DNA of 64,000 bases from Bryobacterales bacterium (GTDB taxonomy: Bacteria > Acidobacteriota > Terriglobia > Bryobacterales > UBA6623). Positions 1 to 64,000 of this stretch are shown one piece after another. The notes under the pieces were generated by a model. The model searched no databases. It was not told where the DNA came from and worked only from the letters and a program-made list of their open reading frames with translations. Numbering within the stretch: position 1 is the stretch's first letter; each line of letters opens with the position of its first letter. The stretch spans positions 1 through 64,000 of the forward strand of contig JAPPMG010000042.1 in NCBI GenBank assembly GCA_028819215.1, in the 5' to 3' direction. A program made the position numbers and the translations under genes.

Positions 1-626
1 TCCGCCGGAAATCTTAACATCGGAAATTTGGCAGAGGGGAGGATCCCTGAGACTGCTGTTGCGCCCGCCGGGAGCGACCCCAGATGCGTAGTCCCGGCAT
101 ATTAGCGAAGACCGACACGTCGAACGAGAATCCTGGCACTCAGCCCTGCTCTCAGAAACCGTTCAGCGAGCGTTTCACGGGCCTTCAAGCCTCCAGCTAG
201 GCTCACCTATACACGCGAATTCCTTGCTCGCTCGCGGCGGCTGCGAAGATGTTGATGACGCCACCGGGAGAGTCTGCCGAAGGGCTAAAATCCCGGCATT
301 TCCGCAAAGACCGACACCTCAAGATGTAGTGGTGTCTTGGCTCGCTTCGTTTGACGCCTTACACTGCACACAAGTGTGGTTTGGGCCGAGCCGGATGAGT
401 CTTGGGGAAGTCTGCCAAATTTCGATGTGGCACGCTTTCGGAAATCCAACTGGCGGCGCACAAAGGTTCGGATTGTGTATGGCAAGGGTGCTGGTGGCAA
501 AACCCCACATCGCCAGATATTTCCGTCCGTGGGTCGGCAATTGTCTGGCGTCTGCACCTGAGAAGAAGAGGTGTTGCAGCAGGATATGAACGGCAAGGGA
601 CTGATCATCGCGGTGATATCCAAGGA
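1..626. other. no supportable gene
   Basis: I see no convincing coding sequence here. The open frames are short, overlap on both strands and match no family I recognise. The stretch leads directly into an IS1595-type transposase remnant, so it may hold the decayed left flank of that element, but I found no clear terminal inverted repeat. Confidence 0.4.
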
Positions 627-1082
627 GGCGGGCGAGCACACCGCAAGGGTATCTCCCACCGCAGATTCTTCGAGCTGTTCCCGGACGATGCCACCGCTGA
701 GCAGTGGTTCGTCACCCACCGCTAGGCGGACCGAATCCGCGGTCCGACCTGCGGCCACGGTCGCGTCCAGACGGGTGGCAAACACCCGACGACGCCCTAC
801 CGCTGCCGCAACAGCAAAAAGGGCGGCTTCGGCAAGTTCTTCTCGCTTAAGGCGGACCCGTTCATGGAAGCCTCAAACACCGGCTCTCTGGCGCTGTTCC
901 TCGTGGCGACGAATCTCAAGAGCGTGTCGTCGATGAAGCTGCACCGAGACATCGACGTGACGCAGCGGACGGCTTGGCACATGGCTCACCGCATTCGCAA
1001 AGCTCTGTCGTCGGACGAAGGGGCGTTGTTCGCCGGGCCGGTAGAGGTGGACGAGACCTACGTGCGGATTCCGGGAAAATGA
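627..1082 (+). pseudogene. IS1595-family transposase remnant
   Basis: The translation carries the IS1595 N-terminal pattern (FFELFPDDATAEQWF), a degenerate zinc-ribbon region with C-G-H and Y-R-C-R, then the conserved MEAS and SVSSMKLHRD blocks and TAWHMAHRIRK. It reaches the first catalytic region at VDETYV and is cut by TGA at 1080. Full-length members are about 300 residues, so roughly the C-terminal half, including the rest of the DDE-type active site, is missing. An in-frame TAG at 723-725 sits where relatives have Trp in the W-FVEQRW-like motif. The remnant abuts a decayed methyltransferase reading the same direction. Family membership is read from motifs. The exact 5' boundary is uncertain, because the N-terminal frame is ragged. 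Confidence 0.75.
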
Positions 1083-1101
1083 ACGCTTGCCCCGGAGGAA
1101 A

Positions 1102-2139
1102 ATGAACACCTCGGAGCGAAGCGACATGGACACCGAGTGGATCAACCTCATCGAGGGGAATCACCCGGCGCTCCGCCGTGCGCTGCTGGCGGCGGTGACG
1201 GCCGGTGACAAGTCCTATCTCGCCAGTATATGGCGGCGCGGCTGCTGGAGCTGAAACGTCTGCTCAAGCCGACTGGCAGCATCTACCTCCATTGTGACCC
1301 GACCATGAGCCACTTTCTCAGACCGGTTATGGGCGCGGTGCTAGGCAAGCAGGTGTTCCGCAACGAGATCGTCTGGTGCTATCGGAAGTAGTCTGGCGCT
1401 GGGAGCCAATTCGCCCACAACCACGACGTGATCCTGTTCGACGCACAGGGTGAAAACACATTCAACCTGCAGACCGGGCCAGTTGGGCCGGGCACGATGA
1501 AACGCCGGAGAGGCAAGAAGCAGCTCGCCGTCTTCACGGACGGCATCCGGCAGTCGATATCGACAGACGAGGCGGCGGCAAGCCCGTATCCGGACTGGTG
1601 GGAGATATCCGGGTTGAACGCGAACACCAAGGAACGCGTCGGGCACCCGACTGAGAAGCCGCTCGTCCTGCTGCACCGAATCATCGCGGCCAGCACCAAT
1701 CCCGGCGGTGCGGTGCTCGGTCCCTTCTCCGGCTGCGCGACTACGTGCATCACGGCAGAGCTAGCGGGAGAGCGCAACTGGACCGGGATCGACGTCTCGC
1801 CAAAGGGCGCCGAACTGGCACCGAAGCGGCTGGAGCGCGAGGTCGGCGTGATGCGAAAAGGGCACGGTCCGAACCGACATCCCCCTGCGCACTGATCTGG
1901 GCGCGATCCCGTCGCACACCAGCCCGGCCAACCGCAAGACGTTGTACGGCGAGCAGGAGGGGTTCTGCGCGGGATGCGGCGAGCACTTCAAGCGGTAGCA
2001 CCTAGCAGTGGACCACATCATTGCCCGCAAGAAGGGTAGCACTAACCACAGCCAGAACCTCCAAGTGCTTTGCGGCAATTGCAACCGGATCAAGGGCAAC
2101 CGGGGCATGGAGTACCTCAAGTCCAAGCTGCAACCCTAG
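1102..2139 (+). pseudogene. Site-specific DNA methyltransferase with C-terminal HNH domain, broken
   Basis: Frame pieces join into one product. GGAGG sits just before ATG 1102, followed by DTEWINLIEGNHPAL. A frameshift lies near 1222-1230, then LKPTGSIYLHCDPT and FRNEIVWCYRK. TAG at 1389-1391 interrupts it; the frame continues with HNHDVILF, HPTEKPL and a C-terminal SAM-site-like stretch (GPFSGCATT). A second shift near 1870-1885 enters RTDLGAIPSH and an HNH fold: C-AGC with HF, DHI, NLQVLC, NCNRIKGN. Another TAG lies at 1996-1998 and the natural stop is at 2137-2139. The order (N4/N6 aminomethyltransferase then HNH) matches a known fused family. Two frameshifts and two stops make it non-functional in its present form. 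It once probably methylated DNA in a restriction-like or phage context. Sequencing error is an alternative explanation for single lesions but unlikely for four. Confidence 0.8.
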
Positions 2140-2222
2140 GAGGACGGCACTGTTGCAAGGGGAGCCAAGTGGTCAAACGATCAAAAGCAGGAAGCTCCCC
2201 TTGCGGAGGACAGCATAGCAGC

Positions 2223-2423
2223 ATGAACAACGAGAAGCCGAAGCGCAAGACCGTCGAACGGGTCAAGTCGAGCTACCGGCAGACCAAGACCAAGATGGAG
2301 GAGGAGTTCCCCGTGGACGTTCCCGGCGAGACCGTCGCGGAGCGCATGGCGAACTTGGGCCGCGCCATCACTAGGACGGTGGGCGTGCGGTGGGTGTTTA
2401 GGCCCCGGAGCCGACGGAAGTAA
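2223..2423 (+). CDS. Small basic hypothetical protein downstream of the methyltransferase
   Basis: A 66-residue Lys/Arg-rich protein beginning MNNEKPKRKTVE, with a central acidic segment (MEEEFPVDV) and an Arg-rich C-terminus. It has no signal peptide or membrane segment. It follows the broken methyltransferase by 83 bases on the same strand. I have the impression that small proteins of this type accompany such methyltransferases, but I cannot name a family. A GGAGG lies about 13 bases upstream of the ATG, farther than ideal. It may be an intact leftover of the decayed module. The function is unknown. Confidence 0.45.
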   Translation: MNNEKPKRKTVERVKSSYRQTKTKMEEEFPVDVPGETVAERMANLGRAITRTVGVRWVFRPRSRRK

Positions 2424-2904
2424 CGCAGTCTGTCAAGCGGTCCGGGCGACCGTCACTATTCGATGTAATTCCCTCTGCTCTTGTACTTGTCGCACTCCCC
2501 GCCACCGAGTCGTGATCGTGACTTGGGCGTCGACGGCCTTGACCAACTGGGCTGCCCGACACCCATCCACGTCGAGCAACCTGCTCAGTTGCGCCGGGAC
2601 TACCAACCCGATCGTTCTCCGACATTGTCACACTGAAATTGCCCCTGCGGGCGCTCAGGGTGGCTGGAGGTCCGAGTTGCGCACGGATCCAGCGCAATGT
2701 TCAGAACGTTTTCACAGCGGCGAATAGCTGTAACGCATGATCGCTCGGCTGGGGACTTGAGCCGCTTCGCCTCCGAGTAGGACGTGATTCTTCTCAACAG
2801 AAGGTACTCCACCGAAAGCCCAACGAGACCACGCCCTGTTGGTTGAGTAGCATGGGTAAACGCGCGCTCCTTGGGTCAGTCGGATCGAGCCGGGAGGAGA
2901 AGAA
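2424..2904. other. intergenic, no gene seen
   Basis: This 480-base gap separates the decayed methyltransferase patch from the large SNF2-type ATPase. Frames on both strands are short and match nothing I recognise. The only clear signal is the ribosome binding site at its right end (GGGAGGAG at 2891-2898), which serves the following gene. Confidence 0.5.
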
Positions 2905-5900
2905 TTGATTGACCCACGGCAACACCAGGCACAGGAACGCTTGTGGGAAAAGTACAAAGCACTCGATAGCGAGTCCCAGCGAGCTCTGGAGCTGCTCTCG
3001 GTCGTTTATCGCCCGGTCCACAAGATAAGGGCGGTCAACTATCTGCAATCAGCCAAGATCGGAGGAGACCACAAATTCCCGACAGCGGAGGCCCGGGTGA
3101 CTCGCTTGGTCGATGGCCTTCGGCGCCGAGGCTTGCTAGTGCGCCGCGATTTCGAGATTGCTTGCGATGCGCGGATCGTTGACTGGGTGACGCGCGAGGC
3201 TGAGCGATGCGGCCGACTCCAGGAGGCTGTCGAGGCTGTAGAACGGTTCGAGCAGGGAGAATCTGGCACCTATTCCACTCGGAAGCAATTCGGCTATTGG
3301 GATACTTTCGAGTTGATTGCGGATCTGCGGGCGACAGTCTTCTTGAACGAGTCAGAGAAGTTCATGCAGGTTCTCGATAAAGGCCGGACCTACGGGGACC
3401 ACATGGAAGCGGCCGTCGGCGCGCTGATCGAGATTTGCGGTAACTCGCGGGACACTGACTGGTTTGCTGCGAGGCATCCGACGATCCGTCGGACTGTCTT
3501 GGCCCCGCTCATCGCCGGCGCGCATGGCCGGCTCGCTCCGGTAGAGACACATGTGCAGATGCTGAGAGACTTGGCCGGACACGAAGGGCACGATGACACC
3601 GACACGGCCCTGCTCGTCGTGCACGAGCTGCTGTGCGGCCGACTGGACCACCTAAAGTCGCTGAGATTTCGCGAGCCCAACATGGTTGGCAGCATGTACA
3701 GCGGCTGGGAGCGCTGTGTGCGCGGGGACTACAGTGGCGCGGTCGAGGAATTTGATCGATCGCTAAAGGCGCTCAAGAAGGCTAGCCGGCGGAGGCAGGT
3801 CGACCTGCCGACGGATCTTGCCGTCTTCTACATACACGCACTGCTAGCGGCGGGAGAGGGCGGCGGGACCGGTCGCGCCCAGAAGTATCTCCAAGCAGCC
3901 AAGCTGCGTGACTGGGAATCCCCTCACCTGAGAGACCTCCAGCTCAGCGTGGTTGACTTCGTGGATGGCAAGGGCTGGCGGGGGCTTGAATCGAGCGACA
4001 TGCTTGACGAATTGCCGCTATTGCTGCCCGTGCAGCAGATTTATGCGTACGCCGCTCTGTGTTGGGGGGATATCCGGACCGCCCGCCAGTTTCGCCCCAA
4101 GATCTCGGACTTGCGCAAGCGGGCCAGCGAACATGGCTACGCGTGGGTCGCCGCGGAGGCCTCGTCTCTGCTGGCTCGATTGAGCGGCGACGGGAGCCAG
4201 ATCGCGTCCGCCCACCAAGACCACCGTCGGATCGGCACCGTTTCCGTCTTGGATGGCCTTGTGGAGCAGGAGCCATGGGAGCGAAGCTTGGTCGCCTTGG
4301 AGCGCATGAGAGAGCGGATCGCAGTTGGTGGCAGGGCACCCGCGGGGGAGTCGCGCCTCACGTGGCGCATCGATCTGTCGGCACCTCAGCATTCCAGGGT
4401 CCAGCCATTCGAGCAAAGGCTGGGGAAGACAGGACGCTGGTCGGCGGGGCGGTCAGTCGCGCTCAAGCGCCTGTTCGAGCGCAATGGAGTCGACTACCTC
4501 AGCGAGCAGGACAATCAGGTCTGCAAGGCGATCTCTTTGGACCAGTATGGCGTATTCGGCGGGAGAGGAGGGCACTACATCAACGACACGAAGGCGCTGC
4601 AGGCATTGGTTGGGCATCCCTTCGTGTTCCGCGCCGATGCCCCGAAGACAGCGTTGGAGATCGTGCGTCACGAGCCGCAGCTGCGGGTCGCGACCGCGGG
4701 CAGCGAGGTCCGTGTCGAGATCGTGCCGGAACCGCCCGATGCGGGCAGCGTGCTGGTGACCGATGAGGGTGGCAACCGCCTGAGCGTCACCTCATTCGAA
4801 GACAGGCACAGGGAGATTCACGCCGTGCTGGGGGCCGGGGGATTGGTCGTTCCGGAGCGTTCCAAGGATCGGGTTGCCAAGGCGATTCTGTCAGTCAGCG
4901 ATCTGGTGACGGTCCACTCCGATATCGAGGGCGCTGCCGGCGGCGCCGAAACAGTCGCATCCGATCCCACGCCCGAATTCCACCTCACTCCGTTGGACAG
5001 CGGCCTGCGAGTAGAGGCGTACGTGCGCCCGTGCTCGGAAGAGGGGCCAGCTTTCACTCCCGGCGAGGGGGGCACGGAGGTATATGCGACAGTTGCGGGC
5101 AAGCGCTCGCGGGCCAGTCGTGACCTAGCCGAGGAGACGATCCGCTACAAGGTGGCGGTGGCGTCATGCCCGACGCTGCAACAGGCCGCATGGGACCGTT
5201 CAGGGTGGACTCTGCCTGATCCGCTCGAGTGCTTGGAACTGGTGGACGAGCTGAAAGGGCTCGGCGATGCGGTCAAGGTGGCTTGGCCGAAAGGCGAGAC
5301 GCTGCGGGTTCCGCATCGGGCCACTTCTGATCACTTCTCTCTCAAGATCCGTCAGAGGCACGATTGGTTCTCCATAGACGGCAAGCTGGAACTCGAGTCC
5401 GGGCTGGTGCTAAGCCTGCGCGAGCTGCTCGATCACATGGAGAACGTCTCGGGCCGCTTCGTGCGGCTGGGGGAGAAGGACTTCGTCGCTCTGAGCGAGC
5501 GCTTTCGCCGCCATGTCGAGGAGCTGGCGGCTTACGTGGACCGCCACGGAAAGGGCATGCGCTTTCATTCCACCCGCGCCCACGCTCTGGAAGGGCTGGT
5601 GGGTGACGCAGGGGCCGTGGACGCCGACGCGGCTTGGTCCAACCGCCTGCGGCAGTTTCAAGAGGCACTGGCGCTGGATCCGAAGCTTCCCTCGACGATC
5701 CAAGCCGAACTCCGCGAGTACCAGGCGGAGGGGTACCGCTGGGCAGCACGGCTGGCTACTTGGGGCGCGGGCGCCTGCTTGGCTGACGACATGGGCCTTG
5801 GCAAGACACTGCAGGCGCTGACTGTGGCTGTCGCCCGTGCTCCCCAGGGCCCGACGCTGGTCGTGGCCCCGACTTCGGTTTGTCCCAATTGGATCGATGA

Positions 5901-7083
5901 GGCGCGTCGATTCGCGCCCACGCTGCGCCCGACCATGCTGGGCCCTGGCGATCGTGCAAAGAAGCTGCAAGCGGCCGGGCCGTTCGACCTCATCATCTCC
6001 AGCTACGGCCTGCTGCATCAAGAGGTCGACCTGCTTGCCGAGGTGAACTGGGAGACGGTCGTTCTGGACGAGGCTCAGGCGATCAAGAACCGCTTGACGA
6101 TGCGCTCGCGCGCGGCGATGAGACTGAAGGGCCGCTTCAAGATGATCACCACCGGGACGCCCGTGGAGAATCACTTGGGAGAGTTGTGGAATCTGTTCCA
6201 ATTCATCAATCCGGGGCTGTTGGGCTCAACCGATTCCTTCAGCGAGAAGTTCGGCACACCTATCCACCAGCACTCTGATGCGGAGGCGCGACAGCGCCTG
6301 AAGCGGCTGATCCAGCCGTTCATCTTGCGACGCACGAAGTCGGCGGTCTTGGAGGAATTGCCGGCGAGAACTGAGATCACCATTAAGGTGGCGATGAAGG
6401 AAGATGAGCGGGCACTGTACGAGGCCGTGCGGATGCGGGCCGTGGAAGCTCTGCACGACGTGTCTCCGGACGAGGAGGCGAAGAGCCACATCAAGATTTT
6501 GGCGCAAATCATGAAGCTGCGACGGGCATGCTGCCATCCACGATTGGTCATGCCGGAGACGAGCATTCCCGGATCGAAGCTGGAGGCCTTTGCCTACACT
6601 GTCGAAGATCTGCTCGCCAATGGCCACAAGGCCCTGGTGTTCAGCCAATTTGTCGGCCACCTGCGCATCGTGCGGGAGCACCTTGACCAAAAAGGCATCG
6701 AGTACCGATACCTTGACGGAAGCACTACTTCCAAGACCCGCAAACAAGAGGTGGATGCGTTCCAAGCCGGTCAGGGGGATCTATTCCTGATCAGCCTCCG
6801 GGCCGGAGGGCAGGGACTGAACTTGACTGCTGCCGACTACGTGATTCACTTGGACCCTTGGTGGAATCCGGCGGTCGAGGACCAAGCGTCGGACCGGGCG
6901 CACCGCATTGGCCAGACGCGGCCGGTGACAATCTATCGGCTAGTAATGCGGAACACCATCGAGGAGAAGATCGTAGACCTGCACGGTGCTAAGCGCGACC
7001 TCGCTGAGAACCTTCTCGAGGGGGCGGACATGACCGGGAAGATGTCCGCTGACGAGTTGCTTGCGTTGCTGCGCGAGGGATGA
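2905..7083 (+). CDS. Large SNF2-family helicase/ATPase with long N-terminal extension
   Basis: 1392 residues. The C-terminal ~450 residues are a complete SNF2 engine: LREYQAEGYRW entry motif, Walker A DDMGLGKT at 961-968, APTSVCPNW, the DEAQ box at 1055-1058, and TGTPVENHLGELWNL. The second RecA lobe has VFSQF, YLDGST, LISLRAGGQGLNL, WWNPAVEDQASDRAHRIGQ. The first ~900 residues match no domain I can name; they look largely helical, with a TPR-like feel around 250-420. There is no SWIM zinc finger in the sequence. The start is TTG, chosen because a strong GGGAGGAG lies six bases upstream and no better ATG exists. SNF2 proteins move along duplex DNA. This one is cytosolic, and its neighbours (broken methyltransferase-HNH, transposase remnant) suggest, without proving, a role in defence or mobile DNA. 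Confidence 0.88.
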   Translation: MIDPRQHQAQERLWEKYKALDSESQRALELLSVVYRPVHKIRAVNYLQSAKIGGDHKFPTAEARVTRLVDGLRRRGLLVRRDFEIACDARIVDWVTREAERCGRLQEAVEAVERFEQGESGTYSTRKQFGYWDTFELIADLRATVFLNESEKFMQVLDKGRTYGDHMEAAVGALIEICGNSRDTDWFAARHPTIRRTVLAPLIAGAHGRLAPVETHVQMLRDLAGHEGHDDTDTALLVVHELLCGRLDHLKSLRFREPNMVGSMYSGWERCVRGDYSGAVEEFDRSLKALKKASRRRQVDLPTDLAVFYIHALLAAGEGGGTGRAQKYLQAAKLRDWESPHLRDLQLSVVDFVDGKGWRGLESSDMLDELPLLLPVQQIYAYAALCWGDIRTARQFRPKISDLRKRASEHGYAWVAAEASSLLARLSGDGSQIASAHQDHRRIGTVSVLDGLVEQEPWERSLVALERMRERIAVGGRAPAGESRLTWRIDLSAPQHSRVQPFEQRLGKTGRWSAGRSVALKRLFERNGVDYLSEQDNQVCKAISLDQYGVFGGRGGHYINDTKALQALVGHPFVFRADAPKTALEIVRHEPQLRVATAGSEVRVEIVPEPPDAGSVLVTDEGGNRLSVTSFEDRHREIHAVLGAGGLVVPERSKDRVAKAILSVSDLVTVHSDIEGAAGGAETVASDPTPEFHLTPLDSGLRVEAYVRPCSEEGPAFTPGEGGTEVYATVAGKRSRASRDLAEETIRYKVAVASCPTLQQAAWDRSGWTLPDPLECLELVDELKGLGDAVKVAWPKGETLRVPHRATSDHFSLKIRQRHDWFSIDGKLELESGLVLSLRELLDHMENVSGRFVRLGEKDFVALSERFRRHVEELAAYVDRHGKGMRFHSTRAHALEGLVGDAGAVDADAAWSNRLRQFQEALALDPKLPSTIQAELREYQAEGYRWAARLATWGAGACLADDMGLGKTLQALTVAVARAPQGPTLVVAPTSVCPNWIDEARRFAPTLRPTMLGPGDRAKKLQAAGPFDLIISSYGLLHQEVDLLAEVNWETVVLDEAQAIKNRLTMRSRAAMRLKGRFKMITTGTPVENHLGELWNLFQFINPGLLGSTDSFSEKFGTPIHQHSDAEARQRLKRLIQPFILRRTKSAVLEELPARTEITIKVAMKEDERALYEAVRMRAVEALHDVSPDEEAKSHIKILAQIMKLRRACCHPRLVMPETSIPGSKLEAFAYTVEDLLANGHKALVFSQFVGHLRIVREHLDQKGIEYRYLDGSTTSKTRKQEVDAFQAGQGDLFLISLRAGGQGLNLTAADYVIHLDPWWNPAVEDQASDRAHRIGQTRPVTIYRLVMRNTIEEKIVDLHGAKRDLAENLLEGADMTGKMSADELLALLREG

Positions 7084-7493
7084 TCGATTCGCTCCCTTGC
7101 GTGCGAAAGCTCTCTGGGTCGGGCACACCGAGAAGGCTGGCACCCCAGTCGGCCGGTCTTGTCAGGCGGCAACCTTGCAGGGTTCCCCGCCGACCGCCGT
7201 GCGCTGCAGCGGCGACATAGCACTCGCCGTTACTCCAAGACTGCGGGCAGAGCGGCGAACGTCAACATCGCCGGCTGCCTGCAGCTGGCGGGCCGGATCT
7301 CGTCCAAAATTCCGGCTGCGTGCAGCATTCCTGAAATGGAAACCGGGAACTTCCGGATGCGATGGTCCGCTGAAGACCGTGAATCTCTCGGCATGACTTG
7401 CCTGCAGAGATCGCCAGTGAATTGCCTAGAACAGCAGGGCTTCACAGCAAATGGGGCATGCCCTCTCTGGGAACCGGTACATGTAGCATTTAA
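7084..7493. other. intergenic, no gene seen
   Basis: About 410 bases after the SNF2 gene. A frame in 7159-7593 stays open but has no recognisable content and no good start signal. I see no hairpin followed by a T-run. The right end runs into a sulfatase fragment. Confidence 0.4.
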
Positions 7494-7722
7494 CGGCCGC
7501 AGAATCTGTTCTACACCACCGACCACGGCACGCCGGGCTCTGGGAACGGGCCGCTCGCACTACGAAAGGGAACGGTCAGGGAGGGACTCTTGAAGGTTCC
7601 GCTGTTCTTCCGGGGACCGGGAATCGTGCCCGGATCGGCATCACGCGTCCGGGCGACTGGGATGGACTTGGCTCCCACCGTGACAGACCTGCCGAGTTGG
7701 CCAACTCTTCCACGACAGGTAC
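7494..7722 (+). pseudogene. Arylsulfatase C-terminal fragment
   Basis: Frame +3 opens after a TAA at 7491 and encodes a sulfatase-like segment: NLFYTTDHGTPGSGNG, then LRKGTVREG, VPLFFRGPGIVPG, and SRVRATGMDLAPTVTDL. This corresponds to the conserved region after the second metal site in family S1 sulfatases, compare the intact sulfatase at 20548-21912 (VPLLVRGPGI, TDLFPTIADM). Neither the N-terminus with the formylglycine motif nor the C-terminal subdomain is present, so this is a relic of a lost gene. The following frame at 7723-7850 (beginning VKGIADDYLAG) is not recognised. Confidence 0.65.
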
Positions 7723-7852
7723 GTGAAGGGCATCGCAGACGACTATCTCGCAGGCGCACTCGAACGGCAACCCCTGATCTTCGTGCGGGATCGGGGCGAC
7801 ATCAGCCGGCAGGCCGAGGTGCTGGGCATCCGCGGGCGTCGAAGCGCGCTCC

Positions 7853-9925
7853 TCAGTCGCTCGCGGGACTCGCCGTCCGGTAGCGTTCGAACCACTCCAG
7901 GATGTTCGCGACCTTGGCGATCAGATTGGACGGTCTGCTGCTCGCGATGCCGTGATAGGCGTTCTGTATCCGCACCATCTGCGTCGGTACCTTCCGAATC
8001 TGCAACGCTTGGTAGAACTGCTCGGTCTCTCCCATCGGCGTACGCAGGTCCTGTTCCCCGGTGATTAGCATCGTCGGGGTCGTGACGTTGCCGACAAGGG
8101 AGAGCGGCGAGCGGCCCCAGTAGTGCTCCAGCATGCCGTCCTCCCATACCGGGCCGGGGAACCAGTACTGGTAGTAGGATGCATACCCGTCCGACGTGAG
8201 CGAGAAGCTGATCCAGTCGATGACCGGCTTCTGCGACACCGCCGCGCGAAAGCGGCCGGTCTTCCCGACGATCCACGCCGTCAGCACTCCGCCGCCGCTG
8301 CCACCGGTGACCATCAGATTGTCCATGTCGATGTAGCCCTGGTCGATCACGGCATCGACACCCGACATGAGGTCGTCGTAGTCGTGGCCTGGATAGGCGT
8401 GGTGGATTAGGTTGCCGAAGTCCTCGCCGTAGCTCGTGCTGCCGCGCGGGTTGGCGTAGAAGACGACGTACCCGGCGGCCGCGTAGAACTGGACCTCGGC
8501 CGCGAAGCGAGGACCGTAGTTGGCAAACGGGCCGCCGTGGATCTCGAGCACGAGCGGGTACTTGCGAGCGGGATCGAAGTGAGGGGGCTTGGCGATCCAG
8601 CCGTGCACTCGACGGCCGTCGTGCGAGGATTCCCACCAGATCTCCTCGACCGCGGCAAGCTTCTTGTGAGCGAGAAGATCCTCGTTGAGGCCGGTAATCC
8701 GGCGCGGTTCGGTCCCCGGCCGGCCGACGGCGACATCGGCCGGGCGCGTCGGCGAATTCGCGGTGAAGGCAAAGCTCCCGTCACGGGCCACGGTGTAGGA
8801 GCCGCTGCTATAGGGTCGCCCGAGGTCGACGCCGCCCACGTCGGCGGCAAGGTCGGCGACGTCGCCGTCGAGGGTGATGTTCGCGACCTTGGTCGTGCCT
8901 TGGTCGTCGTAGTGAACGAAGAGAGAACGGCCATCGGCGGCCCAGTTGAGGTTGCCCATGGCACGGTCGAGGTCCCCCACGCGGCGGACGCTGCCGCCGT
9001 CCCGATCCATGACGTACAGCCGGGAGATCTGATAGCCCTGATGGCGATCGTCGAAGCCCGTGTATGCGATCCGGGAACCGTCGGCCGACACAGTCGGGCC
9101 GCGATCGGGGCCAAAGCGGTCGGTAAGCTTGCGAAGTTCCCCCGTCTCGGCCGATATCTCGAAAACTTCGCTGTTGCGGACATCGAAATCAGGGTTGTCC
9201 CGGTTGGCACTGAAGACGATCGAGCGGGAGTCGGGCGACCACGAAAGTCCGCCGCCGTGGTCGTATGAGCCGCTCGTCAGCTGCCGTGGGGTGCCCCCGT
9301 CCGCGGGCAGAACGAAGATATGCGTGTGTCCGTCCGGAAGGTATCCGCGTCCGTCGGCCCGGTAACGTAGCTTCGAGATCACCCGTGCTGGCGTCGTCCA
9401 CTTGGCACCCTCGGGCTTGGACGGCATCTTCGCGAAGTCGGGGGCCGGTTCCGGCACGAACATCGTCATCGCGATCCAATTCCCGTCGGGTGACCAGGCG
9501 ATGTTTCCGGGAGACTCGGTCACGTTGGTAAGTTCCGCCGTCTGGCCCGTGTCCATCCAGCGCACGAACAGCTGGTTCGTGCCACCATCCGAGGCCACAT
9601 ACAGAAGGCGATTGCCGTCGGGAGACCAGCGGGGCGAGCTCACCGCGCTGCTTCTATCCGTGATCGCACGGTGGTTCGAGCCGTCCGCCTCGACCACCCA
9701 CAGTGCAGAGCGGCGCTCGTCCGTCATGATGTCGAAGCCGCGCCGCACATACACGACCCGGTCGCCGTCAGGTGATATGCGGGGATCGTCGGCGAACTCC
9801 ATTTCGAAGACATCCAAGTACTGGAGCCTGTCGGGCTCGGCAGCCTCCTCGTTGACTTGGGCGGCCAGCGGTCCGATTCCGAGAACGAGAGTCAGGGCGA
9901 ACAGCGATGGGTGTCTTCTCGTCAT
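7853..9925 (-). CDS. Secreted S9-family peptidase (prolyl oligopeptidase/acylaminoacyl-peptidase type)
   Basis: 690 residues. A signal peptide (about residues 1-22, ending LAAQ) precedes a WD40-like beta-propeller with repeated W-SPDG motifs (for example SPRWSPDGN, NIAWSPDGN, LSWSPDS). The C-terminal alpha/beta-hydrolase domain carries the triad: Ser543 in GGSGGG, Asp626 in GEQDLRTP, His658 in NAYHG. HGGPFANYG is the oxyanion-region motif. These proteases cleave oligopeptides after Pro or acylated residues, here probably in the periplasm. The gene stands alone, convergent with a sulfatase relic. The length and triad are complete, so I expect it to be active. Confidence 0.93.
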   Translation of the reverse strand: MTRRHPSLFALTLVLGIGPLAAQVNEEAAEPDRLQYLDVFEMEFADDPRISPDGDRVVYVRRGFDIMTDERRSALWVVEADGSNHRAITDRSSAVSSPRWSPDGNRLLYVASDGGTNQLFVRWMDTGQTAELTNVTESPGNIAWSPDGNWIAMTMFVPEPAPDFAKMPSKPEGAKWTTPARVISKLRYRADGRGYLPDGHTHIFVLPADGGTPRQLTSGSYDHGGGLSWSPDSRSIVFSANRDNPDFDVRNSEVFEISAETGELRKLTDRFGPDRGPTVSADGSRIAYTGFDDRHQGYQISRLYVMDRDGGSVRRVGDLDRAMGNLNWAADGRSLFVHYDDQGTTKVANITLDGDVADLAADVGGVDLGRPYSSGSYTVARDGSFAFTANSPTRPADVAVGRPGTEPRRITGLNEDLLAHKKLAAVEEIWWESSHDGRRVHGWIAKPPHFDPARKYPLVLEIHGGPFANYGPRFAAEVQFYAAAGYVVFYANPRGSTSYGEDFGNLIHHAYPGHDYDDLMSGVDAVIDQGYIDMDNLMVTGGSGGGVLTAWIVGKTGRFRAAVSQKPVIDWISFSLTSDGYASYYQYWFPGPVWEDGMLEHYWGRSPLSLVGNVTTPTMLITGEQDLRTPMGETEQFYQALQIRKVPTQMVRIQNAYHGIASSRPSNLIAKVANILEWFERYRTASPASD

Positions 9926-10554
9926 TCCAGTTGCCCCTGTGGCGGATCACCGGCGGAGCGGCAGGGCGCGGTCCGCGCTAGGTCGGGCCAGAAGGGGACG
10001 ACCGACCGAGCTGACCAGTCCTGGCACTGATCCGGCCATTCCGGCACCTGCCGATGGTGTGGTGCGAGGCTGGCAGAAAATCGCTTGGTATCGTATCAGA
10101 TTCAGGCAACCTATCGCCCAGTAGTCAGACCCCTTTCCGGGACAAGCCTGAATGCGATTCGTACCACGCCTCGTCGCCGCTGAAGTCGTTGTCACTGCGG
10201 CTCCGGCCTCGGCGGCGCGCTCGGGCACGTCGGCCATCCACACAGTGGGCTCCGCTAGCAGCCAGCGAATCGAGGCCCTCGCCCTCAACGGCCGGACCGT
10301 CCCTCGGGTTCTGCCGGATTCCCGCATGGGAAAGGGACGTGGAGCGCGAAGCGTAGCCGATGTGTAGATATCAAATACTTGTGCGACAACCCTCTGCGGA
10401 ACATGCAAGACAGCCGAGAACTTCGATCTGGGCGACGAAGCCTCGCAGCCAGAGCGCAGTGACCGGCAGTGCCGTGACAACCGCGGTCAGGCCAACCGCT
10501 AAACCGGATGCGCCTGCGGGCAGCCGATACGCAGACCTCACAGTCCAGCTGAGG
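9926..10554. other. intergenic, no gene seen
   Basis: A 630-base gap between two minus-strand genes. Several frames remain open (for example 9947-10480 on the minus strand), but they look compositional, lack recognisable motifs and have no supporting ribosome binding site. I found no tRNA, repeat array or insertion sequence end in it. Confidence 0.4.
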
Positions 10555-11559
10555 TCACTTGCCCTTTCGCTGCCTCTTATCGGACAGCGCTCGCTCTAGC
10601 GCCTCTATGCGCCGACCCAGTGCGCCTACCATTCGCTCTGACATGCGGTCGAAGCGATTCTCGCCGGACTCTTGATTGCGGCTGATCTCTCTGAACAGCT
10701 CCAGCGCCCTTGCCTTCTCGCGGGCAGACTCGTACAGGTCGGCCGCCTCCAAGGGGAACATGTAGGCCCGCGGGAAGTCCTCGGCCAATCTGGCGAACGC
10801 CTGTGCCGCTTCCTCCGGAGGCCGTTCCCAGCGGTAGATCACTGCCAGCAGGATGCGCGCCTCGGCCCGATTCTCGACGCCTTCTCGGGCAACTCGCTCA
10901 ACCAGTTCGATTCCCTTCTTCTTGTTGCCTCGATATCCGCGCATAGCGATCATCACCCGCAGGGCCAATGGCAATTTGCCCACGATGTACTCTTGGAAGC
11001 CTGCCGCCAAGAGCCCATCGGGGAAGTCGGGATAGAGCTCGCCGATGCGGTAGCTGAGCTCCCGCGCCTTCTGGCCGCTCGCCAACGCCTTGAAATACGC
11101 CTTGGCCACAAAGTACTCGTGAGCGGCCTGCATCAGGTAGAACTGCGCCAGCGAGTGCAGGGCTTCCCTGTCGTCTGCGGACTCAGCCAAGGCCCGCTCG
11201 CAGGACTGCCGCCCCTGCTCTAGCGCGCCCAGGATTCGCCGGTTGATCCGAGCGTCCGGCTTGGGCTTTTCCGCCGAGCGATACTTTCGGTCGCCCCGAA
11301 AGGCCCTAGTGCCGACAAACCCGAGCCGGTCGAGTTCTTGGTAGAGCAGCGCCTTGGTCAGCAGTAAGTGCGCATCGGGGCTGTCCTGCTCGTTCGCCAC
11401 ATGTCGTTCGAACGCCGCGACCGCTAGCCCGAATTCTCGATTGAAGTAGTGGTTGAGGCCTGCAGCCCGGTCACTAGCGGCGAACGTCAGGCCGGACCCG
11501 AACGAAACCAGTCCCAAGATGCAGCACAACCACCTCCGCAATCCAAGCACGAGCCTCAA
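10555..11559 (-). CDS. Exported TPR-repeat protein
   Basis: 334 residues with a signal peptide (about 1-28, GLTFAAS). Helical repeats follow: HYFNREFGLAVAAFERH, ARILLAVIYRWERPPEEAAQAF and ALELFREI are TPR-like, while the middle (HEYFVAKAYFKAL and LPLALRVMIAMRGYRGNKKKG) resembles the TPR-containing exported proteins of delta-proteobacteria and acidobacteria. The start is TTG at 11559, overlapping the stop of the upstream gene by four bases (TTGA), which points to translational coupling in an operon with the methyltransferase-like protein and the bactofilin. The role is unknown; a scaffold or envelope assembly factor is a reasonable inference. Confidence 0.8.
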   Translation of the reverse strand: MRLVLGLRRWLCCILGLVSFGSGLTFAASDRAAGLNHYFNREFGLAVAAFERHVANEQDSPDAHLLLTKALLYQELDRLGFVGTRAFRGDRKYRSAEKPKPDARINRRILGALEQGRQSCERALAESADDREALHSLAQFYLMQAAHEYFVAKAYFKALASGQKARELSYRIGELYPDFPDGLLAAGFQEYIVGKLPLALRVMIAMRGYRGNKKKGIELVERVAREGVENRAEARILLAVIYRWERPPEEAAQAFARLAEDFPRAYMFPLEAADLYESAREKARALELFREISRNQESGENRFDRMSERMVGALGRRIEALERALSDKRQRKGK

Positions 11560-12269
11560 CTCAGCACGAGCACTTCAAGCAGTGAGTCCCGCTTAAGGAA
11601 AAAATGGACGGAGCGGAATTGTGGGAATTCGAATTCTAGGTCGCGGGGCGTGAAGACTTGGCGCGGCCGACGGCGCCCGACTTCTCGAAGCTTAACCGAA
11701 GTTCGCGAGCTAACCGCGCCATCAAGAATCGAGATCGTGCCATCTTCGCTGGGTTCCTGAAAGATGCAAAACATGACGGCATTCGGCAAGACGATCCTGT
11801 CCAGATGATTGATCGCGGTCTGCATTACCGAGCGGTCAAGTTGCTGCAACACGTCCCATGCCAGCACGGCGTGAAAGGTTCGAGGCGCGAAGTCGAGATA
11901 CTGCCGGATGAAGCGATCCGCAGCGCGCCGTGATACCTCGCCATCTTTACCTGCCAGCGTGGGCCGCGCCTCATCATAGCCCGCCAGCAAGCTCGCGAAA
12001 TGCAAGTGATGTCCCAATCGCCCGAACTGTGTGGTAGTCTCCTGCGACAGCATGCCTAGGTCTAGGATGTTCAAGTTCCGGGCATCGCGGAGGTGCTGAA
12101 ACAAGAATTCGAGGCCATGGCTGCTGCGGGAGCCCGAATGGTTCGCATCGCGATCCACAGGTTCCGCACTGGACGCTATCGACAGAGCATCAACTGCGAA
12201 GCGGTTCGCCTTACGACGGGACCACCAAGACACGCTCGATACAAGCCTCCGGTCGCAGTCGGCCGACAC
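11556..12269 (-). CDS. Methyltransferase-like protein with degenerate SAM site
   Basis: 237 residues. The middle reads as a class I methyltransferase fold: strand NLNILDLGMLS at the SAM motif I position, then FHAVLAWDVLQQL (motif IV-like) and a C-terminal beta hairpin (FRSVHFFLKRDSLLEVLVL). Motif I lacks the usual G-x-G (it is DLGMLS), so cofactor binding is doubtful. The start is GTG at 12269 with GAAAGG upstream, four bases after the bactofilin stop. The order bactofilin, this gene, TPR protein suggests a small envelope or cytoskeleton operon. A catalytically dead regulatory or scaffold role is possible. Confidence 0.72.
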   Translation of the reverse strand: MSADCDRRLVSSVSWWSRRKANRFAVDALSIASSAEPVDRDANHSGSRSSHGLEFLFQHLRDARNLNILDLGMLSQETTTQFGRLGHHLHFASLLAGYDEARPTLAGKDGEVSRRAADRFIRQYLDFAPRTFHAVLAWDVLQQLDRSVMQTAINHLDRIVLPNAVMFCIFQEPSEDGTISILDGAVSSRTSVKLREVGRRRPRQVFTPRDLEFEFPQFRSVHFFLKRDSLLEVLVLS

Positions 12270-12273
12270 CCTT

Positions 12274-12921
12274 TCAAGGTTTCGTCAGAGACCGCTGCGG
12301 TACTGCCGGCTTAGGGTCTGGATTCGGCGGGGCGGGCTTGACCGGCAGGGCAGCCTGTATCGGTTCCGCCTCTGCTTTCTTTTTGGCCGACGCTGCCGAA
12401 ACGGGCGCGGCAGGCGCTCTCGGTTCCGGTTGCAGGGGCGGAGCAGCTGAAGCGGGCTTGGCTTGATGCACCGCACTACTACCCACGAAGACCGCACCAT
12501 CATGGATTTCAAAACGGCGCGTAATCAAATCACCCTTGAACCGTCCGGTCTTGGAAATCTCCACCCTCTCGCTGGCATTGATCTTGCCCTCCACCTGACC
12601 GCGAATCAAGACTGAGTTGGCCTCGATCGTGGCATGCACCTTGCTCTCCGAGCCAATCACGAGGGTGTGCTTCGGAATCGAAATTGAGCCGTCGACCGCA
12701 CCATCCATCAACAAGTCCTCGTCGCTGTGGATCTCGCCCTTGAAGTTGATCGATTGCCCAATGCGCGATGTGCGTGCACTAGGCGTCGCCGGGTCGGGCA
12801 CAGCGGGCTTGGACGGCGCTGGCGCGGGTCGTGGCGGGGCCTCGCTCGGCCTAGCGCGGGCTTGGCTCGCGGAGGCAAGCGTCTCCGCGCCGTTGGATTG
12901 GTCTTCTTTGCGGCCCCACAT
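12274..12921 (-). CDS. Bactofilin (polymer-forming cytoskeletal protein)
   Basis: 215 residues from ATG 12921 (MWGRKE). A Pro/Ala-rich N-terminal tail precedes the beta-helical bactofilin core from about residue 55: SRIGQSINFKGEI, GAVDGSI, VIGSESKVHATIEANSVLIRGQVEGKI, ERVEI, GRFKGDLITRRFEIHDGAVFVG. The C-terminal tail is Pro/Ala/Lys-rich. Bactofilins polymerise without nucleotides at the inner membrane and position cell-wall or envelope machinery. An upstream in-frame TTG at 12957 would add 12 residues; I prefer the ATG because its protein begins like relatives. It is first in an operon with 11556-12269 and 10555-11559. Confidence 0.92.
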   Translation of the reverse strand: MWGRKEDQSNGAETLASASQARARPSEAPPRPAPAPSKPAVPDPATPSARTSRIGQSINFKGEIHSDEDLLMDGAVDGSISIPKHTLVIGSESKVHATIEANSVLIRGQVEGKINASERVEISKTGRFKGDLITRRFEIHDGAVFVGSSAVHQAKPASAAPPLQPEPRAPAAPVSAASAKKKAEAEPIQAALPVKPAPPNPDPKPAVPQRSLTKP

Positions 12922-13143
12922 AGTGTCTCTCGAGATGGTCTTAACTCCGCTCAGCAAGCTGCGGAGATTCTAGTATAGCCATATGTGACAGAGACTTGGG
13001 CATAAGTCGCGGCACTGGGCCGAGTTCGCGCCGGCTGTCGGCCGAGGGTGCCTCCGCAGCAATCGGGCGGCCCGCGCCGGTCAGCGATCGTCCCTCGGAG
13101 TAGTATGGGAAACGTTCGCAAGTCCGGCGGCGATAGAGTCCTT

Positions 13144-14157
13144 ATGGATGCATTCAAGCTCACCCGCTCCCTGATCGATATCAATTCCGTGACTCCCAAC
13201 GAAGGCGAGATCGGGAGTTTCCTGTTCGACTACCTCGAGCCCTTGGCCCGGCGTTTCGACGGCTTGATCGAGAAGCAGGAGGTCGAGGCCGGCCGGCACA
13301 ACGTGTGGGCGTGGTGGGGCGAGCCGGAGGTGGTGTTCTCCACGCACATGGACACGGTGCCCCCGTTTATCCCGTCGAGCGAAGACGACGAGTTCATCTG
13401 GGGGCGCGGGGCCTGCGACACGCACGGGATCGCCGCGGCCATGATCAAGGCCGTCGAGCGCCTGCTCGAGGAGGGCGAGCGCGGCTTGGGAATCCTGTTG
13501 GTCGTCGGCGAGGAGGTCGATGGAGCGGGAGCCCGCCATGCCAACCGCAACCCACCGGCCGCCAAGTACCTGATCAACGGCGAGCCGACCGAGAACCTGC
13601 TCGCGCTGGCATCCAAGGGGACGCTGGGGTTCAGGATCAAGGCCGCCGGGCGCGCCTGCCACTCGGCCTACCCGGAACTGGGAGATTCGGCTACCGAACG
13701 ACTGCTCGACCGGCTGAACCGACTGCGCGAGCTCGAGTGGCCCTCGGACCCGTTGCTTGGCGAGACGACCGTCAACATCGGCACGCTGGACGCGGGCCCG
13801 GCGGCCAACATCATCCCGGACTACGCGTCAGCCTCCGTCGTGGTTCGCATCGTGGCAGACCTGGCGGAGACCGAGAGACTGGCCATGTCCGTCCTAGACG
13901 GTGTTGACGTCGAAGTGTTCTCCTACACGCCCGCACTGCGGCTGCACGAGATCGAGGGTTTCGAAACGTCGATCGTCAAGTACACGACCGACATCCCCAA
14001 GCTTTCGGACTGGGGCCGGCCGCTGCTGATCGGCCCCGGATCGATTCACTACGCCCACACGGCGGAAGAGCGCATACCGAAGCGGCAGATCGAAGAGGCG
14101 ATCGAGATTTACGCCAAGCTGGCCCGCTCGCTGAAGGCTTCCGGCGAGCCGGCGTGA
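13144..14157 (+). CDS. M20-family metallopeptidase/deacylase (ArgE/DapE/ACY1 type)
   Basis: 337 residues. The two-zinc M20 motifs are present: FSTHMDTVPPF, GRGACDTHG, VVGEEVDGAGA, then NGEPTEN and the dimerisation-lid domain (LASKGTLGFRIKAAGRACHSAYPE). A late His (GSIHYAHTAEER) completes the site. Such enzymes hydrolyse N-acyl or peptide bonds, for example N-acetylornithine or dipeptides; the substrate cannot be read from sequence. ATG 13144 (MDAFKLTRS) matches the usual family N-terminus; an alternative ATG at 13105 has a better GGAG and would add 13 residues. It is divergent from the bactofilin operon. The amidohydrolase follows after 26 bases. Confidence 0.9.
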   Translation: MDAFKLTRSLIDINSVTPNEGEIGSFLFDYLEPLARRFDGLIEKQEVEAGRHNVWAWWGEPEVVFSTHMDTVPPFIPSSEDDEFIWGRGACDTHGIAAAMIKAVERLLEEGERGLGILLVVGEEVDGAGARHANRNPPAAKYLINGEPTENLLALASKGTLGFRIKAAGRACHSAYPELGDSATERLLDRLNRLRELEWPSDPLLGETTVNIGTLDAGPAANIIPDYASASVVVRIVADLAETERLAMSVLDGVDVEVFSYTPALRLHEIEGFETSIVKYTTDIPKLSDWGRPLLIGPGSIHYAHTAEERIPKRQIEEAIEIYAKLARSLKASGEPA

Positions 14158-14183
14158 CCCTGCGAGGCGCTTAGGCTGGAATC

Positions 14184-14930
14184 ATGCGGGGGCGATTCCA
14201 AGTCTTCGACACCCACGCCCACCTCGGGCGGGCCCTGCATTCCGGCCGGGTCGCGACCAAGGACGACATGCTGCACGGCATGGACGCCGCCGGGATCGAC
14301 CGGACCCTGCTCATCCCCTTCCCGGTAGTGGAAGATTTCCGTCGCGAGCACGACGAAATCGGGGACGCGCTGCGCTCGCACCCCGACAGGTTCGCAGGGG
14401 CGGCCTGCCTGAATCCGTTTATCCCAGAGGACGAGTTCCGCGCCGAAGTGCAGCGCTGCCGGCTGGAGTACGGATTTCGGGCCCTGAAGTTCCAGCCGCA
14501 GTACCAAGGCCTGAATCCAGTGTCCGCGCGCAGTGCGTTCTTGTTCGAGACCGCGCTTGAGAACGGCCTCGTGCTGGTCTGCCACACGGGCACGGGAGCG
14601 CCCTTCGCCCTGCCGTCGCTCTTCATCCACGCCGCCCGGCGCTACCCGAACCTCAAGATCGTGATCGGACACGCGGGCGGGGGCATCTACGCACTGGAAT
14701 CTGTCGTCGCGGCGCAGGTCTGCCCCAACATCTTCATCGAGCTTTCCACGCTCACCCCGCACGCGGTCCTGGAGGTGCTCCAACATGTCGGGTCAGACCG
14801 GTTGATGGCAGGCTCGGACCTGCCCGAGAGCCTGGAAACGGAGATCAGCAAGATCGAGGGATTGCCAATATCCGACGCCGACAAGCGCAGGATCCTTTGG
14901 CAGACCCCTGTGAGGGTCTTCGGGAACTGA
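14184..14930 (+). CDS. Amidohydrolase-family (TIM-barrel) protein
   Basis: 248 residues. It begins with FDTHAHLG, the two-histidine metal motif of the amidohydrolase superfamily (COG2159-like). It continues with LKFQPQYQG, VCHTGTGAPF, VIGHAGGG, and the terminal Asp in MAGSDLPES. It is a small member of the family that includes ACMSD-type decarboxylases and lactone hydrolases; no substrate can be assigned. It follows the M20 gene by 26 bases on the same strand and is probably co-transcribed. Metal ligands are intact, so activity is likely. Confidence 0.85.
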   Translation: MRGRFQVFDTHAHLGRALHSGRVATKDDMLHGMDAAGIDRTLLIPFPVVEDFRREHDEIGDALRSHPDRFAGAACLNPFIPEDEFRAEVQRCRLEYGFRALKFQPQYQGLNPVSARSAFLFETALENGLVLVCHTGTGAPFALPSLFIHAARRYPNLKIVIGHAGGGIYALESVVAAQVCPNIFIELSTLTPHAVLEVLQHVGSDRLMAGSDLPESLETEISKIEGLPISDADKRRILWQTPVRVFGN

Positions 14931-14964
14931 CCGCGGGCCGCTGGCTGCTGGCTGCGTGCGAGGT

Positions 14965-14993
14965 TTGATCGAATCGGCGGTCTTTGCAATACT
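14965..14993 (+). promoter_or_regulatory. Candidate sigma-70 promoter for infA
   Basis: TTGATC (14965-14970) and AATACT (14988-14993) are separated by 17 bases, with an extended -10 TG at 14985-14986. Both boxes match four of six consensus bases. The predicted start, near 15000, gives a leader of about 30 bases before infA. This is seen in sequence only. Confidence 0.45.
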
Positions 14994-15031
14994 AGGGACG
15001 ATCGCTTCGGCACGCAACAACCAGGAACTGC

Positions 15032-15253
15032 ATGGCTAAAGAAGAGGGCATTGAGGTCACCGGCACGATCATCGAGCGTCACCCCGGCGGCATCTTCAGC
15101 GTCGAGCTTGACGACAAGCACAAAGTGCTCGCCCAAATCGCCGGCAAGCTGCGCAAGCATCGCATACGCATCCTCACCGGAGACCGGGTCAATGTCGAAC
15201 TGTCGCCTTATGACCTGACCCGCGGCAGGATCGTTTATCGCTACCGCAGCTGA
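15032..15253 (+). CDS. infA: Translation initiation factor IF-1
   Basis: 73 residues of a single S1/OB-fold, the normal IF-1 length. Family features are clear: [13 protein letters not shown], the [28 protein letters not shown] core, and [21 protein letters not shown] at the end. IF-1 binds the ribosomal A site on the 30S subunit during initiation, with IF-2 and IF-3. AGGA lies eight bases before the ATG, and a plausible promoter lies at 14965-14993. It is unlinked to ribosomal protein genes here. It appears to be the housekeeping copy. Confidence 0.97.
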
Positions 15254-15326
15254 TCGGGCCGGCGGCAGCGCGCGACCGCATGGGCAGGGCGTGTTCCCCG
15301 GATCGATCCGCGCTAGGCTGTAGCCG

Positions 15327-15812
15327 ATGGTCCTGTACGTGCTTCGCCACGCGATCGCCGAAGAGCCGAGGCCGGGCCAGCCGGACTCCACCCGCCAGCT
15401 CACCGAGACCGGCAGCAGCAGGTGTCGGCGCGTCCTCGCCCACGCCAAGCGCGTGAAGGTACAGCCACAGCACATCCTGACAAGTCCGTATGACCGCGCT
15501 GCGCAAACCGCCGAAATCGCCAAGGCCGAACTGGGCTTCGATCACGAGCTCATCAAGTCGAACGCGCTGCTCCCGTTCGTGAGCGTGCAGGACCTGTGGA
15601 ACGTAATCCGCGATTATGCCGTTGGCGGCGATGTGATGGTTGTGGGGCACAACCCGCAATTGAGCATGCTAGTCGTTTGGTTGCTCGGCGCAAGCGCGGA
15701 CGCGTTGTGGCTGAAGAAGTCAGGTCTGGTAGCACTCAACATCGGCGGGGCCGGGCAGCACCCGCGGGCCGAACTCGCATGGCTGCTCACGCCGGGTTCC
15801 GTGGGGCGCTGA
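15327..15812 (+). CDS. sixA: SixA-like phosphohistidine phosphatase
   Basis: 161 residues of the histidine phosphatase superfamily. The catalytic RHA motif is at the N-terminus (VLYVLRHAIAE). TSPYDRAAQTAEIAK supplies the second Arg, and VVGHNPQLS the second catalytic His. SixA enzymes remove phosphate from phosphohistidine on signalling or phosphotransfer proteins. The protein is cytoplasmic, without extra domains. It lies between infA and a methyltransferase gene on the same strand. The gene name follows the family; its partner is unknown. Confidence 0.88.
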   Translation: MVLYVLRHAIAEEPRPGQPDSTRQLTETGSSRCRRVLAHAKRVKVQPQHILTSPYDRAAQTAEIAKAELGFDHELIKSNALLPFVSVQDLWNVIRDYAVGGDVMVVGHNPQLSMLVVWLLGASADALWLKKSGLVALNIGGAGQHPRAELAWLLTPGSVGR

Positions 15813-15851
15813 CCGGGAGCGGGCCTGCTGCGTCCGGCGGGCCTATCGTCC

Positions 15852-16490
15852 ATGCCGCGTAGCTTTGCGGACATCCACCGCCCGCTGGCGCGCTTCTTCC
15901 GCAGCCGGCGGCTGCGCCACTTTGCCCAGAGCTTCAAGCTGGACCGGCAGTCTGCGGTGCTAGACCTCGGGGGGGCCGAATACTACTGGCCCTGGCTGAA
16001 GGTGCGGCCTCGCGTGACCGTGGCGAACTTCGAGCAGCGCGATCTGAAGAAGGTAGATCTTGACTGGGTCCGGGCGGACGGCCGCAAACTGCCATTCCAA
16101 GACGGTGCGTTCGATGTCGTGTATTGCAACTCCGTGCTCGAGCACCTGCCCGACGAGGCCAGCCGTAGCGCCATGGCGCGAGAGGTGGCGCGCGTCGGCC
16201 GCGGCTACAGCGTCCAGACGCCATACCGCTGGTTCCCTGTCGACGCTCACACCCTGACGCCCGCGTTCCACTTCCTGCCCAAGCGTTGGCAGTCTCGGCT
16301 CGCGCGCAACTTCACCCTCTGGGGAAGACTGCAGCGACCCACGCCCGCCGAGGCGCGGGGCTTCGTCGAGAACATCCGCCTGCTCACCGCGCGAGACCTG
16401 CAACGGCTCTTCCCCGATGCCGTGATCGAGCGCGAACGCTTCTTCGGGCTGACCAAGTCAGTGATCGCCGTTCGCCAGCAGCGCCGGTAG
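15852..16490 (+). CDS. Class I SAM-dependent methyltransferase
   Basis: 212 residues. SAM motif I is present as VLDLGGAEYYW, followed by acidic FEQRD, motif D-GRKLPFQDGAFDVVYCNSVLEHL (motif IV) and VARVGRGYSVQTPYRW. This is the Methyltransf_11-type fold. The substrate is unknown; the form (VDAHTLTPAFHFLPKRWQ) resembles methyltransferases near polysaccharide or lipid genes. It starts 39 bases after sixA. Its 3' end overlaps the convergent HAD gene by 33 bases, which may matter for transcription interference. Confidence 0.85.
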   Translation: MPRSFADIHRPLARFFRSRRLRHFAQSFKLDRQSAVLDLGGAEYYWPWLKVRPRVTVANFEQRDLKKVDLDWVRADGRKLPFQDGAFDVVYCNSVLEHLPDEASRSAMAREVARVGRGYSVQTPYRWFPVDAHTLTPAFHFLPKRWQSRLARNFTLWGRLQRPTPAEARGFVENIRLLTARDLQRLFPDAVIERERFFGLTKSVIAVRQQRR

Positions 16491-17237
16491 ATCGCAGGCG
16501 GAGTCGAGCACCCAGTCGGGGCGCTCGTCGCCTTCCAGATCGCTGGGTCGGAACTTCCCGGTGCGCACCAGGGCCGAGCGCAGGCCGGCCCGCCGGGCTC
16601 CCAGCACGTCCACGCGAAGGTCGTCGCCGATCATCAACAGGTCCCCCGGAGGGAGTCCCAGGCGCGCGGCCGCCTGCAAGAAAAACTCCTTGCTGGGCTT
16701 GCCCATTACGGTGGCCGCGCAGCCCGTCGCGCATTCCAAGGCGGCCACGAACGGGGCGACATCCAAGTTGGCCCCGTCGGACGACTGCCAGAAGCGGGTC
16801 AGTCCCAGCGCGACCAAGCGGCACTCGGGACGGCCGTGTAGCAGGCGGAAGGCCTTGTTGAGCCGGCGGTAGTCCCAAGCCGTGCCGAGGTCTCCGATCA
16901 CGACATAGCCCGGCACCTCGTCATCAGACGCCTCCAGCCCGGCGAACTCGGCACGCGTGCCGTCGGGAACGAATAGCGCCGCTGCCCCGTCCCCCCTGCT
17001 GCGGATCCAAGCGGCCGCGGCGACCGGGGGCGTGAGAATGTCTTCGGGCGCGGCCCGGATGCCGAACTTGGCCAGCTTCTCGACTAGGGTGCCGCGAGGC
17101 CGGGACGTGGTGTTGGTCACGAACAGCGTGGCAACGCCGCTGCGCCGCACCCGTTCAACGGCGCCGGCGGCTCCGGGGATGGGATCCTCGCCGTTGTAGA
17201 GCACGCCATCGAGATCGAACAGCACGCCGCGAATCAT
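16458..17237 (-). CDS. HAD-IIA family phosphatase
   Basis: 259 residues. Motif I FDLDGVLYNGEDPIPGA holds the two catalytic Asp. Motif II is TNTTS, the cap type IIA follows, then GKPSKEFFLQAA (motif III Lys) and motif IV MIGDDLRVDVLGAR. This matches the HDHD2/NagD-like group, which dephosphorylates small phosphate esters such as p-nitrophenyl phosphate or nucleotides; the natural substrate is unassigned. It is convergent with the methyltransferase, sharing 33 bases of coding sequence. It is divergent from ilvD with 96 bases between. Confidence 0.9.
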   Translation of the reverse strand: MIRGVLFDLDGVLYNGEDPIPGAAGAVERVRRSGVATLFVTNTTSRPRGTLVEKLAKFGIRAAPEDILTPPVAAAAWIRSRGDGAAALFVPDGTRAEFAGLEASDDEVPGYVVIGDLGTAWDYRRLNKAFRLLHGRPECRLVALGLTRFWQSSDGANLDVAPFVAALECATGCAATVMGKPSKEFFLQAAARLGLPPGDLLMIGDDLRVDVLGARRAGLRSALVRTGKFRPSDLEGDERPDWVLDSACDLPALLANGDH

Positions 17238-17333
17238 CGGCTTCAGGCTAGCGCAGAGCCCGGAGCGGCAACGAGCCGAGCGGATTCGAGGCCGTTGCTA
17301 AACTGATCCTTTCTCGCTCCGGCGAGCCAATCC

Positions 17334-19013
17334 ATGTCGAATCCACTCAAACACGCAAGCGCAACCATCACCGACGGTCGGGACCGGGCACCGGCTCGCT
17401 CGATGTTCAAGGCGATCGGCTTCAGCGACGAAGATCTGGCCAAGCCGATCATCGGCATCGCCAACACTTGGATCGAGACGATGCCGTGCAACTTCAACCT
17501 GCGCGACTTGGCCGTGAAGGTCAAGGAGGGCGTCCGGGCCGCGGGGGGCACGCCGATGGAGTTCAACACCATCGCCGTGAGCGACGGCATCACCATGGGC
17601 ACCGAGGGGATGAAGGGGTCGCTGGTGAGCCGCGAGATTGTCGCGGACTCGATCGAGTTGGCCGGCCGCAGCTACATGTTCGACGGCATCATCGCGCTGG
17701 TGGCCTGCGACAAGACCATCCCGGGCGGCGCGATGGGGCTCGCCCGGGTCAACGTGCCCTCGGTGCTCCTCTACGGAGGCTCGATCCTGCCCGGCCAGGT
17801 CAACGGCGTCGATATCACCATCCAGGACGTGTTCGAGGCGGTCGGGGCGCACGCAGCCGGCAAGATCAGCGACGAGGAATTGCTGGCCATTGAGGACCAT
17901 GCCTGTCCCGGTGCCGGGGCATGTGGCGGGCAGTACACGGCCAATACGATGGCCACGGCCATGGAGATCATCGGCATCTCGCCCATGGGCAGCGCGAGCA
18001 TTCCAGCCGTCGACGCGCGCAAGGACGACTCGGGCTACCGAGCGGGCCTTGTCCTGATGGACGCGCTGAGGGCAAACCGCCGGCCGCGCGACATCATGAA
18101 CCGCAAGGCGTTCGAGAACGCAATCGCCAGCGTAGCCGCGACCGGCGGTTCCACGAACGCCGTGCTGCACCTGCTAGCCCTGGCCAAGGACTGCGAGGTC
18201 GACCTCTCGATCGACGATTTCGACGCCATCAGCGAGCGAACGCCCCTACTGGTAGACCTAAAGCCCGGCGGCAGGTACGTGGCCGCTGACGTGGACAAGG
18301 CCGGCGGCATCCAGCTCATCGCGCAGAGGCTCGTCGAAGGCGGCTACGCCGATGGAACGCAGCCTACGGTCACCGGCAAGTCGCTCGCGGATGCCAGCGC
18401 CACGGCGACGGAGACCGCCGGGCAAGACGTCATCCGAGCGGTCGGCAATCCGATCAAGCCGACCGGCGGACTGGTGATCCTAAAGGGCAACCTCGCGCCC
18501 GAGGGCGGTGTGGTGAAGGTCGCGGGCAGCGACCACCTCAAGCATCGCGGCCCGGCCAGGGTCTTCGAGAACGAAGAGTCAGCCATGCAGGCCGTTACCA
18601 GCGGGTCGATCAAGGATGGGGACGTGCTGGTCATCCGCTACGAGGGCCCGGCCGGCGGCCCCGGGATGCGCGAGATGCTGGGCGTGACTGCCGCGATTGT
18701 CGGCGCAGGGCTCGGCGAGACGGTGGCGCTGCTCACCGATGGCAGATTCAGCGGGGCCACGCGCGGGCTCATGGTGGGCCATGTCGCTCCAGAAGCGGCT
18801 CGCGAGGGACCGATCGCGGCGGTCAGGGATGGCGACATCGTGGTGATCGACTGCGCACAGCGCGGCTTGAACGTCGAGCTGTCCGACGAGGAGCTGGCGG
18901 CTAGGCTCGCAGCACTGGAGCCGCAGCCGGTTCGCTACGCTTCCGGCGTCTTCGCCAAGTATGCGAAGCTCGTCTCGTCATCGTCCCAAGGGGCCGTAAC
19001 GCACCCGCTGTAG
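17334..19013 (+). CDS. ilvD: Dihydroxy-acid dehydratase
   Basis: 559 residues, the standard length. It converts 2,3-dihydroxy-3-methylvalerate or 2,3-dihydroxyisovalerate to the 2-keto acids in the isoleucine, valine and leucine pathway. The iron-sulfur cysteines appear as Cys52 (MPCNFN), Cys125 (ACDKTIPG) and Cys197 ([16 protein letters not shown]). Other signature blocks are [17 protein letters not shown] and [12 protein letters not shown]. It ends in TAG, evidence that TAG is a true stop in this genome. It is monocistronic, divergent from the HAD gene and convergent with thrC. No leucine-responsive leader was noticed. Confidence 0.97.
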
Positions 19014-19064
19014 GTGACGCCGGGGCGGCGAAGGCCCCCGCGGCCCAATCGCAAGGCCCGCGAA

Positions 19065-20387
19065 TCACTGATCCGCCGACCGCAGCAGCAGTTCCTCGAT
19101 CTCGGCCCGATCGTTCGGCACCGTTACGGGCGCGTTTCCGAAGGTCGACTGGATCGGCTCGTCCGAAGGGGTCTTCAACTGTCCGGAATGGTAGCGGTAC
19201 ACGTAGTCCGGATCCTTCAACAGGTGTCCGGTCAGGATCGCTGACACGTCTGCGTCCGGCTCGATGGTGCCGGCCCGAACCAGCTTGCGGATTCCGGCCA
19301 GCGTTGCCGCAGAGGCCGGCTCGGAGCCGATCCCGCAGCGGCCAATCACAGCTTTGGCGTCGGCGATTTCCTGTTCCGTGACAGACTCCACAACACCCGA
19401 CAGCTCCTTGACTTCAGACTCTGCCTTCCGCCAAGACACCGGGTCGCCGATGCGAATCGCGGTTGCCAGCGTTTCGGGCCTGCGCACAGCCCGGAGCACG
19501 CCGCCTTCGCGAAACAATCGCTCGAACGGGGCCGAGCCGGCGGCTTGCACCACGGCGACGCGCGGCAGGGAATCGATCAAGCCTGCGGCGTGCAGCTCGC
19601 GCAAGCCCTTCCCCAAAGCGCTGATGTTGCCCAAGTTGCCGCCGGGCAACACGATCCAGTCCGGCACCCGCCAGCCGCGCTGTTCGAGCATCTCGATCAC
19701 GATCGACTTCTGGCCCTCGATGCGGAACGGGTTCACCGAATTGAGCAAATAGATGCCCAGCTCGGCCGCAAGCTCCAAGACCAAGCCGAGGATCTGGTCA
19801 AAGTTGGCCTCCACTTGAATGGTGAGAGCTCCGTACTCCAATGCCTGCGCCAGCTTTCCGTAAGCGATGTTGCCCGCGGGCAGGAAGATCACTGCCTGCA
19901 TGCCGCTGGCCGCCGCATAAGCGGCGAGCGAAGCCGAAGTGTTGCCGGTCGAGACACAGGCCACGCGTCGCATGCCCAAGATCGCGGCCTGCGTCACCCC
20001 AGCGGTCATGCCGTTGTCCTTGAAGGACGCGGTCGGGTTGTAGCCCTGGTGTTTGAACTGCAAGCCCGCAAGCCCGGCATATTGCGCGGCTCGCGGGGCG
20101 TCGAACAGCGGCGTGTTGCCTTCCGGCAGGGTAACGATCCGGGCCGTGTCGGTGACGAACGGCAGCATCTCCCGGAAACGCCAGACTCCGCTCACGTCCA
20201 GCGGGGCCAGGCTGGTCCGCCGGCGCTGCCAGAGTGACTTCAGCTGCCGGGGATCGGCGTCGTCAAACGAGTTGACGACCTCTAGCAGGCTCCCGCAATC
20301 CCCGCAGGAATATACGATCTCGCTCAACCCGTACCGGCTGCCGCAAGTGGGGGAGAAGCACGACAAGTACGGGGCCACGGCAGGCAA
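19065..20387 (-). CDS. thrC: Threonine synthase
   Basis: 440 residues. An N-terminal zinc-ribbon-like segment has Cys10, Cys15, Cys28 and Cys31 (C-4-C-12-C-2-C). The PLP domain follows with Lys123 in SFKDNG, the CVSTGNTSASLAAYAA phosphate-region loop and LPGGNLGNISALGKG. It converts O-phosphohomoserine to threonine. The extended, zinc-finger N-terminus is typical of acidobacterial and other class II threonine synthases. Convergent with ilvD (51 bases apart), which places two amino-acid biosynthetic genes together. No other thr gene is in the window. Confidence 0.95.
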   Translation of the reverse strand: MPAVAPYLSCFSPTCGSRYGLSEIVYSCGDCGSLLEVVNSFDDADPRQLKSLWQRRRTSLAPLDVSGVWRFREMLPFVTDTARIVTLPEGNTPLFDAPRAAQYAGLAGLQFKHQGYNPTASFKDNGMTAGVTQAAILGMRRVACVSTGNTSASLAAYAAASGMQAVIFLPAGNIAYGKLAQALEYGALTIQVEANFDQILGLVLELAAELGIYLLNSVNPFRIEGQKSIVIEMLEQRGWRVPDWIVLPGGNLGNISALGKGLRELHAAGLIDSLPRVAVVQAAGSAPFERLFREGGVLRAVRRPETLATAIRIGDPVSWRKAESEVKELSGVVESVTEQEIADAKAVIGRCGIGSEPASAATLAGIRKLVRAGTIEPDADVSAILTGHLLKDPDYVYRYHSGQLKTPSDEPIQSTFGNAPVTVPNDRAEIEELLLRSADQ

Positions 20388-20547
20388 ATCTCATCGTATC
20401 AGCGCCCGATCCGAGATTTTGGCACCATGCTGCCGTTCAAACGCCCCCCGGAGCAGGGTGTTCCAACTTGGGCAGGGGTCGGCCAAGAAGAGCGTCGACG
20501 CGATCGACGTTGCCGCGCACGGCGCTCTTGCGCCAGAATCGTATCCG

Positions 20548-21912
20548 ATGCTATTCCGCCTCGCACTCTCGACCATGTTCATCTCGGCGTGGGCTGCGCA
20601 AGTGCGCGCCGAGCCCAATATCGTGCTGATCCTCGCCGACGACATGAGCTGGGTGGGCACTTCGGTGCTGATCGACCCGGCCAGATCGAATTCGAAGTCC
20701 GACTACCACAGCACGCCTGCGCTCGAGCGTCTAGCCGGCGAGGGCATGCGCTTCACAGACGCCTACGCGCCCCATCCAAACTGCTCGCCCACGCGCCTGG
20801 CAATCCAAACGGGCAAGACGCCGACCCAGCTCGGCATGACCGACATCATCAACCGCAACAGCGGTCCGTTCTACGAGGGGCTGCCCATGGTGCCGCCGCA
20901 GCACATCGACCACATACCCCACGCCGAGGTCACGATCGCCGAACTGATCAAGCGGCACCGCCCCGGCTATGTCACCGCACACTTTGGCAAATGGCATCTG
21001 GGAGGCGGCGGCCCGGGCCAGCACGGCTACGACCAGCACAGCGGCACGACGTCCAATCGCGAAGGCGGCTCGCCCGCCCCCGATCCCAAGCGCACCGTAA
21101 GCGTCACCACTCGGGCCGTGGACTTCCTGCGTCACCGCAGCGACGCGGGAGAGCCGTTCTTCCTGCAGGTGTCCTACTACGCGGTGCATCTGGGCATCTT
21201 TGCCTTTGACGAGACAATCGCGGAGTTCGAGGCCAAGCCCAAGGGCCGGCGGCACAACCATGCCGGTCACGCGGCAATGACCCATGAGCTGGACATCGGC
21301 GTCGGGCGGATTCTGGACGCGCTGGACCGACTCGAGCTTGCGGACAACACCTACGTGATCTTCACCTCCGACAACGGCTCGTACCACGACGCGGGCCAGA
21401 CGCGGGTGTCTAGCAACGCTCCGTTGCGCGGCCAGAAGGCGTCAACGTGGGAGGGCGGGATCCGCGTGCCGCTGCTGGTCAGAGGACCGGGGATTGCAGC
21501 TGGCAGCGTGAGTCGGGTGCCGGTGACCGGCACAGACCTCTTCCCTACGATCGCAGACATGGTGCAGGTCCAAGCCGAGCTGTCACCGCTCATCGAGGGG
21601 GCCAGCCTGCGAAGCCTGCTGTCAAACGAAGGCAATGGTTCGCTCTCGCGCCGGTTCGACAGCTTGGTCTGGCACTTCCCGCATTACCAAGTGCAGAAGG
21701 GCACCACGCCAATGTCGTCGATTCGCGCGGGCGATTGGAAGCTGGTCAGGCTGTACGAAACCGGCGAGACGTTCTTGTACAACCTCAGCGAAGACATTGG
21801 CGAGACCCAGGACCTTAGCGCCGACAAGCCGGAGAGGGCGCGGGAACTGACGGCAAGATTGGACCGCTACCTGGCGGAGGTGGACGCGCCGATGGCGCGG
21901 CATCGCAAGTGA
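20548..21912 (+). CDS. Secreted S1-family sulfatase
   Basis: 454 residues from ATG 20548; frames further upstream lack a signal peptide. The N-terminal signal (about 1-21, ending VRAEP) is followed by NIVLILADDMSW (two calcium-binding Asp) and the formylglycine motif CSPTR with Cys79. FGKWHLG, TSDNG and VPLLVRGPGI follow. Cys79 must be oxidised to formylglycine by a partner not seen in this window. The enzyme should hydrolyse sulfate esters of glycans or small molecules in the periplasm. The stop overlaps the GTG start of the multihaem gene by four bases, so the two are probably co-translated. Confidence 0.93.
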   Translation: MLFRLALSTMFISAWAAQVRAEPNIVLILADDMSWVGTSVLIDPARSNSKSDYHSTPALERLAGEGMRFTDAYAPHPNCSPTRLAIQTGKTPTQLGMTDIINRNSGPFYEGLPMVPPQHIDHIPHAEVTIAELIKRHRPGYVTAHFGKWHLGGGGPGQHGYDQHSGTTSNREGGSPAPDPKRTVSVTTRAVDFLRHRSDAGEPFFLQVSYYAVHLGIFAFDETIAEFEAKPKGRRHNHAGHAAMTHELDIGVGRILDALDRLELADNTYVIFTSDNGSYHDAGQTRVSSNAPLRGQKASTWEGGIRVPLLVRGPGIAAGSVSRVPVTGTDLFPTIADMVQVQAELSPLIEGASLRSLLSNEGNGSLSRRFDSLVWHFPHYQVQKGTTPMSSIRAGDWKLVRLYETGETFLYNLSEDIGETQDLSADKPERARELTARLDRYLAEVDAPMARHRK

Positions 21913-24074
21913 CGGGTCGATTCATCAAACCGGCGATACAGGGGCGCCCGCCGCATCTGCATCGGTTTGCTCTGCTGGCGGCTGCTTCGTGGATCCTGAG
22001 CGGTGCGGCGATCCCAGCTCGCGGGCAAGATCTCGACATTGTCCTGTACGCGGGAGATCCCGCCAAGCCGGCCATGATCGACAAGATCGAAGACGCCGAA
22101 GAGCGCGAGGCGTTCGTAGCGTTGAAGGCAGTGCAAGATCCGGGCCGCAAGCGAGAGCTGGCCGAAGAGTTCTTGCGGAAGTATCCGCAATCATGGCTGA
22201 CAAGCTTCGCGCACGCGATGGCGGCCAAAGCGTGCGTGGCCTTGGACGACCTGCAGGCGGGACTGGTCCACGGCAAGCGGTCCCTCGAAATCCTGCCCGA
22301 GAACGGATCGCTGCTGGTCACTGTGGCCAATGTGCAGGTGCATGGGGGTCTGCTCGACGAGGCCGAAGTCAGCGCGACCGACGCCCTGGAGCATCTGCGA
22401 CGCTTCCAGCATGCTTCCATTTACTCGAAAGCCGAATGGGCGCGCATCCGGCAGGAATTGCAGGGATCGGCGCATTTCGTGCTCGGCCGAGTGGCGGCGA
22501 CCCGGGGCTTGCGGTCGACCGGGCAGCAGCGGGCGGAGCAACTCACCGTCGCGCAGCGCTCGCTCCGCTCCGCGGTCAGCTTGAACAGCTCCGATGGCAT
22601 CGCCACGCTGTTGCTGGGCATTGTCGAATACGAGCTCGGCAACAGGGACTCCGCCCTCTCGAGTATTGCCGAGGCCGCGCGATCCCCGGGGCCGGCCCAG
22701 TCTAGGGCGCTGGCCAAGTTGCGAGAGATACAGCAGTCCGAAGGCCGTGCGACCCAGTCGTTCGACGAGTTCCTGGCCGGCATTCGCCGGCTGCGGATCG
22801 ATCCGCGTTGGAACCAAGAGATTCCAGAGCCGATCCGCGACGGCTCGGGAACATATGCGGGCAGCGGGGCCTGCGCTGCGTGCCACCAAGAGGTGACGGA
22901 GGCCTGGTCCGGCACTGGAATGGCCAAGATGTTCCGCACATATGCTCCCGAGAACGTCATCGGAGACTTTTCCGAGAACAACGAGTTCCGTGACGCCACC
23001 GGCGAGCTCCTCGCGCGGATGCTGATCGAGGACGGCCGCCACTACTTCGAACTGCCCGCCGGCTCAGGCTCGCAACGCTTCCGCGTCGACTACACGATCG
23101 GCTCGAAATGGCAGCAGGCGTACGCGACGCGGCTGCCGAGCGGCCGCATTCACGTCGTGCCGATCCAGTACAACCAGCTGCACGGCAAGTGGGTGAATTT
23201 CTGGGAGATCTTGGACGACGGGTCGTCAGAGCGCTCCAAGGTGCGGAACTTTCATCAGATGAAGGTTTCGACCAGCTACCAAGTCCACTGCTCGGCGTGT
23301 CACACCAGCCAAGTGCAGGCGGAAGGAGCGGTGATCGCTCCCGAGCGCATGACGTTCCGGGAGACCGGCGTGAACTGCGAGATGTGCCATGGCCCTTCCC
23401 AGGCGCACGTCGACGCGATGCAACAGGGACGCGAGGTGTCGGCTGTCGCGAACGAACCGCCGCTGCGCTTTCAGGACCTGGACCACCGGACCTATGTCGC
23501 GGCGTGCGCACAGTGCCACATGCAGTCAGGGGTCATCCAGCCCGGCGCCCGCGGCGAGCTCAACTACTCGGGCCGGCAGGTTGCTTTCATCAACGAAGTC
23601 TTGCAGCGCCCCTACGAGGAATACTCGCGCAGCGCGTTCTACAAGGACGGCCGATTTCGCGAAACCACGTTCATCGTGGAGGCCTTCATGCGCACCCAGT
23701 GCTTCCGGCAGGGGCAAGCACACTGCGGCCACTGCCACGATCCTCATCCCGCCGACAGCCGGACCAACCCCACCTCGCTGAAGTTCCGCGCCGACCGGGA
23801 CCAGATGTGCCTGCAGTGCCACCAGACGATGGCCGATAACGTCGAGTCCCATACCCGCCACGCAGCGGACTCGGAAGCCAGCCGCTGCGCAGCCTGCCAC
23901 ATGCCAGCGATCATGAACAGCATGATGTTCATGGCGGGGACACACCGCATCGACGATATCCCCAACGCCGCGATGACGGAGAAATTCGGCCGCTCGGACA
24001 GCCCGAATGCCTGCCTTGCGTGCCACGCCGAGGAGTCGAACGCCTGGCTGGCAAGCGAGCTCTCGAACTGGTAG
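21909..24074 (+). CDS. Secreted TPR-octahaem cytochrome c
   Basis: 721 residues from GTG 21909, which overlaps the sulfatase stop (GTGA). A signal peptide (about 1-39) leads to helical TPR-like repeats to about residue 300. The C-terminal half holds eight CXXCH sites, at residues 322, 461, 490, 533, 606, 634, 660 and 702. The style resembles cytochrome c554/PF13435 proteins of acidobacteria, planctomycetes and myxobacteria. It should be a periplasmic electron-transfer protein, with haems attached by a c-maturation system not in the window. The TPR part may bind a partner. Co-translation with a sulfatase is odd and unexplained. No catalytic residue for a specific reductase is identified. Confidence 0.9.
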   Translation: MTGRFIKPAIQGRPPHLHRFALLAAASWILSGAAIPARGQDLDIVLYAGDPAKPAMIDKIEDAEEREAFVALKAVQDPGRKRELAEEFLRKYPQSWLTSFAHAMAAKACVALDDLQAGLVHGKRSLEILPENGSLLVTVANVQVHGGLLDEAEVSATDALEHLRRFQHASIYSKAEWARIRQELQGSAHFVLGRVAATRGLRSTGQQRAEQLTVAQRSLRSAVSLNSSDGIATLLLGIVEYELGNRDSALSSIAEAARSPGPAQSRALAKLREIQQSEGRATQSFDEFLAGIRRLRIDPRWNQEIPEPIRDGSGTYAGSGACAACHQEVTEAWSGTGMAKMFRTYAPENVIGDFSENNEFRDATGELLARMLIEDGRHYFELPAGSGSQRFRVDYTIGSKWQQAYATRLPSGRIHVVPIQYNQLHGKWVNFWEILDDGSSERSKVRNFHQMKVSTSYQVHCSACHTSQVQAEGAVIAPERMTFRETGVNCEMCHGPSQAHVDAMQQGREVSAVANEPPLRFQDLDHRTYVAACAQCHMQSGVIQPGARGELNYSGRQVAFINEVLQRPYEEYSRSAFYKDGRFRETTFIVEAFMRTQCFRQGQAHCGHCHDPHPADSRTNPTSLKFRADRDQMCLQCHQTMADNVESHTRHAADSEASRCAACHMPAIMNSMMFMAGTHRIDDIPNAAMTEKFGRSDSPNACLACHAEESNAWLASELSNW

Positions 24075-24259
24075 CGGCCTTGAACGGCGCGCCCAGCGTC
24101 TCGCCGTTGAGCTTGTCGGGCCGGTTGACGGGAAGGGCCGCCAAGCTGTCTGTGCGATCTACCAGAATATTGGCGTAAGAGCCCATGGGCTCCCGCACAC
24201 TTCTGGTCTCACGGGCCGATCTAGCTGCGGTACGAGACTGGCAGCCGAACAGCGCCGCG

Positions 24260-25252
24260 CTATTGGGAAATCTCTTCGATCTCCCGCGGGATGGCGGGAA
24301 CGAACAATACTCGCGAGCGATCGCCCACTTCGACGACCTTCAGCGGCGAGGACGTGTCGTCCGTCAGCAAGAAGGTGCTTCCCCCGGCTAGAGGAGCCAG
24401 CGCCTTCGGCGCGCAAGCGCAGGGCGTAAACTGCGCGACGCCCCCGCCCAGCGGGACTGACGCAACTCCGCCAGAAACAGCCGCCGCGACGAAGCGCCCA
24501 TCAGCTGTCACCTGGACCGCGAAAGGATTCTCGACGAAATCGTTGACTGTAGCCACTGACGAGGCCTGCCACCAGCCGGAGTCCGAACGCAGCAGCAACA
24601 CTTCGTTGGCACCGGCATCGGCGGCCACGGCATCGTCGCTGCCAGAGAAGAACGCCAAGCCGCCCAAGCTTTCGATGCCACCTACGCGCTGCGGCAGCTG
24701 ATCCGGTTTCAGCATGTACAGCGCCCCGCCGGCTTCACCCATCGAAGCGGCCAGCACGGTGCCGGAATCGCTAAGGGCGAATCCCTTCCAGCCTCCGATG
24801 CTCTCGAGGCTGTCGACCTCGTCGCCCAGCTGCGGCCTGCCATCCAAGACTTCGAGCAGCTGCAGGCGTCCGGTGGCACTTGAATACAGGGCGGCGCGCC
24901 GGCCGCTCGGACTGAACATCGCCCGGTCCGCGGCCATGGCGCCTTCAAGAGGGCTAGCCGAGGGCAGTGCGACAGCGAGGTTGACCCACATCATGCGACC
25001 TTGGTCGTCTTGGACGATCGCCGACTTCTGGTCCGGTGCGAGAACGGCCTGCATGATCGGGAAGCCGAGATCGATGGGAGCGCTCAAGCTGGAAGCGCCG
25101 GGAAACCCGTCCATGCGGCGAAGCTCGCCCGTCTCCGGATCGAACACGTAGCCCAGCACGGGGGCGTCGAGCGAGAAAGTGCTCGCAACGGACAACGTGG
25201 GAACAAGCAGGATCAGGGCAGCCAGCACGAGGCGGCCGAAACTAGATTTCAT
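24260..25252 (-). CDS. Exported beta-propeller-like hypothetical protein
   Basis: 330 residues with a signal peptide (about 1-24, VASTF). Sequence repeats of the type GYVFDPETGELRRM, VLAPDQKSAIV, MFSPSGRRAALYSS, LSDSGTVLAAS and VQVTADGRFVAAAVSG have the spacing of a beta-propeller. There are no catalytic residues I recognise. The protein is probably periplasmic. It is divergent from mqnA; a structured intergenic stretch (25261-25300) lies just upstream of its start. The function is unknown. Confidence 0.75.
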   Translation of the reverse strand: MKSSFGRLVLAALILLVPTLSVASTFSLDAPVLGYVFDPETGELRRMDGFPGASSLSAPIDLGFPIMQAVLAPDQKSAIVQDDQGRMMWVNLAVALPSASPLEGAMAADRAMFSPSGRRAALYSSATGRLQLLEVLDGRPQLGDEVDSLESIGGWKGFALSDSGTVLAASMGEAGGALYMLKPDQLPQRVGGIESLGGLAFFSGSDDAVAADAGANEVLLLRSDSGWWQASSVATVNDFVENPFAVQVTADGRFVAAAVSGGVASVPLGGGVAQFTPCACAPKALAPLAGGSTFLLTDDTSSPLKVVEVGDRSRVLFVPAIPREIEEISQ

Positions 25253-25260
25253 GACAGAAC

Positions 25261-25375
25261 TAACCTTACTTACAATGGCGAAAGCAACCCTTGTAGGTTA
25301 CCTGAGTGCGCGCGGCAGTGCTTGACGGCCCCATTGAGGGACGCACCATGGGCCGATCGCTTCTCTCAATCGGCC
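25261..25375 (+). promoter_or_regulatory. Candidate structured leader upstream of mqnA
   Basis: Two inverted-repeat elements occur. First, TAACC (25261-25265) with GGTTA (25296-25300), plus TACAA (25271-25275) with TTGTA (25291-25295), gives a bulged stem with a GC-rich tip. Second, GGCCGAT (25351-25357) pairs perfectly with ATCGGCC (25369-25375), three bases before the ATG of mqnA. The second hairpin could hide the initiation region. No known riboswitch class was recognised, so this remains a structural hypothesis. Confidence 0.35.
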
Positions 25376-25378
25376 GTC

Positions 25379-26212
25379 ATGCCAGCTACGCCACGAGTCT
25401 GTGCGGTGAGTTATCTCAACACCGCGCCCTTGGCGTGGGGGCTAGCTCACGGTCCACAACGGGGGCTGGTTGAGCTGGAGTTCGCAACACCCGCCGACTG
25501 CGCCGAGAAGTTGCGCTGCGGCGATGTCGATGCAGCGTTGGTCCCGACGATCGAGTTGGCGCGGCAGCCCGACCTAGCGGTCGTGCCGCGAGGCTGCATC
25601 GCCTGCGACGGAGCGGTCCGCAGCATTCTGCTGGTCTGTAAGAAGCAGTTCGACGATGTCGAGTCGATTGCGATCGACCAGGGATCCCGGACCTCGGTGG
25701 TCTTGGCCCAGATCTTGGCGCTCGAACTTCACGGCACGAGGCCTGCGGTCCGCCCTCATGCGCCGCAACTCGACCAGATGCTGCAAGCCGCGGACGCCGC
25801 CCTGATCATCGGAGACCCGGCCCTGAGGCTCGACCCCAAAATGCTCGAATGGCGCGGCCAGCCGGTACACGTCTACGATCTCGGGGCGGAATGGAAGGCG
25901 CTGACCGGTCTTCCGATGGTGTTCGCAGTCTGGGCCGCCAATCCGATGGACGACCCGGCCCCGCTGGTGGCCGCACTGACAGGGTCGGCCGCCTACGGCC
26001 TTGGCCGGATCGAGGAGATCGTGCTAGCCGAGAGCAGCCGGCTGGGATTCGAAGCAGACTTCCTCCGGAAATACCTTACGCACGACATTCGCTACGAACT
26101 CGCTGCTGCCGAACGCGAGGCAATGGATACGTACCTGCGGATGGCGACCAGGCAAGGATTGGTGAAGGCACCAAGGGCAATCGGCTACCTGTCCGACTTC
26201 GAGCCAGCCTAA
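25379..26212 (+). CDS. mqnA: Chorismate dehydratase, futalosine pathway of menaquinone
   Basis: 277 residues from ATG 25379. The N-terminal SYLNTAPLAWGL motif and the periplasmic-binding-like fold (VDAALVPTIELAR, AIDQGSRTSVVLAQILA, ALIIGDPALRL) identify MqnA. It converts chorismate to 3-enolpyruvylbenzoate, the first step of the futalosine route to menaquinone. DLGAEWKALTGLPMVFAVWA is another family block. mqnC lies 154 bases downstream. mqnE, mqnB and mqnD are not in the window. A hairpin directly precedes the start. It is a cytoplasmic enzyme. Confidence 0.93.
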   Translation: MPATPRVCAVSYLNTAPLAWGLAHGPQRGLVELEFATPADCAEKLRCGDVDAALVPTIELARQPDLAVVPRGCIACDGAVRSILLVCKKQFDDVESIAIDQGSRTSVVLAQILALELHGTRPAVRPHAPQLDQMLQAADAALIIGDPALRLDPKMLEWRGQPVHVYDLGAEWKALTGLPMVFAVWAANPMDDPAPLVAALTGSAAYGLGRIEEIVLAESSRLGFEADFLRKYLTHDIRYELAAAEREAMDTYLRMATRQGLVKAPRAIGYLSDFEPA

Positions 26213-26273
26213 GGGTTCGGCACGGGGGCTGTAGGGATGTCGCGTCGGGGCCAGAAAACAGCCGGCGGCGGAG

Positions 26274-26366
26274 TATTATGGACTTGATCGAAACGGTCCG
26301 CGGCACCTGTGGGTCTCGGACCTTCTGTGGCGCTTCAGCGCCCTGTGCGGACCGCGAGCAGAGACA
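26274..26366 (+). ncRNA. Candidate three-way-junction leader RNA of mqnC
   Basis: A TATTAT (26274-26279) looks like a -10 box, so transcripts could begin near 26286. Directly after it, CGGTCCGC (26294-26301) pairs with GCGGACCG (26347-26354), enclosing two hairpins: GGTC/GACC (26312-26315/26319-26322, loop TCG) and GGCGC/GCGCC (26329-26333/26338-26342, loop TTCA). The closing stem ends 12 bases before the mqnC ATG. This is a candidate cis-regulatory RNA read by eye. No known class was recognised and no conservation could be tested. Confidence 0.35.
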
Positions 26367-27401
26367 ATGATGACCAACGACCAGGCTCGCGAGTCTTTCA
26401 GGAGTGACGACCTGATCGGGCTCGGAATGGAGGCAGACGCCTTCCGCGAGAAGCTACACCCGCACGGCATTGCCAGCTACATCATCGACCGCAACATCAA
26501 TCACACCAACGAATGCACCGAATACTGCAGCTTCTGCGCCTTCTACCGGCCAATGGGCCATTCCGAGGGCTACGTGCTGCCGTTCGAGACGATCGCGGCC
26601 AAGATCCAAGAGACGGTGGATTGCGGGGGAACCGGCGTGCTCATGCAGGGCGGCGTGAATCCAAACCTCGCAATCGACTACTTCGAGGACCTGTTCAGCC
26701 GCCTCAAGCAGCGGTTCCCGGAGGTCCAGCTGCACTGCCTCTCGGCGCCCGAAATCCTCTGCATCGCCGAAGTGAGCGGCCTCACCATCAGGGACACCCT
26801 GATGCGCCTGCAAGACTCCGGCATGGACTCCATGCCCGGAGCCGGCGCGGAAATCCTCGACGATGAGGTGCGGCACCGCATTGCCCGGCTCAAGTGCACC
26901 ACCGAGGACTGGATCACGGTTCACCGCACCGCGCACCAGATCGGAATGAACACGACCGCAACCATGATGTTCGGCTGCGGCGAGACCATCGAGCATCGAG
27001 TCGCCCACCTCGAGACTTTGCGGCAGCTGCAGGACGAGACGGGCGGCTTCACGGCGTTCATTCCGTGGCCGTTCCAGCCAGAAAACACAGCCTTGGGCAA
27101 GAAGGTTCCCGAAGAGGCGACCGCTTGCGAGTTCCTGCAAACGCTGGCGATCTCGCGGCTTTACCTGCACAACATCCTGAACGTCCAGACTTCCTGGGTC
27201 ACCCAAGGGCTCAAGGTGTGCCAGCTCGGGCTGCGCTTCGGCGGCAACGACGTGGGCAGCGTGATGCTAGAGGAGAACGTCGTGCGCCAAGCGGGCGCGA
27301 GCCACTCGGCCACGGAAGAAGACTTGCGGCGGATGATCCGTGAAGCGGGGTTTATTCCCAAGCAGCGCGACACCCTGTACCGAACTTACTTCCTGAATTG
27401 A
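26367..27401 (+). CDS. mqnC: Cyclic dehypoxanthinyl futalosine synthase (radical SAM)
   Basis: 344 residues, normal length. The radical SAM cluster motif CTEYCSFC has Cys50, Cys54 and Cys57. Further family blocks are NHTNECTEYCSFCAFYR, LMQGGVNPNL, CGGTGVLMQ and SMPGAGAEILDDEVR. It cyclises dehypoxanthine futalosine in menaquinone biosynthesis. It is downstream of mqnA on the same strand. A structured intergenic leader (26274-26366) may separately control it. The protein is cytosolic and oxygen-sensitive by nature of its iron-sulfur cluster. Confidence is high because MqnC and MqnA occur together. Confidence 0.94.
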   Translation: MMTNDQARESFRSDDLIGLGMEADAFREKLHPHGIASYIIDRNINHTNECTEYCSFCAFYRPMGHSEGYVLPFETIAAKIQETVDCGGTGVLMQGGVNPNLAIDYFEDLFSRLKQRFPEVQLHCLSAPEILCIAEVSGLTIRDTLMRLQDSGMDSMPGAGAEILDDEVRHRIARLKCTTEDWITVHRTAHQIGMNTTATMMFGCGETIEHRVAHLETLRQLQDETGGFTAFIPWPFQPENTALGKKVPEEATACEFLQTLAISRLYLHNILNVQTSWVTQGLKVCQLGLRFGGNDVGSVMLEENVVRQAGASHSATEEDLRRMIREAGFIPKQRDTLYRTYFLN

Positions 27402-27584
27402 TCGGAACGCACGGGCAGCGCGGGCGAGGGGCGCTGCGGCCAAGCCGCACACTGCCGCGGACCTAGGGGCAACTCGCCGTTGCTTGACAGTCTCCAGCAG
27501 CCCGGTCAGCGCGTCGGGTCGAGTCGTGACGCGGATGGTCGCGGCTGGGCAGTCTTGTGGCTGGCGCTCCGAGAGCGAGGGAAT

Positions 27585-28817
27585 CTAGAGTACCCGCCAC
27601 CAAGGCACCGCGAGTACTCGATCAGATATCCACTGCGTGTGTTCGCCACCATGAAGGAGTAGCCCACCGGGGCATCGCTCGCCGTATTCTTGCCGGAACG
27701 CACGTATGCCCCGTGTGGCGCTGTAGCCGGGACTTCTAGCAGCCTTGACCTCGATGGGCAGCAGCCGACTGTCGCTCTCCAAGACGAAGTCAACTTCCAG
27801 TTCGGTAGTCGTGCGCCAGAACAGAACCTCAGGCGCTGGGGTCTGACCGTCGCGCCACGCCATGAGGTCGTTGAGGACCAAGGTCTCGAGATGCGCCCCC
27901 GACGCTTCTCTGGAACCGCTCAGCCACAAGGCCAAGGCCGTATCGCTCCAATAGAGCTTCGGACTCTTGACCAGACGCTTGGTGCGGTTAATCACGTAGG
28001 GCTCCAAGCGGACCAATTGATACGAAGTCTCGAGCAGGTTCAGGTAGCGTTGGACTGTCGCCCGCGGCACCCGGGTGTCACGGCCAAGCTCTGCTTGGTT
28101 GACAACATTGCCCAGACGCAAGCACGTGGCGCGCATGAGCCGGCGGAAATCGACGAGGTTGCCGACCGACGCCATGGCCTGAAGGTCACGCTCCAGATAG
28201 GTGCGCAGGTAGCCGTCGAACCACAGGGACCGGGCGTCGCGTGGAAGCTCCATAGCTGGAGTAGGATAGCCACCTCTGCAGACCTCGTCCCTCCAGTCGG
28301 CGGCAACCGATCGCCGGGAACTCACGAGTTCCGGCCACTGCGACACAGGATTTGAAAGGAACTCCGACCAGATCCCGGGCCTTCCGAAACCCAAGCGCTC
28401 CTGGCGCGTCAGCGGCCACAGGTTGACATACACTGCCCGGCCAGCCAAGGTCTCCGAAACACGGTGCATCAGCAGCAGGTTGGCCGAGCCAGTTAGGACG
28501 AAGCGGCCGTTCCTTCGAGGACGATCCTCGTCGACCGCGCGCTTGACCGAGAGGAGCAGGTCGGGCTCGCGCTGGACCTCGTCCAGCGTCAGCCGCGGGG
28601 CACTTCTGACGAGATCGTCAGGAGCCATTCGAGCGCGTTCGTGCGTTCCGAGGTCGTCGAGCGTGAGATACAGACGGTCCGCAAGAAACGGTTCGGACTG
28701 TACCAGCGTGCTCTTGCCAGTTTGCCGGGCTCCCATCAGTACGACGACTGGCGAAGCGGCAAGGGCGCGCTCGAGCAGACCCGAAGCAATCCTGGGGAGG
28801 TATTGCAGATCGTCCAT
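27585..28817 (-). CDS. DUF4143/AAA_14 ATPase
   Basis: 410 residues. Walker A GARQTGKST is at 29-37, Walker B LTLDEVQ at 76-82, and an arginine-sensor region RFVLTGSAN follows. The C-terminus is the DUF4143 domain (winged helix YLERDLQAMASVGN plus a PD-(D/E)XK-like LEVDFVLES-LLPIEVKAA motif). Such proteins are common in bacteria and archaea. They are thought to act in nucleic-acid or mobile-element biology, but a function is not established. A perfect 17-base palindrome sits five bases upstream of the ATG (28822-28838). The gene is isolated, so horizontal acquisition is plausible. Confidence 0.9.
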   Translation of the reverse strand: MDDLQYLPRIASGLLERALAASPVVVLMGARQTGKSTLVQSEPFLADRLYLTLDDLGTHERARMAPDDLVRSAPRLTLDEVQREPDLLLSVKRAVDEDRPRRNGRFVLTGSANLLLMHRVSETLAGRAVYVNLWPLTRQERLGFGRPGIWSEFLSNPVSQWPELVSSRRSVAADWRDEVCRGGYPTPAMELPRDARSLWFDGYLRTYLERDLQAMASVGNLVDFRRLMRATCLRLGNVVNQAELGRDTRVPRATVQRYLNLLETSYQLVRLEPYVINRTKRLVKSPKLYWSDTALALWLSGSREASGAHLETLVLNDLMAWRDGQTPAPEVLFWRTTTELEVDFVLESDSRLLPIEVKAARSPGYSATRGIRAFRQEYGERCPGGLLLHGGEHTQWISDRVLAVPWWRVL

Positions 28818-28821
28818 ACTA

Positions 28822-28838
28822 TGAGCGATTATCGCTCA
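28822..28838. promoter_or_regulatory. Perfect palindrome upstream of DUF4143 ATPase
   Basis: TGAGCGATTATCGCTCA has seven-base perfect arms around a TTA centre. It lies five bases before the ATG of the ATPase (minus strand). Its position would overlap the ribosome binding site or promoter, so it could be an operator for the ATPase itself. The winged helix of the DUF4143 domain may bind it, but that is inference. Confidence 0.5.
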
Positions 28839-29043
28839 CTTCATGGGCGATTTTCAAGAACTGCTGCAATCCTGGCTCAAGGGCAAGCGAGCGTAAGGGG
28901 GGCTTCGACAAGTCCAAGAGTCTCTTGATCTGGCCGGCGCGCGTAGCCGTCTGCACCGCTGGCTCCACGCCTTTCAGGTGCAATACTTTGCCGGATGCAC
29001 GGACTGCATGCGCAGCGAATCAAGACTTGGGGGCTCTGCAGAG

Positions 29044-29406
29044 TCAGCGGGCTCGCTTGGCAGTAAACCGCACTTCCGATTCGTCGTCGAGATTGACTCG
29101 TGTGCCCCTGATGGCGTTCTTGCCCGCCTTGGCCGTCCACTCGAACTCGACCCCTCCTTCGACGGTGGTGAACTCCAATTCGTCGTCAAAGATGAGGCCG
29201 TATTCGATTTCGACCGGCTCCCCGCCCGCGGGCGTGGCTGTGCCTGTAACGTCGCCCTGATCCTCCACGATCACGAAGTGATAGGGCCGTCCGCCCACTG
29301 TGGCATCCCATTTCCCGTTGACGGGGTTCTTCTTCTGCCCGCCTTGAGCAAAGGCCAGACTAGCCAACAGCGTGGCGATCCATATCGCTCGCACAGCGGC
29401 ACGCAT
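29044..29406 (-). CDS. Small secreted hypothetical protein
   Basis: 120 residues from ATG 29406 (MRAAVRAIWIATLL) with a signal peptide ending near residue 20 (LAFAQG). The mature part is short beta-rich sequence: NGKWDATVGGRPYHFVIVEDQG, TGTATPAGGEPVEI, LEFTTVEGGVEFEW. This pattern resembles lipocalin-like beta proteins seen in Acidobacteria as hypothetical secreted products. The upstream in-frame extension to 29871 lacks signal features and is not counted. The function is unknown. Confidence 0.7.
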   Translation of the reverse strand: MRAAVRAIWIATLLASLAFAQGGQKKNPVNGKWDATVGGRPYHFVIVEDQGDVTGTATPAGGEPVEIEYGLIFDDELEFTTVEGGVEFEWTAKAGKNAIRGTRVNLDDESEVRFTAKRAR

Positions 29407-29591
29407 GCTTCTGATTGCTACTCTATCGCATCGTCGTCCGCCCCACAAGAAACCGGCCATTCCTATCAAGACTCTGTTCCTGGCGGAAGGCTCCACGGCG
29501 ATTCTTTCGATCGGGGCTACTCTCGGACAACCGTTCGGAACCAACGCAGGTCGCGACATGAACTCAGCCTGAACCTTCCATCCGACCGACG

Positions 29592-30869
29592 CTAATCGGG
29601 AGATTCCTCGGGAAGCAAGATCCTCTCGCCTCCCAGGAGGGGAAGCGTCATGATCGTTCCGCTTGATGGGTCGAAGTCTACCTTGGCGAGGCGGTTTCCG
29701 TGTGGGCGATAGACTTCCAAGCCACGGGCCGAGATCGTCGCTCTCGGACCGAATCCGCGTCGCAGGAACTGGCCGAGCGGCATTCCGGGCGTAGCCTCCG
29801 CTGCGGTGCCATTGAGAACGACCGTCACGAATAGATTGATCGCCAGCTTGCTTGACGCGCCCCGACACCACTCATCGGAATCGGCTTCAAAGCACAGACT
29901 CGGGTTCCTCGACACGGCCGCTGACCTCGTCTCGAGTTCCTCGCGCGTGGATCCGCTTACGAAAAGCACGTCGTGATCGCCTCTCTCCGCCACTCTCGCG
30001 AGGTAGTTCATCCGCATGTACCGGTCGTGCGGAATGAATGAGACCGCAGTCACATCGGGTTGTTCAAGCACAGTGATCTCGCCGTCGTGGAAGAATCTTG
30101 TTTGGTCATGCTTGAGGCGCAAGTCGCCATTTATGCCTACCGTGATCGAATACCAGCTTTCTTCGTATCCAGCCAGATTCGCCGCGGAGCGTGCCCGAAG
30201 GCTCAACCCTCCGCCAACGCCGGGGTCTATCGATTCGACAGTGAGTTCTGATGACTCGGAACTGTCATGAAGAACCGGTCCGACAACCTTGAGCTTGTGT
30301 CCCGCAACGAGGTCTATGAAGCCCGACGCCGACGGATGGCCGTAGGCGATTCGATAAGCATCTCCGACGCCGAGCGGAAACGCTTCCAAGATTCGCCTGA
30401 CGAATGCGCCGCGACCGTCGCGAGGAAGGCATCCGCGGTCGCTCAAAGTGTCCGCCCATCGCGACAACCAGCCTGGCGGACTTGCCTTGAGAGTCTCTTG
30501 GCGGATGGAGACTTTGACCGCATCGCGCCGGACTCTCAGCCTGATCCCCCGCTTGGGGGGCTCGCAGTCCGGATCTCGCATTGTCGGCTGGACCGCGAAC
30601 TCAGTCTCATTTCGGTGCAGCTCTTGGACGCCTGGCGGCACAAGCAGGGGCGCCGCCGCATCTCCAAGAATCCGGTAGGTTGCGGCGTTCTTGGCGCCGC
30701 AACCGCACAACCCCAGGCAGGCGAGCCCAAGCGAGATCGTGATCGCGCGCAGCGAGGTGCCGCCCGTGTCGAGTGCGAGGGCTTGCTGCCCAGCCGAAGG
30801 CGGGCGAACGACAGTTCTGACGCAGCTTCGCTGCAATTCGGAACCATGAGACGTTCCAGGGCCTGTCAT
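29592..30869 (-). CDS. Predicted lipoprotein of unknown function
   Basis: About 425 residues. A lipobox-like LCGC lies near residue 58 of this start (LGLACLGLCGCGAKN), preceded by hydrophobic residues, so the protein should be anchored in the envelope. The rest has no family I recognise. It contains Cys pairs (DPDCEPPK, RGCLPR, SLCFEADSDEWC) that could form disulfides. The start is unsettled. ATG 30869 is used, but the long sequence before the hydrophobic segment is unusual, and a TTG a few codons before the signal is possible. It is divergent from the DUF1015 gene. Confidence is moderate that it is expressed. Confidence 0.6.
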   Translation of the reverse strand: MTGPGTSHGSELQRSCVRTVVRPPSAGQQALALDTGGTSLRAITISLGLACLGLCGCGAKNAATYRILGDAAAPLLVPPGVQELHRNETEFAVQPTMRDPDCEPPKRGIRLRVRRDAVKVSIRQETLKASPPGWLSRWADTLSDRGCLPRDGRGAFVRRILEAFPLGVGDAYRIAYGHPSASGFIDLVAGHKLKVVGPVLHDSSESSELTVESIDPGVGGGLSLRARSAANLAGYEESWYSITVGINGDLRLKHDQTRFFHDGEITVLEQPDVTAVSFIPHDRYMRMNYLARVAERGDHDVLFVSGSTREELETRSAAVSRNPSLCFEADSDEWCRGASSKLAINLFVTVVLNGTAAEATPGMPLGQFLRRGFGPRATISARGLEVYRPHGNRLAKVDFDPSSGTIMTLPLLGGERILLPEESPD

Positions 30870-31034
30870 GGTTCCGCGAGCGCGTCGGAACGGGAGCGAG
30901 GGCTGCGGGGTCGGCACGCCCCCAAAGCCCTCGGTTGCGCCCATCCGTGGAAACGGGCAAGCTGAAAGCGTCACCGGCATTCCGCCGGCCGACTCGCTGC
31001 CCCGCTGGCGGCGGCGAGATCAGGACCAACGCCG

Positions 31035-32276
31035 ATGGTTACACTCAACCCGATCCCGCGCGCGCTCGTTCCAGTCGACTCGACCGCGGCCCAACACCTG
31101 TGCAGCCCGAACTACGACGAATTCCAGAGCGATCTGGAGATCTTCGAATTGCTCCAGCGCCAACCGGACAGCGTGCTGCGGATCACCATGCCCCACGCAT
31201 GCGCGGATTCGCCTGAGGCGATGCTGCCCGAGGGATCACCGGAGGCATTGCAGGCGGCCAGTTCACGAATGGCCGAACTTCGCGAGAGCCCACTGACTCG
31301 CGAGGCTCGCGAAGCGTTGTTCCTATATGAGATCGCAGACCCGTCTCGGCCCGTCACCCGGCAGATTGGGCTCGGGGGCCTCGCGCCTACGGGTGACATT
31401 CTCACCGATGCGACACCGCAGGGGACGATCGTCCGAAACGAGGGAGTCCGCCCCAAGAAGGCGCGGGGCCGTGCGGACCTGATCGAAGCCACCCGTGCCG
31501 TTATCGGCGGGGTCAACAACACCGTTGAGGACACCGACGGGCGCTTGTCGAAGCTGATTGCAACCGCCGCCGACAGCCGATCACCGGATTACGAGGCGCT
31601 CGCCGAGGACGGTTGCACGCACAGGATCTGGATTCTGCCGGCTGGCCGCCAGCGCACGCATTTGCTCGAGGCGCTCGCAGCTGAGCCGTTTGCATATGTC
31701 GCCGACGGAAACCATCGCAGCGCAGCGGCGGCGATGCTAGGTCTGGACGCGTTCCTAGCCATAGTTTTCCCGGCCGGCAGCATGGGGCTGGCACCCTATA
31801 ACCGGCTGGTCAAGTCCGATCAGAGGTCCGCTGACTCCTGGCAGAGGGCTCTAGCACGCCACTTTGAAGTGGGCCAAGCTCCTGCAGGTGCTGACTACCA
31901 ACCCACCGAACCACATTCGGTCGGACTCTACACAGGGCAGGAATGGCTGAAACTCACGCCTCGCAGCGGTGCCTACGACGCCGACAACGCCGCCGAATCC
32001 ATTGACGCCGCCATCGTCCAGAAACGCGTGTTTGACGAGCTTTGCGGGATTTCCGATCCGCGGGACGAGCGGCTGACTTTCGTCGGAGGCAACCGTGATG
32101 CAACATACCTCCGCCAGCGCGTCGATTCAGGCGACTACTCGTTCGCGGTGACCCTGCCCCCTGTGACCATGTCGCAGTTTGTCGAAGTCTGCCGGCAACG
32201 GCGCATGATGCCTCCTAAGTCGACTTGGTTCTCGCCGAAGATCCGCAGCGGATTGGTGATGGCCCTGCTCGAGTGA
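31035..32276 (+). CDS. DUF1015 family protein
   Basis: 413 residues. The family pattern is visible: an N-terminal AxL-P-like segment (PIPRALVPVD), LFLYEIADPSRPVTRQIG (a beta-sheet typical of DUF1015), RNEGVRPKKARGRADLIEATRAV, the conserved YVADGNHRSAAAAM with DGNHR, and a C-terminal sheet (LRQRVDSGDYSFAVTLPPVTM). It is a cytoplasmic protein whose function is unproven; some DUF1015 members have been linked to serine/phosphoserine metabolism, which I cannot verify here. No operon partner is obvious. Confidence 0.83.
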   Translation: MVTLNPIPRALVPVDSTAAQHLCSPNYDEFQSDLEIFELLQRQPDSVLRITMPHACADSPEAMLPEGSPEALQAASSRMAELRESPLTREAREALFLYEIADPSRPVTRQIGLGGLAPTGDILTDATPQGTIVRNEGVRPKKARGRADLIEATRAVIGGVNNTVEDTDGRLSKLIATAADSRSPDYEALAEDGCTHRIWILPAGRQRTHLLEALAAEPFAYVADGNHRSAAAAMLGLDAFLAIVFPAGSMGLAPYNRLVKSDQRSADSWQRALARHFEVGQAPAGADYQPTEPHSVGLYTGQEWLKLTPRSGAYDADNAAESIDAAIVQKRVFDELCGISDPRDERLTFVGGNRDATYLRQRVDSGDYSFAVTLPPVTMSQFVEVCRQRRMMPPKSTWFSPKIRSGLVMALLE

Positions 32277-32538
32277 ACTTCCCGTGGCGCAACCCCCCGC
32301 GCCGCTTCACAGCGAACCGCCATTTCTGCGATTCGTCCAAGACTCCGCAAGACACGGTCGATAAGACGCCCAAACCAGCCCGTCCGCCAAGGTCGAGCCT
32401 GCCGAATCGGTCCTCGCCAAGATCGAACGACTTCGCTGGTATATCTCCGGGACACGACACTAGTTGCGATCGACTCTCGTGTATACTCGGCCAGAATCTG
32501 CGGTCGTAGTGCAGGCCAAGCCTTTGATGGGAATCTCG

Positions 32539-33546
32539 ATGAAGACGATCCTGTTGGCGTTAGCGGGTGCCGTGGCGATTCCGGCCTCGACACCGGACTG
32601 GTTCGCGCAACAGAAACCCTTGGACCGCCTCCCCGCTGAGCAGTTCGACGCCGCGGCCCCTTCGACCCTGGTCAAGGGCCCACCGGGACAGATGAGCGTC
32701 CGCTCAAGCACTTGCCGGAATCTGCCGACTAGGGAAATACGGCGGCGGATCGTAAACGTTGCCGTGCAGGAATGGGGGTTCTTCGGATTCTCAATCGTCG
32801 ACGAAACCAGCCAGGAGGAAGATCGTTCACGTTTCCGAAGCCGAGCCAACAATGGTGGCTTTCCAGCGTGGAGTCGACGCCGCTGGTGGCGAGTGGATCC
32901 CGTCGAGGGTGCCCGCGTCGCATCGACGATCGGTGGCTACTGGGCGGCAACGCCGGACGGATCCTGGATGGTGGACCGTCAGAACAATCGGTGGAAGGGG
33001 CCGGATGGTTTGGCCTCGCGTTGGCGCGATCCCTGGTCCGCGGCATTCGTTTCCTGGGTGATGTGCGAGGGCGGACTCGGCAGTTCTAACCAGTTCCGTC
33101 GCTCGATCGCTCACCATGTCTACGTCGATCAAGCCATTCGAGCCCGAGATGCAGGGTCTTCCCAGGCTGGTTTCATGGCATACGACGTCGGCGAGACCGT
33201 TGTCGGGCCGGGCGATCTGCTATGCAGCAGCCGGCGGGGAAGCTATGGCACAATCGCCCAACGGCGCCGTCATCTCGGAGTCGGGGCTCGCATGCATTGC
33301 GATGTTGTCGTGAAGCTGGAGCCGGACCGTAAACGCATACTTGCCATTGGCGGCAATGTGCGGGGAACTGTCAGTTTGAAGCTGCTGCCCGCGGCCCTGC
33401 GAGGCGGAAAGCTCGCTCCGACCCGTGAGATATTCGCCCACTTGAAGCTACGCGCCGATGCAATCGAAGACGATGCGCTGGACACCAGTCCGACAGCCCA
33501 GGCCCTCCTAGGCACCCCATCCTCGCGAGCGATCTCAACCCGCTAG
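32539..33546 (+). CDS. Secreted DUF2272 domain protein
   Basis: 335 residues from ATG 32539 (MKTILLALAGAVAIPAS); GGGA lies eight bases upstream. After the signal peptide the DUF2272 block is clear: IRRRIVNVAVQEWGFFGF, then WRDPWSAAFVSWVMCEGGL, HHVYVDQAI and DLLCSSRRG. Members resemble cell-wall-directed enzymes of the CHAP/NlpC type. The usual catalytic Cys of the W-C-A-A-F pattern is Ser here (WSAAF), as in other DUF2272 proteins, so catalysis is uncertain. It is probably envelope-associated. Upstream TATACT at 32482 might be a -10 box. Confidence 0.75.
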   Translation: MKTILLALAGAVAIPASTPDWFAQQKPLDRLPAEQFDAAAPSTLVKGPPGQMSVRSSTCRNLPTREIRRRIVNVAVQEWGFFGFSIVDETSQEEDRSRFRSRANNGGFPAWSRRRWWRVDPVEGARVASTIGGYWAATPDGSWMVDRQNNRWKGPDGLASRWRDPWSAAFVSWVMCEGGLGSSNQFRRSIAHHVYVDQAIRARDAGSSQAGFMAYDVGETVVGPGDLLCSSRRGSYGTIAQRRRHLGVGARMHCDVVVKLEPDRKRILAIGGNVRGTVSLKLLPAALRGGKLAPTREIFAHLKLRADAIEDDALDTSPTAQALLGTPSSRAISTR

Positions 33547-33664
33547 CATTCTGCCCGTGCCATGAGCTTGGTCTGCGACAGGCGAAGACATTTCGGGGCA
33601 CATCGGCTGGAACACGAGTGACGGCAACCCGCCAGGCTACGACCAAGAGCATCCACGACTCGAA

Positions 33665-33886
33665 ATGGCCGCAAGACTGTTACCGATGCTGGCAGCGCTG
33701 GCGTTCGGACCGGCGCTGGGGTGTGTCGGCGTATCTCCGGTCCAGGTTCCGGTGCCAACTCCCAACCCGGTTCCAGCGCCCCGGCTGCCGCCCACCTTGG
33801 ACTGTGCACTCGGCATCTTCAGTGCGGCTGACGGTGTGGGCGAGCTTCCTTCCCAGTCCGTGAGCAGAGATGTAAGTGCGACCTAG
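33665..33886 (+). CDS. Possible small lipoprotein
   Basis: 73 residues: a hydrophobic N-terminus MAARLLPMLAALAFGPALGC ends in a lipobox-like ALGC, followed by a Pro-rich stretch (VPVPTPNPVPAPRLPP) and a short tail. It could be a small envelope lipoprotein following the DUF2272 gene, or a chance open frame in a GC-rich gap; the evidence is only the signal-like sequence. The rest of 33547-34019 holds nothing else recognisable. Confidence 0.35.
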   Translation: MAARLLPMLAALAFGPALGCVGVSPVQVPVPTPNPVPAPRLPPTLDCALGIFSAADGVGELPSQSVSRDVSAT

Positions 33887-34019
33887 CCTGCCTCGGATTC
33901 GAAGACCGGGCGCGAGTGCCCGCGATTGAGGGCGAGAGTTAGAACAGCTCTTGAACGTGCGGCCCCGCCGCTATACAGAACCTTCCCGCCGCCGGACCGC
34001 CCGCTGAAGCCACGGAGCC

Positions 34020-34667
34020 CTACCCGTTGGACTCGATCGCCTCAAGGAGGAGGTACATGCCCGACGATGGATTGTCGTCCGGAAACTCGGTCTCGTCTCC
34101 TCTGTGCTTGACCTCCAACGCACGGGCATGTTTCGCTGCCACGGTTCTCCGGGGCATGTACTTCGCGCCGTCCAATCCCTTGCCCGAACTCCCGTCGTGA
34201 TGACAGCGCAGCCTCCGCGCGGTGTAACTGTCGAGCCAAGCAGTGCGTTCTTCGAAATGGAGCACCATCCACAGCTCAAAGCAGGGATTCGAAATGGCAA
34301 GACTGACGTTCCTCGCCTTAGCCTTCTCCCTCGCTTCACGAAGCTTGGGGTGGTTTTGGGGCCATTCGACGTCGAAGAGGCACCACACCTCATCGATCTC
34401 GCTTTGCTCTTGAAAAATGCGACCTCGGGCTTCGGCCGCTCTGTTGACCAGAGTTAACGGCACGGCTCCACTAGCCCCTCGGTCTATTCGGATCTCAACT
34501 GAAGCGGAGTCGCGAACCGCCGGCTCCTGTCTCAGGGCCTCGAGATAGTCTGGCTCGGTCCTAGTGCCCTCACAGAACACCAAGAACGTCCGCTTGGGCG
34601 CTCGAACTGCAGTTCTGCGGCGGAGTGAAACGTCCTTGCGCGGCCTCCGTCCAGTCGGCCTAGACAT
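34020..34667 (-). CDS. rloB: RloB-like protein (AbiLii type)
   Basis: 215 residues. The start, RTFLVFCEGTRTEPDYLEAL, is the RloB signature; the later ISNPCFELWMVLHFE block matches the family. RloB proteins pair with an RloA ATPase in defence loci (RloAB, related to AbiL). The E-GxxTExxY motif at its N-terminus recalls a TOPRIM-like or nuclease region. It is overlapped by eight bases with the ATPase gene (34660-35940), so the two are co-translated. Known from the family: abortive-infection association. Not known: the molecular target. Confidence 0.85.
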   Translation of the reverse strand: MSRPTGRRPRKDVSLRRRTAVRAPKRTFLVFCEGTRTEPDYLEALRQEPAVRDSASVEIRIDRGASGAVPLTLVNRAAEARGRIFQEQSEIDEVWCLFDVEWPQNHPKLREAREKAKARNVSLAISNPCFELWMVLHFEERTAWLDSYTARRLRCHHDGSSGKGLDGAKYMPRRTVAAKHARALEVKHRGDETEFPDDNPSSGMYLLLEAIESNG

Positions 34668-35940
34668 CGGCAGGCCTCGATACGAGCCCCAAGGCCCTGC
34701 GGACTGCCGCTTGGTCGACCTCAGGCACTGCGCCGAACCGACCTTGCAGGTAGGCTCTCTCTAGGTTCACGGACTTCCTCACGCGTTCACCTCGGAACTC
34801 GGCCAGGCCAATCAGGCGAGTGGTCGCGTTAGGTGCTCTCTCGGTGAGCCAGACCTCGTCGCGATTCAAGCTGTTCAGCAGGGAGGTGTCGTGGGAAGTG
34901 AAGACGAGCTGAGCTCCGCGAGAATTGGTCTGGGGATCCTGGAAGATCTCGATCAGTCGGGCCGAGAGACGGGGGTGCAGACTCGCGTCGATCTCATCGA
35001 GCAGAAGGACCCGACCGCGTCTAAGCGCAGCAAACGCCGGACCGATCAGACGGAACCAAGTCTGGGTCCCGTCTGACTCATCCTCCAGGCCGAAGACGAC
35101 CGACTCACCTTCGCCTCGATGGATGAGACGAAGTCGACGACGGAGCACGCCGAAGCGTTCGGATTCCTCTTCGGTCATTGCGAAATCGTTGATTCCCGAG
35201 TCCGCGAAGCGAAGTAGTTCCATCGCAGATCTACGACCTGTGACCGCTGATCGATCTTGCTCGGTGTCAAACAGTGGTGGCTGATCAGCCTCTTCGTCGG
35301 CAAGCAACTCTTCCGTACTATCGAAGTGAACAATGCCACCGGCCCAACGAATCCGTCGATTCCGGGGCCTAAGGATGCGCATGCTCGAGAGTGCTCGCGC
35401 TACCCCTCGCAAGTCGGATGCGCCGACTCGCCTTCCAGCGGAAAGCGCCAAAGTCGTTGGAGTCAGCAACGCCTGTATTCCGTGGGTTCCAGAAAGGCCC
35501 CGGCGAAAGTCGATTTCGCCCTCGGCGCGTGTGAACAGGTTTCGTCGTCGTCCTTGGGGATAACTGTCCAAGCTCTCGAACAACACAGCCGAGTCGTTCA
35601 ACTCGAGACGATATGTGTATCGGACGCCGTCTACTTCGAGGTCCAGATCGAACTCCGTTGGCGAGGCGGGTCCCCTGCTGAACCTGTGGGCATCGCGCGG
35701 AATGTACTCCGTCCAGCCTCGAAGCGACCGGGCTACGGCCATCGACAGCCAAGCCATCGCGTCCAGCACATTTGACTTTCCCGACGCGTTTGGCCCGTAG
35801 ATTCCGGCAGCGGTCAGAACGTGCTCAGAAACGCCATCGAACCGTCGCGTCGCCTCCCTGTCCTTGTCCACCGCGATCATCGACAGCTCAACCGGCTCGA
35901 GTATCGAGCGGTGGTTGGAAACTTGGAACCGCAATAGCAT
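34660..35940 (-). CDS. rloA: RloA-like AAA ATPase (AbiLi type)
   Basis: 426 residues. Walker A GPNASGKS is at 49-56 and Walker B LLLDEIDASLHP has Asp315 and Glu316. SLSSHD-type H-loop (LVFTSHDTSLLN) follows. This is an ABC-like SMC/OLD-type ATPase as found in RloA. It starts MLLRFQVSNHRSIL, a typical RloA beginning. It overlaps rloB by eight bases. Together they resemble the AbiL abortive-infection system: the ATPase senses phage, and the RloB partner acts. The AT-rich upstream gap (35941-36273) is atypical for this window and may hold its promoter. Confidence 0.88.
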   Translation of the reverse strand: MLLRFQVSNHRSILEPVELSMIAVDKDREATRRFDGVSEHVLTAAGIYGPNASGKSNVLDAMAWLSMAVARSLRGWTEYIPRDAHRFSRGPASPTEFDLDLEVDGVRYTYRLELNDSAVLFESLDSYPQGRRRNLFTRAEGEIDFRRGLSGTHGIQALLTPTTLALSAGRRVGASDLRGVARALSSMRILRPRNRRIRWAGGIVHFDSTEELLADEEADQPPLFDTEQDRSAVTGRRSAMELLRFADSGINDFAMTEEESERFGVLRRRLRLIHRGEGESVVFGLEDESDGTQTWFRLIGPAFAALRRGRVLLLDEIDASLHPRLSARLIEIFQDPQTNSRGAQLVFTSHDTSLLNSLNRDEVWLTERAPNATTRLIGLAEFRGERVRKSVNLERAYLQGRFGAVPEVDQAAVRRALGLVSRPADV

Positions 35941-36273
35941 GAACTCAGATTAGCGCAGGCTCGGCATTTTAACTTCTGATTTCGAAAAAAATGTTCGTAT
36001 TTGACTATATGATTGCAAGAACTCTCCTTTAAGAGCTTGGGGCCATAGTGCCATCTATCGATCCGTTTCAACGCATTGGGCGGTGTACAGAAGAGGCTTG
36101 TCTGGCGGGCGGCACCATGCGCGCTTGACCCCAGTCCCCGCAGCAGAGGCTGAGCATCTTGTTGTTCTATCTGTCTTCGCGTAGGCGTAGCAGTGTCGAC
36201 CAGCAACCTCCCCCTGGCCAGAAGGCCAAGTGATCATCTGGACATCGCAGAAGACGGACGTCATGATGTCTTC
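35941..36273. other. AT-rich intergenic stretch between rloA and the antitoxin
   Basis: About 330 bases with no gene. Around 35980-36035 the sequence is clearly more AT-rich than its surroundings, with a run of A on the plus strand near 35986-35992 and a TTGACTATATGATT stretch. This is a likely promoter zone for the divergent RloAB and antitoxin genes, but I cannot place the boxes with confidence. Confidence 0.35.
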
Positions 36274-36534
36274 ATGAGAACGACATTAACGCTGGACGAG
36301 GATGTCGCAGACTTTCTAAAGATTCAGTGTCGACTTCAGGGCAAGCCGTTCAAGCACGTGGTGAACGATATCTTGCGACGAGGCATGGCACCCAGCTCAC
36401 ACGGGCCTGAACTGCCCAGATTCCAGATTGTTGCCAATCGCAGCGGCCTTGTACCGGGCATCGATCCGCTCAGGCTCAACCAGTTCAATGACGCGTTAGA
36501 GGTGGAAGACTTCACCGCGCGAGGCCGACTGTGA
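36274..36534 (+). CDS. VapB-like antitoxin
   Basis: 86 residues from ATG 36274. The N-terminus MRTTLTLDEDVADFLKIQCR followed by FKHVVNDILRRG is the ribbon-helix-helix-like start of VapB-type antitoxins. The C-terminus (LNQFNDALEVEDF) would wrap the toxin. Its TGA overlaps the GTG start of a PIN-domain gene (36531), a classic toxin-antitoxin arrangement. The toxin is broken by TAG, so the antitoxin may now be an orphan. An upstream extension of the frame to 36193 adds nothing recognisable. Confidence 0.82.
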   Translation: MRTTLTLDEDVADFLKIQCRLQGKPFKHVVNDILRRGMAPSSHGPELPRFQIVANRSGLVPGIDPLRLNQFNDALEVEDFTARGRL

Positions 36535-36941
36535 CCCTGCCGGACATCTACCTGCTGGCGCATTCATACAACAATCGCGTGCCGCATCACTAGGCCGCCG
36601 AACGCTGTTGCGAGGGTCTGGTCAACGGTGCGGAGCGAGTTGGTGTTCCATGGATGGTTTCGACAGGCTTCGTGCGAGCAATGACACACCCAAGGGCGGT
36701 GAAGGCACCCAACTCGGCGGCGGACGCCATCGCGTACATCAAGAATTGGTTTCAGTGCGCTCACGTCACGCCAATCAACCCTGGTACAGAGCATCTGGCA
36801 CACTTCCAGCAGAATCTAGCCGGCGGCGGCGTCGGAGCCAACCTAGTGACGGACTCCCACATCGCCGCCTTGGCAATGGAGCATCAGGCGGAAGTCCACT
36901 CGAACGATTCCGACTTCAGCCGGTTTCCCGGCCTGCCGTGA
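36531..36941 (+). pseudogene. VapC-type PIN-domain toxin, interrupted
   Basis: Starts GTG 36531 (overlapping the antitoxin stop) with LPDIYLLAHSYNN, the first acidic PIN motif. An in-frame TAG at 36591-36593 breaks it after residue 20. Past it the frame continues normally: VSTGFVRAMTHPRAV, NLVTDSHIAALAMEH (third acidic motif), HSNDSDFSRFPGLP. One stop alone separates it from a complete ~136-residue VapC ribonuclease. A natural point mutation is the simplest reading. Confidence 0.8.
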
Positions 36942-37055
36942 CGAGACCCGCTCAGCCGCGGCCAAAGCCGCAAATCGATCGCACGACCCCTTGGACCCGT
37001 CCCCTAGGGTCCGTTGTCTGTACCTATGCCTGTGGCACAATACCTCCATTCCGTA

Positions 37056-38690
37056 ATGAAACGCTTGGCCCCTACCTGTCTATTGCTGCTTGCAACCGTT
37101 GCGGCCCCGTGCGCCAACAAGCCCGAACGCGTCGAGTGGTTTCGGGACCTCGGGCTCGGCCTGTTCATCCACTGGAGCCTTGACAGCCAGATCACCTCCG
37201 TCATCAGCCACGCCATGGTCGGTGCAGACGAAGAGTTCCTAGAACGCTACGTGACGGAACTGCCGCGCAGTTTCAATCCCAAGGAATTCGACCCGCGCGA
37301 ATGGGCGCGGGTCGCCAGGCTGGCGGGTTTCCGCTATGTCGTCTTCACGGCCAAGCACCACTCGGGATTCTGCATGTTCGACACCGCCACCACGGACTTC
37401 AACATCGTCAACACTCCGTTTGGGCGCGACACAGCGAAAGAGATCGCAGAGGCGTTCCGAGCCGAGGGGATCGCTGTCGGATGGTACTTCTCGCCTGACG
37501 ATTTCCACTTCCTGTACCGCCAGGGCACGCTCATCAGCCGACTCCGGGCCGAGGTGCTCCCTCCGAACAACCCCGGCCTGCTGGAACTCAACCTCGCCCA
37601 AGAGCGAGAACTGATGACCAACTACGGACCGATCGACGTGGTCTTCTTCGACCCGCCGACCGGCTCACCGGTGCCGCGAGACGAGATCGTCGAAGAGATG
37701 AAGCAACTGATCTGGGAGATCTCGCCTGACACCGTAGTGACGCGGGGAGAGATCGAGACACCCGAGCAGTACACCCCAGGGGTTCCCTTGGAGGGAGCTT
37801 GGGAAGGCAACATGACGATGGGCACGCAGTGGCAGTACCGCGGCACGAACGAGCACTACAAGTCGGGCGGCGTGCTGATCGGGGCCTGGATCGAGACCCG
37901 CGCCAAGGGCGGCAACTTCCTGCTCAACATCGGCCCGATGCCAAACGGCGCACTGCCGGTCGAGCAAGAGGCGCGGATGCGCGAGATGGCGCTGTGGAAC
38001 ATCGTCAACGCCGAGGCCGTCGGCAAGGTCCGACCTTGGGTGATCACCAACGAGGGCGACGTGTGGTTCACCAAGGCCAGGGACGCAGACACCGTATATG
38101 CCTTCGTGCCTGGCACCGATTGGACTTGGGGCACGCGCAAGACCGTGACGCTGCAATCGGTCAAGGCCTCCGAGGAAACGACCGTGCGCGTGCTAGGCCA
38201 AAACGAGAAAGTGCTGGAATACCGGCCCGAAGTCACGCCACAAACCGACTGGGAGCAGACCTCGGCGGGTCTCCGCATCACGGCTTATCGAGCCCAGCGG
38301 CTCTACAACGACAGGCGCTGGCCGAATCCTGTCGTGCTCAAGATCACCGACGCCATGCCAGGCCTCGAGCCGCCGGAAGTGCAGACCCACAGTGACGCAT
38401 CATGGGAGGGCGCTGGAGCGCTTCTGCGCGCCGATCTGAAAGCTCTAGGAGATGCGCAGACGGTGCGCGTCGGATTCGAATACAGGCGCAAGAAGAGCAC
38501 TGCCGAGATGTACGAGGACGACGACCCGTGGAAGGTGGTCGGCAAGAAGTTAGCGCCGATGTCCGCGCCGGGCGAGTTCTCGGCTAGGCTGGCTCGCATC
38601 GACACCAAGCGCTCCTGGGAATACCGCGCTGTGGTCGAACATCCCAAGGTCCGGCTCTACGGACAGGCGGCGACGCTGGCGGCGAAGTGA
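37056..38690 (+). CDS. Secreted alpha-L-fucosidase (GH29)
   Basis: 544 residues from ATG 37056 with a signal peptide (MKRLAPTCLLLLATVAAPC). GH29 blocks are clear: WFRDLGLGLFIHWSL, FDPREWARVARLAGFRYVVFTAKHHSGFCMFDT, and YGPIDVVFFD where Asp199 is the likely nucleophile. NFLLNIGPMPNGALP is another family motif, followed by a C-terminal beta-sandwich. It should release fucose from fucosylated or sulfated glycans in the periplasm. The GH88/105-like gene begins one base after its stop. The next carbohydrate gene suggests a joint role with the sulfatases. Confidence 0.93.
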   Translation: MKRLAPTCLLLLATVAAPCANKPERVEWFRDLGLGLFIHWSLDSQITSVISHAMVGADEEFLERYVTELPRSFNPKEFDPREWARVARLAGFRYVVFTAKHHSGFCMFDTATTDFNIVNTPFGRDTAKEIAEAFRAEGIAVGWYFSPDDFHFLYRQGTLISRLRAEVLPPNNPGLLELNLAQERELMTNYGPIDVVFFDPPTGSPVPRDEIVEEMKQLIWEISPDTVVTRGEIETPEQYTPGVPLEGAWEGNMTMGTQWQYRGTNEHYKSGGVLIGAWIETRAKGGNFLLNIGPMPNGALPVEQEARMREMALWNIVNAEAVGKVRPWVITNEGDVWFTKARDADTVYAFVPGTDWTWGTRKTVTLQSVKASEETTVRVLGQNEKVLEYRPEVTPQTDWEQTSAGLRITAYRAQRLYNDRRWPNPVVLKITDAMPGLEPPEVQTHSDASWEGAGALLRADLKALGDAQTVRVGFEYRRKKSTAEMYEDDDPWKVVGKKLAPMSAPGEFSARLARIDTKRSWEYRAVVEHPKVRLYGQAATLAAK

Positions 38691-38691
38691 C

Positions 38692-40323
38692 ATGCCTGAA
38701 GCGGCACAGGATCGGAGAATCTCCGGCAGGAAGCTCTGCGGAACGCTGCCCGCCGCCGCGGCGCTATGTCTCGCCCTGCCGCCGCTGGCGGCGGCAGAGG
38801 TTTTCCACACGTCGATCGGTGTATCCGCGGCTGGCAGCCCGATCCGCGCCGGGATCGGCTGGCATCCAGCCGATTTCGCGGCCCCGGCACCGCGTATCTT
38901 GCTGGTTGCGGGGCTTGACGGAAGCCAAGAATCGGTTGACTTGGCAGCCGCGCTGCTGCGACACAGCGGGGACGGTCCGTTCGCCCTGTCGATCGTGTTG
39001 AACGCTTTTCCCGATCGGGAGCCCGTCGAACGCTTCCCGCCAATCGGTCCGGCCTATGGGGGAGATGCGGTAGAGGCCCAGTACCTGTGGCGCTTCGTGG
39101 GTACGTTGGCACCGGACTTGGTAGTTGACCTTCGTTTTGACGACAGGCCAAGCGCGCTCGCAGGTGCATTGCAGCGAGGCCTGTCGCCCGCAGATGTCGG
39201 GCGCGTGCCAGCTGCGACGCTGCGCCTCGCCGCCAATGGCAAGACTCTGGACGAGCTGCGGCGCGAAGCAACCGAAGTGCTGGCGGCGCTCGCGGGATCG
39301 CAGCCGCCTTCCGGGGCCCGCAGGGAGCTGCAGGACAGGGTTTCCCGCTCTCCGGTCGAAGTTGCCGGCCAGCTCGCGCTCGTCTACGGCCATACGCTTG
39401 ATACCGCCACGTACATTCCGGCACTGGCACTGATCGGTCGCCTGCGACTTGGCGATATCGCCGGCGAGAGTCCGTTAGCAGACGTCGAGCAGATCGTGGC
39501 ACCGTTTCTAGGCGGCAAGGCGTCGTTGGGCGACCGCCCGAGCGGAAGCACTATCTCGGGCCACTTGGTCTTCGCGGATCTATACGAGCGAACCAACAAT
39601 CCGGCTTACCTAGCCCTGGCGCGTGCGGCTGCTGATCTGGGATTTGAACCGGATGGCTCGCTGAAGAGTTCGATGCCGTCTCACAACGAGATGAGCGACT
39701 CGGTGTTCATGGGCTGCGCGATCCTTGCGCGCGTCGGGCGTCTCACCGGAGAGAAGCGCTACTTCGAAATGGCGTTGCGTCACCTGCGTTTCATGCAGGA
39801 TCTCGACCTGCGATCCGACGGGCTCTACCGTCATTCGCCCTTGGACGAAGCGGCTTGGGGCCGAGGCAACGGATTCCCGGCGCTGGGGCTGGCGCTCGCA
39901 TTGTCGGACTGGCCGAAGGAACATCCGGGCAGCGCCGAGGCACAGGCGTCATACCTAGCGCACATGCGCGCCATGGCACGGCATCAGGATCCGACTGGCA
40001 TGTGGCACCAAGTGGTGGATCGTCCCGAAAGCTACCGCGAATTCACATCCACGGCCATGACCGGCTTCGCCATCACCCGAGGCCTGCGGAGAGGCTGGCT
40101 CGATCGTGGCGAATTCGAGCCGGTAGCGAACCGCGCCTGGAAGGCGGTCCTGGCTCGGATCAAGTCAGACGCGACCCTAGTGGATGTATGTCGCAGCACG
40201 GGCAGGCAGACTTCGCTGCGAGCCTATTTCAACCGCGAGGCGATCCTGGGGCGCGATGACCGGGGCGGCGCGATGGCGCTGCTGTTCGCGACCGAGCGGG
40301 CCCGCTGGGAGAGCGAGCGCTAG
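38692..40323 (+). CDS. Secreted two-domain six-hairpin hydrolase (GH88/105-like)
   Basis: 543 residues, signal peptide to about residue 35. The C-terminal half carries the (alpha/alpha)6 GH88/105 pattern: SDSVFMGCAILAR, HSPLDEAAWGRGNGFPALGLALAL, MARHQDPTGMWHQVVD, FTSTAMTGFAI. Those enzymes remove unsaturated uronic acids or rhamnose from oligosaccharides. The N-terminal half (to about 230) is different: APRILLVAGLDGSQESVDL and PDLVVDLRF resemble an M14-type or esterase-like domain, not a GH part. It starts one base after the fucosidase stop, so it is in the same operon. Confidence 0.8.
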   Translation: MPEAAQDRRISGRKLCGTLPAAAALCLALPPLAAAEVFHTSIGVSAAGSPIRAGIGWHPADFAAPAPRILLVAGLDGSQESVDLAAALLRHSGDGPFALSIVLNAFPDREPVERFPPIGPAYGGDAVEAQYLWRFVGTLAPDLVVDLRFDDRPSALAGALQRGLSPADVGRVPAATLRLAANGKTLDELRREATEVLAALAGSQPPSGARRELQDRVSRSPVEVAGQLALVYGHTLDTATYIPALALIGRLRLGDIAGESPLADVEQIVAPFLGGKASLGDRPSGSTISGHLVFADLYERTNNPAYLALARAAADLGFEPDGSLKSSMPSHNEMSDSVFMGCAILARVGRLTGEKRYFEMALRHLRFMQDLDLRSDGLYRHSPLDEAAWGRGNGFPALGLALALSDWPKEHPGSAEAQASYLAHMRAMARHQDPTGMWHQVVDRPESYREFTSTAMTGFAITRGLRRGWLDRGEFEPVANRAWKAVLARIKSDATLVDVCRSTGRQTSLRAYFNREAILGRDDRGGAMALLFATERARWESER

Positions 40324-40336
40324 TCGGCCGCGGCCG

Positions 40337-41350
40337 TCACGACAGCGTAACTGGAGCGCCCCCGCTGGCCCGAGAGCGCCCCATCGCCAGGGCCATGGCG
40401 ACTGACTCCGCTGACTCTTCAGGCCGACAGTCCGCTGGCGGAACACCGCTCTCGCAGCTGTCGACGAAGCTCTGGAGTTCGCCAACGAAACCATCCTGCT
40501 CGGGCAGGTCAACCTCCGCCATACTCCCGTCGGAGCGGTACAAGGACAGCCCCGGCTTGTCAGAGCTGTAATCGAGCGTCCCGCCATCGCACACGATCGT
40601 GAACTCCATGGAGAACGGAAAGCTCTCCGGGTGATGCCACCCGCCGGTGATGATCACTGGCACCCCGTCGCCGTAGTCCAGACGCACCTCGACCACGTCA
40701 ATGCCCCGTTCCGGATCCTCCGGGCCGATCGCGCTGACTGCTTCGGGCTTGCCGAACAGGTGCCGGCAGTAGTCGAAATCGTGGATCAACAGGTCGAAGA
40801 CCCCTCCCCCGCTCCGCTCGAAATCCTTGAGCCACGCGCCCCAAGCCGGCGCAGCGCAGCGCCGCCGAAAGCAAGCGGCGCGCACCCTGCCAAGTTCCCC
40901 CGATAGGATCTTCGCCCTGGCGGCAACGTAAGCGGGGAAGTACCGCAGGACCTGGGCCACCATCAGCACCCGCCCTGCCGCAGCGGCGGCCTCGATCATC
41001 TCGGAGCAATCAGCCTCGGTCAGTGCCATGGGCTTCTCCACCAGCACGTGCTTGCCGGCAGCGAGCGCCCTCAGGGCCAGCGGCTTGTGCAGATCCGTGG
41101 GAGTGCAAATGTCCACAGCTTCAACGCGGACATCGTCAATGAGATCCTCGGCTCGCTTGTAGCGGGCGGCCGAGCCGAAATCTATCTGCCCACCTCCGCG
41201 GTCCAGATTCCCGCCGACGTCGCCAAGGTCGCCGGAGAGCTTCCGGTCGCTCGAGCTCGAGACGGCCGCCAACTCATAGCCGCGCACTTCGCGGTAGGCC
41301 TCCAAATGCGTGCTGCCCATGAACCCTAGGCCAATTACACCGATCCGCAC
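40337..41350 (-). CDS. Gfo/Idh/MocA-family oxidoreductase
   Basis: 337 residues from GTG 41350, chosen because AGAGGGGG lies about ten bases upstream and the protein then starts with the NAD-binding motif VRIGVIGLGFMGSTHLEAY. VDICTPTDLHKPLALRALAAGKHVLVEKPMALT carries the conserved EKP Lys. FDLLIHDFDYCRHLFGKP is the C-terminal catalytic region with the His-Asp pair. It oxidises or reduces a sugar or inositol-type substrate with NAD(P). It is convergent with the GH operon and follows a GNAT gene on the minus strand. Confidence 0.9.
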   Translation of the reverse strand: MRIGVIGLGFMGSTHLEAYREVRGYELAAVSSSSDRKLSGDLGDVGGNLDRGGGQIDFGSAARYKRAEDLIDDVRVEAVDICTPTDLHKPLALRALAAGKHVLVEKPMALTEADCSEMIEAAAAAGRVLMVAQVLRYFPAYVAARAKILSGELGRVRAACFRRRCAAPAWGAWLKDFERSGGGVFDLLIHDFDYCRHLFGKPEAVSAIGPEDPERGIDVVEVRLDYGDGVPVIITGGWHHPESFPFSMEFTIVCDGGTLDYSSDKPGLSLYRSDGSMAEVDLPEQDGFVGELQSFVDSCESGVPPADCRPEESAESVAMALAMGRSRASGGAPVTLS

Positions 41351-41400
41351 AATCGATCCCCCTCTTCTCTCATCAAAGCCAAGCCCAGCTGGGCACCCGA

Positions 41401-42354
41401 TCAAGCACGAGTCCAGACGAACGCCGGAAAGGACGCCAGGGCCCTGAACCCTGCGCGCTCGTAAAGCTGGACGGCACGCTCGTTGGACGCGGTCACGGTC
41501 AGACTCACGGCATCGCATCCGGCCCGTCGGAAACCGTCCACGGCCCGCCGCAGCAGCTCCGAGCCGATGCCGAAACCGCGCCAGTCGGGAGCCACGCAAA
41601 GCTGGGTAAGGTGTCCGACGCTAGCGCCCACCATTCTTCCCAGACAGATTCCCCGCAACGTTGGCGATGACGCTTGCCGGGCGACGAGGCTGGCCTCCGG
41701 CAAGAACCGCCCTCTACTGCCCCTGTTGATCGTTTGCTGCAGGAATCGCTCCGCGCTGCAAACGCTGCGATACTCCTCGGTGACGCTGGCATCGACGTGC
41801 CCGGCATATGCTTCGGCAATCAGTTCTGAGGCGGGCTGCAACTGTGAGTCCGTCCACGGCAAGAATCGCATGCTCGGATCGACCGGGCCCGGCGAGGGCA
41901 ACGCGTCGCATGACTCCCTGATCATCAGTTGCCGCGGATAGACCTGCAGATCGCCTCGGACGCCCATCTGTACGTCTGGAAACGCATCCAGGCTTGCCAA
42001 CTGGCCTTCGACACGCTTGACCCCTGAAACCTGGAAGGCCGTGGCTACGGTCATTTCGAGCAGAGCCCCCTCAAGGTAAGGCACCCGATGAGCCGGCAGC
42101 ACGAACACTTCCCCGACCACTGCCTTGCTGCCCTGCAGCATGAAATAGCTGTAGCCAACCGGGGAGCCGCCGACCACCGCCGCCAAGCCAGCCAAGCAGC
42201 GCTGATCGAGCAAGCGGCGAATCTCATTGGTAGCGTCCCGATTGTCCCAAGCCAGCCGCTTAAGCCAATTCGCCCGCTGGGCTTCCAGCACTGGTTCTAG
42301 GTCCGGTCCGCGAAGATAATCGAGGTCCACCAGTCTGCCGATCGACTGCCGCAT
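41401..42354 (-). CDS. GNAT-family acetyltransferase, probably two-domain
   Basis: 317 residues from ATG 42354 (MRQSIGRLVDLDYL). The C-terminal half has the acetyl-CoA motif LCVAPDWRGFGIGSELLRRAVDGF and AVSLTVTASNERAVQLYERAGF. The N-terminal half (GYSYFMLQGSKAVVGEVFVLPAHR, then a break) looks like a degenerate second GNAT fold, suggesting a tandem protein. The acceptor is unknown. It lies 51 bases from the Gfo/Idh gene and 73 from the thiolase, on the same strand. Confidence 0.82.
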   Translation of the reverse strand: MRQSIGRLVDLDYLRGPDLEPVLEAQRANWLKRLAWDNRDATNEIRRLLDQRCLAGLAAVVGGSPVGYSYFMLQGSKAVVGEVFVLPAHRVPYLEGALLEMTVATAFQVSGVKRVEGQLASLDAFPDVQMGVRGDLQVYPRQLMIRESCDALPSPGPVDPSMRFLPWTDSQLQPASELIAEAYAGHVDASVTEEYRSVCSAERFLQQTINRGSRGRFLPEASLVARQASSPTLRGICLGRMVGASVGHLTQLCVAPDWRGFGIGSELLRRAVDGFRRAGCDAVSLTVTASNERAVQLYERAGFRALASFPAFVWTRA

Positions 42355-42427
42355 CAACGAGCCCCTGTCAGTGCGCCGCTGCCCTCCGCTGACAACCGCC
42401 CGCAAAACTTCCCGGTGGACTCGGCCA

Positions 42428-43609
42428 TCAGTTGGCCCCCACCACGGAAACGAAGCTGACGCAACGTCCGGGGGCCCCGCCGAGATTGTGCGTCAATCCA
42501 AGCCTTGGCGCTTCGACCTGCCTAGGGCCGGCCTCGCCACGGAACTGCAGCCACATCTCGTACATCATGCGGAGCCCGCTGGCGCCGATCGGATGCCCGA
42601 AGCTCTTCAGTCCGCCATCAGGATTGACCGGCTGAGCGCCGCCGATCTCGAACCGACCGTCCAAGGTGTCCCGCCAAGCCGTGCCCCGCGCGGAAAACCC
42701 TAGGTCCTCCATCAGCACCAATTCGGTCGGGGTGAAGCAGTCATGGACCTCGGCCAGCGAGATTTCATCGCGAGCGTTGCGAACGCCAGCCTGCGCATAG
42801 GCGTCTGCCGCGCTGGCCACGACTTCGGGGAACGTTGTGTAGTCGTAGTCTTGGCGCTTGGCACCATCAGCCGGGCCGGCGATGAACGACAGCGCCTTGA
42901 TCAGCAGTGGGTTATCGGTGTACTTGTGGGCATCCTCGCTGCGGCACAGAATCGCAGCCGATGCCCCGTCGCTGACACCCGAGCAATCAAACACTCCGAG
43001 CATGCCCGCCACTTTCGGCGCATTCTCGATGGTCGCCTCAGGCACTTCCCGCTGGTACTGCGCCTTGGGATTGCGCGCCCCGTTGGCGTGGTTCTTGTAA
43101 GCGATCCTGGTCAGAACCCGGCGCAGGGTGTCCGTGTCCAATCCGTACTTCTTGGAGTAGGCAGGCGCCAAGAGCGAGAAGGTGGCCGGCGCGGTCATGG
43201 AGGACTGCGTGCCATCGGTTGGCGTTCCACCTGCCGAGGCTAGACCTGAGTAGCCCGAGTCCTTCAGCTTCTCGACGCCGATCGCCATCACCAAGTCGTA
43301 GGCCCCGCAAGCTACCGCGTAGGCCGCGTTGCGGATTGCCTCGCTGCCGGTGGCGCAGAAGTTCTCCACGCGAGTGATCGGCCGGTAGCCAGTCTTCAGC
43401 GGCTCTGAGAGCAGCAGGCCGGAGCGCCCGCTGGTCAGCGTTCCCATCCAATAGGCGTCAATGGCCTCGCGCTCGATGTTCGCGGAACGGCAAGCCTCCA
43501 ACGCCGCCTCCACGAGCAGCTCGTTCGCCCCGCGGTCCCAATGCTCGCCGAAGCGGGTGCATCCCATCCCCACGATGGCAACACGATCCCGGATTCCGTT
43601 GCTAGGCAT
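42428..43609 (-). CDS. Thiolase-superfamily acetyl-CoA acetyltransferase
   Basis: 393 residues from ATG 43609 (MPSNGIRDRVAIVGMG). The active-site Cys85 lies in ENFCATGSEA; SFGHPIGASGL supplies the catalytic His, and HNLGGAPG ends the fold. This is the SCP2/archaeal-like thiolase group, which condenses two acetyl-CoA or thiolyses acyl-CoA. Usually such thiolases work with a DUF35 partner that has a zinc ribbon. Here that partner is fused to the HMG-CoA-synthase-like gene 28 bases upstream. It is therefore likely to be one complex. Confidence 0.9.
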   Translation of the reverse strand: MPSNGIRDRVAIVGMGCTRFGEHWDRGANELLVEAALEACRSANIEREAIDAYWMGTLTSGRSGLLLSEPLKTGYRPITRVENFCATGSEAIRNAAYAVACGAYDLVMAIGVEKLKDSGYSGLASAGGTPTDGTQSSMTAPATFSLLAPAYSKKYGLDTDTLRRVLTRIAYKNHANGARNPKAQYQREVPEATIENAPKVAGMLGVFDCSGVSDGASAAILCRSEDAHKYTDNPLLIKALSFIAGPADGAKRQDYDYTTFPEVVASAADAYAQAGVRNARDEISLAEVHDCFTPTELVLMEDLGFSARGTAWRDTLDGRFEIGGAQPVNPDGGLKSFGHPIGASGLRMMYEMWLQFRGEAGPRQVEAPRLGLTHNLGGAPGRCVSFVSVVGAN

Positions 43610-43637
43610 GCGCGTCAGACCTCCTTCGGACTTGATT

Positions 43638-45026
43638 CTAACGCCGCGGGCGCGCCTTCCAGAAATAGTTCCGGACGCCATCGGCAGTGTACAGGCGGCG
43701 GAACGTCATTTCCAACTCCTGCCCAATCTCTACCTTCTTGGGGTCGACATCGGCAAGTTCACAGGCGAACCGACCGCCCTGGTCGTAGTCGATCACCGCT
43801 GCCACCACTGGCGGCTGTAGCGAGTATGCCAGATGATCGACCGTGTAGGTGGCGACCCGAGCAGTCGCGTCGGCGTACGGTACTTCGTCCATCCAGTCGA
43901 CCGCGCCACACTGGACGCATACGACCTGGGGCGGCAGGTTGACGGCTCCGCAGGAGCGGCAGCGCGAACCGACGAAGGCGTACTTCCAGCGTTCCGAACG
44001 CCGCATCGGCGGTGCGGCAGGGCGGGGCGGATCGGGTCGTCTAGGCGGCTCGAAAGGCAGGATTTCCCGCCACTTCAGATAGGTCTCGTACGCAACGTCG
44101 GCGCGCTTGGACTGGATCCAATCAGCGACAGAGTGAACCGGGCGATGGTCGGCGATATGCTCGCTGGCTTGCACGATCAGCGCGCTTGCTCCGTCGGAGG
44201 CGCTGAGCACCGCCAACCTGTCCCCCGGCTCGGCCGAATCCAGCAGGCCAGCCAGCAGGAGCCCGGCATGAGCGGCCCCCGCCCGTCCCACGCTGCCAGA
44301 CAAGTCGTCGGCAAGCTGATCGGGCCGCAAACCCGCCGCCCGCGCAAACAGGCTCCCGACCTTGCGATGCCCGGAGTCCACGGCGACGAGCTTGAGATCG
44401 GAGGGCGCAAGGCCGGACTCTGCCAAGCTGCGCTCGAACGCGCTGCCGAGCGCCGGCACCAAGCGTTGCTGCGCGAAGCGCTCTTCCCACTGCCGCGCGA
44501 ACTGCTGCTCCGGGCCGCGCCAAACATCCAGCAACTCCTCTGCATGGGAACCGCTGCCAAGAATCCTCGCCGCCGCGCCTTCGTCGCCACCCACCAAGAA
44601 TGCACAGGCCGCATCCCCGCCCATCGCCTCGCGGGCTCCCATCGGCGCACCGACAACCACATCAGCGCAGCACACCAACGACGGCCTCCCGGCGCCGATC
44701 TCGGACGCAATCGCCAGCGCGGCCACGCCCGCCCCGCTCGATGATGAGAGATCCGCCAGCCGAGTCTCAGGCGGCAAATCGAGCGCCGCATGCACCCCGG
44801 CCGCGTTGAGCTTCTCTGCGTAAGCGTGGGAGGTTGAGGCGAACAACAGCGTGGCTGGGGCGGGCGCGCTTCCGCGCATCGCCTCGCGGCCCGCTTCGAC
44901 TGCTAGCGAGGTCGCGTCCTCGTCGAAATTGGCGATGGCTCGCTCGCCGCGTCCACCGCCTTCGAGGCGGGCCCGTTGCAGGCGGCAGTACGGAACGTAG
45001 GAGCCGTACCGCAGGATCCCGGCCAT
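43638..45026 (-). CDS. HMG-CoA-synthase-like protein fused to a DUF35 zinc-ribbon/OB domain
   Basis: 462 residues from ATG 45026 (MAGILRYGSYVPYCRL). Residues 1 to ~330 match the HMG-CoA synthase/KAS-III fold: ANFDEDATSLAVEAG with the acidic active-site area, AVDSGHRKVGSLFARAAGL and LAVLSASDGASALIV. The position of the catalytic Cys, usually in S-C-R-A-G, appears to be Ser97 (LSSSSGAG). The C-terminal ~120 residues are DUF35: four Cys as CRSCG and CVQCG, then an OB fold (VATYTVDHLAYSLQPPVVAAVIDYD). In archaea, thiolase, HMGCS and DUF35 are separate subunits; here two are fused next to the thiolase. The reaction is uncertain because of the missing Cys. Confidence 0.85.
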   Translation of the reverse strand: MAGILRYGSYVPYCRLQRARLEGGGRGERAIANFDEDATSLAVEAGREAMRGSAPAPATLLFASTSHAYAEKLNAAGVHAALDLPPETRLADLSSSSGAGVAALAIASEIGAGRPSLVCCADVVVGAPMGAREAMGGDAACAFLVGGDEGAAARILGSGSHAEELLDVWRGPEQQFARQWEERFAQQRLVPALGSAFERSLAESGLAPSDLKLVAVDSGHRKVGSLFARAAGLRPDQLADDLSGSVGRAGAAHAGLLLAGLLDSAEPGDRLAVLSASDGASALIVQASEHIADHRPVHSVADWIQSKRADVAYETYLKWREILPFEPPRRPDPPRPAAPPMRRSERWKYAFVGSRCRSCGAVNLPPQVVCVQCGAVDWMDEVPYADATARVATYTVDHLAYSLQPPVVAAVIDYDQGGRFACELADVDPKKVEIGQELEMTFRRLYTADGVRNYFWKARPRR

Positions 45027-45173
45027 GGTCCGGCCATTGTCGCACGGGCGCATTGCGGTCTGACAGAGCCCTACCGCTGTGCATTCCCCTTGCTCGGACT
45101 CCGTGGCACGTGCCGTCGAGGCGCGAGTGCTGGCAGTCCGTGCAATCGACTCTTTACACTGCAAGCAAGCTCA

Positions 45174-46856
45174 ATGATGCGCAACCGAAATTCCGCCCTC
45201 TCGTGGGCTGCACTTGCCATCGTAACGGTGGCCACCTGCCCGAAGTTGATCGGCGAACCGGCCTTCCAGACACAGCCGACGATTCGGCCGAATCCGAATC
45301 CCGCGGTTCCGCTGGCGGCGATCGTATCATTCGAAACCGTCCAACCGGTCCAGACGACCCTGACCGTTTCCGATGGCGAGCGCCAATGGACCCTTGAGTA
45401 CCCGGCAAGCCGGAACCCTGGGGAGGGACTCCCTGTCGTGGGCATGAAGTACGGCAAGTCGCACCGGATCGGCGTCAGAATCACCAGTTCGCAGGGCGAG
45501 GCCGCAGATTCACCGGCGCGGCTGAGGTTCACAACGCCCGAAAAGCCCAACGACAAGACGCTCGTCCCGCCTGTACGAGTAATGGTCAGCAAGCCGGAAA
45601 AGATGGAACCGGGCTATACGCTGCTGAGTCTCAGGCGCGTGCTGCCCCGCTTGCAAGGGCAGCAGAGGCGCCGCATGGGAGCGACTTTCGGACTGCTGGC
45701 AGCGATCGATCACAACGGCGAGATTGTCTGGAGCTACCAGTCAGATGCGAGGATCAGCGACGTCGAGCCCCTCCGCAACGGCAACTTCGCGTTCGTGACC
45801 ACTGACAACCGGGCGACCGAAATCGACGTTCTCGGCAATCGCGTCGGACACTGGTACGCCGCCGATCGACCGCGGGGAGAAGCGGACGCCATTCCGATTC
45901 CGACGCTGACGATGCATCACGAGATCGACGAGCTCTCGAACGGGAACCTCATCGTGATGGGCACCGAGATCCGCGAATACGACAACTGGTACACCAGCGA
46001 GACCGACCCCGACGCCCCGCGGGCGCGCGAGCGGGTAATGGGCGACGTGATCGTCGAGTTCACGCGGGATGGCACGGTCGTCTGGGTCTGGAAGGCGCTC
46101 GATCATCTCGATCCTTATCGGATCGGGTACGAGACTTTCACCAACTACTGGATCAACAGGGGCTTCCCTGGCGCAAGGGACTGGTCTCACGGCAACGGAT
46201 TTTTCCACGACGAGAGAGACGACTCGCTCCTGATCTCATTCCGAATGCAGGATGCGGTCGTCAAGGTGGACCGCAAGACTGGCGAAATCGTCTGGATCCT
46301 GGGCGACCACAGTGGCTGGCCGCTTCACCTGCAGCCGAAGCTGCTGACTCCTGAAGGCGAGATGTCTTGGTTCTATCACCAGCACATGCCACAAATCACC
46401 TCCAACGGAACACTGCTGCTCTTCGACAACCGCACGTTCTCCGCCCGCCCTTTCGCGCCCCCCCTGCGTCCGGCCCAAACGTGGACGCGGGCTGTCGAGT
46501 ACGCGATCAATGAGGAGACCCGATCCGTGAAGCAGCTCTGGAGCTCCGAAGGACAGGCGATGGACCGTCTCATGACGTTCGCCATGGGAGAGGCCGATGC
46601 GATGCCGACAACCGGAAACGTCTTGCTCTTCTACGGCAGTGCCGCGGTTGTGACTGACATGACGTTGGATTGGGAGGACGTTCTCGCACCGGGCGGTGGC
46701 ACGGATCGAGGCACCCGCATCCGCGAATTCACTCGCACCGACCCATCCGAGATCGTGTGGGACATTGATATATACGATTCCAGCGAAAACCAAGTCCGCT
46801 GGGGGATTTATGGCGGGGCGAGGATCTCGCAGTTCGGAGCTCATCCTGAAAAGTGA
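45174..46856 (+). CDS. Secreted aryl-sulfate sulfotransferase-like protein
   Basis: 560 residues from ATG 45174 with a signal peptide (MMRNRNSALSWAALAIV). The arylsulfotransferase beta-propeller pattern is clear: IDHNGEIVWSY, HHEIDELSNGN, VIVEFTRDGTVVWVWKALDH, SHGNGFFHDERDDSLLISFRMQDAVVKVDRKTGEIVWILGDH, HQHMPQITSNGTLLLFDN. These enzymes move sulfate between phenolic compounds in the periplasm without PAPS. The His residues of the active site are present in the HH and HQH motifs. It is divergent from the HMGCS-like gene and is one of three sulfate-ester loci in the window. Confidence 0.87.
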   Translation: MMRNRNSALSWAALAIVTVATCPKLIGEPAFQTQPTIRPNPNPAVPLAAIVSFETVQPVQTTLTVSDGERQWTLEYPASRNPGEGLPVVGMKYGKSHRIGVRITSSQGEAADSPARLRFTTPEKPNDKTLVPPVRVMVSKPEKMEPGYTLLSLRRVLPRLQGQQRRRMGATFGLLAAIDHNGEIVWSYQSDARISDVEPLRNGNFAFVTTDNRATEIDVLGNRVGHWYAADRPRGEADAIPIPTLTMHHEIDELSNGNLIVMGTEIREYDNWYTSETDPDAPRARERVMGDVIVEFTRDGTVVWVWKALDHLDPYRIGYETFTNYWINRGFPGARDWSHGNGFFHDERDDSLLISFRMQDAVVKVDRKTGEIVWILGDHSGWPLHLQPKLLTPEGEMSWFYHQHMPQITSNGTLLLFDNRTFSARPFAPPLRPAQTWTRAVEYAINEETRSVKQLWSSEGQAMDRLMTFAMGEADAMPTTGNVLLFYGSAAVVTDMTLDWEDVLAPGGGTDRGTRIREFTRTDPSEIVWDIDIYDSSENQVRWGIYGGARISQFGAHPEK

Positions 46857-47103
46857 CGGCTCTGCCGTGCGGCACCCTAGAGGCACCATGGCATCGTCTT
46901 CTCTCGCGATAGTTGGTTAACGGAGTATTCAAGTGTGTCTCGATGTACCTGCGAACGGGCGCCCGTCGAAGGTGGCGCGAGGCAGGGACCGGCTTGGCGC
47001 GCGATCTCGAGCGACCGGAGTCAACCACCGGACCAGCCGGCTCTGCTGTCGTAGATGGCGAGGGCACGCAAGACCCTGAAGTCGTGACGCAGGCAAGTGA
47101 CGC

Positions 47104-48582
47104 ATGACACTGGAGCGGCCAGCCGAATACTTGACCAGCCTAGTGCGCGAGCTCTGCGGACTTGACCGGGAAACGGAGTGGGTCGAGTTCAAAGTCAACG
47201 TCCGCAAGCCTGAGGAAGTTGGCGAGTACATTTCCGCTCTCGCAAACTCCGCGGCTTTGGTTGGCAAGCCATTCGCATACGTGGTGTGGGGAGTCTCCGA
47301 CCGAGACCATTCGGTCGTTGGCACCTCCTTCGACCCGAGCGTCGCGAGAGTCGGCAACGAAGCTCTTGAGAATTGGCTTCTGCGGCTGCTTGAACCGCGA
47401 CTCAACTTTCGCTTCTTTCAAGTCCCTGTGGAAGGGCACTCGGTGATCGTGCTCGAAATCGAGCGAGCATTTCGCCAGCCGGTGCGATTCCGCGGACAGG
47501 AATACATCCGAGTGGGCTCCTACAAGAAGAAGCTCAAGGACTTCCCTGAGAGAGAGCGGGCATTGTGGCGCATCTTCGATCAAACTCCCTTCGAAGATCG
47601 AATTGCAGCCGAGCGAGTGCCTGATGACGAAGTGCTCCGGCTCCTCGACTATCCGAGGTACTTTGATCTGCTCAAGCGGCCGCTTCCGGAGACTCGCTAC
47701 GGCATCCTGAACGCACTCTGTGACGACGCCCTAATCCGGCGGAGCGATGCTAGCGGCTGGAATGTAACGAACCTCGGAGCGGTGCTGTTTGCCAAGCAGC
47801 TAGAAGATTTTCGGAGCCTTCGACGGAAGGCGATGCGAGTCGTTCAATATCGAGGAAACAGTCGGATTGAAGCACTTAGGGAGCGAGTCTGCGAAGAGGG
47901 CTACGCTTCCGGCTTCGAGTCTCTCATCGGCTTCATCGATGGTTTGCTGCCATCTAAGGAAACGATTGAGCACGGGATCAGAACGACAGCAACTGGCTTC
48001 CCCATGCCCGCAGTGCGAGAGCTCGTGGCAAACGCCCTGATCCATCAGGACTTCTTCACCACGGGTGGCGGCCCGATGGTGGAAATCTTCGAGGGCCGCA
48101 TCGAAATCACGAACCCCGGCCCACCACTTGTGGACGCCCTGCGATTCGTTGACTCGCCCCCTAGGTCACGAAACGAATCCCTTGCGTCTCTGATGCGTCG
48201 CATCGGCATATGTGAGGAACGCGGAAGCGGTTGGGACAAGGTCGTGTCGCAGACCGAACTCTTCCAGCTTCCAGCTCCAAGAGTGGAAGCGGGAAGCCAC
48301 TACACACGCGTTGTTCTATTCGGACGTCGCCCTCTATCCGGCATGGATAGGTCGGACCGAGTGCGGGCGATCTACCTTCATGCTTGCCTCAAGTATGTCA
48401 GCCAAGAGTACGCGACGAACTCTTCACTGCGCCAGCGGTTCGGAATCGAAGTTCGCAACAGTGCCCAAGTGTCGCGTCTCATTGCAGAAGCTGCCAGAGA
48501 GGGGGTGATCGTACAGGATGATCCGACAGCAGCCCGCAAGAATATGCGGTACGTGCCGTGGTGGGCGAAGCAAGAGGATTGA
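47104..48582 (+). CDS. AlbA_2 (Schlafen-like) and HATPase_c_4 regulator
   Basis: 492 residues. The N-terminal AlbA_2 domain reads ETEWVEFKVNVRKPEEVGEYISALANSAAL and FAYVVWGVSD, and the C-terminal part GFPMPAVRELVANALIHQDFF, MVEIFEGRIEITNPG, ICEERGSGWDKVV matches HATPase_c_4. The last ~90 residues look like a winged helix. This family is annotated as transcriptional regulator or RNA-binding protein and is common in accessory regions and some defence islands. It is alone on the plus strand, 247 bases after the sulfotransferase. The function is inferred only. Confidence 0.88.
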   Translation: MTLERPAEYLTSLVRELCGLDRETEWVEFKVNVRKPEEVGEYISALANSAALVGKPFAYVVWGVSDRDHSVVGTSFDPSVARVGNEALENWLLRLLEPRLNFRFFQVPVEGHSVIVLEIERAFRQPVRFRGQEYIRVGSYKKKLKDFPERERALWRIFDQTPFEDRIAAERVPDDEVLRLLDYPRYFDLLKRPLPETRYGILNALCDDALIRRSDASGWNVTNLGAVLFAKQLEDFRSLRRKAMRVVQYRGNSRIEALRERVCEEGYASGFESLIGFIDGLLPSKETIEHGIRTTATGFPMPAVRELVANALIHQDFFTTGGGPMVEIFEGRIEITNPGPPLVDALRFVDSPPRSRNESLASLMRRIGICEERGSGWDKVVSQTELFQLPAPRVEAGSHYTRVVLFGRRPLSGMDRSDRVRAIYLHACLKYVSQEYATNSSLRQRFGIEVRNSAQVSRLIAEAAREGVIVQDDPTAARKNMRYVPWWAKQED

Positions 48583-49022
48583 GCACTTTTATTTGATCAG
48601 GAACTACGGTTGCGGCAGTTGAACGATCAACTTCAGATACAAGTCATTTATTTTCAATGATTTGCAATGGTCGGGTTTATTTGACCGTAATTTGACGATT
48701 TCGAGGTCGAGATCCACCCTTGCCGACAAGTGACACGTTGTTGAGTATGCGCCGGACTCGCAGCGGCGTTACGTGGGGGGATTATCCACGAGGACCGGAT
48801 CGAAGCGTACCTTCGGCACAAGATCCGGCGGATGCTCCCTGCGCGTGGCGCAAGCCGGGCGCCGTGAAAGTGGATTACAAGATAAGCTCCGTGCTCGACC
48901 GCCGCAAGCTGACGGCCCGCCCGTCGCCGCATGAAACCCGCGCTGATACATTGGAGTTGCAGCCCGGGATGGACGGTTTGCTGGCCGATCTACGGGACCA
49001 ATGAGCCTGAGGAGGCTCTGTG
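48583..49022. other. intergenic, AT-rich left part
   Basis: About 440 bases without a gene I can support. The first 130 bases are AT-rich (TTTTATTTGATCAGG and ATTTATTTTCAATGATTTG), unlike the window average, and could hold a promoter for hicB or mark an insertion site. The open frame near 48720-49004 matches nothing I recognise. Confidence 0.35.
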
Positions 49023-49235
49023 ATGTCAGAAATCATCTTTGAGGTCACTGAAGATGAGGTTGATGGTGGTTACTCTGCCAGCGCACTCGGCTTCGGTATC
49101 CACACCCAAGGCGACTCGCTCGACGATTTGCGCCGGAATATCAGGGAAGCGGTTGATTGCTACTTCGACGAAACGATGCCGCGACCGAAGTTGATTCGCA
49201 TTCACTTCGTCCGCGACGAAGTTCTCGTCGCATGA
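49023..49235 (+). CDS. HicB-like antitoxin
   Basis: 70 residues from ATG 49023. The sequence (MSEIIFEVTEDEVDGGYSAS, GIHTQGDSLDDLRRNIREAVDCYFDE) is the HicB-type antitoxin fold that is often misannotated as a dehydrogenase subunit. Its stop overlaps ATG 49232 of what looks like a truncated hicA. A Met codon at 49023 is preferred over GTG 49020. As an antitoxin it would bind the HicA toxin and its own promoter; its partner is not intact here. Confidence 0.8.
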   Translation: MSEIIFEVTEDEVDGGYSASALGFGIHTQGDSLDDLRRNIREAVDCYFDETMPRPKLIRIHFVRDEVLVA

Positions 49236-49264
49236 AGTTGCCCAGCGACGTCATCTCCAATCGA
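49232..49264 (+). pseudogene. Truncated hicA toxin stub
   Basis: ATG 49232 overlaps the hicB stop (ATGA) and reads MKLPSDVISN, close to the HicA start MKLPRDVS. The similarity ends after about ten codons, where the sequence enters the 3' end of the convergent DUF3604 gene (49251-51758). The toxin is therefore missing, not just shifted. The stub is short, so a chance match is possible. Confidence 0.35.
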
Positions 49265-51758
49265 CCCAGACAGGACTCGCCCATGCGTAGTGGTCGCCGC
49301 CTTGCCGTACTCGAAGGTAACAATAGCTAGCCTTGCCGTCGGATCGAGGACCGGAGCGGTCCAAGAACTCGAACTCCATCGAGCCGCCAGTTCCGGCGGA
49401 CGCGTGGATGACCTTGTGGTCCTTCACGATCTCCACTAGTTCGGCGGGGCGTTCGCCGTCGACCCGCACATGAATGCGCAACGGCTCCGCTCGGTCCACC
49501 TCGACCGACTCGCCCATGAACGCTCCGTTGACTTGGAAGTCGATCAGAAACCGAGCGCCGGTCGATGCAAACACCCGCCGGGCGCGGATCGCTTCAAAGA
49601 CGCCGTCGCGGGTGAATTCCTTTACATAGGCGCCAGTGATGCCGTTGTCTTCGCCGGTCCCCATCCAGTGGGAGTCCCCGGAGCCGACGAAGCCGATTCG
49701 GTAGCCCCTCTCCAGCGCTTCCCAGACGGCCGACACCGGCCCTTGCTCCTTGAACTCGGCGGCTTCCTCCCGAGCCTGTCGCCATGCAGACGTGATCTCG
49801 AACACGGGCTGCAAGTCCGAATCGTAGCCGGTCCAGTCGTTGTGATGCGGCTGCAGTATGACGTCCCACGGACGGATCAGGGAGAACAGCTTGTAGACCG
49901 TGTCGGACGTCACCGTCGTGGATCGGAAAATCGGGGCGTCGTCGGTGCGGAAATACATCGCACGGTGTCCGCCTCGCTCGTCCTGGCTCTCGGTCGTCCA
50001 CTCCCAGCCGCTGAACGCAACGCGGCCGGCCGCCTCTTCGTATACACCTGCCAGGGCCTGCACTTCTGCCCACTCCGACTGCGTCAGGAAGTCGGGGGTG
50101 AAGTCGTGGTTCGTCGATGCGACGAAGTCCATCCCCGTCACGAACAGCCCGTGCGCGTAGTACATGTCGAACGTTCCGATACCGTCGTTCTCGGTGTGCC
50201 CGTGGAGATCGCCCCACACAAGTCGGTAGCGGTCGTCGCCAACCTCGAGGCTTTGTGAGGTATCGCGGCGATACGTGCGAGGCTCTAACGCCGGGATGGG
50301 CTCTTGGTCGTCGACAACCTCTTGAAACCGCGACCGGCGCTCGTCGAGATCGATCCGGTGGGAGTAGATGTCTGCGCCGTAGCCCCCGGGCCGCTGAGTC
50401 ATCCCGAACGCCCAGAGCCGGTCGGCGATATGTCGACGCCTTGGAACCTCGTAGGCCATCCAAAGCCATCCGTCCTTGTCGTCAAGCGCAGTCACGAGTT
50501 GGTTCGCCAACGGAACTTGGTACGGGCCCCTGCCGCTCGAGGCCAGGTCAACGCCACGACGCACGGACGGCAGTTGGAAAGCCGTGTAAGGGTTCGGATC
50601 GTGAAACAGGAGCTTTGGGTCGGACCATTTCCCGTCACGCAACACCCGGCCGGAGAACGACACGCTCGACATCCGCCCCCCGCCTAGCCAAAAGAGCCAC
50701 ATATCGCCGTTCTCTCGGAGCAGCAGTTGCGGGTATCGCTCCTCGCTCATCGCGTGCGCTGCCCAATAGGGCGAATGCCTAGTGAGCCGTCCGGGGTCCC
50801 CAGAGTTCTCGAACGGCGACGCTGCCCAAGTCCATCCGGAATCACCCGAGACTTTCGCGAAGATGCTCCGCCCCCTGTAAGCGAACCGCCCACCGACCGT
50901 TTCACGGCGTTCCCAAGCGACCCAGGCGCGGCCTTCCGCGTCAATTGCTTGGGACGGCGCTGTGTCCCATAGCGCCGATGTAGTCAAGCGCTCGACCGGT
51001 CCGCCGGCCTGTGAGGTGTAGACGTCATAGTTCCCGTCCCGCTCCTCGTCCCAAGCCACGCGCCAACTTCCGCCCGGCAGGGCAAGTATGTTCGGGCGGA
51101 AGCAGCGGCCCGTGCCGTCATCCACGCGCGCGGGCGCGCCCCAGGTGTCGCCCTCCAGCACGAGCGCCTGCAATTCGATGCGAGGAGGTTGAAGCTTGCG
51201 GATGATGGCTACCGCACCGCCGCCGTCGAGACTCGCGGAGCGAATCTCCAGCGCGCCGGCGCTTTGCGGGATCATGCGCTCGCGCGACCAAGAACGCCCG
51301 TCGTATACCCGCTCATACGCTGCCCACAGGCCGTTCCGCCTTGAGGTCCAAAGCACCCTTACTTCACTTCCCCGAGCGATCACCGCCGGCCGGTGGTTCA
51401 CGCCGGGTACTTCGCTGACAGTCTGCTCGTCACCCCAGTTCTGGCCGTCGAATTGCCGGATGAAGATGGAATCCTGCCCGTCATCGGGCCAGTTCCACGC
51501 ATCGATGCCTGGATCGTCGATCGGCCAAGAATCCGTCTGCGGGCGGCACGACGACCAAGCAATCCAAACGGTGCCGCCAGCGTCCCGGGCGATTGCAGGC
51601 CGCTCGGCGTTCTCGAGCCGATCCGCAGTGATCTTGCTCGGAAACGTCATCGGGATTGGCAGCCAGCCGCGCGGAGGCTCTGACCTCGGTTGGTAGAACT
51701 GTCCGCAAAGCAGGGAACCGAGTCCGAGCGGCAGGAGGAGCAGCCGGGCGCACATCAT
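49251..51758 (-). CDS. Secreted DUF3604 (PHP-like) protein with N-terminal propeller
   Basis: 835 residues with a signal peptide (about 1-19, LCGQ). The first ~450 residues show repeated W-WSS, ARDAGGTVWIAWSS, RVLWTSRRNGLW and WVAWERRE units, a beta-propeller/sialidase-like arrangement. The C-terminal part is DUF3604: WGDLHGHTENDGIGT (metal-binding HxH), ASTNHDF, WEWTTES, LQPHHNDW and GSGDSHWMG, a PHP-like metallohydrolase site. The substrate is unknown; it is probably periplasmic. It is convergent with hicB. Confidence 0.85.
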   Translation of the reverse strand: MMCARLLLLPLGLGSLLCGQFYQPRSEPPRGWLPIPMTFPSKITADRLENAERPAIARDAGGTVWIAWSSCRPQTDSWPIDDPGIDAWNWPDDGQDSIFIRQFDGQNWGDEQTVSEVPGVNHRPAVIARGSEVRVLWTSRRNGLWAAYERVYDGRSWSRERMIPQSAGALEIRSASLDGGGAVAIIRKLQPPRIELQALVLEGDTWGAPARVDDGTGRCFRPNILALPGGSWRVAWDEERDGNYDVYTSQAGGPVERLTTSALWDTAPSQAIDAEGRAWVAWERRETVGGRFAYRGRSIFAKVSGDSGWTWAASPFENSGDPGRLTRHSPYWAAHAMSEERYPQLLLRENGDMWLFWLGGGRMSSVSFSGRVLRDGKWSDPKLLFHDPNPYTAFQLPSVRRGVDLASSGRGPYQVPLANQLVTALDDKDGWLWMAYEVPRRRHIADRLWAFGMTQRPGGYGADIYSHRIDLDERRSRFQEVVDDQEPIPALEPRTYRRDTSQSLEVGDDRYRLVWGDLHGHTENDGIGTFDMYYAHGLFVTGMDFVASTNHDFTPDFLTQSEWAEVQALAGVYEEAAGRVAFSGWEWTTESQDERGGHRAMYFRTDDAPIFRSTTVTSDTVYKLFSLIRPWDVILQPHHNDWTGYDSDLQPVFEITSAWRQAREEAAEFKEQGPVSAVWEALERGYRIGFVGSGDSHWMGTGEDNGITGAYVKEFTRDGVFEAIRARRVFASTGARFLIDFQVNGAFMGESVEVDRAEPLRIHVRVDGERPAELVEIVKDHKVIHASAGTGGSMEFEFLDRSGPRSDGKASYCYLRVRQGGDHYAWASPVWVDWR

Positions 51759-51967
51759 CGTTCGCCGATTGTAGCCGCAATCCTGGCCGCCCGGGCGTCA
51801 CGGGATATCGACCCGTTGTCTTGTGATCTCCAAGCCAGCCGACCGGATATGGAGAAACGCGAATCCGCAGAGTCCGGCCGCGGATGCTTTGAGTCTCTCT
51901 TGCTGCGAAGACTCAGACCGAGAGGCCAGGTTGACAAGGCGCTTGCCTTGCGACAAACTTCTAGACC

Positions 51968-53239
51968 GTGCAACGCCGCTCTTTCCTACGTCACGGCGGG
52001 CTGGCCGCAGCAACAGCCGCTGCCCCATTCCAGGCTCCCGCGCAAATCGGAAACCAGCCCTCCATGAAGATCACCGAGATCAAGACCTTCCTCGTAGGCA
52101 GTACGCGCGGGGAGCAAGGGGGCACGGGCAACATCAGCGGCCGCAACTGGGTCTACGTGAAGATCCTGACCGACCAAGGGATTCACGGGATCGGCGAGGC
52201 CTATTCGTGCGGCCCGGATGAGGCGACCGTCAAGGTTATCGAGGACTACGCGCGATGGCTGGTTGGCCAGGACCCGCGCAACATCCAGCACCTCTGGGAC
52301 TACATGTACAACACGACCCGGTTCCCCGGGGGGTCCGTCGTCAACTCGGCGATTAGCGGCATCGAGCACGCGCTGTGGGACATCGCTGGCAAGGCGGCCG
52401 GCCTGCCCGTCTGGGCCCTGCTAGGCGGTCGCGTGCGCAACAAGGTCAGGCTCTACCAGTCGATCGGCGGCTCCAGCCCGCAGGAAGCGGCGGAGAATGC
52501 CGTCGAGCTTCGCGAGCGCTTCGGCTACAACGCCTGCAAGATGTCGCCGCACAACCCCGGCGACAACCAGATGCCCTACAACGAAGTCACGCGTACCGCC
52601 GGGGAGCGGGTCGGAGCAGTTCGCGAAGCCGTTGGCCCTGATCACGACATCGCCGTGGACATCCACGCGCGCTACTTCGAGGTCCAGCGCGCGATCCGGG
52701 TCGCCCGCGAGATCGAACCCCACTACCCGTTCTGGCTCGAAGAGCCGATCCGGCCCGAGAACCCGGACGTGATGAAAAAGCTAGCCGACCACGTGAGCAT
52801 TCCGCTGGCCTCCGGCGAATGCAACTACACGAAGTTCGAGTTCCGCGACCTGATCAACATCCAAGCGCTCGATGTGGTCCAGCCCGATGTCTGCGTCTGC
52901 GGCGGGATCATGGAGATGAAGAAGATCGCGGCGATGGCCGAGGCCCAGTACATGATGGTCGCCCCCCACAACCCGATGAGCCCCCTCGCGACCATGGTCA
53001 ACATCCACTTTGCAGCCTCTACGCCGAATTTCTTGATCCTCGAGTACAGAGCTCCCGTCGACGATGCGCGACGCGACGTGCTGGACGAACCGCCCATGGT
53101 TAAGGACGGCTATGCCGACATTCCGAACAAGCCCGGCTGGGGAGTCGAGCTGAATGAAGAGGCCTTCCAGTACTACCCGCCCAGGCCTTGGAAGCGAACG
53201 ACTGGATTCCGGGCTGACGGTTCCGTGGCATTCATCTAG
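51968..53239 (+). CDS. Enolase-superfamily dehydratase, Tat-exported
   Basis: 423 residues from GTG 51968. A twin-arginine signal starts it (QRRSFLRHGG). The mandelate racemase/muconate lactonizing fold follows: metal ligands Asp231 (VDIHARY), Glu259 (WLEEP), Glu284 (ASGE), and a catalytic His in VAPHNPMSP. IEHALWDIAGKAAGLPVWALLGG is a family block. It is probably an acid-sugar dehydratase (galactonate or mannonate type), and export is unusual for this group. A GT2 gene follows. It fits the carbohydrate theme. Confidence 0.9.
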   Translation: MQRRSFLRHGGLAAATAAAPFQAPAQIGNQPSMKITEIKTFLVGSTRGEQGGTGNISGRNWVYVKILTDQGIHGIGEAYSCGPDEATVKVIEDYARWLVGQDPRNIQHLWDYMYNTTRFPGGSVVNSAISGIEHALWDIAGKAAGLPVWALLGGRVRNKVRLYQSIGGSSPQEAAENAVELRERFGYNACKMSPHNPGDNQMPYNEVTRTAGERVGAVREAVGPDHDIAVDIHARYFEVQRAIRVAREIEPHYPFWLEEPIRPENPDVMKKLADHVSIPLASGECNYTKFEFRDLINIQALDVVQPDVCVCGGIMEMKKIAAMAEAQYMMVAPHNPMSPLATMVNIHFAASTPNFLILEYRAPVDDARRDVLDEPPMVKDGYADIPNKPGWGVELNEEAFQYYPPRPWKRTTGFRADGSVAFI

Positions 53240-53378
53240 CGTCTCGGGCCTCCGCTGGCCGGCGCAGTTATCGGGCCTAGGAATCTCCACCGACGGCTTG
53301 AGTGGCTAGTTCCGTCGGGATCGATCCTGAGAGACCGTCGCTGCAGAGGCTGCAAACGCTACAGACCTAGCAGACAGC

Positions 53379-54560
53379 ATGACCCTCCCGACCGTTGTCG
53401 CTGCTCTCACCCTCGCCGCTTGGCTGGCACTCGCCATCGCCGCCATGTGCGACCGGTACAAGGTTCCCCGGCTCGAAGATGTCGCCCCACACCTTCCCGA
53501 CGACCTCCCGCTCCCCCGCCTCTCCATAATCGTCACCGCTCACAACGAGGAGCGCTTCGTGGAGTCGGCCCTGCGGTCGCTCCTCGGCCTACACTACCCG
53601 GACTACGAGGTCATCTTCGTCAACGACCGCTCCATCGACCGCACCGGGGAGATCGTTGAACGCCTGAGCTCCAATGACGATCGCCTCAAGGTGCTGCACA
53701 TCAAAGAACTCCCGCCCGGATGGTTCGGCAAGCCCCACGCAGCCCAGCACGGCGCGGACGCGGCGACAGGCGAGGTCCTGCTCTTCACCGACGCCGACGT
53801 GACCTTCGCCCCGGATGCCGCGGCGCTCGGCGTACGCCACCTCGTCCGGGAGCGGCTCGATCACCTCGCCGCAGCGCCCCGCCTCACGCTCACCGGCACC
53901 ATGCTACAGGCCTGCGCGACCGCAGCCCTCCTGCTCATCGGGGCCAGGCACAGGCTGTGGAAGGTGCAGGACCCGCGCAGCTCCGCCTTCTTCGGAGTCG
54001 GCTCCTTCACGGTGATGCGCGCCGACTCCTACCGCGCCCTTGGGGGGCACCGGCGCGTCGCGCTCCGGCCCGACGAGGACCTTCGGCTGGGCCAGGCCGT
54101 GAAGAAGTCGGGGATGCGATCGGCCTTCCTGAAGGGAGAGGCGCTCATGGAGTGCCGCTGGTACCTTTCCTTGAGGGGCTTCATTCGCGGCCTGGAGAAG
54201 AACTTCTTCGCCGCCCTGGATTACAGCGTCTTCACGGTGACAGGCGCCACCGCAACACTTGTCTGGCTGGCCGTGGGGCCGCTGGTGCTGGCACCGCTGC
54301 TCCTGTCTGCCGGCCACGCCCTTGCCGGTCTGCTCTTCGCGGCCTGCCCGTTGATCTACTGGGTGCTGGCATCGACCGTGTCGCGGGACGACTCCTACCC
54401 CTGGTGGAGCGCGATTCCGTTCCCGCTGGCGGCGCTCGTCATTGCGTACACAATCTGGCGTTCCGCACTTCTCACCATGTTCCGGGGCGTAGTGTGGGGA
54501 GGGCCGCCGGTTCCTCTGGCTCAACTGCGCAGGGCGCGGATCCAAGTGGAGCGTCCCTGA
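53379..54560 (+). CDS. Membrane glycosyltransferase family 2
   Basis: 393 residues. One N-terminal membrane segment (VVAALTLAAWLALAIAAM) precedes the GT-A domain: LSIIVTAHNEE, YEVIFVNDRSIDRT, the DxD-like FTDADVTF, RPDEDLRLGQAVKKSG. Two or three membrane segments end it (LVWLAVGPLVLAPLLL, LLFAACPLIYWVLA, LAALVIAYTIW). It is similar to carotenoid or hopanoid-type glycosyltransferases, but the acceptor is not known. It stands alone, 139 bases after the dehydratase. Confidence 0.88.
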   Translation: MTLPTVVAALTLAAWLALAIAAMCDRYKVPRLEDVAPHLPDDLPLPRLSIIVTAHNEERFVESALRSLLGLHYPDYEVIFVNDRSIDRTGEIVERLSSNDDRLKVLHIKELPPGWFGKPHAAQHGADAATGEVLLFTDADVTFAPDAAALGVRHLVRERLDHLAAAPRLTLTGTMLQACATAALLLIGARHRLWKVQDPRSSAFFGVGSFTVMRADSYRALGGHRRVALRPDEDLRLGQAVKKSGMRSAFLKGEALMECRWYLSLRGFIRGLEKNFFAALDYSVFTVTGATATLVWLAVGPLVLAPLLLSAGHALAGLLFAACPLIYWVLASTVSRDDSYPWWSAIPFPLAALVIAYTIWRSALLTMFRGVVWGGPPVPLAQLRRARIQVERP

Positions 54561-54644
54561 TGCCAACAGGCCACACGCCGACCCGCTCGGCGGTGAACCA
54601 GTTCGACACGGCGCACGCCAGCTGTCGCCCGCGCCACTCCAGCG

Positions 54645-55259
54645 CTAGCGCGACAGGAATTCAAAGGTCTCGCCGCCGAGCTCGGCGACAATCCTGCCCT
54701 GGCCCGGATTCCGGCCCGGGGCCGGAAAGAACATCGCGCCGTCGGTCGAGTCTCCGGGATGGACCTTGCCGCTGACGAAGGTGATCGCCGCGGCCGCAGC
54801 GGAAGCCTTCAAGCCCTTGGGCCCGATCGCCAGTGCCGACAGCCGGCGCTTCTCGTAGCTGTTGTTCGGGCGGATGTACTGGTTGGTGTAAACCGCAGCC
54901 TCGTAGGCAGCCTGCAGCTTGACCAGTTCCGAGCGCCGCGCGGTGCGGAAAAACTCGTCGATGACCCGCTGCTCCGACACGGCCCGCACCCGCTCGCCAC
55001 TGTCGTATTCGATCGCAAAGCTGTCCGTGTCAACCTGCCAAGTCTCCTCGCTGCCGTTGCTCACGGCCACGTGTACCAGCGAATAGCGAGCGGTCTTGAG
55101 CGGCATTTCGGCACACATCACCGTGAGCCCGCGACGGGTCATGACTTGGTAGTCCATGCCGCTCGAGCGGAATTCGATGACCTGCCCGAGGGCCGGCGCG
55201 GCCGACGCCAGCAACGCCACCGCGCATGCCTGCCAGAACCGACACGCGCACAACCCCAT
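54645..55259 (-). CDS. Exported hypothetical protein
   Basis: 204 residues with a signal peptide (about 1-25, APALGQ). The mature part has a beta-sandwich look (SLVHVAVSNGSEETWQVDTDSFAIEY) with a helical middle (RTARRSELVKLQAAYEAAVY). I recognise no family. The Ala-rich segment KASAAAAAITFVSGKVHPGDSTDG is before a C-terminal beta strand. It is divergent from the tex-like gene and its function is unknown. Confidence 0.65.
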   Translation of the reverse strand: MGLCACRFWQACAVALLASAAPALGQVIEFRSSGMDYQVMTRRGLTVMCAEMPLKTARYSLVHVAVSNGSEETWQVDTDSFAIEYDSGERVRAVSEQRVIDEFFRTARRSELVKLQAAYEAAVYTNQYIRPNNSYEKRRLSALAIGPKGLKASAAAAAITFVSGKVHPGDSTDGAMFFPAPGRNPGQGRIVAELGGETFEFLSR

Positions 55260-55305
55260 GGTTGACTTATGATACAGAAAGCTATTCAGGGTTCTTGATC
55301 AACTA

Positions 55306-57993
55306 ATGAAACCACTCACTGGGCTACCCGTAGATTCCCTCGTGCGGGTCTCCGAGGAAGTCGGCATCCCCCTCAAGGACCTGCTGGAGTTGGTGCAGCA
55401 GGTCGAAAATGGTGCCTCAGCCGCGTTCCTCGCACGCTATCGGGCCGATTTGTGCGCCGGTATCGACGAACGCGGCATCCAGCGCGTGTTGCAGAAGCTC
55501 GCCGACATCCGCGATCTGATCGACCGGCGCATTTCGATGATGGCTTCGCTGAGACAGCGCGGCGTCATGTCGGACGAGCTGCGCAAGCACCTCGAGCAGG
55601 CCACCAATCGGCGTGAACTCAACGATCTGTTCATGCCGTACCGCGAGCGTAAGCCGGGTCCGGCAGAGGAGGCCATCGCCAAGGGTCTTGACCCCCTAGC
55701 GCGGCTTCTGTGGGGCCAGCAGGACGGCGCGGATATCGAGGCAGAAGTTGCCAAGCACGTCGCCGCGGACAACGGCTTGGACAGCGAGGGCGACGTGCTG
55801 GAAGGCGCTTACGCGATCGCGGCCCAGTGGCTCAGCGACAAGCCCGAAATCCTGCAAGCCCTGCGCAAGATCTACCTGCGGGATTCCGAGATTGTGCTGA
55901 CTGCAAGGCCCGAAGCCGCCAAGGCTCCGCGCGTGCAAGAGCTCGACGGGTTTCGCGCCAAGCTAGCCTCGATCGACTGGAAGAAGCGCCTCTCGATTCG
56001 GCGCGGCCTGCGCAGCGGATTGCTCGACATGGACTTCGTGCCGCCGACCAGCGCCACGGCGACATTTCTCGAGCGACGCCTGATTCAAGACGCCGAGTCG
56101 TCCTACGCGCCGCACTTGAGGCGCGTGGTCGAGGTCGCTCTTGGCAACGGACTTGCCGACCGCATCAAGCACAACGTTCAGACGTTTCTCGACGAGCGAA
56201 CCGACGAGCAGGGGGTCGAAGCCTACCGCAAGGCCCTGCGGGCCGCGCTGCTCGCCCCGCCGGCATCCAACCTCAATATCCTCGGCATCGAAATCACGCG
56301 CTCCGGCGACTGGCACGCCGCGCTCATCGACGCGCAGGGCCGCCTAGCAGAATGCGCGGTCGTCCGCAGCAACGGAAAGTCCGCTAGGCAAGAGCGTGAC
56401 TCAGCTGCCACAACCGAAACTCCGCCCGCAGCGCCAGTGGCTGACAGTGCCGCACCGCCAGAAGCCTCGACGGAAACCTCGTCCGAAACCCAGCCAGAGG
56501 CTGAAGTGACGGCAGATGCCAGCGCCGCCGAAGTCCTGCCCGAGGCGAAGGAGGCGGAGAAGAAGGCTGAAGACGCAGGTGTCGGCGAAGCTGCCGATGA
56601 CGCGGCCGCCTCACAGGCAGCCGAGCCGGGCTCTCCAGAACCTGCGAAGCCGACCGAGCCAGCGCCGAAGGAAAGCCGCAGAAAGCGCACACCAGAGGTC
56701 GAGCTGAGCGAGTTCTTGGCCAGTCATGACGTGGACCTGATCGTCCACGGCTCTGGCCCTAAGCCGCACGTCATCGACGAATACTTGCGCTCCCAGATCC
56801 GCAAGTCGGGCAAGATGCACATCCCGTCGCGCTCCGTACGGGATTCCGGCGCGCGGATCTATGCGCAAACGCCAATGGCGAAGAAGGAGTACCGACGCCT
56901 TCCCTGGACGTTCGCGACCGCGGCAAGCCTGGCCCGTCGCGTTCAAGACCCTCTGGCGGAACTGGCGAAGGCCGACTTCAGATCGACCGGAGTGGGACAG
57001 AACTACCTCGAGCTCAACTCCGACCTGCTGCGCGATGCGTTTCGGCTCGAGCTGGAGTGCGCCGCCCACGACGTCGGCATTGACGCCAACCAAGCCTCGG
57101 CGGCGTTGCTGTCGCTGGTGCCCGGATTCACCGACAGGCTCGCGAGGCGCGTGGTGGATGACCGCAAGCAGCGCGGTCCTTTCGAATCGCGCGACGACCT
57201 GCGCCGAGTCGACGGCCTGAACGACCGCATCTTTGCCCAGGCAGTCGGCTTCCTGAGGGTGAACGGCGCCAACCTGCTGGACAACACGGGCGCTCACCCG
57301 CAATACAAGGAATTGCACGAGCGAATCGCCGAAGCCGCTGGCTGCGATTTGCCTACACTGCTTGACGAACCGGACCGCCTAGACGCCATCGACCCAGAGG
57401 AGTTCGCCGGTCCGGATCGGTCCGCGCTGCTGGTCAAGTCCGCCATCAGCGAGCTCAGGCCCGAGCGCCGACGGGTCCGCGGCACGTTCAAGCTCCCAGA
57501 GCGGGCCGTGGCTCTGCGCACCGACGAAGAGTTGCAGGCCGGCGCTCAAGTCGCCGGCGTGGTCTCAAACACGGCAGACTTTGGCGCATTTGTCGATATC
57601 GGAGCGGATCAAGACGGGTTCTTGCACGTATCGCAGATCCAGCGCGACCTAGTGGTCGATTCCAAACCTGCCTTGCAGTCCGGCGATCCCATAGAGGTCT
57701 TTATCCGGCCCCAGCTCCCGGGCAACCGACGCATCGGACTCTCAATGTACTCCCCGCGCTCCGCACCCGCGCGCGACGCCGCCGACATGCGCCGGCGCGG
57801 ACCGGACCGGCGGTCCGACGGCCGGCGGCGCCAAGGTCCGCGCAACTCGGGCCGCTACGAGCGCGGCAAGCCGTTCCGCCAAGTCTTCGGCCCGGAAAAC
57901 GACCGGCGCGGCAAGCGAGATCGCATCGATCCGAGCCTGAGCCTTGACGAAAAGCTCAGCATGCTGACCGACAAATACCGCACCAAGGTCTAG
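55306..57993 (+). CDS. Divergent Tex-family RNA-binding protein
   Basis: 895 residues; ordinary Tex is about 750. Order: N-terminal helical Tex domain; a YqgF-like region at 322-360 and 459-560; helix-hairpin-helix domains (VGIDANQASAALLSLVPGF, RKQRGPFESRDDLRRVDGL); an S1 domain at ~746-810 (AGVVSNTADFGAFVDIG); a basic RG-rich tail. The YqgF nuclease motifs are lost: LGIEITRSG replaces LGIDPG, and GSGPKP replaces GNGTASRE. An acidic Ala/Glu/Pro stretch of about 100 residues is inserted at ~360-458. It keeps the RRVQDPLAEL and GVGQ Tex signatures. Tex proteins bind RNA and support transcription; this one looks catalytically inert. rnhB follows directly. Confidence 0.87.
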   Translation: MKPLTGLPVDSLVRVSEEVGIPLKDLLELVQQVENGASAAFLARYRADLCAGIDERGIQRVLQKLADIRDLIDRRISMMASLRQRGVMSDELRKHLEQATNRRELNDLFMPYRERKPGPAEEAIAKGLDPLARLLWGQQDGADIEAEVAKHVAADNGLDSEGDVLEGAYAIAAQWLSDKPEILQALRKIYLRDSEIVLTARPEAAKAPRVQELDGFRAKLASIDWKKRLSIRRGLRSGLLDMDFVPPTSATATFLERRLIQDAESSYAPHLRRVVEVALGNGLADRIKHNVQTFLDERTDEQGVEAYRKALRAALLAPPASNLNILGIEITRSGDWHAALIDAQGRLAECAVVRSNGKSARQERDSAATTETPPAAPVADSAAPPEASTETSSETQPEAEVTADASAAEVLPEAKEAEKKAEDAGVGEAADDAAASQAAEPGSPEPAKPTEPAPKESRRKRTPEVELSEFLASHDVDLIVHGSGPKPHVIDEYLRSQIRKSGKMHIPSRSVRDSGARIYAQTPMAKKEYRRLPWTFATAASLARRVQDPLAELAKADFRSTGVGQNYLELNSDLLRDAFRLELECAAHDVGIDANQASAALLSLVPGFTDRLARRVVDDRKQRGPFESRDDLRRVDGLNDRIFAQAVGFLRVNGANLLDNTGAHPQYKELHERIAEAAGCDLPTLLDEPDRLDAIDPEEFAGPDRSALLVKSAISELRPERRRVRGTFKLPERAVALRTDEELQAGAQVAGVVSNTADFGAFVDIGADQDGFLHVSQIQRDLVVDSKPALQSGDPIEVFIRPQLPGNRRIGLSMYSPRSAPARDAADMRRRGPDRRSDGRRRQGPRNSGRYERGKPFRQVFGPENDRRGKRDRIDPSLSLDEKLSMLTDKYRTKV

Positions 57994-57994
57994 C

Positions 57995-58651
57995 ATGGCC
58001 GTTGCCAGCCGGGATCGAAGTGTCCCGGACTGGACGCTTGAAGCTGCCGCGGCAGACGCGGGCTTCCAGTGCATCGCAGGCGTTGACGAGGCGGGCCGCG
58101 GCTGCTTGTTCGGACCGGTGTTCGCCGCCGCGGTGGTGTTGCCTCCCAAGGCCGCTCTCCCGGGCCTGGACGACAGCAAGCGGCTGAGCCCGAGCCGTAG
58201 ATTGGACCTGGACCGCCGCATCCGGCGGGTCGCCTTGACGTTCGCGGTGCGAGCGGTGGATGCCGCCACGATCGACTTGCTCAATATCCTGCAGGCATCG
58301 CGCCGAGCCATGAAGCTGGCCGTGGCAGGCCTTGATCCGACTCCCGACTTCTTGCTTGTCGACGCGGCGGAAATCGATCTTCCGATCCGACAAACAGGGA
58401 TCGTCAAGGGGGACAGCAAGAGCAGTTCCATCGCGGCGGCGTCGATCCTCGCGAAGGTCGCGCGAGACCAGTGCATGCTGGCGTGGGATGCCATCTATCC
58501 CGAATATGGGCTGCGGGGCCACAAGGGCTACCCGTCGCCACAGCATCTCGCCTCGCTGCGCGAGCACGGCTGCACGCCCCAGCACCGCTTCAGCTACGGT
58601 CCGGTGCGGCGGTTGGCGAAGTTCGAATGCGGTGCGGCGCCTAGCGGCTAA
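57995..58651 (+). CDS. rnhB: Ribonuclease HII
   Basis: 218 residues. AGVDEAGRGCLFGPV has the DEAGRG catalytic motif, LDDSKRLSP the second, and VKGDSKSSSIAAASILAKVARD a third. GHKGYPSPQHLASLREHGCTPQHR ends the family pattern. It removes single ribonucleotides and RNA primers in DNA. Its start lies one base after the tex-like stop, giving a tight pair. Standard length and motifs. Confidence 0.95.
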   Translation: MAVASRDRSVPDWTLEAAAADAGFQCIAGVDEAGRGCLFGPVFAAAVVLPPKAALPGLDDSKRLSPSRRLDLDRRIRRVALTFAVRAVDAATIDLLNILQASRRAMKLAVAGLDPTPDFLLVDAAEIDLPIRQTGIVKGDSKSSSIAAASILAKVARDQCMLAWDAIYPEYGLRGHKGYPSPQHLASLREHGCTPQHRFSYGPVRRLAKFECGAAPSG

Positions 58652-58662
58652 ACTGGGATTTC

Positions 58663-58962
58663 GTGAGCATCAGTCCGAGGATGCCCTCCCTGCAGGAGGC
58701 GAAGCGGGTTTCGCGCGGCCGGCAACACATCCTGCTCAGACAGGTCTTCCTGGTATTGGTCTCCATGGAAGTCGGCGTGGTCCTGCTATTGCTGCCCTGG
58801 ACCCTGCTTTGGGACAACAACTACTTCTTCAGCCTGCAACCGCAGCACAGCGCCTTTTGGCTCGGCAACCACCTGCGGGGCGCCATTTCCGGGATAGGGC
58901 TGGTCAATCTGTGGCTCTTCGCATCGGAAGTGTCGGCGCTCTTCGACAAGCGCCGTCACTGA
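58663..58962 (+). CDS. Small membrane protein
   Basis: 99 residues from GTG 58663, 11 bases after rnhB. Two hydrophobic segments are visible: VFLVLVSMEVGVVLLLLPWTLLW and GAISGIGLVNLWLFASEV. The N-terminus is basic (EAKRVSRGRQHILLRQ), suggesting it faces the cytoplasm. I recognise no domain. Similar small membrane proteins are often found beside rnhB in Acidobacteria, an impression I cannot verify. Confidence 0.6.
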   Translation: MSISPRMPSLQEAKRVSRGRQHILLRQVFLVLVSMEVGVVLLLLPWTLLWDNNYFFSLQPQHSAFWLGNHLRGAISGIGLVNLWLFASEVSALFDKRRH

Positions 58963-58970
58963 GCCGAACG

Positions 58971-59792
58971 TCAATGTGTCATCGCGTAAATGATGTAGTT
59001 GATCGCTAAGCGGTACGACATCGCGGTGAACCGCTCGGGGTATTCGGGCCAGTCTGCGTGCTCCCAGGCGTCCCCGAGGTCCATGTTGTGGTTGATCAAG
59101 ACCATCAGCCGGCCGTCCGCGTCGCGGATGCCGCGCCAGTGCGGGACAACTCCGTCACGTTCGTAGGGCCGCTGGCTGTAGAGCATCTGCGCCCCTGGGA
59201 TCTGCTCGCGGTGCTCCATGTCGAACAGCACGTGGAAGACCTCGTTGTCGGCATCGAGGTCCTCTACGGGCAAATCGGGGAAGATCTGCCGGATGCCGTT
59301 CATGAAGTGCTCCCACTCCTCGCTGCCATGGAAGTCGTCGAACATGATGAAGCCGCCACGCAAGAGATACTCCCGGATACGCTCGACTTCCGATGCGGTC
59401 AAGTCCCAGTGCCCGGCCTCGACCACGTACAGGAACGGATAGTCAAACACCTCCGGATCGTTGGGATGGACGTAGGTCTCGTTCGGCCGCGCGTCAATCA
59501 CCGAAAGGCGCTGCAAGCCTTGCAAGAAATGTCGCTCGGCGGCCGGCGTGTCGATCTGCCACGGCCGCATATCGAGCATTTGGTCGGCATAGCGGTCTGT
59601 GTATGCCATGCGGGCGAGCACGAATTCGGACGGTCGTCCGCTGCCGGGCGGCTCGTGAACGCTCCACGGCGATTCCGGCGGCAGCAGGATATCGCGATAG
59701 CCGCGCTGTGCCACTAGCCAGCCAGCGCATGAGAGCAGGATGCCCGCGGCTGCGCCGCGCGCTAGCGCTCGCCGCAAACCCGCTCGGGACAT
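58971..59792 (-). CDS. Secreted DUF4159 domain protein
   Basis: 273 residues from ATG 59792 (MSRAGLRRALARGAA), with a signal peptide ending near residue 28 (LVAQRG). The DUF4159 pattern follows: FVLARMAYTDRYAD, DYPFLYVVEAGHWDLTASEVERIREYLLRGGFIMFDDFHGS, MLYSQRP, INHNMDLGDAWEHAD. A TTG at 59813 would add seven residues; GGAGG directly before ATG is too close for a normal site, so the start is uncertain. The family has a class I glutamine amidotransferase-like fold and an unknown role. It follows ahcY by 21 bases. Confidence 0.8.
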   Translation of the reverse strand: MSRAGLRRALARGAAAGILLSCAGWLVAQRGYRDILLPPESPWSVHEPPGSGRPSEFVLARMAYTDRYADQMLDMRPWQIDTPAAERHFLQGLQRLSVIDARPNETYVHPNDPEVFDYPFLYVVEAGHWDLTASEVERIREYLLRGGFIMFDDFHGSEEWEHFMNGIRQIFPDLPVEDLDADNEVFHVLFDMEHREQIPGAQMLYSQRPYERDGVVPHWRGIRDADGRLMVLINHNMDLGDAWEHADWPEYPERFTAMSYRLAINYIIYAMTH

Positions 59793-59813
59793 CCTCCGCC
59801 CGCCTCCGCGCAA

Positions 59814-61298
59814 TCAATAGCGATAGTGGTCAGACTTGTAGGGGCCGTCTGCAGAGATGCCGAGATACTCGGCCTGCTCCTCGGAAAGCCTAGTCAGATC
59901 AGCGCCCAAGGCGGGCAGGTGCAGGCGAGCGACCTGCTCGTCGAGCGCCTTCGGCAGCGTGGCGACGGTGCGGCCGTAGGACTCTGCGTTGCGATGCAGC
60001 TCGATCTGCGCCAAGACCTGGTTGGTGAAGCTACAGGACATCACGAAGCTGGGATGGCCGGTGGCATTGCCAAGGTTGAGCAGGCGGCCTTCCGAGAGCA
60101 CGATCACCGAATGCCCGTCGGGGAACCGGTGCTCGTCCACTTGGGGCTTGATATTCTTGCGCTTGACCCCCTCCGCCTGGGCCAGACCAGCCATGTCGAT
60201 CTCGTTGTCGAAATGGCCGATGTTGCCGACGACGGCTTGATGCTTCATGCGGGCCATGTGCTGGGCGGTGATGATGTGCTTGTTGCCAGTGGCGGTAACG
60301 AAGATATCGCCGACCTCCAGCACGTCCTCCAGCCGACGCACCTCAAAGCCCTCCATGGCCGCTTGCAAGGCGCAAATCGGGTCGATCTCAGTGACGATCA
60401 CCCGCGCCCCCTGTCCGCGCACGGACTGGGCGCAGCCCTTGCCGACATCGCCGTAGCCGCACACGACGACCACCTTGCCGCTAATCATCAGGTCCAAGCC
60501 GCGGTTGATTCCGTCCAGAAGCGAGTGGCGGCATCCATAGAGATTGTCGAACTTTGACTTGGTCACCGAGTCATTGACGTTGATGGCCGGGAACAGCAGC
60601 GACCCCTCTTGCTGCCGCTGGTAAAGCCGATGCACGCCCGTCGTGGTCTCTTCGGATACGCCGCGAATCGCCGCGGCAATCCCTGACCAAAAGGGCCCGC
60701 GCTCGCGGCGCAACGTGTCGAGACGGGACAAGATCACCGCCTCTTCGTCGGATGCGGCCGTCGAGGGGTCCGGCACGGCTCCGGCGCGCTCGTACTCCAG
60801 CCCCAAATGCACCAACAGCGTGGCGTCGCCGCCATCGTCGAGGATCAGATTCGGACCCGCGCCGTCCGGCCAGAGCAGTGCCCGGGCCGTGGCCCACCAG
60901 TACTCCTCGAGAGTCTCCCCCTTCCACGCGAACACCGGGACTCCGGCGGGAGCCTCCGCAGAGCCTCCTGGCCCGACCGCTATCGCGGCAGCAGCATGGT
61001 CCTGCGTGGAAAAGATGTTGCACGACGCCCAGCGGAGCGACGCGCCCAGCTGGCGGAGCGTTTCGATCAACACGGCCGTCTGCACCGTCATGTGCAGCGA
61101 GCCTGTGATGCGCGCCCCGGCCAAGGGGCGCTCTCCGGAATACTGCTCGCGCAGCGCCATCAGGCCGGGCATTTCATGCTCGGCCAGACGGATTTCGTCG
61201 CGCCCGAATTCGGCGAGGCCAAGATCCTTGACCCTGAAATCGTCGCGGGGCGCGGACTCGGTCTCGCGCGTTTCCGGCAGGGTTTCAGCTAGCGCCAT
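59814..61298 (-). CDS. ahcY: S-adenosylhomocysteine hydrolase
   Basis: 494 residues, of the longer bacterial type. It splits SAH into adenosine and homocysteine and so clears the product of methyltransferases. Blocks: [56 protein letters not shown], the NAD motif [32 protein letters not shown] and the C-terminal KSDHYRY. Start ATG 61298 has AAGGAGG upstream. It lies 59 bases after metK on the same strand, which completes the SAM cycle in one unit. A hairpin (61325-61345) is in the gap. Confidence 0.97.
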
Positions 61299-61324
61299 CG
61301 CAAGCCTCCTTAGCTCACTTTAAG

Positions 61325-61345
61325 CCCGCGCGCCTACCGCGCGGG
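61325..61345 (-). terminator. Stable hairpin between metK and ahcY
   Basis: CCCGCGCG (61325-61332) pairs with CGCGCGGG (61338-61345) around a five-base loop. There is no T-run, so a standard terminator is unlikely; it could stabilise mRNA ends or reduce expression of ahcY. I compared it by eye with SAH-riboswitch-like patterns and saw no match. Confidence 0.4.
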
Positions 61346-61357
61346 GAGCCGTGCCTC

Positions 61358-62518
61358 TCAAACCTGTTGCTTCAGGGCATCCACGCGGGTCGGCTGTTCC
61401 CACGTGAACGTGTCCCCACTCCGACCGAAATGCCCGTAGGCTGCGGTGGCCTGGTAAATCGGCCGCCGCAGATCGAGGTACTCGATCAGGCCTGCGGGCG
61501 TGAGCGGGAACAGTTCTTGGACGATCTCCGCAAGACGCTCGTCGTCGAGCTGTCCCGTCCCATACGTGTCCACCCTGACAGACACCGGGTCGGCAACACC
61601 GATGGCATACGCCAACTGGACCTCGCAGCGATCCGCCAGGCCCGCCCAGACGATGTTCTTCGCGATGTGACGCGCCATGTAGCACGCCGAGCGATCCACC
61701 TTCGTGGGGTCCTTGCCCGAAAACGCTCCCCCGCCATGGCGGCCCATGCCGCCGTAGGTGTCGACGATGATCTTGCGCCCAGTCAGGCCGCAATCTCCGT
61801 GCGGGCCGCCGATCTCAAACTGCCCGGTGGGATTGATGTGGTACTTGGTGCGCCCGTCCACCAAGGCCTGCGGCACGACATGGTCGATCACGGCTTCCCG
61901 GACCTGCTCGCGCAGCTGGGCCTGGCTCGCCAGCGTGGGTCCGTTCACCGGATCATGCTGAGTCGAAACCACCACCGCATCAATGCGGACCGGCTCGCTG
62001 CCTTCGTATTGCACGGTGACCTGGGACTTGCCGTCCGGGCGCAGGAAGTTCAACTGGCCCGCTTTGCGGACGTCGGTGAGACGCTGTACCAGTTCGTGGG
62101 CAAGCATGATCGGCAGCGGCATCAACGCGGCGGTTTCGCGGCAGGCGAAGCCGAACATCAGCCCTTGGTCGCCCGCTCCGCCCGTGTCGACACCCATGGC
62201 GATGTCGGCCGACTGCTTGTGCAGATGCGTCTTGACGGTGCAAGTGCCGGCGTCGAACCCATAGGCCGGGTCGGTGTAGCCGATCTCGCGAATCGTATCC
62301 CGTGCGATCTCCTCGAAGTCCAGCTTCGCGTTGGTCCGGATTTCGCCAGCGATCACGCAGAGGTCGGTCGTTACGAGCGTCTCGCATGCAACCCGACCGA
62401 GCGGATCTTGGGCTAGAACTGCATCGAGGACAGCATCGGAAATCTTGTCGGACAGCTTGTCAGGATGGCCCTCACTCACTGACTCTGATGTGAACAACTG
62501 CGTAGCGCTATGCGGCAA
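61358..62518 (-). CDS. metK: S-adenosylmethionine synthetase
   Basis: 386 residues. [25 protein letters not shown] is the ATP-binding start, [17 protein letters not shown] the metal area, [13 protein letters not shown] the GAGDQG loop, and [28 protein letters not shown] the second motif. It makes SAM from methionine and ATP. The start is TTG 62518 with GGAGGA six bases upstream. It is first of the metK-ahcY pair and preceded by a possible leader structure (62539-62596). Confidence 0.97.
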
Positions 62519-62538
62519 AGCGATCCTCCGACGGGGGA

Positions 62539-62596
62539 GCCACCAACGCTCTCAGGCCGCAGCTACAGCTCGAGGGGCGGCAGATTCCTTGGTGGC
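62539..62596 (-). promoter_or_regulatory. Candidate metK leader structure
   Basis: GCCACCAA (62539-62546) and TTGGTGGC (62589-62596) are perfect eight-base arms around 42 bases; inside, GCCGC (62556-62560) pairs with GCGGC (62577-62581). The structure ends about 20 bases before metK and would lie in its 5' leader. It does not match the SAM-I, SAM-II or SAM-IV motifs I know. It could be a new leader or a chance structure. Confidence 0.35.
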
Positions 62597-62785
62597 GACC
62601 GGCCTAACGGAACTAGGTGCGTGTCACCTGCAAGCTCCCATTCTTCAGGTTCAAGCACGTACTTGTCAATGCGGGCTCGCATCCTCAATCCGCAGACCCA
62701 GTTGCGAGTGCGCCGAGCAAACGACGGGACGAACAACCTTGCGATCCGTTTACCGCACGGGCACGCTAAGAGTAAGGCGCCAATT

Positions 62786-63028
62786 GTGGTGGTCAAGATC
62801 ACGTCAAAACGCCAGATCACGTTGCCCGCACGAGTCTTGGATGCACTGGGCCTGGGCACCGGTGACCAAATCGAACTGATAGAGTGCTCCGACGGGTTCA
62901 TGCTGAGGCCCCGTCGAATCGACCCGGCCCGTCTCGCGCCTCTGCGATCCAAGATTCGACCGGAGCGGATTCCGTTCGATCTGGAGTCGTTCCGCAATCA
63001 AGCACATGACCCCGCGCTACGGGATTGA
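62786..63028 (+). CDS. AbrB/SpoVT-type antitoxin
   Basis: 80 residues from GTG 62786. VVVKITSKRQITLPARVLDALGLGTGDQIELIECSDGFMLRPRR is the swapped-hairpin AbrB DNA-binding domain common in MazE/VapB-type antitoxins. The C-terminus (PERIPFDLESFRNQAHDPALRD) would bind the toxin. AAGG lies upstream. It overlaps the following PIN-domain gene by 23 bases, so they form one toxin-antitoxin unit. Confidence 0.87.
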   Translation: MVVKITSKRQITLPARVLDALGLGTGDQIELIECSDGFMLRPRRIDPARLAPLRSKIRPERIPFDLESFRNQAHDPALRD

Positions 63029-63524
63029 CACCTCCGTGCTCGTTCGGCCGGCTACCGGCCACCCTGAACCTAGTTTCGAGCATTCCGTGACCACACTGAG
63101 AGCGTTGATCGAGAACGAAGGAGCCGAGGTCTTCGCGTCGAATCAGGTCATCGGAGAGGCCTACGTTGCCATTCAGCGTCAGTGCGGGATATCCAAGGTC
63201 GAATCACGGGCCGGACTGCTTGAAGTGTTGCAGAGCGGGCTCGTCGCGCCCCTAAACGGTGTGTCAGTCATCGCCGCTCTCGACGCATCCCGCGGTGCTG
63301 GGCTCCTTGACCGGCTGATCGCTAACGACTACGCGCGAACTGATCTTTCCGTCCCTACACTCGACGAGCGAATTGCTGCACTGCCTTGCCCCGAACGCTC
63401 TAGCAAGCCCCGGGAGCGAAACCGCTCTCGCGACGCTTGGTCAGATGCCCCCTCGGCCCCTCTCACCTCAGCTGGCAGTTCGCCAGGGGACATCAGAGGC
63501 CTGGCATTTGCCTGTGGACCGTAG
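63006..63524 (+). CDS. VapC-type PIN-domain toxin
   Basis: 172 residues, overlapping the antitoxin. GIDTSVLVR has the first acidic residue, NQVIGEAYVAIQ the second, and SVPTLDERIAALP the third region (LTLDER-like). VapC toxins cut RNA. The last ~40 residues (from about 130, ERSSKPRERNRSRDAW) are low-complexity and absent from the typical 130-residue protein, so a frameshift may have extended the tail. The motif area itself is complete. Confidence 0.8.
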   Translation: MTPRYGIDTSVLVRPATGHPEPSFEHSVTTLRALIENEGAEVFASNQVIGEAYVAIQRQCGISKVESRAGLLEVLQSGLVAPLNGVSVIAALDASRGAGLLDRLIANDYARTDLSVPTLDERIAALPCPERSSKPRERNRSRDAWSDAPSAPLTSAGSSPGDIRGLAFACGP

Positions 63525-63736
63525 CTGAGAGTAGTGCGTATCCGGCGGCAACGCGATGAATCCTTGATGGCACGGATTTGAGGCACCCCGGACCGAGCGG
63601 CAGGGAGGCTTCACCTGTCAGTTGGGCAATGCTGCCGTGCGGAAGCACACACGATCGAGGGCTCGCGCCAAGACGATCTTCACACTCGATTGTCCGGAGG
63701 GCCGACACTGGCGGAACAAAATGTTGCCAGCCTGGA

Positions 63737-63991
63737 TCAGGCTGCGCGTTGTTGGCGCAGACACTCTTGCGCCAGATCGTAGTAGGCTTGGAGCCGCACC
63801 CAGAACAGGGCGGTTGACCAGCCTGCGGAAGCCATTTTCAAGGCTAGGGCGGGAGAAATCCCGCAACCTCCGTCCAAAAGGAGCTGCAATTCGGTCCGGC
63901 TTACGTCCAAGTGCTTGGCGGCGGTCTCGAGGCTCATGCCGTCCATCCACAAATCGCGAATTACGATGCCGGGATGCGGCGGGTCACGCAT
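63737..63991 (-). CDS. higA: HigA-type antitoxin
   Basis: 84 residues from ATG 63991, nine bases from the window end. PPHPGIVIRDLWMDGMSLETAAKHLDVSRTELQLLLDGGCGISPALALKMASA is the helix-turn-helix of HigA/VapI addiction-module antitoxins; FWVRLQAYYDLAQ is the usual end. It should bind its promoter with HigB. The HigB gene is normally upstream and therefore beyond this window. Codon and motif content look intact. Confidence 0.87.
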   Translation of the reverse strand: MRDPPHPGIVIRDLWMDGMSLETAAKHLDVSRTELQLLLDGGCGISPALALKMASAGWSTALFWVRLQAYYDLAQECLRQQRAA

Positions 63992-64000
63992 CAGCTCGGG

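Follow-up and report, generated by a model that had tools for sequence, protein, structure and literature searches.

Two adjoining reverse-strand genes in the 64,000-nt stretch of DNA analysed here (the window) probably encode a single enzyme, in which an active thiolase is joined by a non-catalytic partner built from an HMGCS-like domain fused to DUF35. This enzyme likely cleaves beta-ketoacyl-CoA rather than serving the mevalonate pathway, and the pair is best read as a PhlACB/MucABC-related architecture encoded by two genes.

The fusion gene and its partner thiolase

The fusion gene (43638..45026, reverse strand) encodes 462 amino acids, and its domains were assigned from the translation and its Pfam, NCBIfam, and PDB matches. 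Residues 1–323 (44058..45026, reverse strand) make up a thiolase-fold, catalytically degenerate HMGCS-like domain that matched the archaeal-type HMG-CoA synthase model NF003274 over residues 2–323 (E=1.3e-36), with 6esq_I as its nearest PDB chain (E=4.4e-16). The DUF35 part, a zinc ribbon plus OB fold at residues 346–460 (43647..43991, reverse strand), scored above the Pfam cut-offs for both PF12172 (zf-ChsH2, residues 349–375, 32.3 vs 23.2 bits) and PF01796 (OB_ChsH2_C, residues 385–443, 42.3 vs 27.1 bits). All four of its zinc-ribbon cysteines are present (C356, C359, C370, and C373; 43908..43961, reverse strand), each kept in 104–105 of 110 fused relatives, which places it among the DUF35 zinc-ribbon proteins; these cysteines are partly lost in a Sphingomonas paeninsulae plasmid homologue (L166) and a few of the 110 relatives. 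An AlphaFold2 model of the fusion, made with 38 relatives as input (pLDDT 89, pTM 0.91), found its best solved fold match in 6et9_I, the HMGCS subunit of the archaeal complex (Z 43.1, rmsd 1.8, 324 residues), followed by the HMGCS-like subunits of PhlACB-type enzymes and MucABC (Z 38–41). All top matches of this predicted fold are thus subunits of multicomponent thiolase-type complexes, and such likeness by itself proves no function.

The gene behind it encodes a thiolase of 393 amino acids and of the PRK06157 type (42428..43609, reverse strand), which scored 597.6 bits against a cut-off of 403 for NF004810 and carries the Cys nucleophile and the HDCF, GHP, and NLGG motifs of the SCP2/archaeal-type thiolases. 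It lies 28 nt downstream of the fusion ORF, and a Shine-Dalgarno-like AAGGAGG read from the sequence (43620..43626, reverse strand) stands within that gap, 10 nt before the thiolase ATG. The first-pass annotation had described an HMGCS-like/DUF35 fusion 28 bases from a thiolase, and the domain matches, coordinates, and spacing agree with it exactly.

The arrangement is conserved: a same-strand thiolase lies downstream of the fusion in 75 of 79 loci, with a median gap of 28 nt. Of the four loci that depart from it, three lie at contig ends, and in the fourth (L022, genome G014) the pair is split, with an 81% identical thiolase on the fusion's own contig at a distance of about 37 kb. Two distant acidobacterial fusions (L158 and L159) have no thiolase of the PRK06157 kind within 8 kb on either side, and in another locus (L020, genome G010) the fusion gene is interrupted by an insert that contains a run of N, so the break is most likely an assembly gap. 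Distances among the fusions and among the thiolases covary (Mantel r 0.93), as expected for joint inheritance, to which host phylogeny contributes as well. Within the genus, dN/dS was about 0.08–0.17 for the synthase-like domain, 0.02–0.15 for DUF35, and 0.01–0.07 for the thiolase. The dead synthase-like domain is still under purifying selection, and these values suggest that it is constrained yet looser than the thiolase, as for a scaffold. We also considered a decaying pseudogene, which is ruled out by dN/dS well under 1 together with conservation across phyla.

Loss of the synthase active site

In alignment with the HMGCS of Methanothermococcus (MtHMGCS), Ser97 of the fusion (codon AGC, 44736..44738, reverse strand) pairs with the nucleophile Cys114, and the positions of Glu82, His238, and Asn270 are taken by Thr65, Asp217, and Arg248. 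The loss extends through nearly the whole clade. At the Cys114 column the 110 fused relatives carry Thr (33), Ser (30), Val (17), Leu (10), Ile (8), Ala (4), Pro (4), Gly (3), or Gln (1), and Cys in none; Glu is likewise absent from the Glu82 position in all 110, His remains at the His238 position in one (109 lost), and Asn at the Asn270 position in 17 (93 lost). Around the former active site we found no conserved substitute Cys among these relatives, residues 93–101 being Cys-free in 101 of them. Homologues that bear the Cys within the same fused operon were also sought and not found; the Cys-bearing ones are unfused, and in five such HMGCS from the same phylum (Acidobacteriota) the Cys, Glu, His, and Asn are intact in every one, four of the five also having a thiolase directly behind. 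The fusion itself falls short of the curated NCBIfam cut-offs for HMGCS, scoring 126.4 vs 244 (NF003274) and 90.5 vs 353 (TIGR00748). We are highly confident that the HMGCS-like domain is dead as a synthase.

These results divide the earlier suggestion that a Ser replaces the catalytic Cys: Ser97 does occupy the Cys114 position, but it is not conserved, and Glu, His, and Asn are gone too. Because the Cys column varies and the residues are lost clade-wide, Ser97 appears to be one outcome among many at a dead site, and the alignment indicates that it is not a conserved nucleophile. That Ser97 serves as the nucleophile of a condensing or acyl-transferring domain has its position in its favour, yet with Ser in just 30 of 110 relatives and His238 and Asn270 lost as well, we regard it as highly improbable, and the variable column led us to reject it. 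A different reaction performed through the Ser as such, as had been proposed, is unsupported for the same reason, since the position varies freely. In Chromobacterium PhlC the C88S variant is inactive (PMC12955522), showing that Cys to Ser is not tolerated in that enzyme.

Other residues of the former active site have become conserved. Residue 98 (44733-44735 in the window), the neighbour of the lost nucleophile, is Arg in 105 of 110 fused relatives, Asp217 is found in 82 of 110, and Arg222 in 75 of 80, and these new polar residues could point beyond scaffolding. Together with the purifying selection on the domain, they are what would favour its having been repurposed for bulky acyl-CoA binding or new chemistry via Arg98, Asp217, Arg222, and Arg248. 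Against this, residue 98 is Gly in the fusion's own close clade (4 of the 110 sequences), residue 248 alternates among Arg, Gln, and Asn across relatives, and no defined new triad emerges, so that we hold such repurposing to be unlikely. A more specific and still tentative possibility, to which we give somewhat more weight, is that the dead pocket was rebuilt (Arg98, Asp217, and Arg222) to bind or gate bulky ring-derived, steroid-like acyl-CoAs and pass them on to the thiolase, making the clade an unrecognised bacterial enzyme family. If so, the "HMG-CoA synthase" labels in many catabolic clusters would mark a substrate-loading subunit.

The thiolase has kept its catalytic residues throughout. 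Among 105 thiolases compared (101 partners of fused and 4 of unfused synthases), the nucleophile Cys85 (43355..43357, reverse strand), His289 and Cys291 of the HDC motif (His289-Asp290-Cys291; 42737..42745, reverse strand), and His339 of the GHP motif (42593..42595, reverse strand) are each present in 105 of 105. Its closest solved relative is 6esq_A, the archaeal acetoacetyl-CoA thiolase (E=5.3e-56); the match to PhlC is far weaker (E=4.3e-24).

Distribution and gene neighbourhoods

Fusion–thiolase pairs were detected in Acidobacteriota, Pseudomonadota, Myxococcota, Binatota, Actinomycetota, Chloroflexota, and Rokubacteria, and relatives of the fusion are present in the source organism's own genus and family. 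A wider search yielded 80 named loci from many phyla, with at least 593 pattern matches and at least 536 confirmed relatives, and 69 of 396 Acidobacteriota genomes contain relatives when unfused synthases are counted in. Because both the gene pair and the missing Cys recur in relatives of many phyla, a pair without Cys is not a chance occurrence. A maximum-likelihood tree built on the synthase domain, with 46 fused sequences among its members, grouped the fused proteins in one clade (support 100/99) to which neither the Cys-bearing synthases nor the PhlA-like subunits belonged, and a quick tree with three extra plasmid sequences gave the same split. Our literature search found no paper on the fused family as such.

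The genome gives little room for a mevalonate role. We found no match to HMG-CoA reductase (PF00368) in the organism's own genome or in 12 searched genomes of its family, and IspH is present in the own genome, so the suggested check for mevalonate genes elsewhere in the genome came back negative. A working mevalonate-type HMG-CoA synthase/thiolase channelling complex of the archaeal style would have the same fold and the same gene partners, but with all four catalytic residues lost, scores far below the synthase cut-offs, no HMG-CoA reductase, and IspH present, we give this reading almost no credence; residue loss, the absent reductase, and IspH were our grounds for rejecting a mevalonate role.

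Elsewhere in its own genome the organism has 1 canonical thiolase, 8 acyl-CoA dehydrogenase, and 7 enoyl-CoA hydratase matches, which indicates that upstream beta-oxidation enzymes are available. We sought a conserved catabolic neighbourhood around the pair in its nearest relatives and found none, so the "degradative" label depends on distant members. These adjoin acyl-CoA dehydrogenases, hydratases, ETF, and CoA ligases: on Rhodococcus and Mycobacterium avium plasmids the pair occurs with a ring-hydroxylating dioxygenase, a CoA ligase, and hydratases, further members sit within clusters for acyl-CoA catabolism on plasmids of Azoarcus, Variovorax, and Sphingomonas, and those of Acidobacteriota lie in ETF/acyl-CoA dehydrogenase clusters. 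The proposed unusual acyl-CoA pathway thus holds in part, with distant relatives placed in beta-oxidation, aromatic, and steroid clusters but the nearest ones without fixed catabolic neighbours.

One distant member points to steroids. Plasmid p3 of Novosphingobium ES2-1 (L168) carries a fused pair member without the catalytic Cys, about 33% identical to the 462-aa fusion, in a steroid-type cluster with a P450, a lipid-transfer protein, VOC proteins, and an indolepyruvate ferredoxin oxidoreductase. Its gene order is that of the edc estrogen-degradation operon of Novosphingobium tardaugens, where, as here, a thiolase (EGO55_13550) and an "HMG-CoA synthase" (EGO55_13555) are adjacent; by gene order, EGO55_13555 would be a member of the fused family. 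This "HMG-CoA synthase" puzzled the authors of the estrogen-degradation work, who were unable to place it (PMC7793797).

Several other features surround the pair in the window. After the thiolase, on the same strand, come a two-part GNAT acetyltransferase (41401-42405) and a Gfo/Idh/MocA oxidoreductase (40337-41599), an order kept in four related loci (L017–L020), while in L022 the GNAT gene is upstream and divergent. An arylsulfotransferase (ASST) gene (44976-46856, forward strand) is divergent from the fusion, and its ORF as listed overlaps the fusion's 5' end solely via an upstream TTG, and the window also contains a sulfatase (20053-21912) and a GH88 hydrolase (38692-40323). Elsewhere in the own genome (G000; C53, C96, and C79) and in a relative (G006; C21), we noted very long frames (8229 and 8337 aa, and 17911 aa in G006) with repeated weak matches to thiolase models, which are probably explained by giant modular PKS genes in the genus.

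Comparison with known complexes

The archaeal complex of Methanothermococcus thermolithotrophicus (6ESQ, 6ET9) shares its three modules and its synthase fold with the pair, and differs in that here the synthase and DUF35 are fused, Glu82, Cys114, His238, and Asn270 are lost, and HMG-CoA reductase is missing from the genome. The fusion therefore resembles archaeal HMGCS in its predicted fold, but not in its catalytic residues, its family scores, or its pathway. Another parallel is the PhlACB Friedel-Crafts acylase (5M3K, 5MG5, 9SKH), in which, as in the pair as read from sequence, a DUF35 bridge and an inert HMGCS-like subunit accompany an active thiolase. In PhlACB only PhlC residues are catalytic, neither the Cys nor the Glu is present in PhlA, and the DUF35 protein PhlB bridges PhlA and PhlC (PMC6392133). 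Multicomponent acyltransferases of the PhlACB and MucABC kind are characterised by an (A2C2)2B4 assembly and by C-acyl transfer that is independent of CoA. By alignment the Cys position is Gly in PhlA (9skh) and Glu in the 9vbo subunit, so the Cys is missing from these subunits as it is from the fused clade. PhlACB and MucABC (9VBO) keep as separate chains what is fused here, PhlA and the 9vbo subunit fall outside the fused clade, and the pair's thiolase is nearer to CoA thiolases than to PhlC.

With the same three components and the same inert HMGCS-like partner, the pair could be a C-acyltransferase like PhlACB or MucABC, moving an acyl group to a carbon acceptor (phenolic or other) with no need for CoA. 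We nevertheless think this improbable, given the thiolase's much stronger match to 6esq_A than to PhlC, the retention of His289, Cys291, and His339 in all 105 thiolases, the separation of the fused clade from PhlA, and the fact that no phloroglucinol- or tetramate-type biosynthetic neighbours of the pair were seen. The thiolase's much closer likeness to the archaeal CoA thiolase, and the retention of its residues, make CoA-dependent thiolysis likelier than acyl transfer of the PhlC kind. A further group of comparison, the steroid aldolases Ltp2-ChsH2 and Sal-Shy and the benzoylsuccinyl-CoA thiolase BbsAB, also pairs a thiolase-fold enzyme with DUF35, but no HMGCS-like domain has been described in these systems. 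A DUF35 plus thiolase-fold partnership in steroid catabolism and the fused homologue in the estrogen-type cluster would both suit a retro-aldolase of the Ltp2/Sal kind; those enzymes, however, use Tyr-Tyr or Tyr/Cys pairs as catalytic residues (PMC12329534), a signature absent from this thiolase, which keeps Cys85, His289, Cys291, and His339, and we consider this reading very unlikely.

Our preferred reading is therefore that of an active thiolase with a non-catalytic fused partner. The thiolase would carry out the chemistry through Cys85, His289/Cys291, and His339, most likely the CoA-dependent thiolytic cleavage of a beta-ketoacyl-CoA, reversible as a Claisen condensation, and we place modest confidence in the degradative direction. 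Without its Glu, Cys, His, and Asn, the HMGCS-like domain may act as a structural, cavity-forming subunit, and the covalently attached DUF35 may link it with the thiolase, a role that DUF35 also plays in the archaeal thiolase/HMGCS complex and in PhlACB. By analogy with these systems we have fair confidence that fusion and thiolase form a complex, and the fusion would supply the roles of PhlA and PhlB in one chain. The earlier idea of a non-condensing partner is well supported, the four catalytic residues being lost here and nearly clade-wide and PhlACB having just such an inert subunit (PMC6392133).

Read in this way, a pair that occurs across many phyla receives a simple assignment as one enzyme, and PhlA is no longer alone: the fused proteins would be a second group of condensing enzymes that seem to have turned into structural partners. 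With synthase and DUF35 in one chain, the fusion also offers a convenient two-gene system for the inert partner's role. Databases label the fused proteins "OB-fold domain-containing protein" or "hydroxymethylglutaryl-CoA synthase", and the latter label gives the wrong function throughout the fused clade and leads pathway reconstruction astray. The pair is best seen as a known kind of multienzyme complex in a new fused form, one that is widespread and often misannotated.
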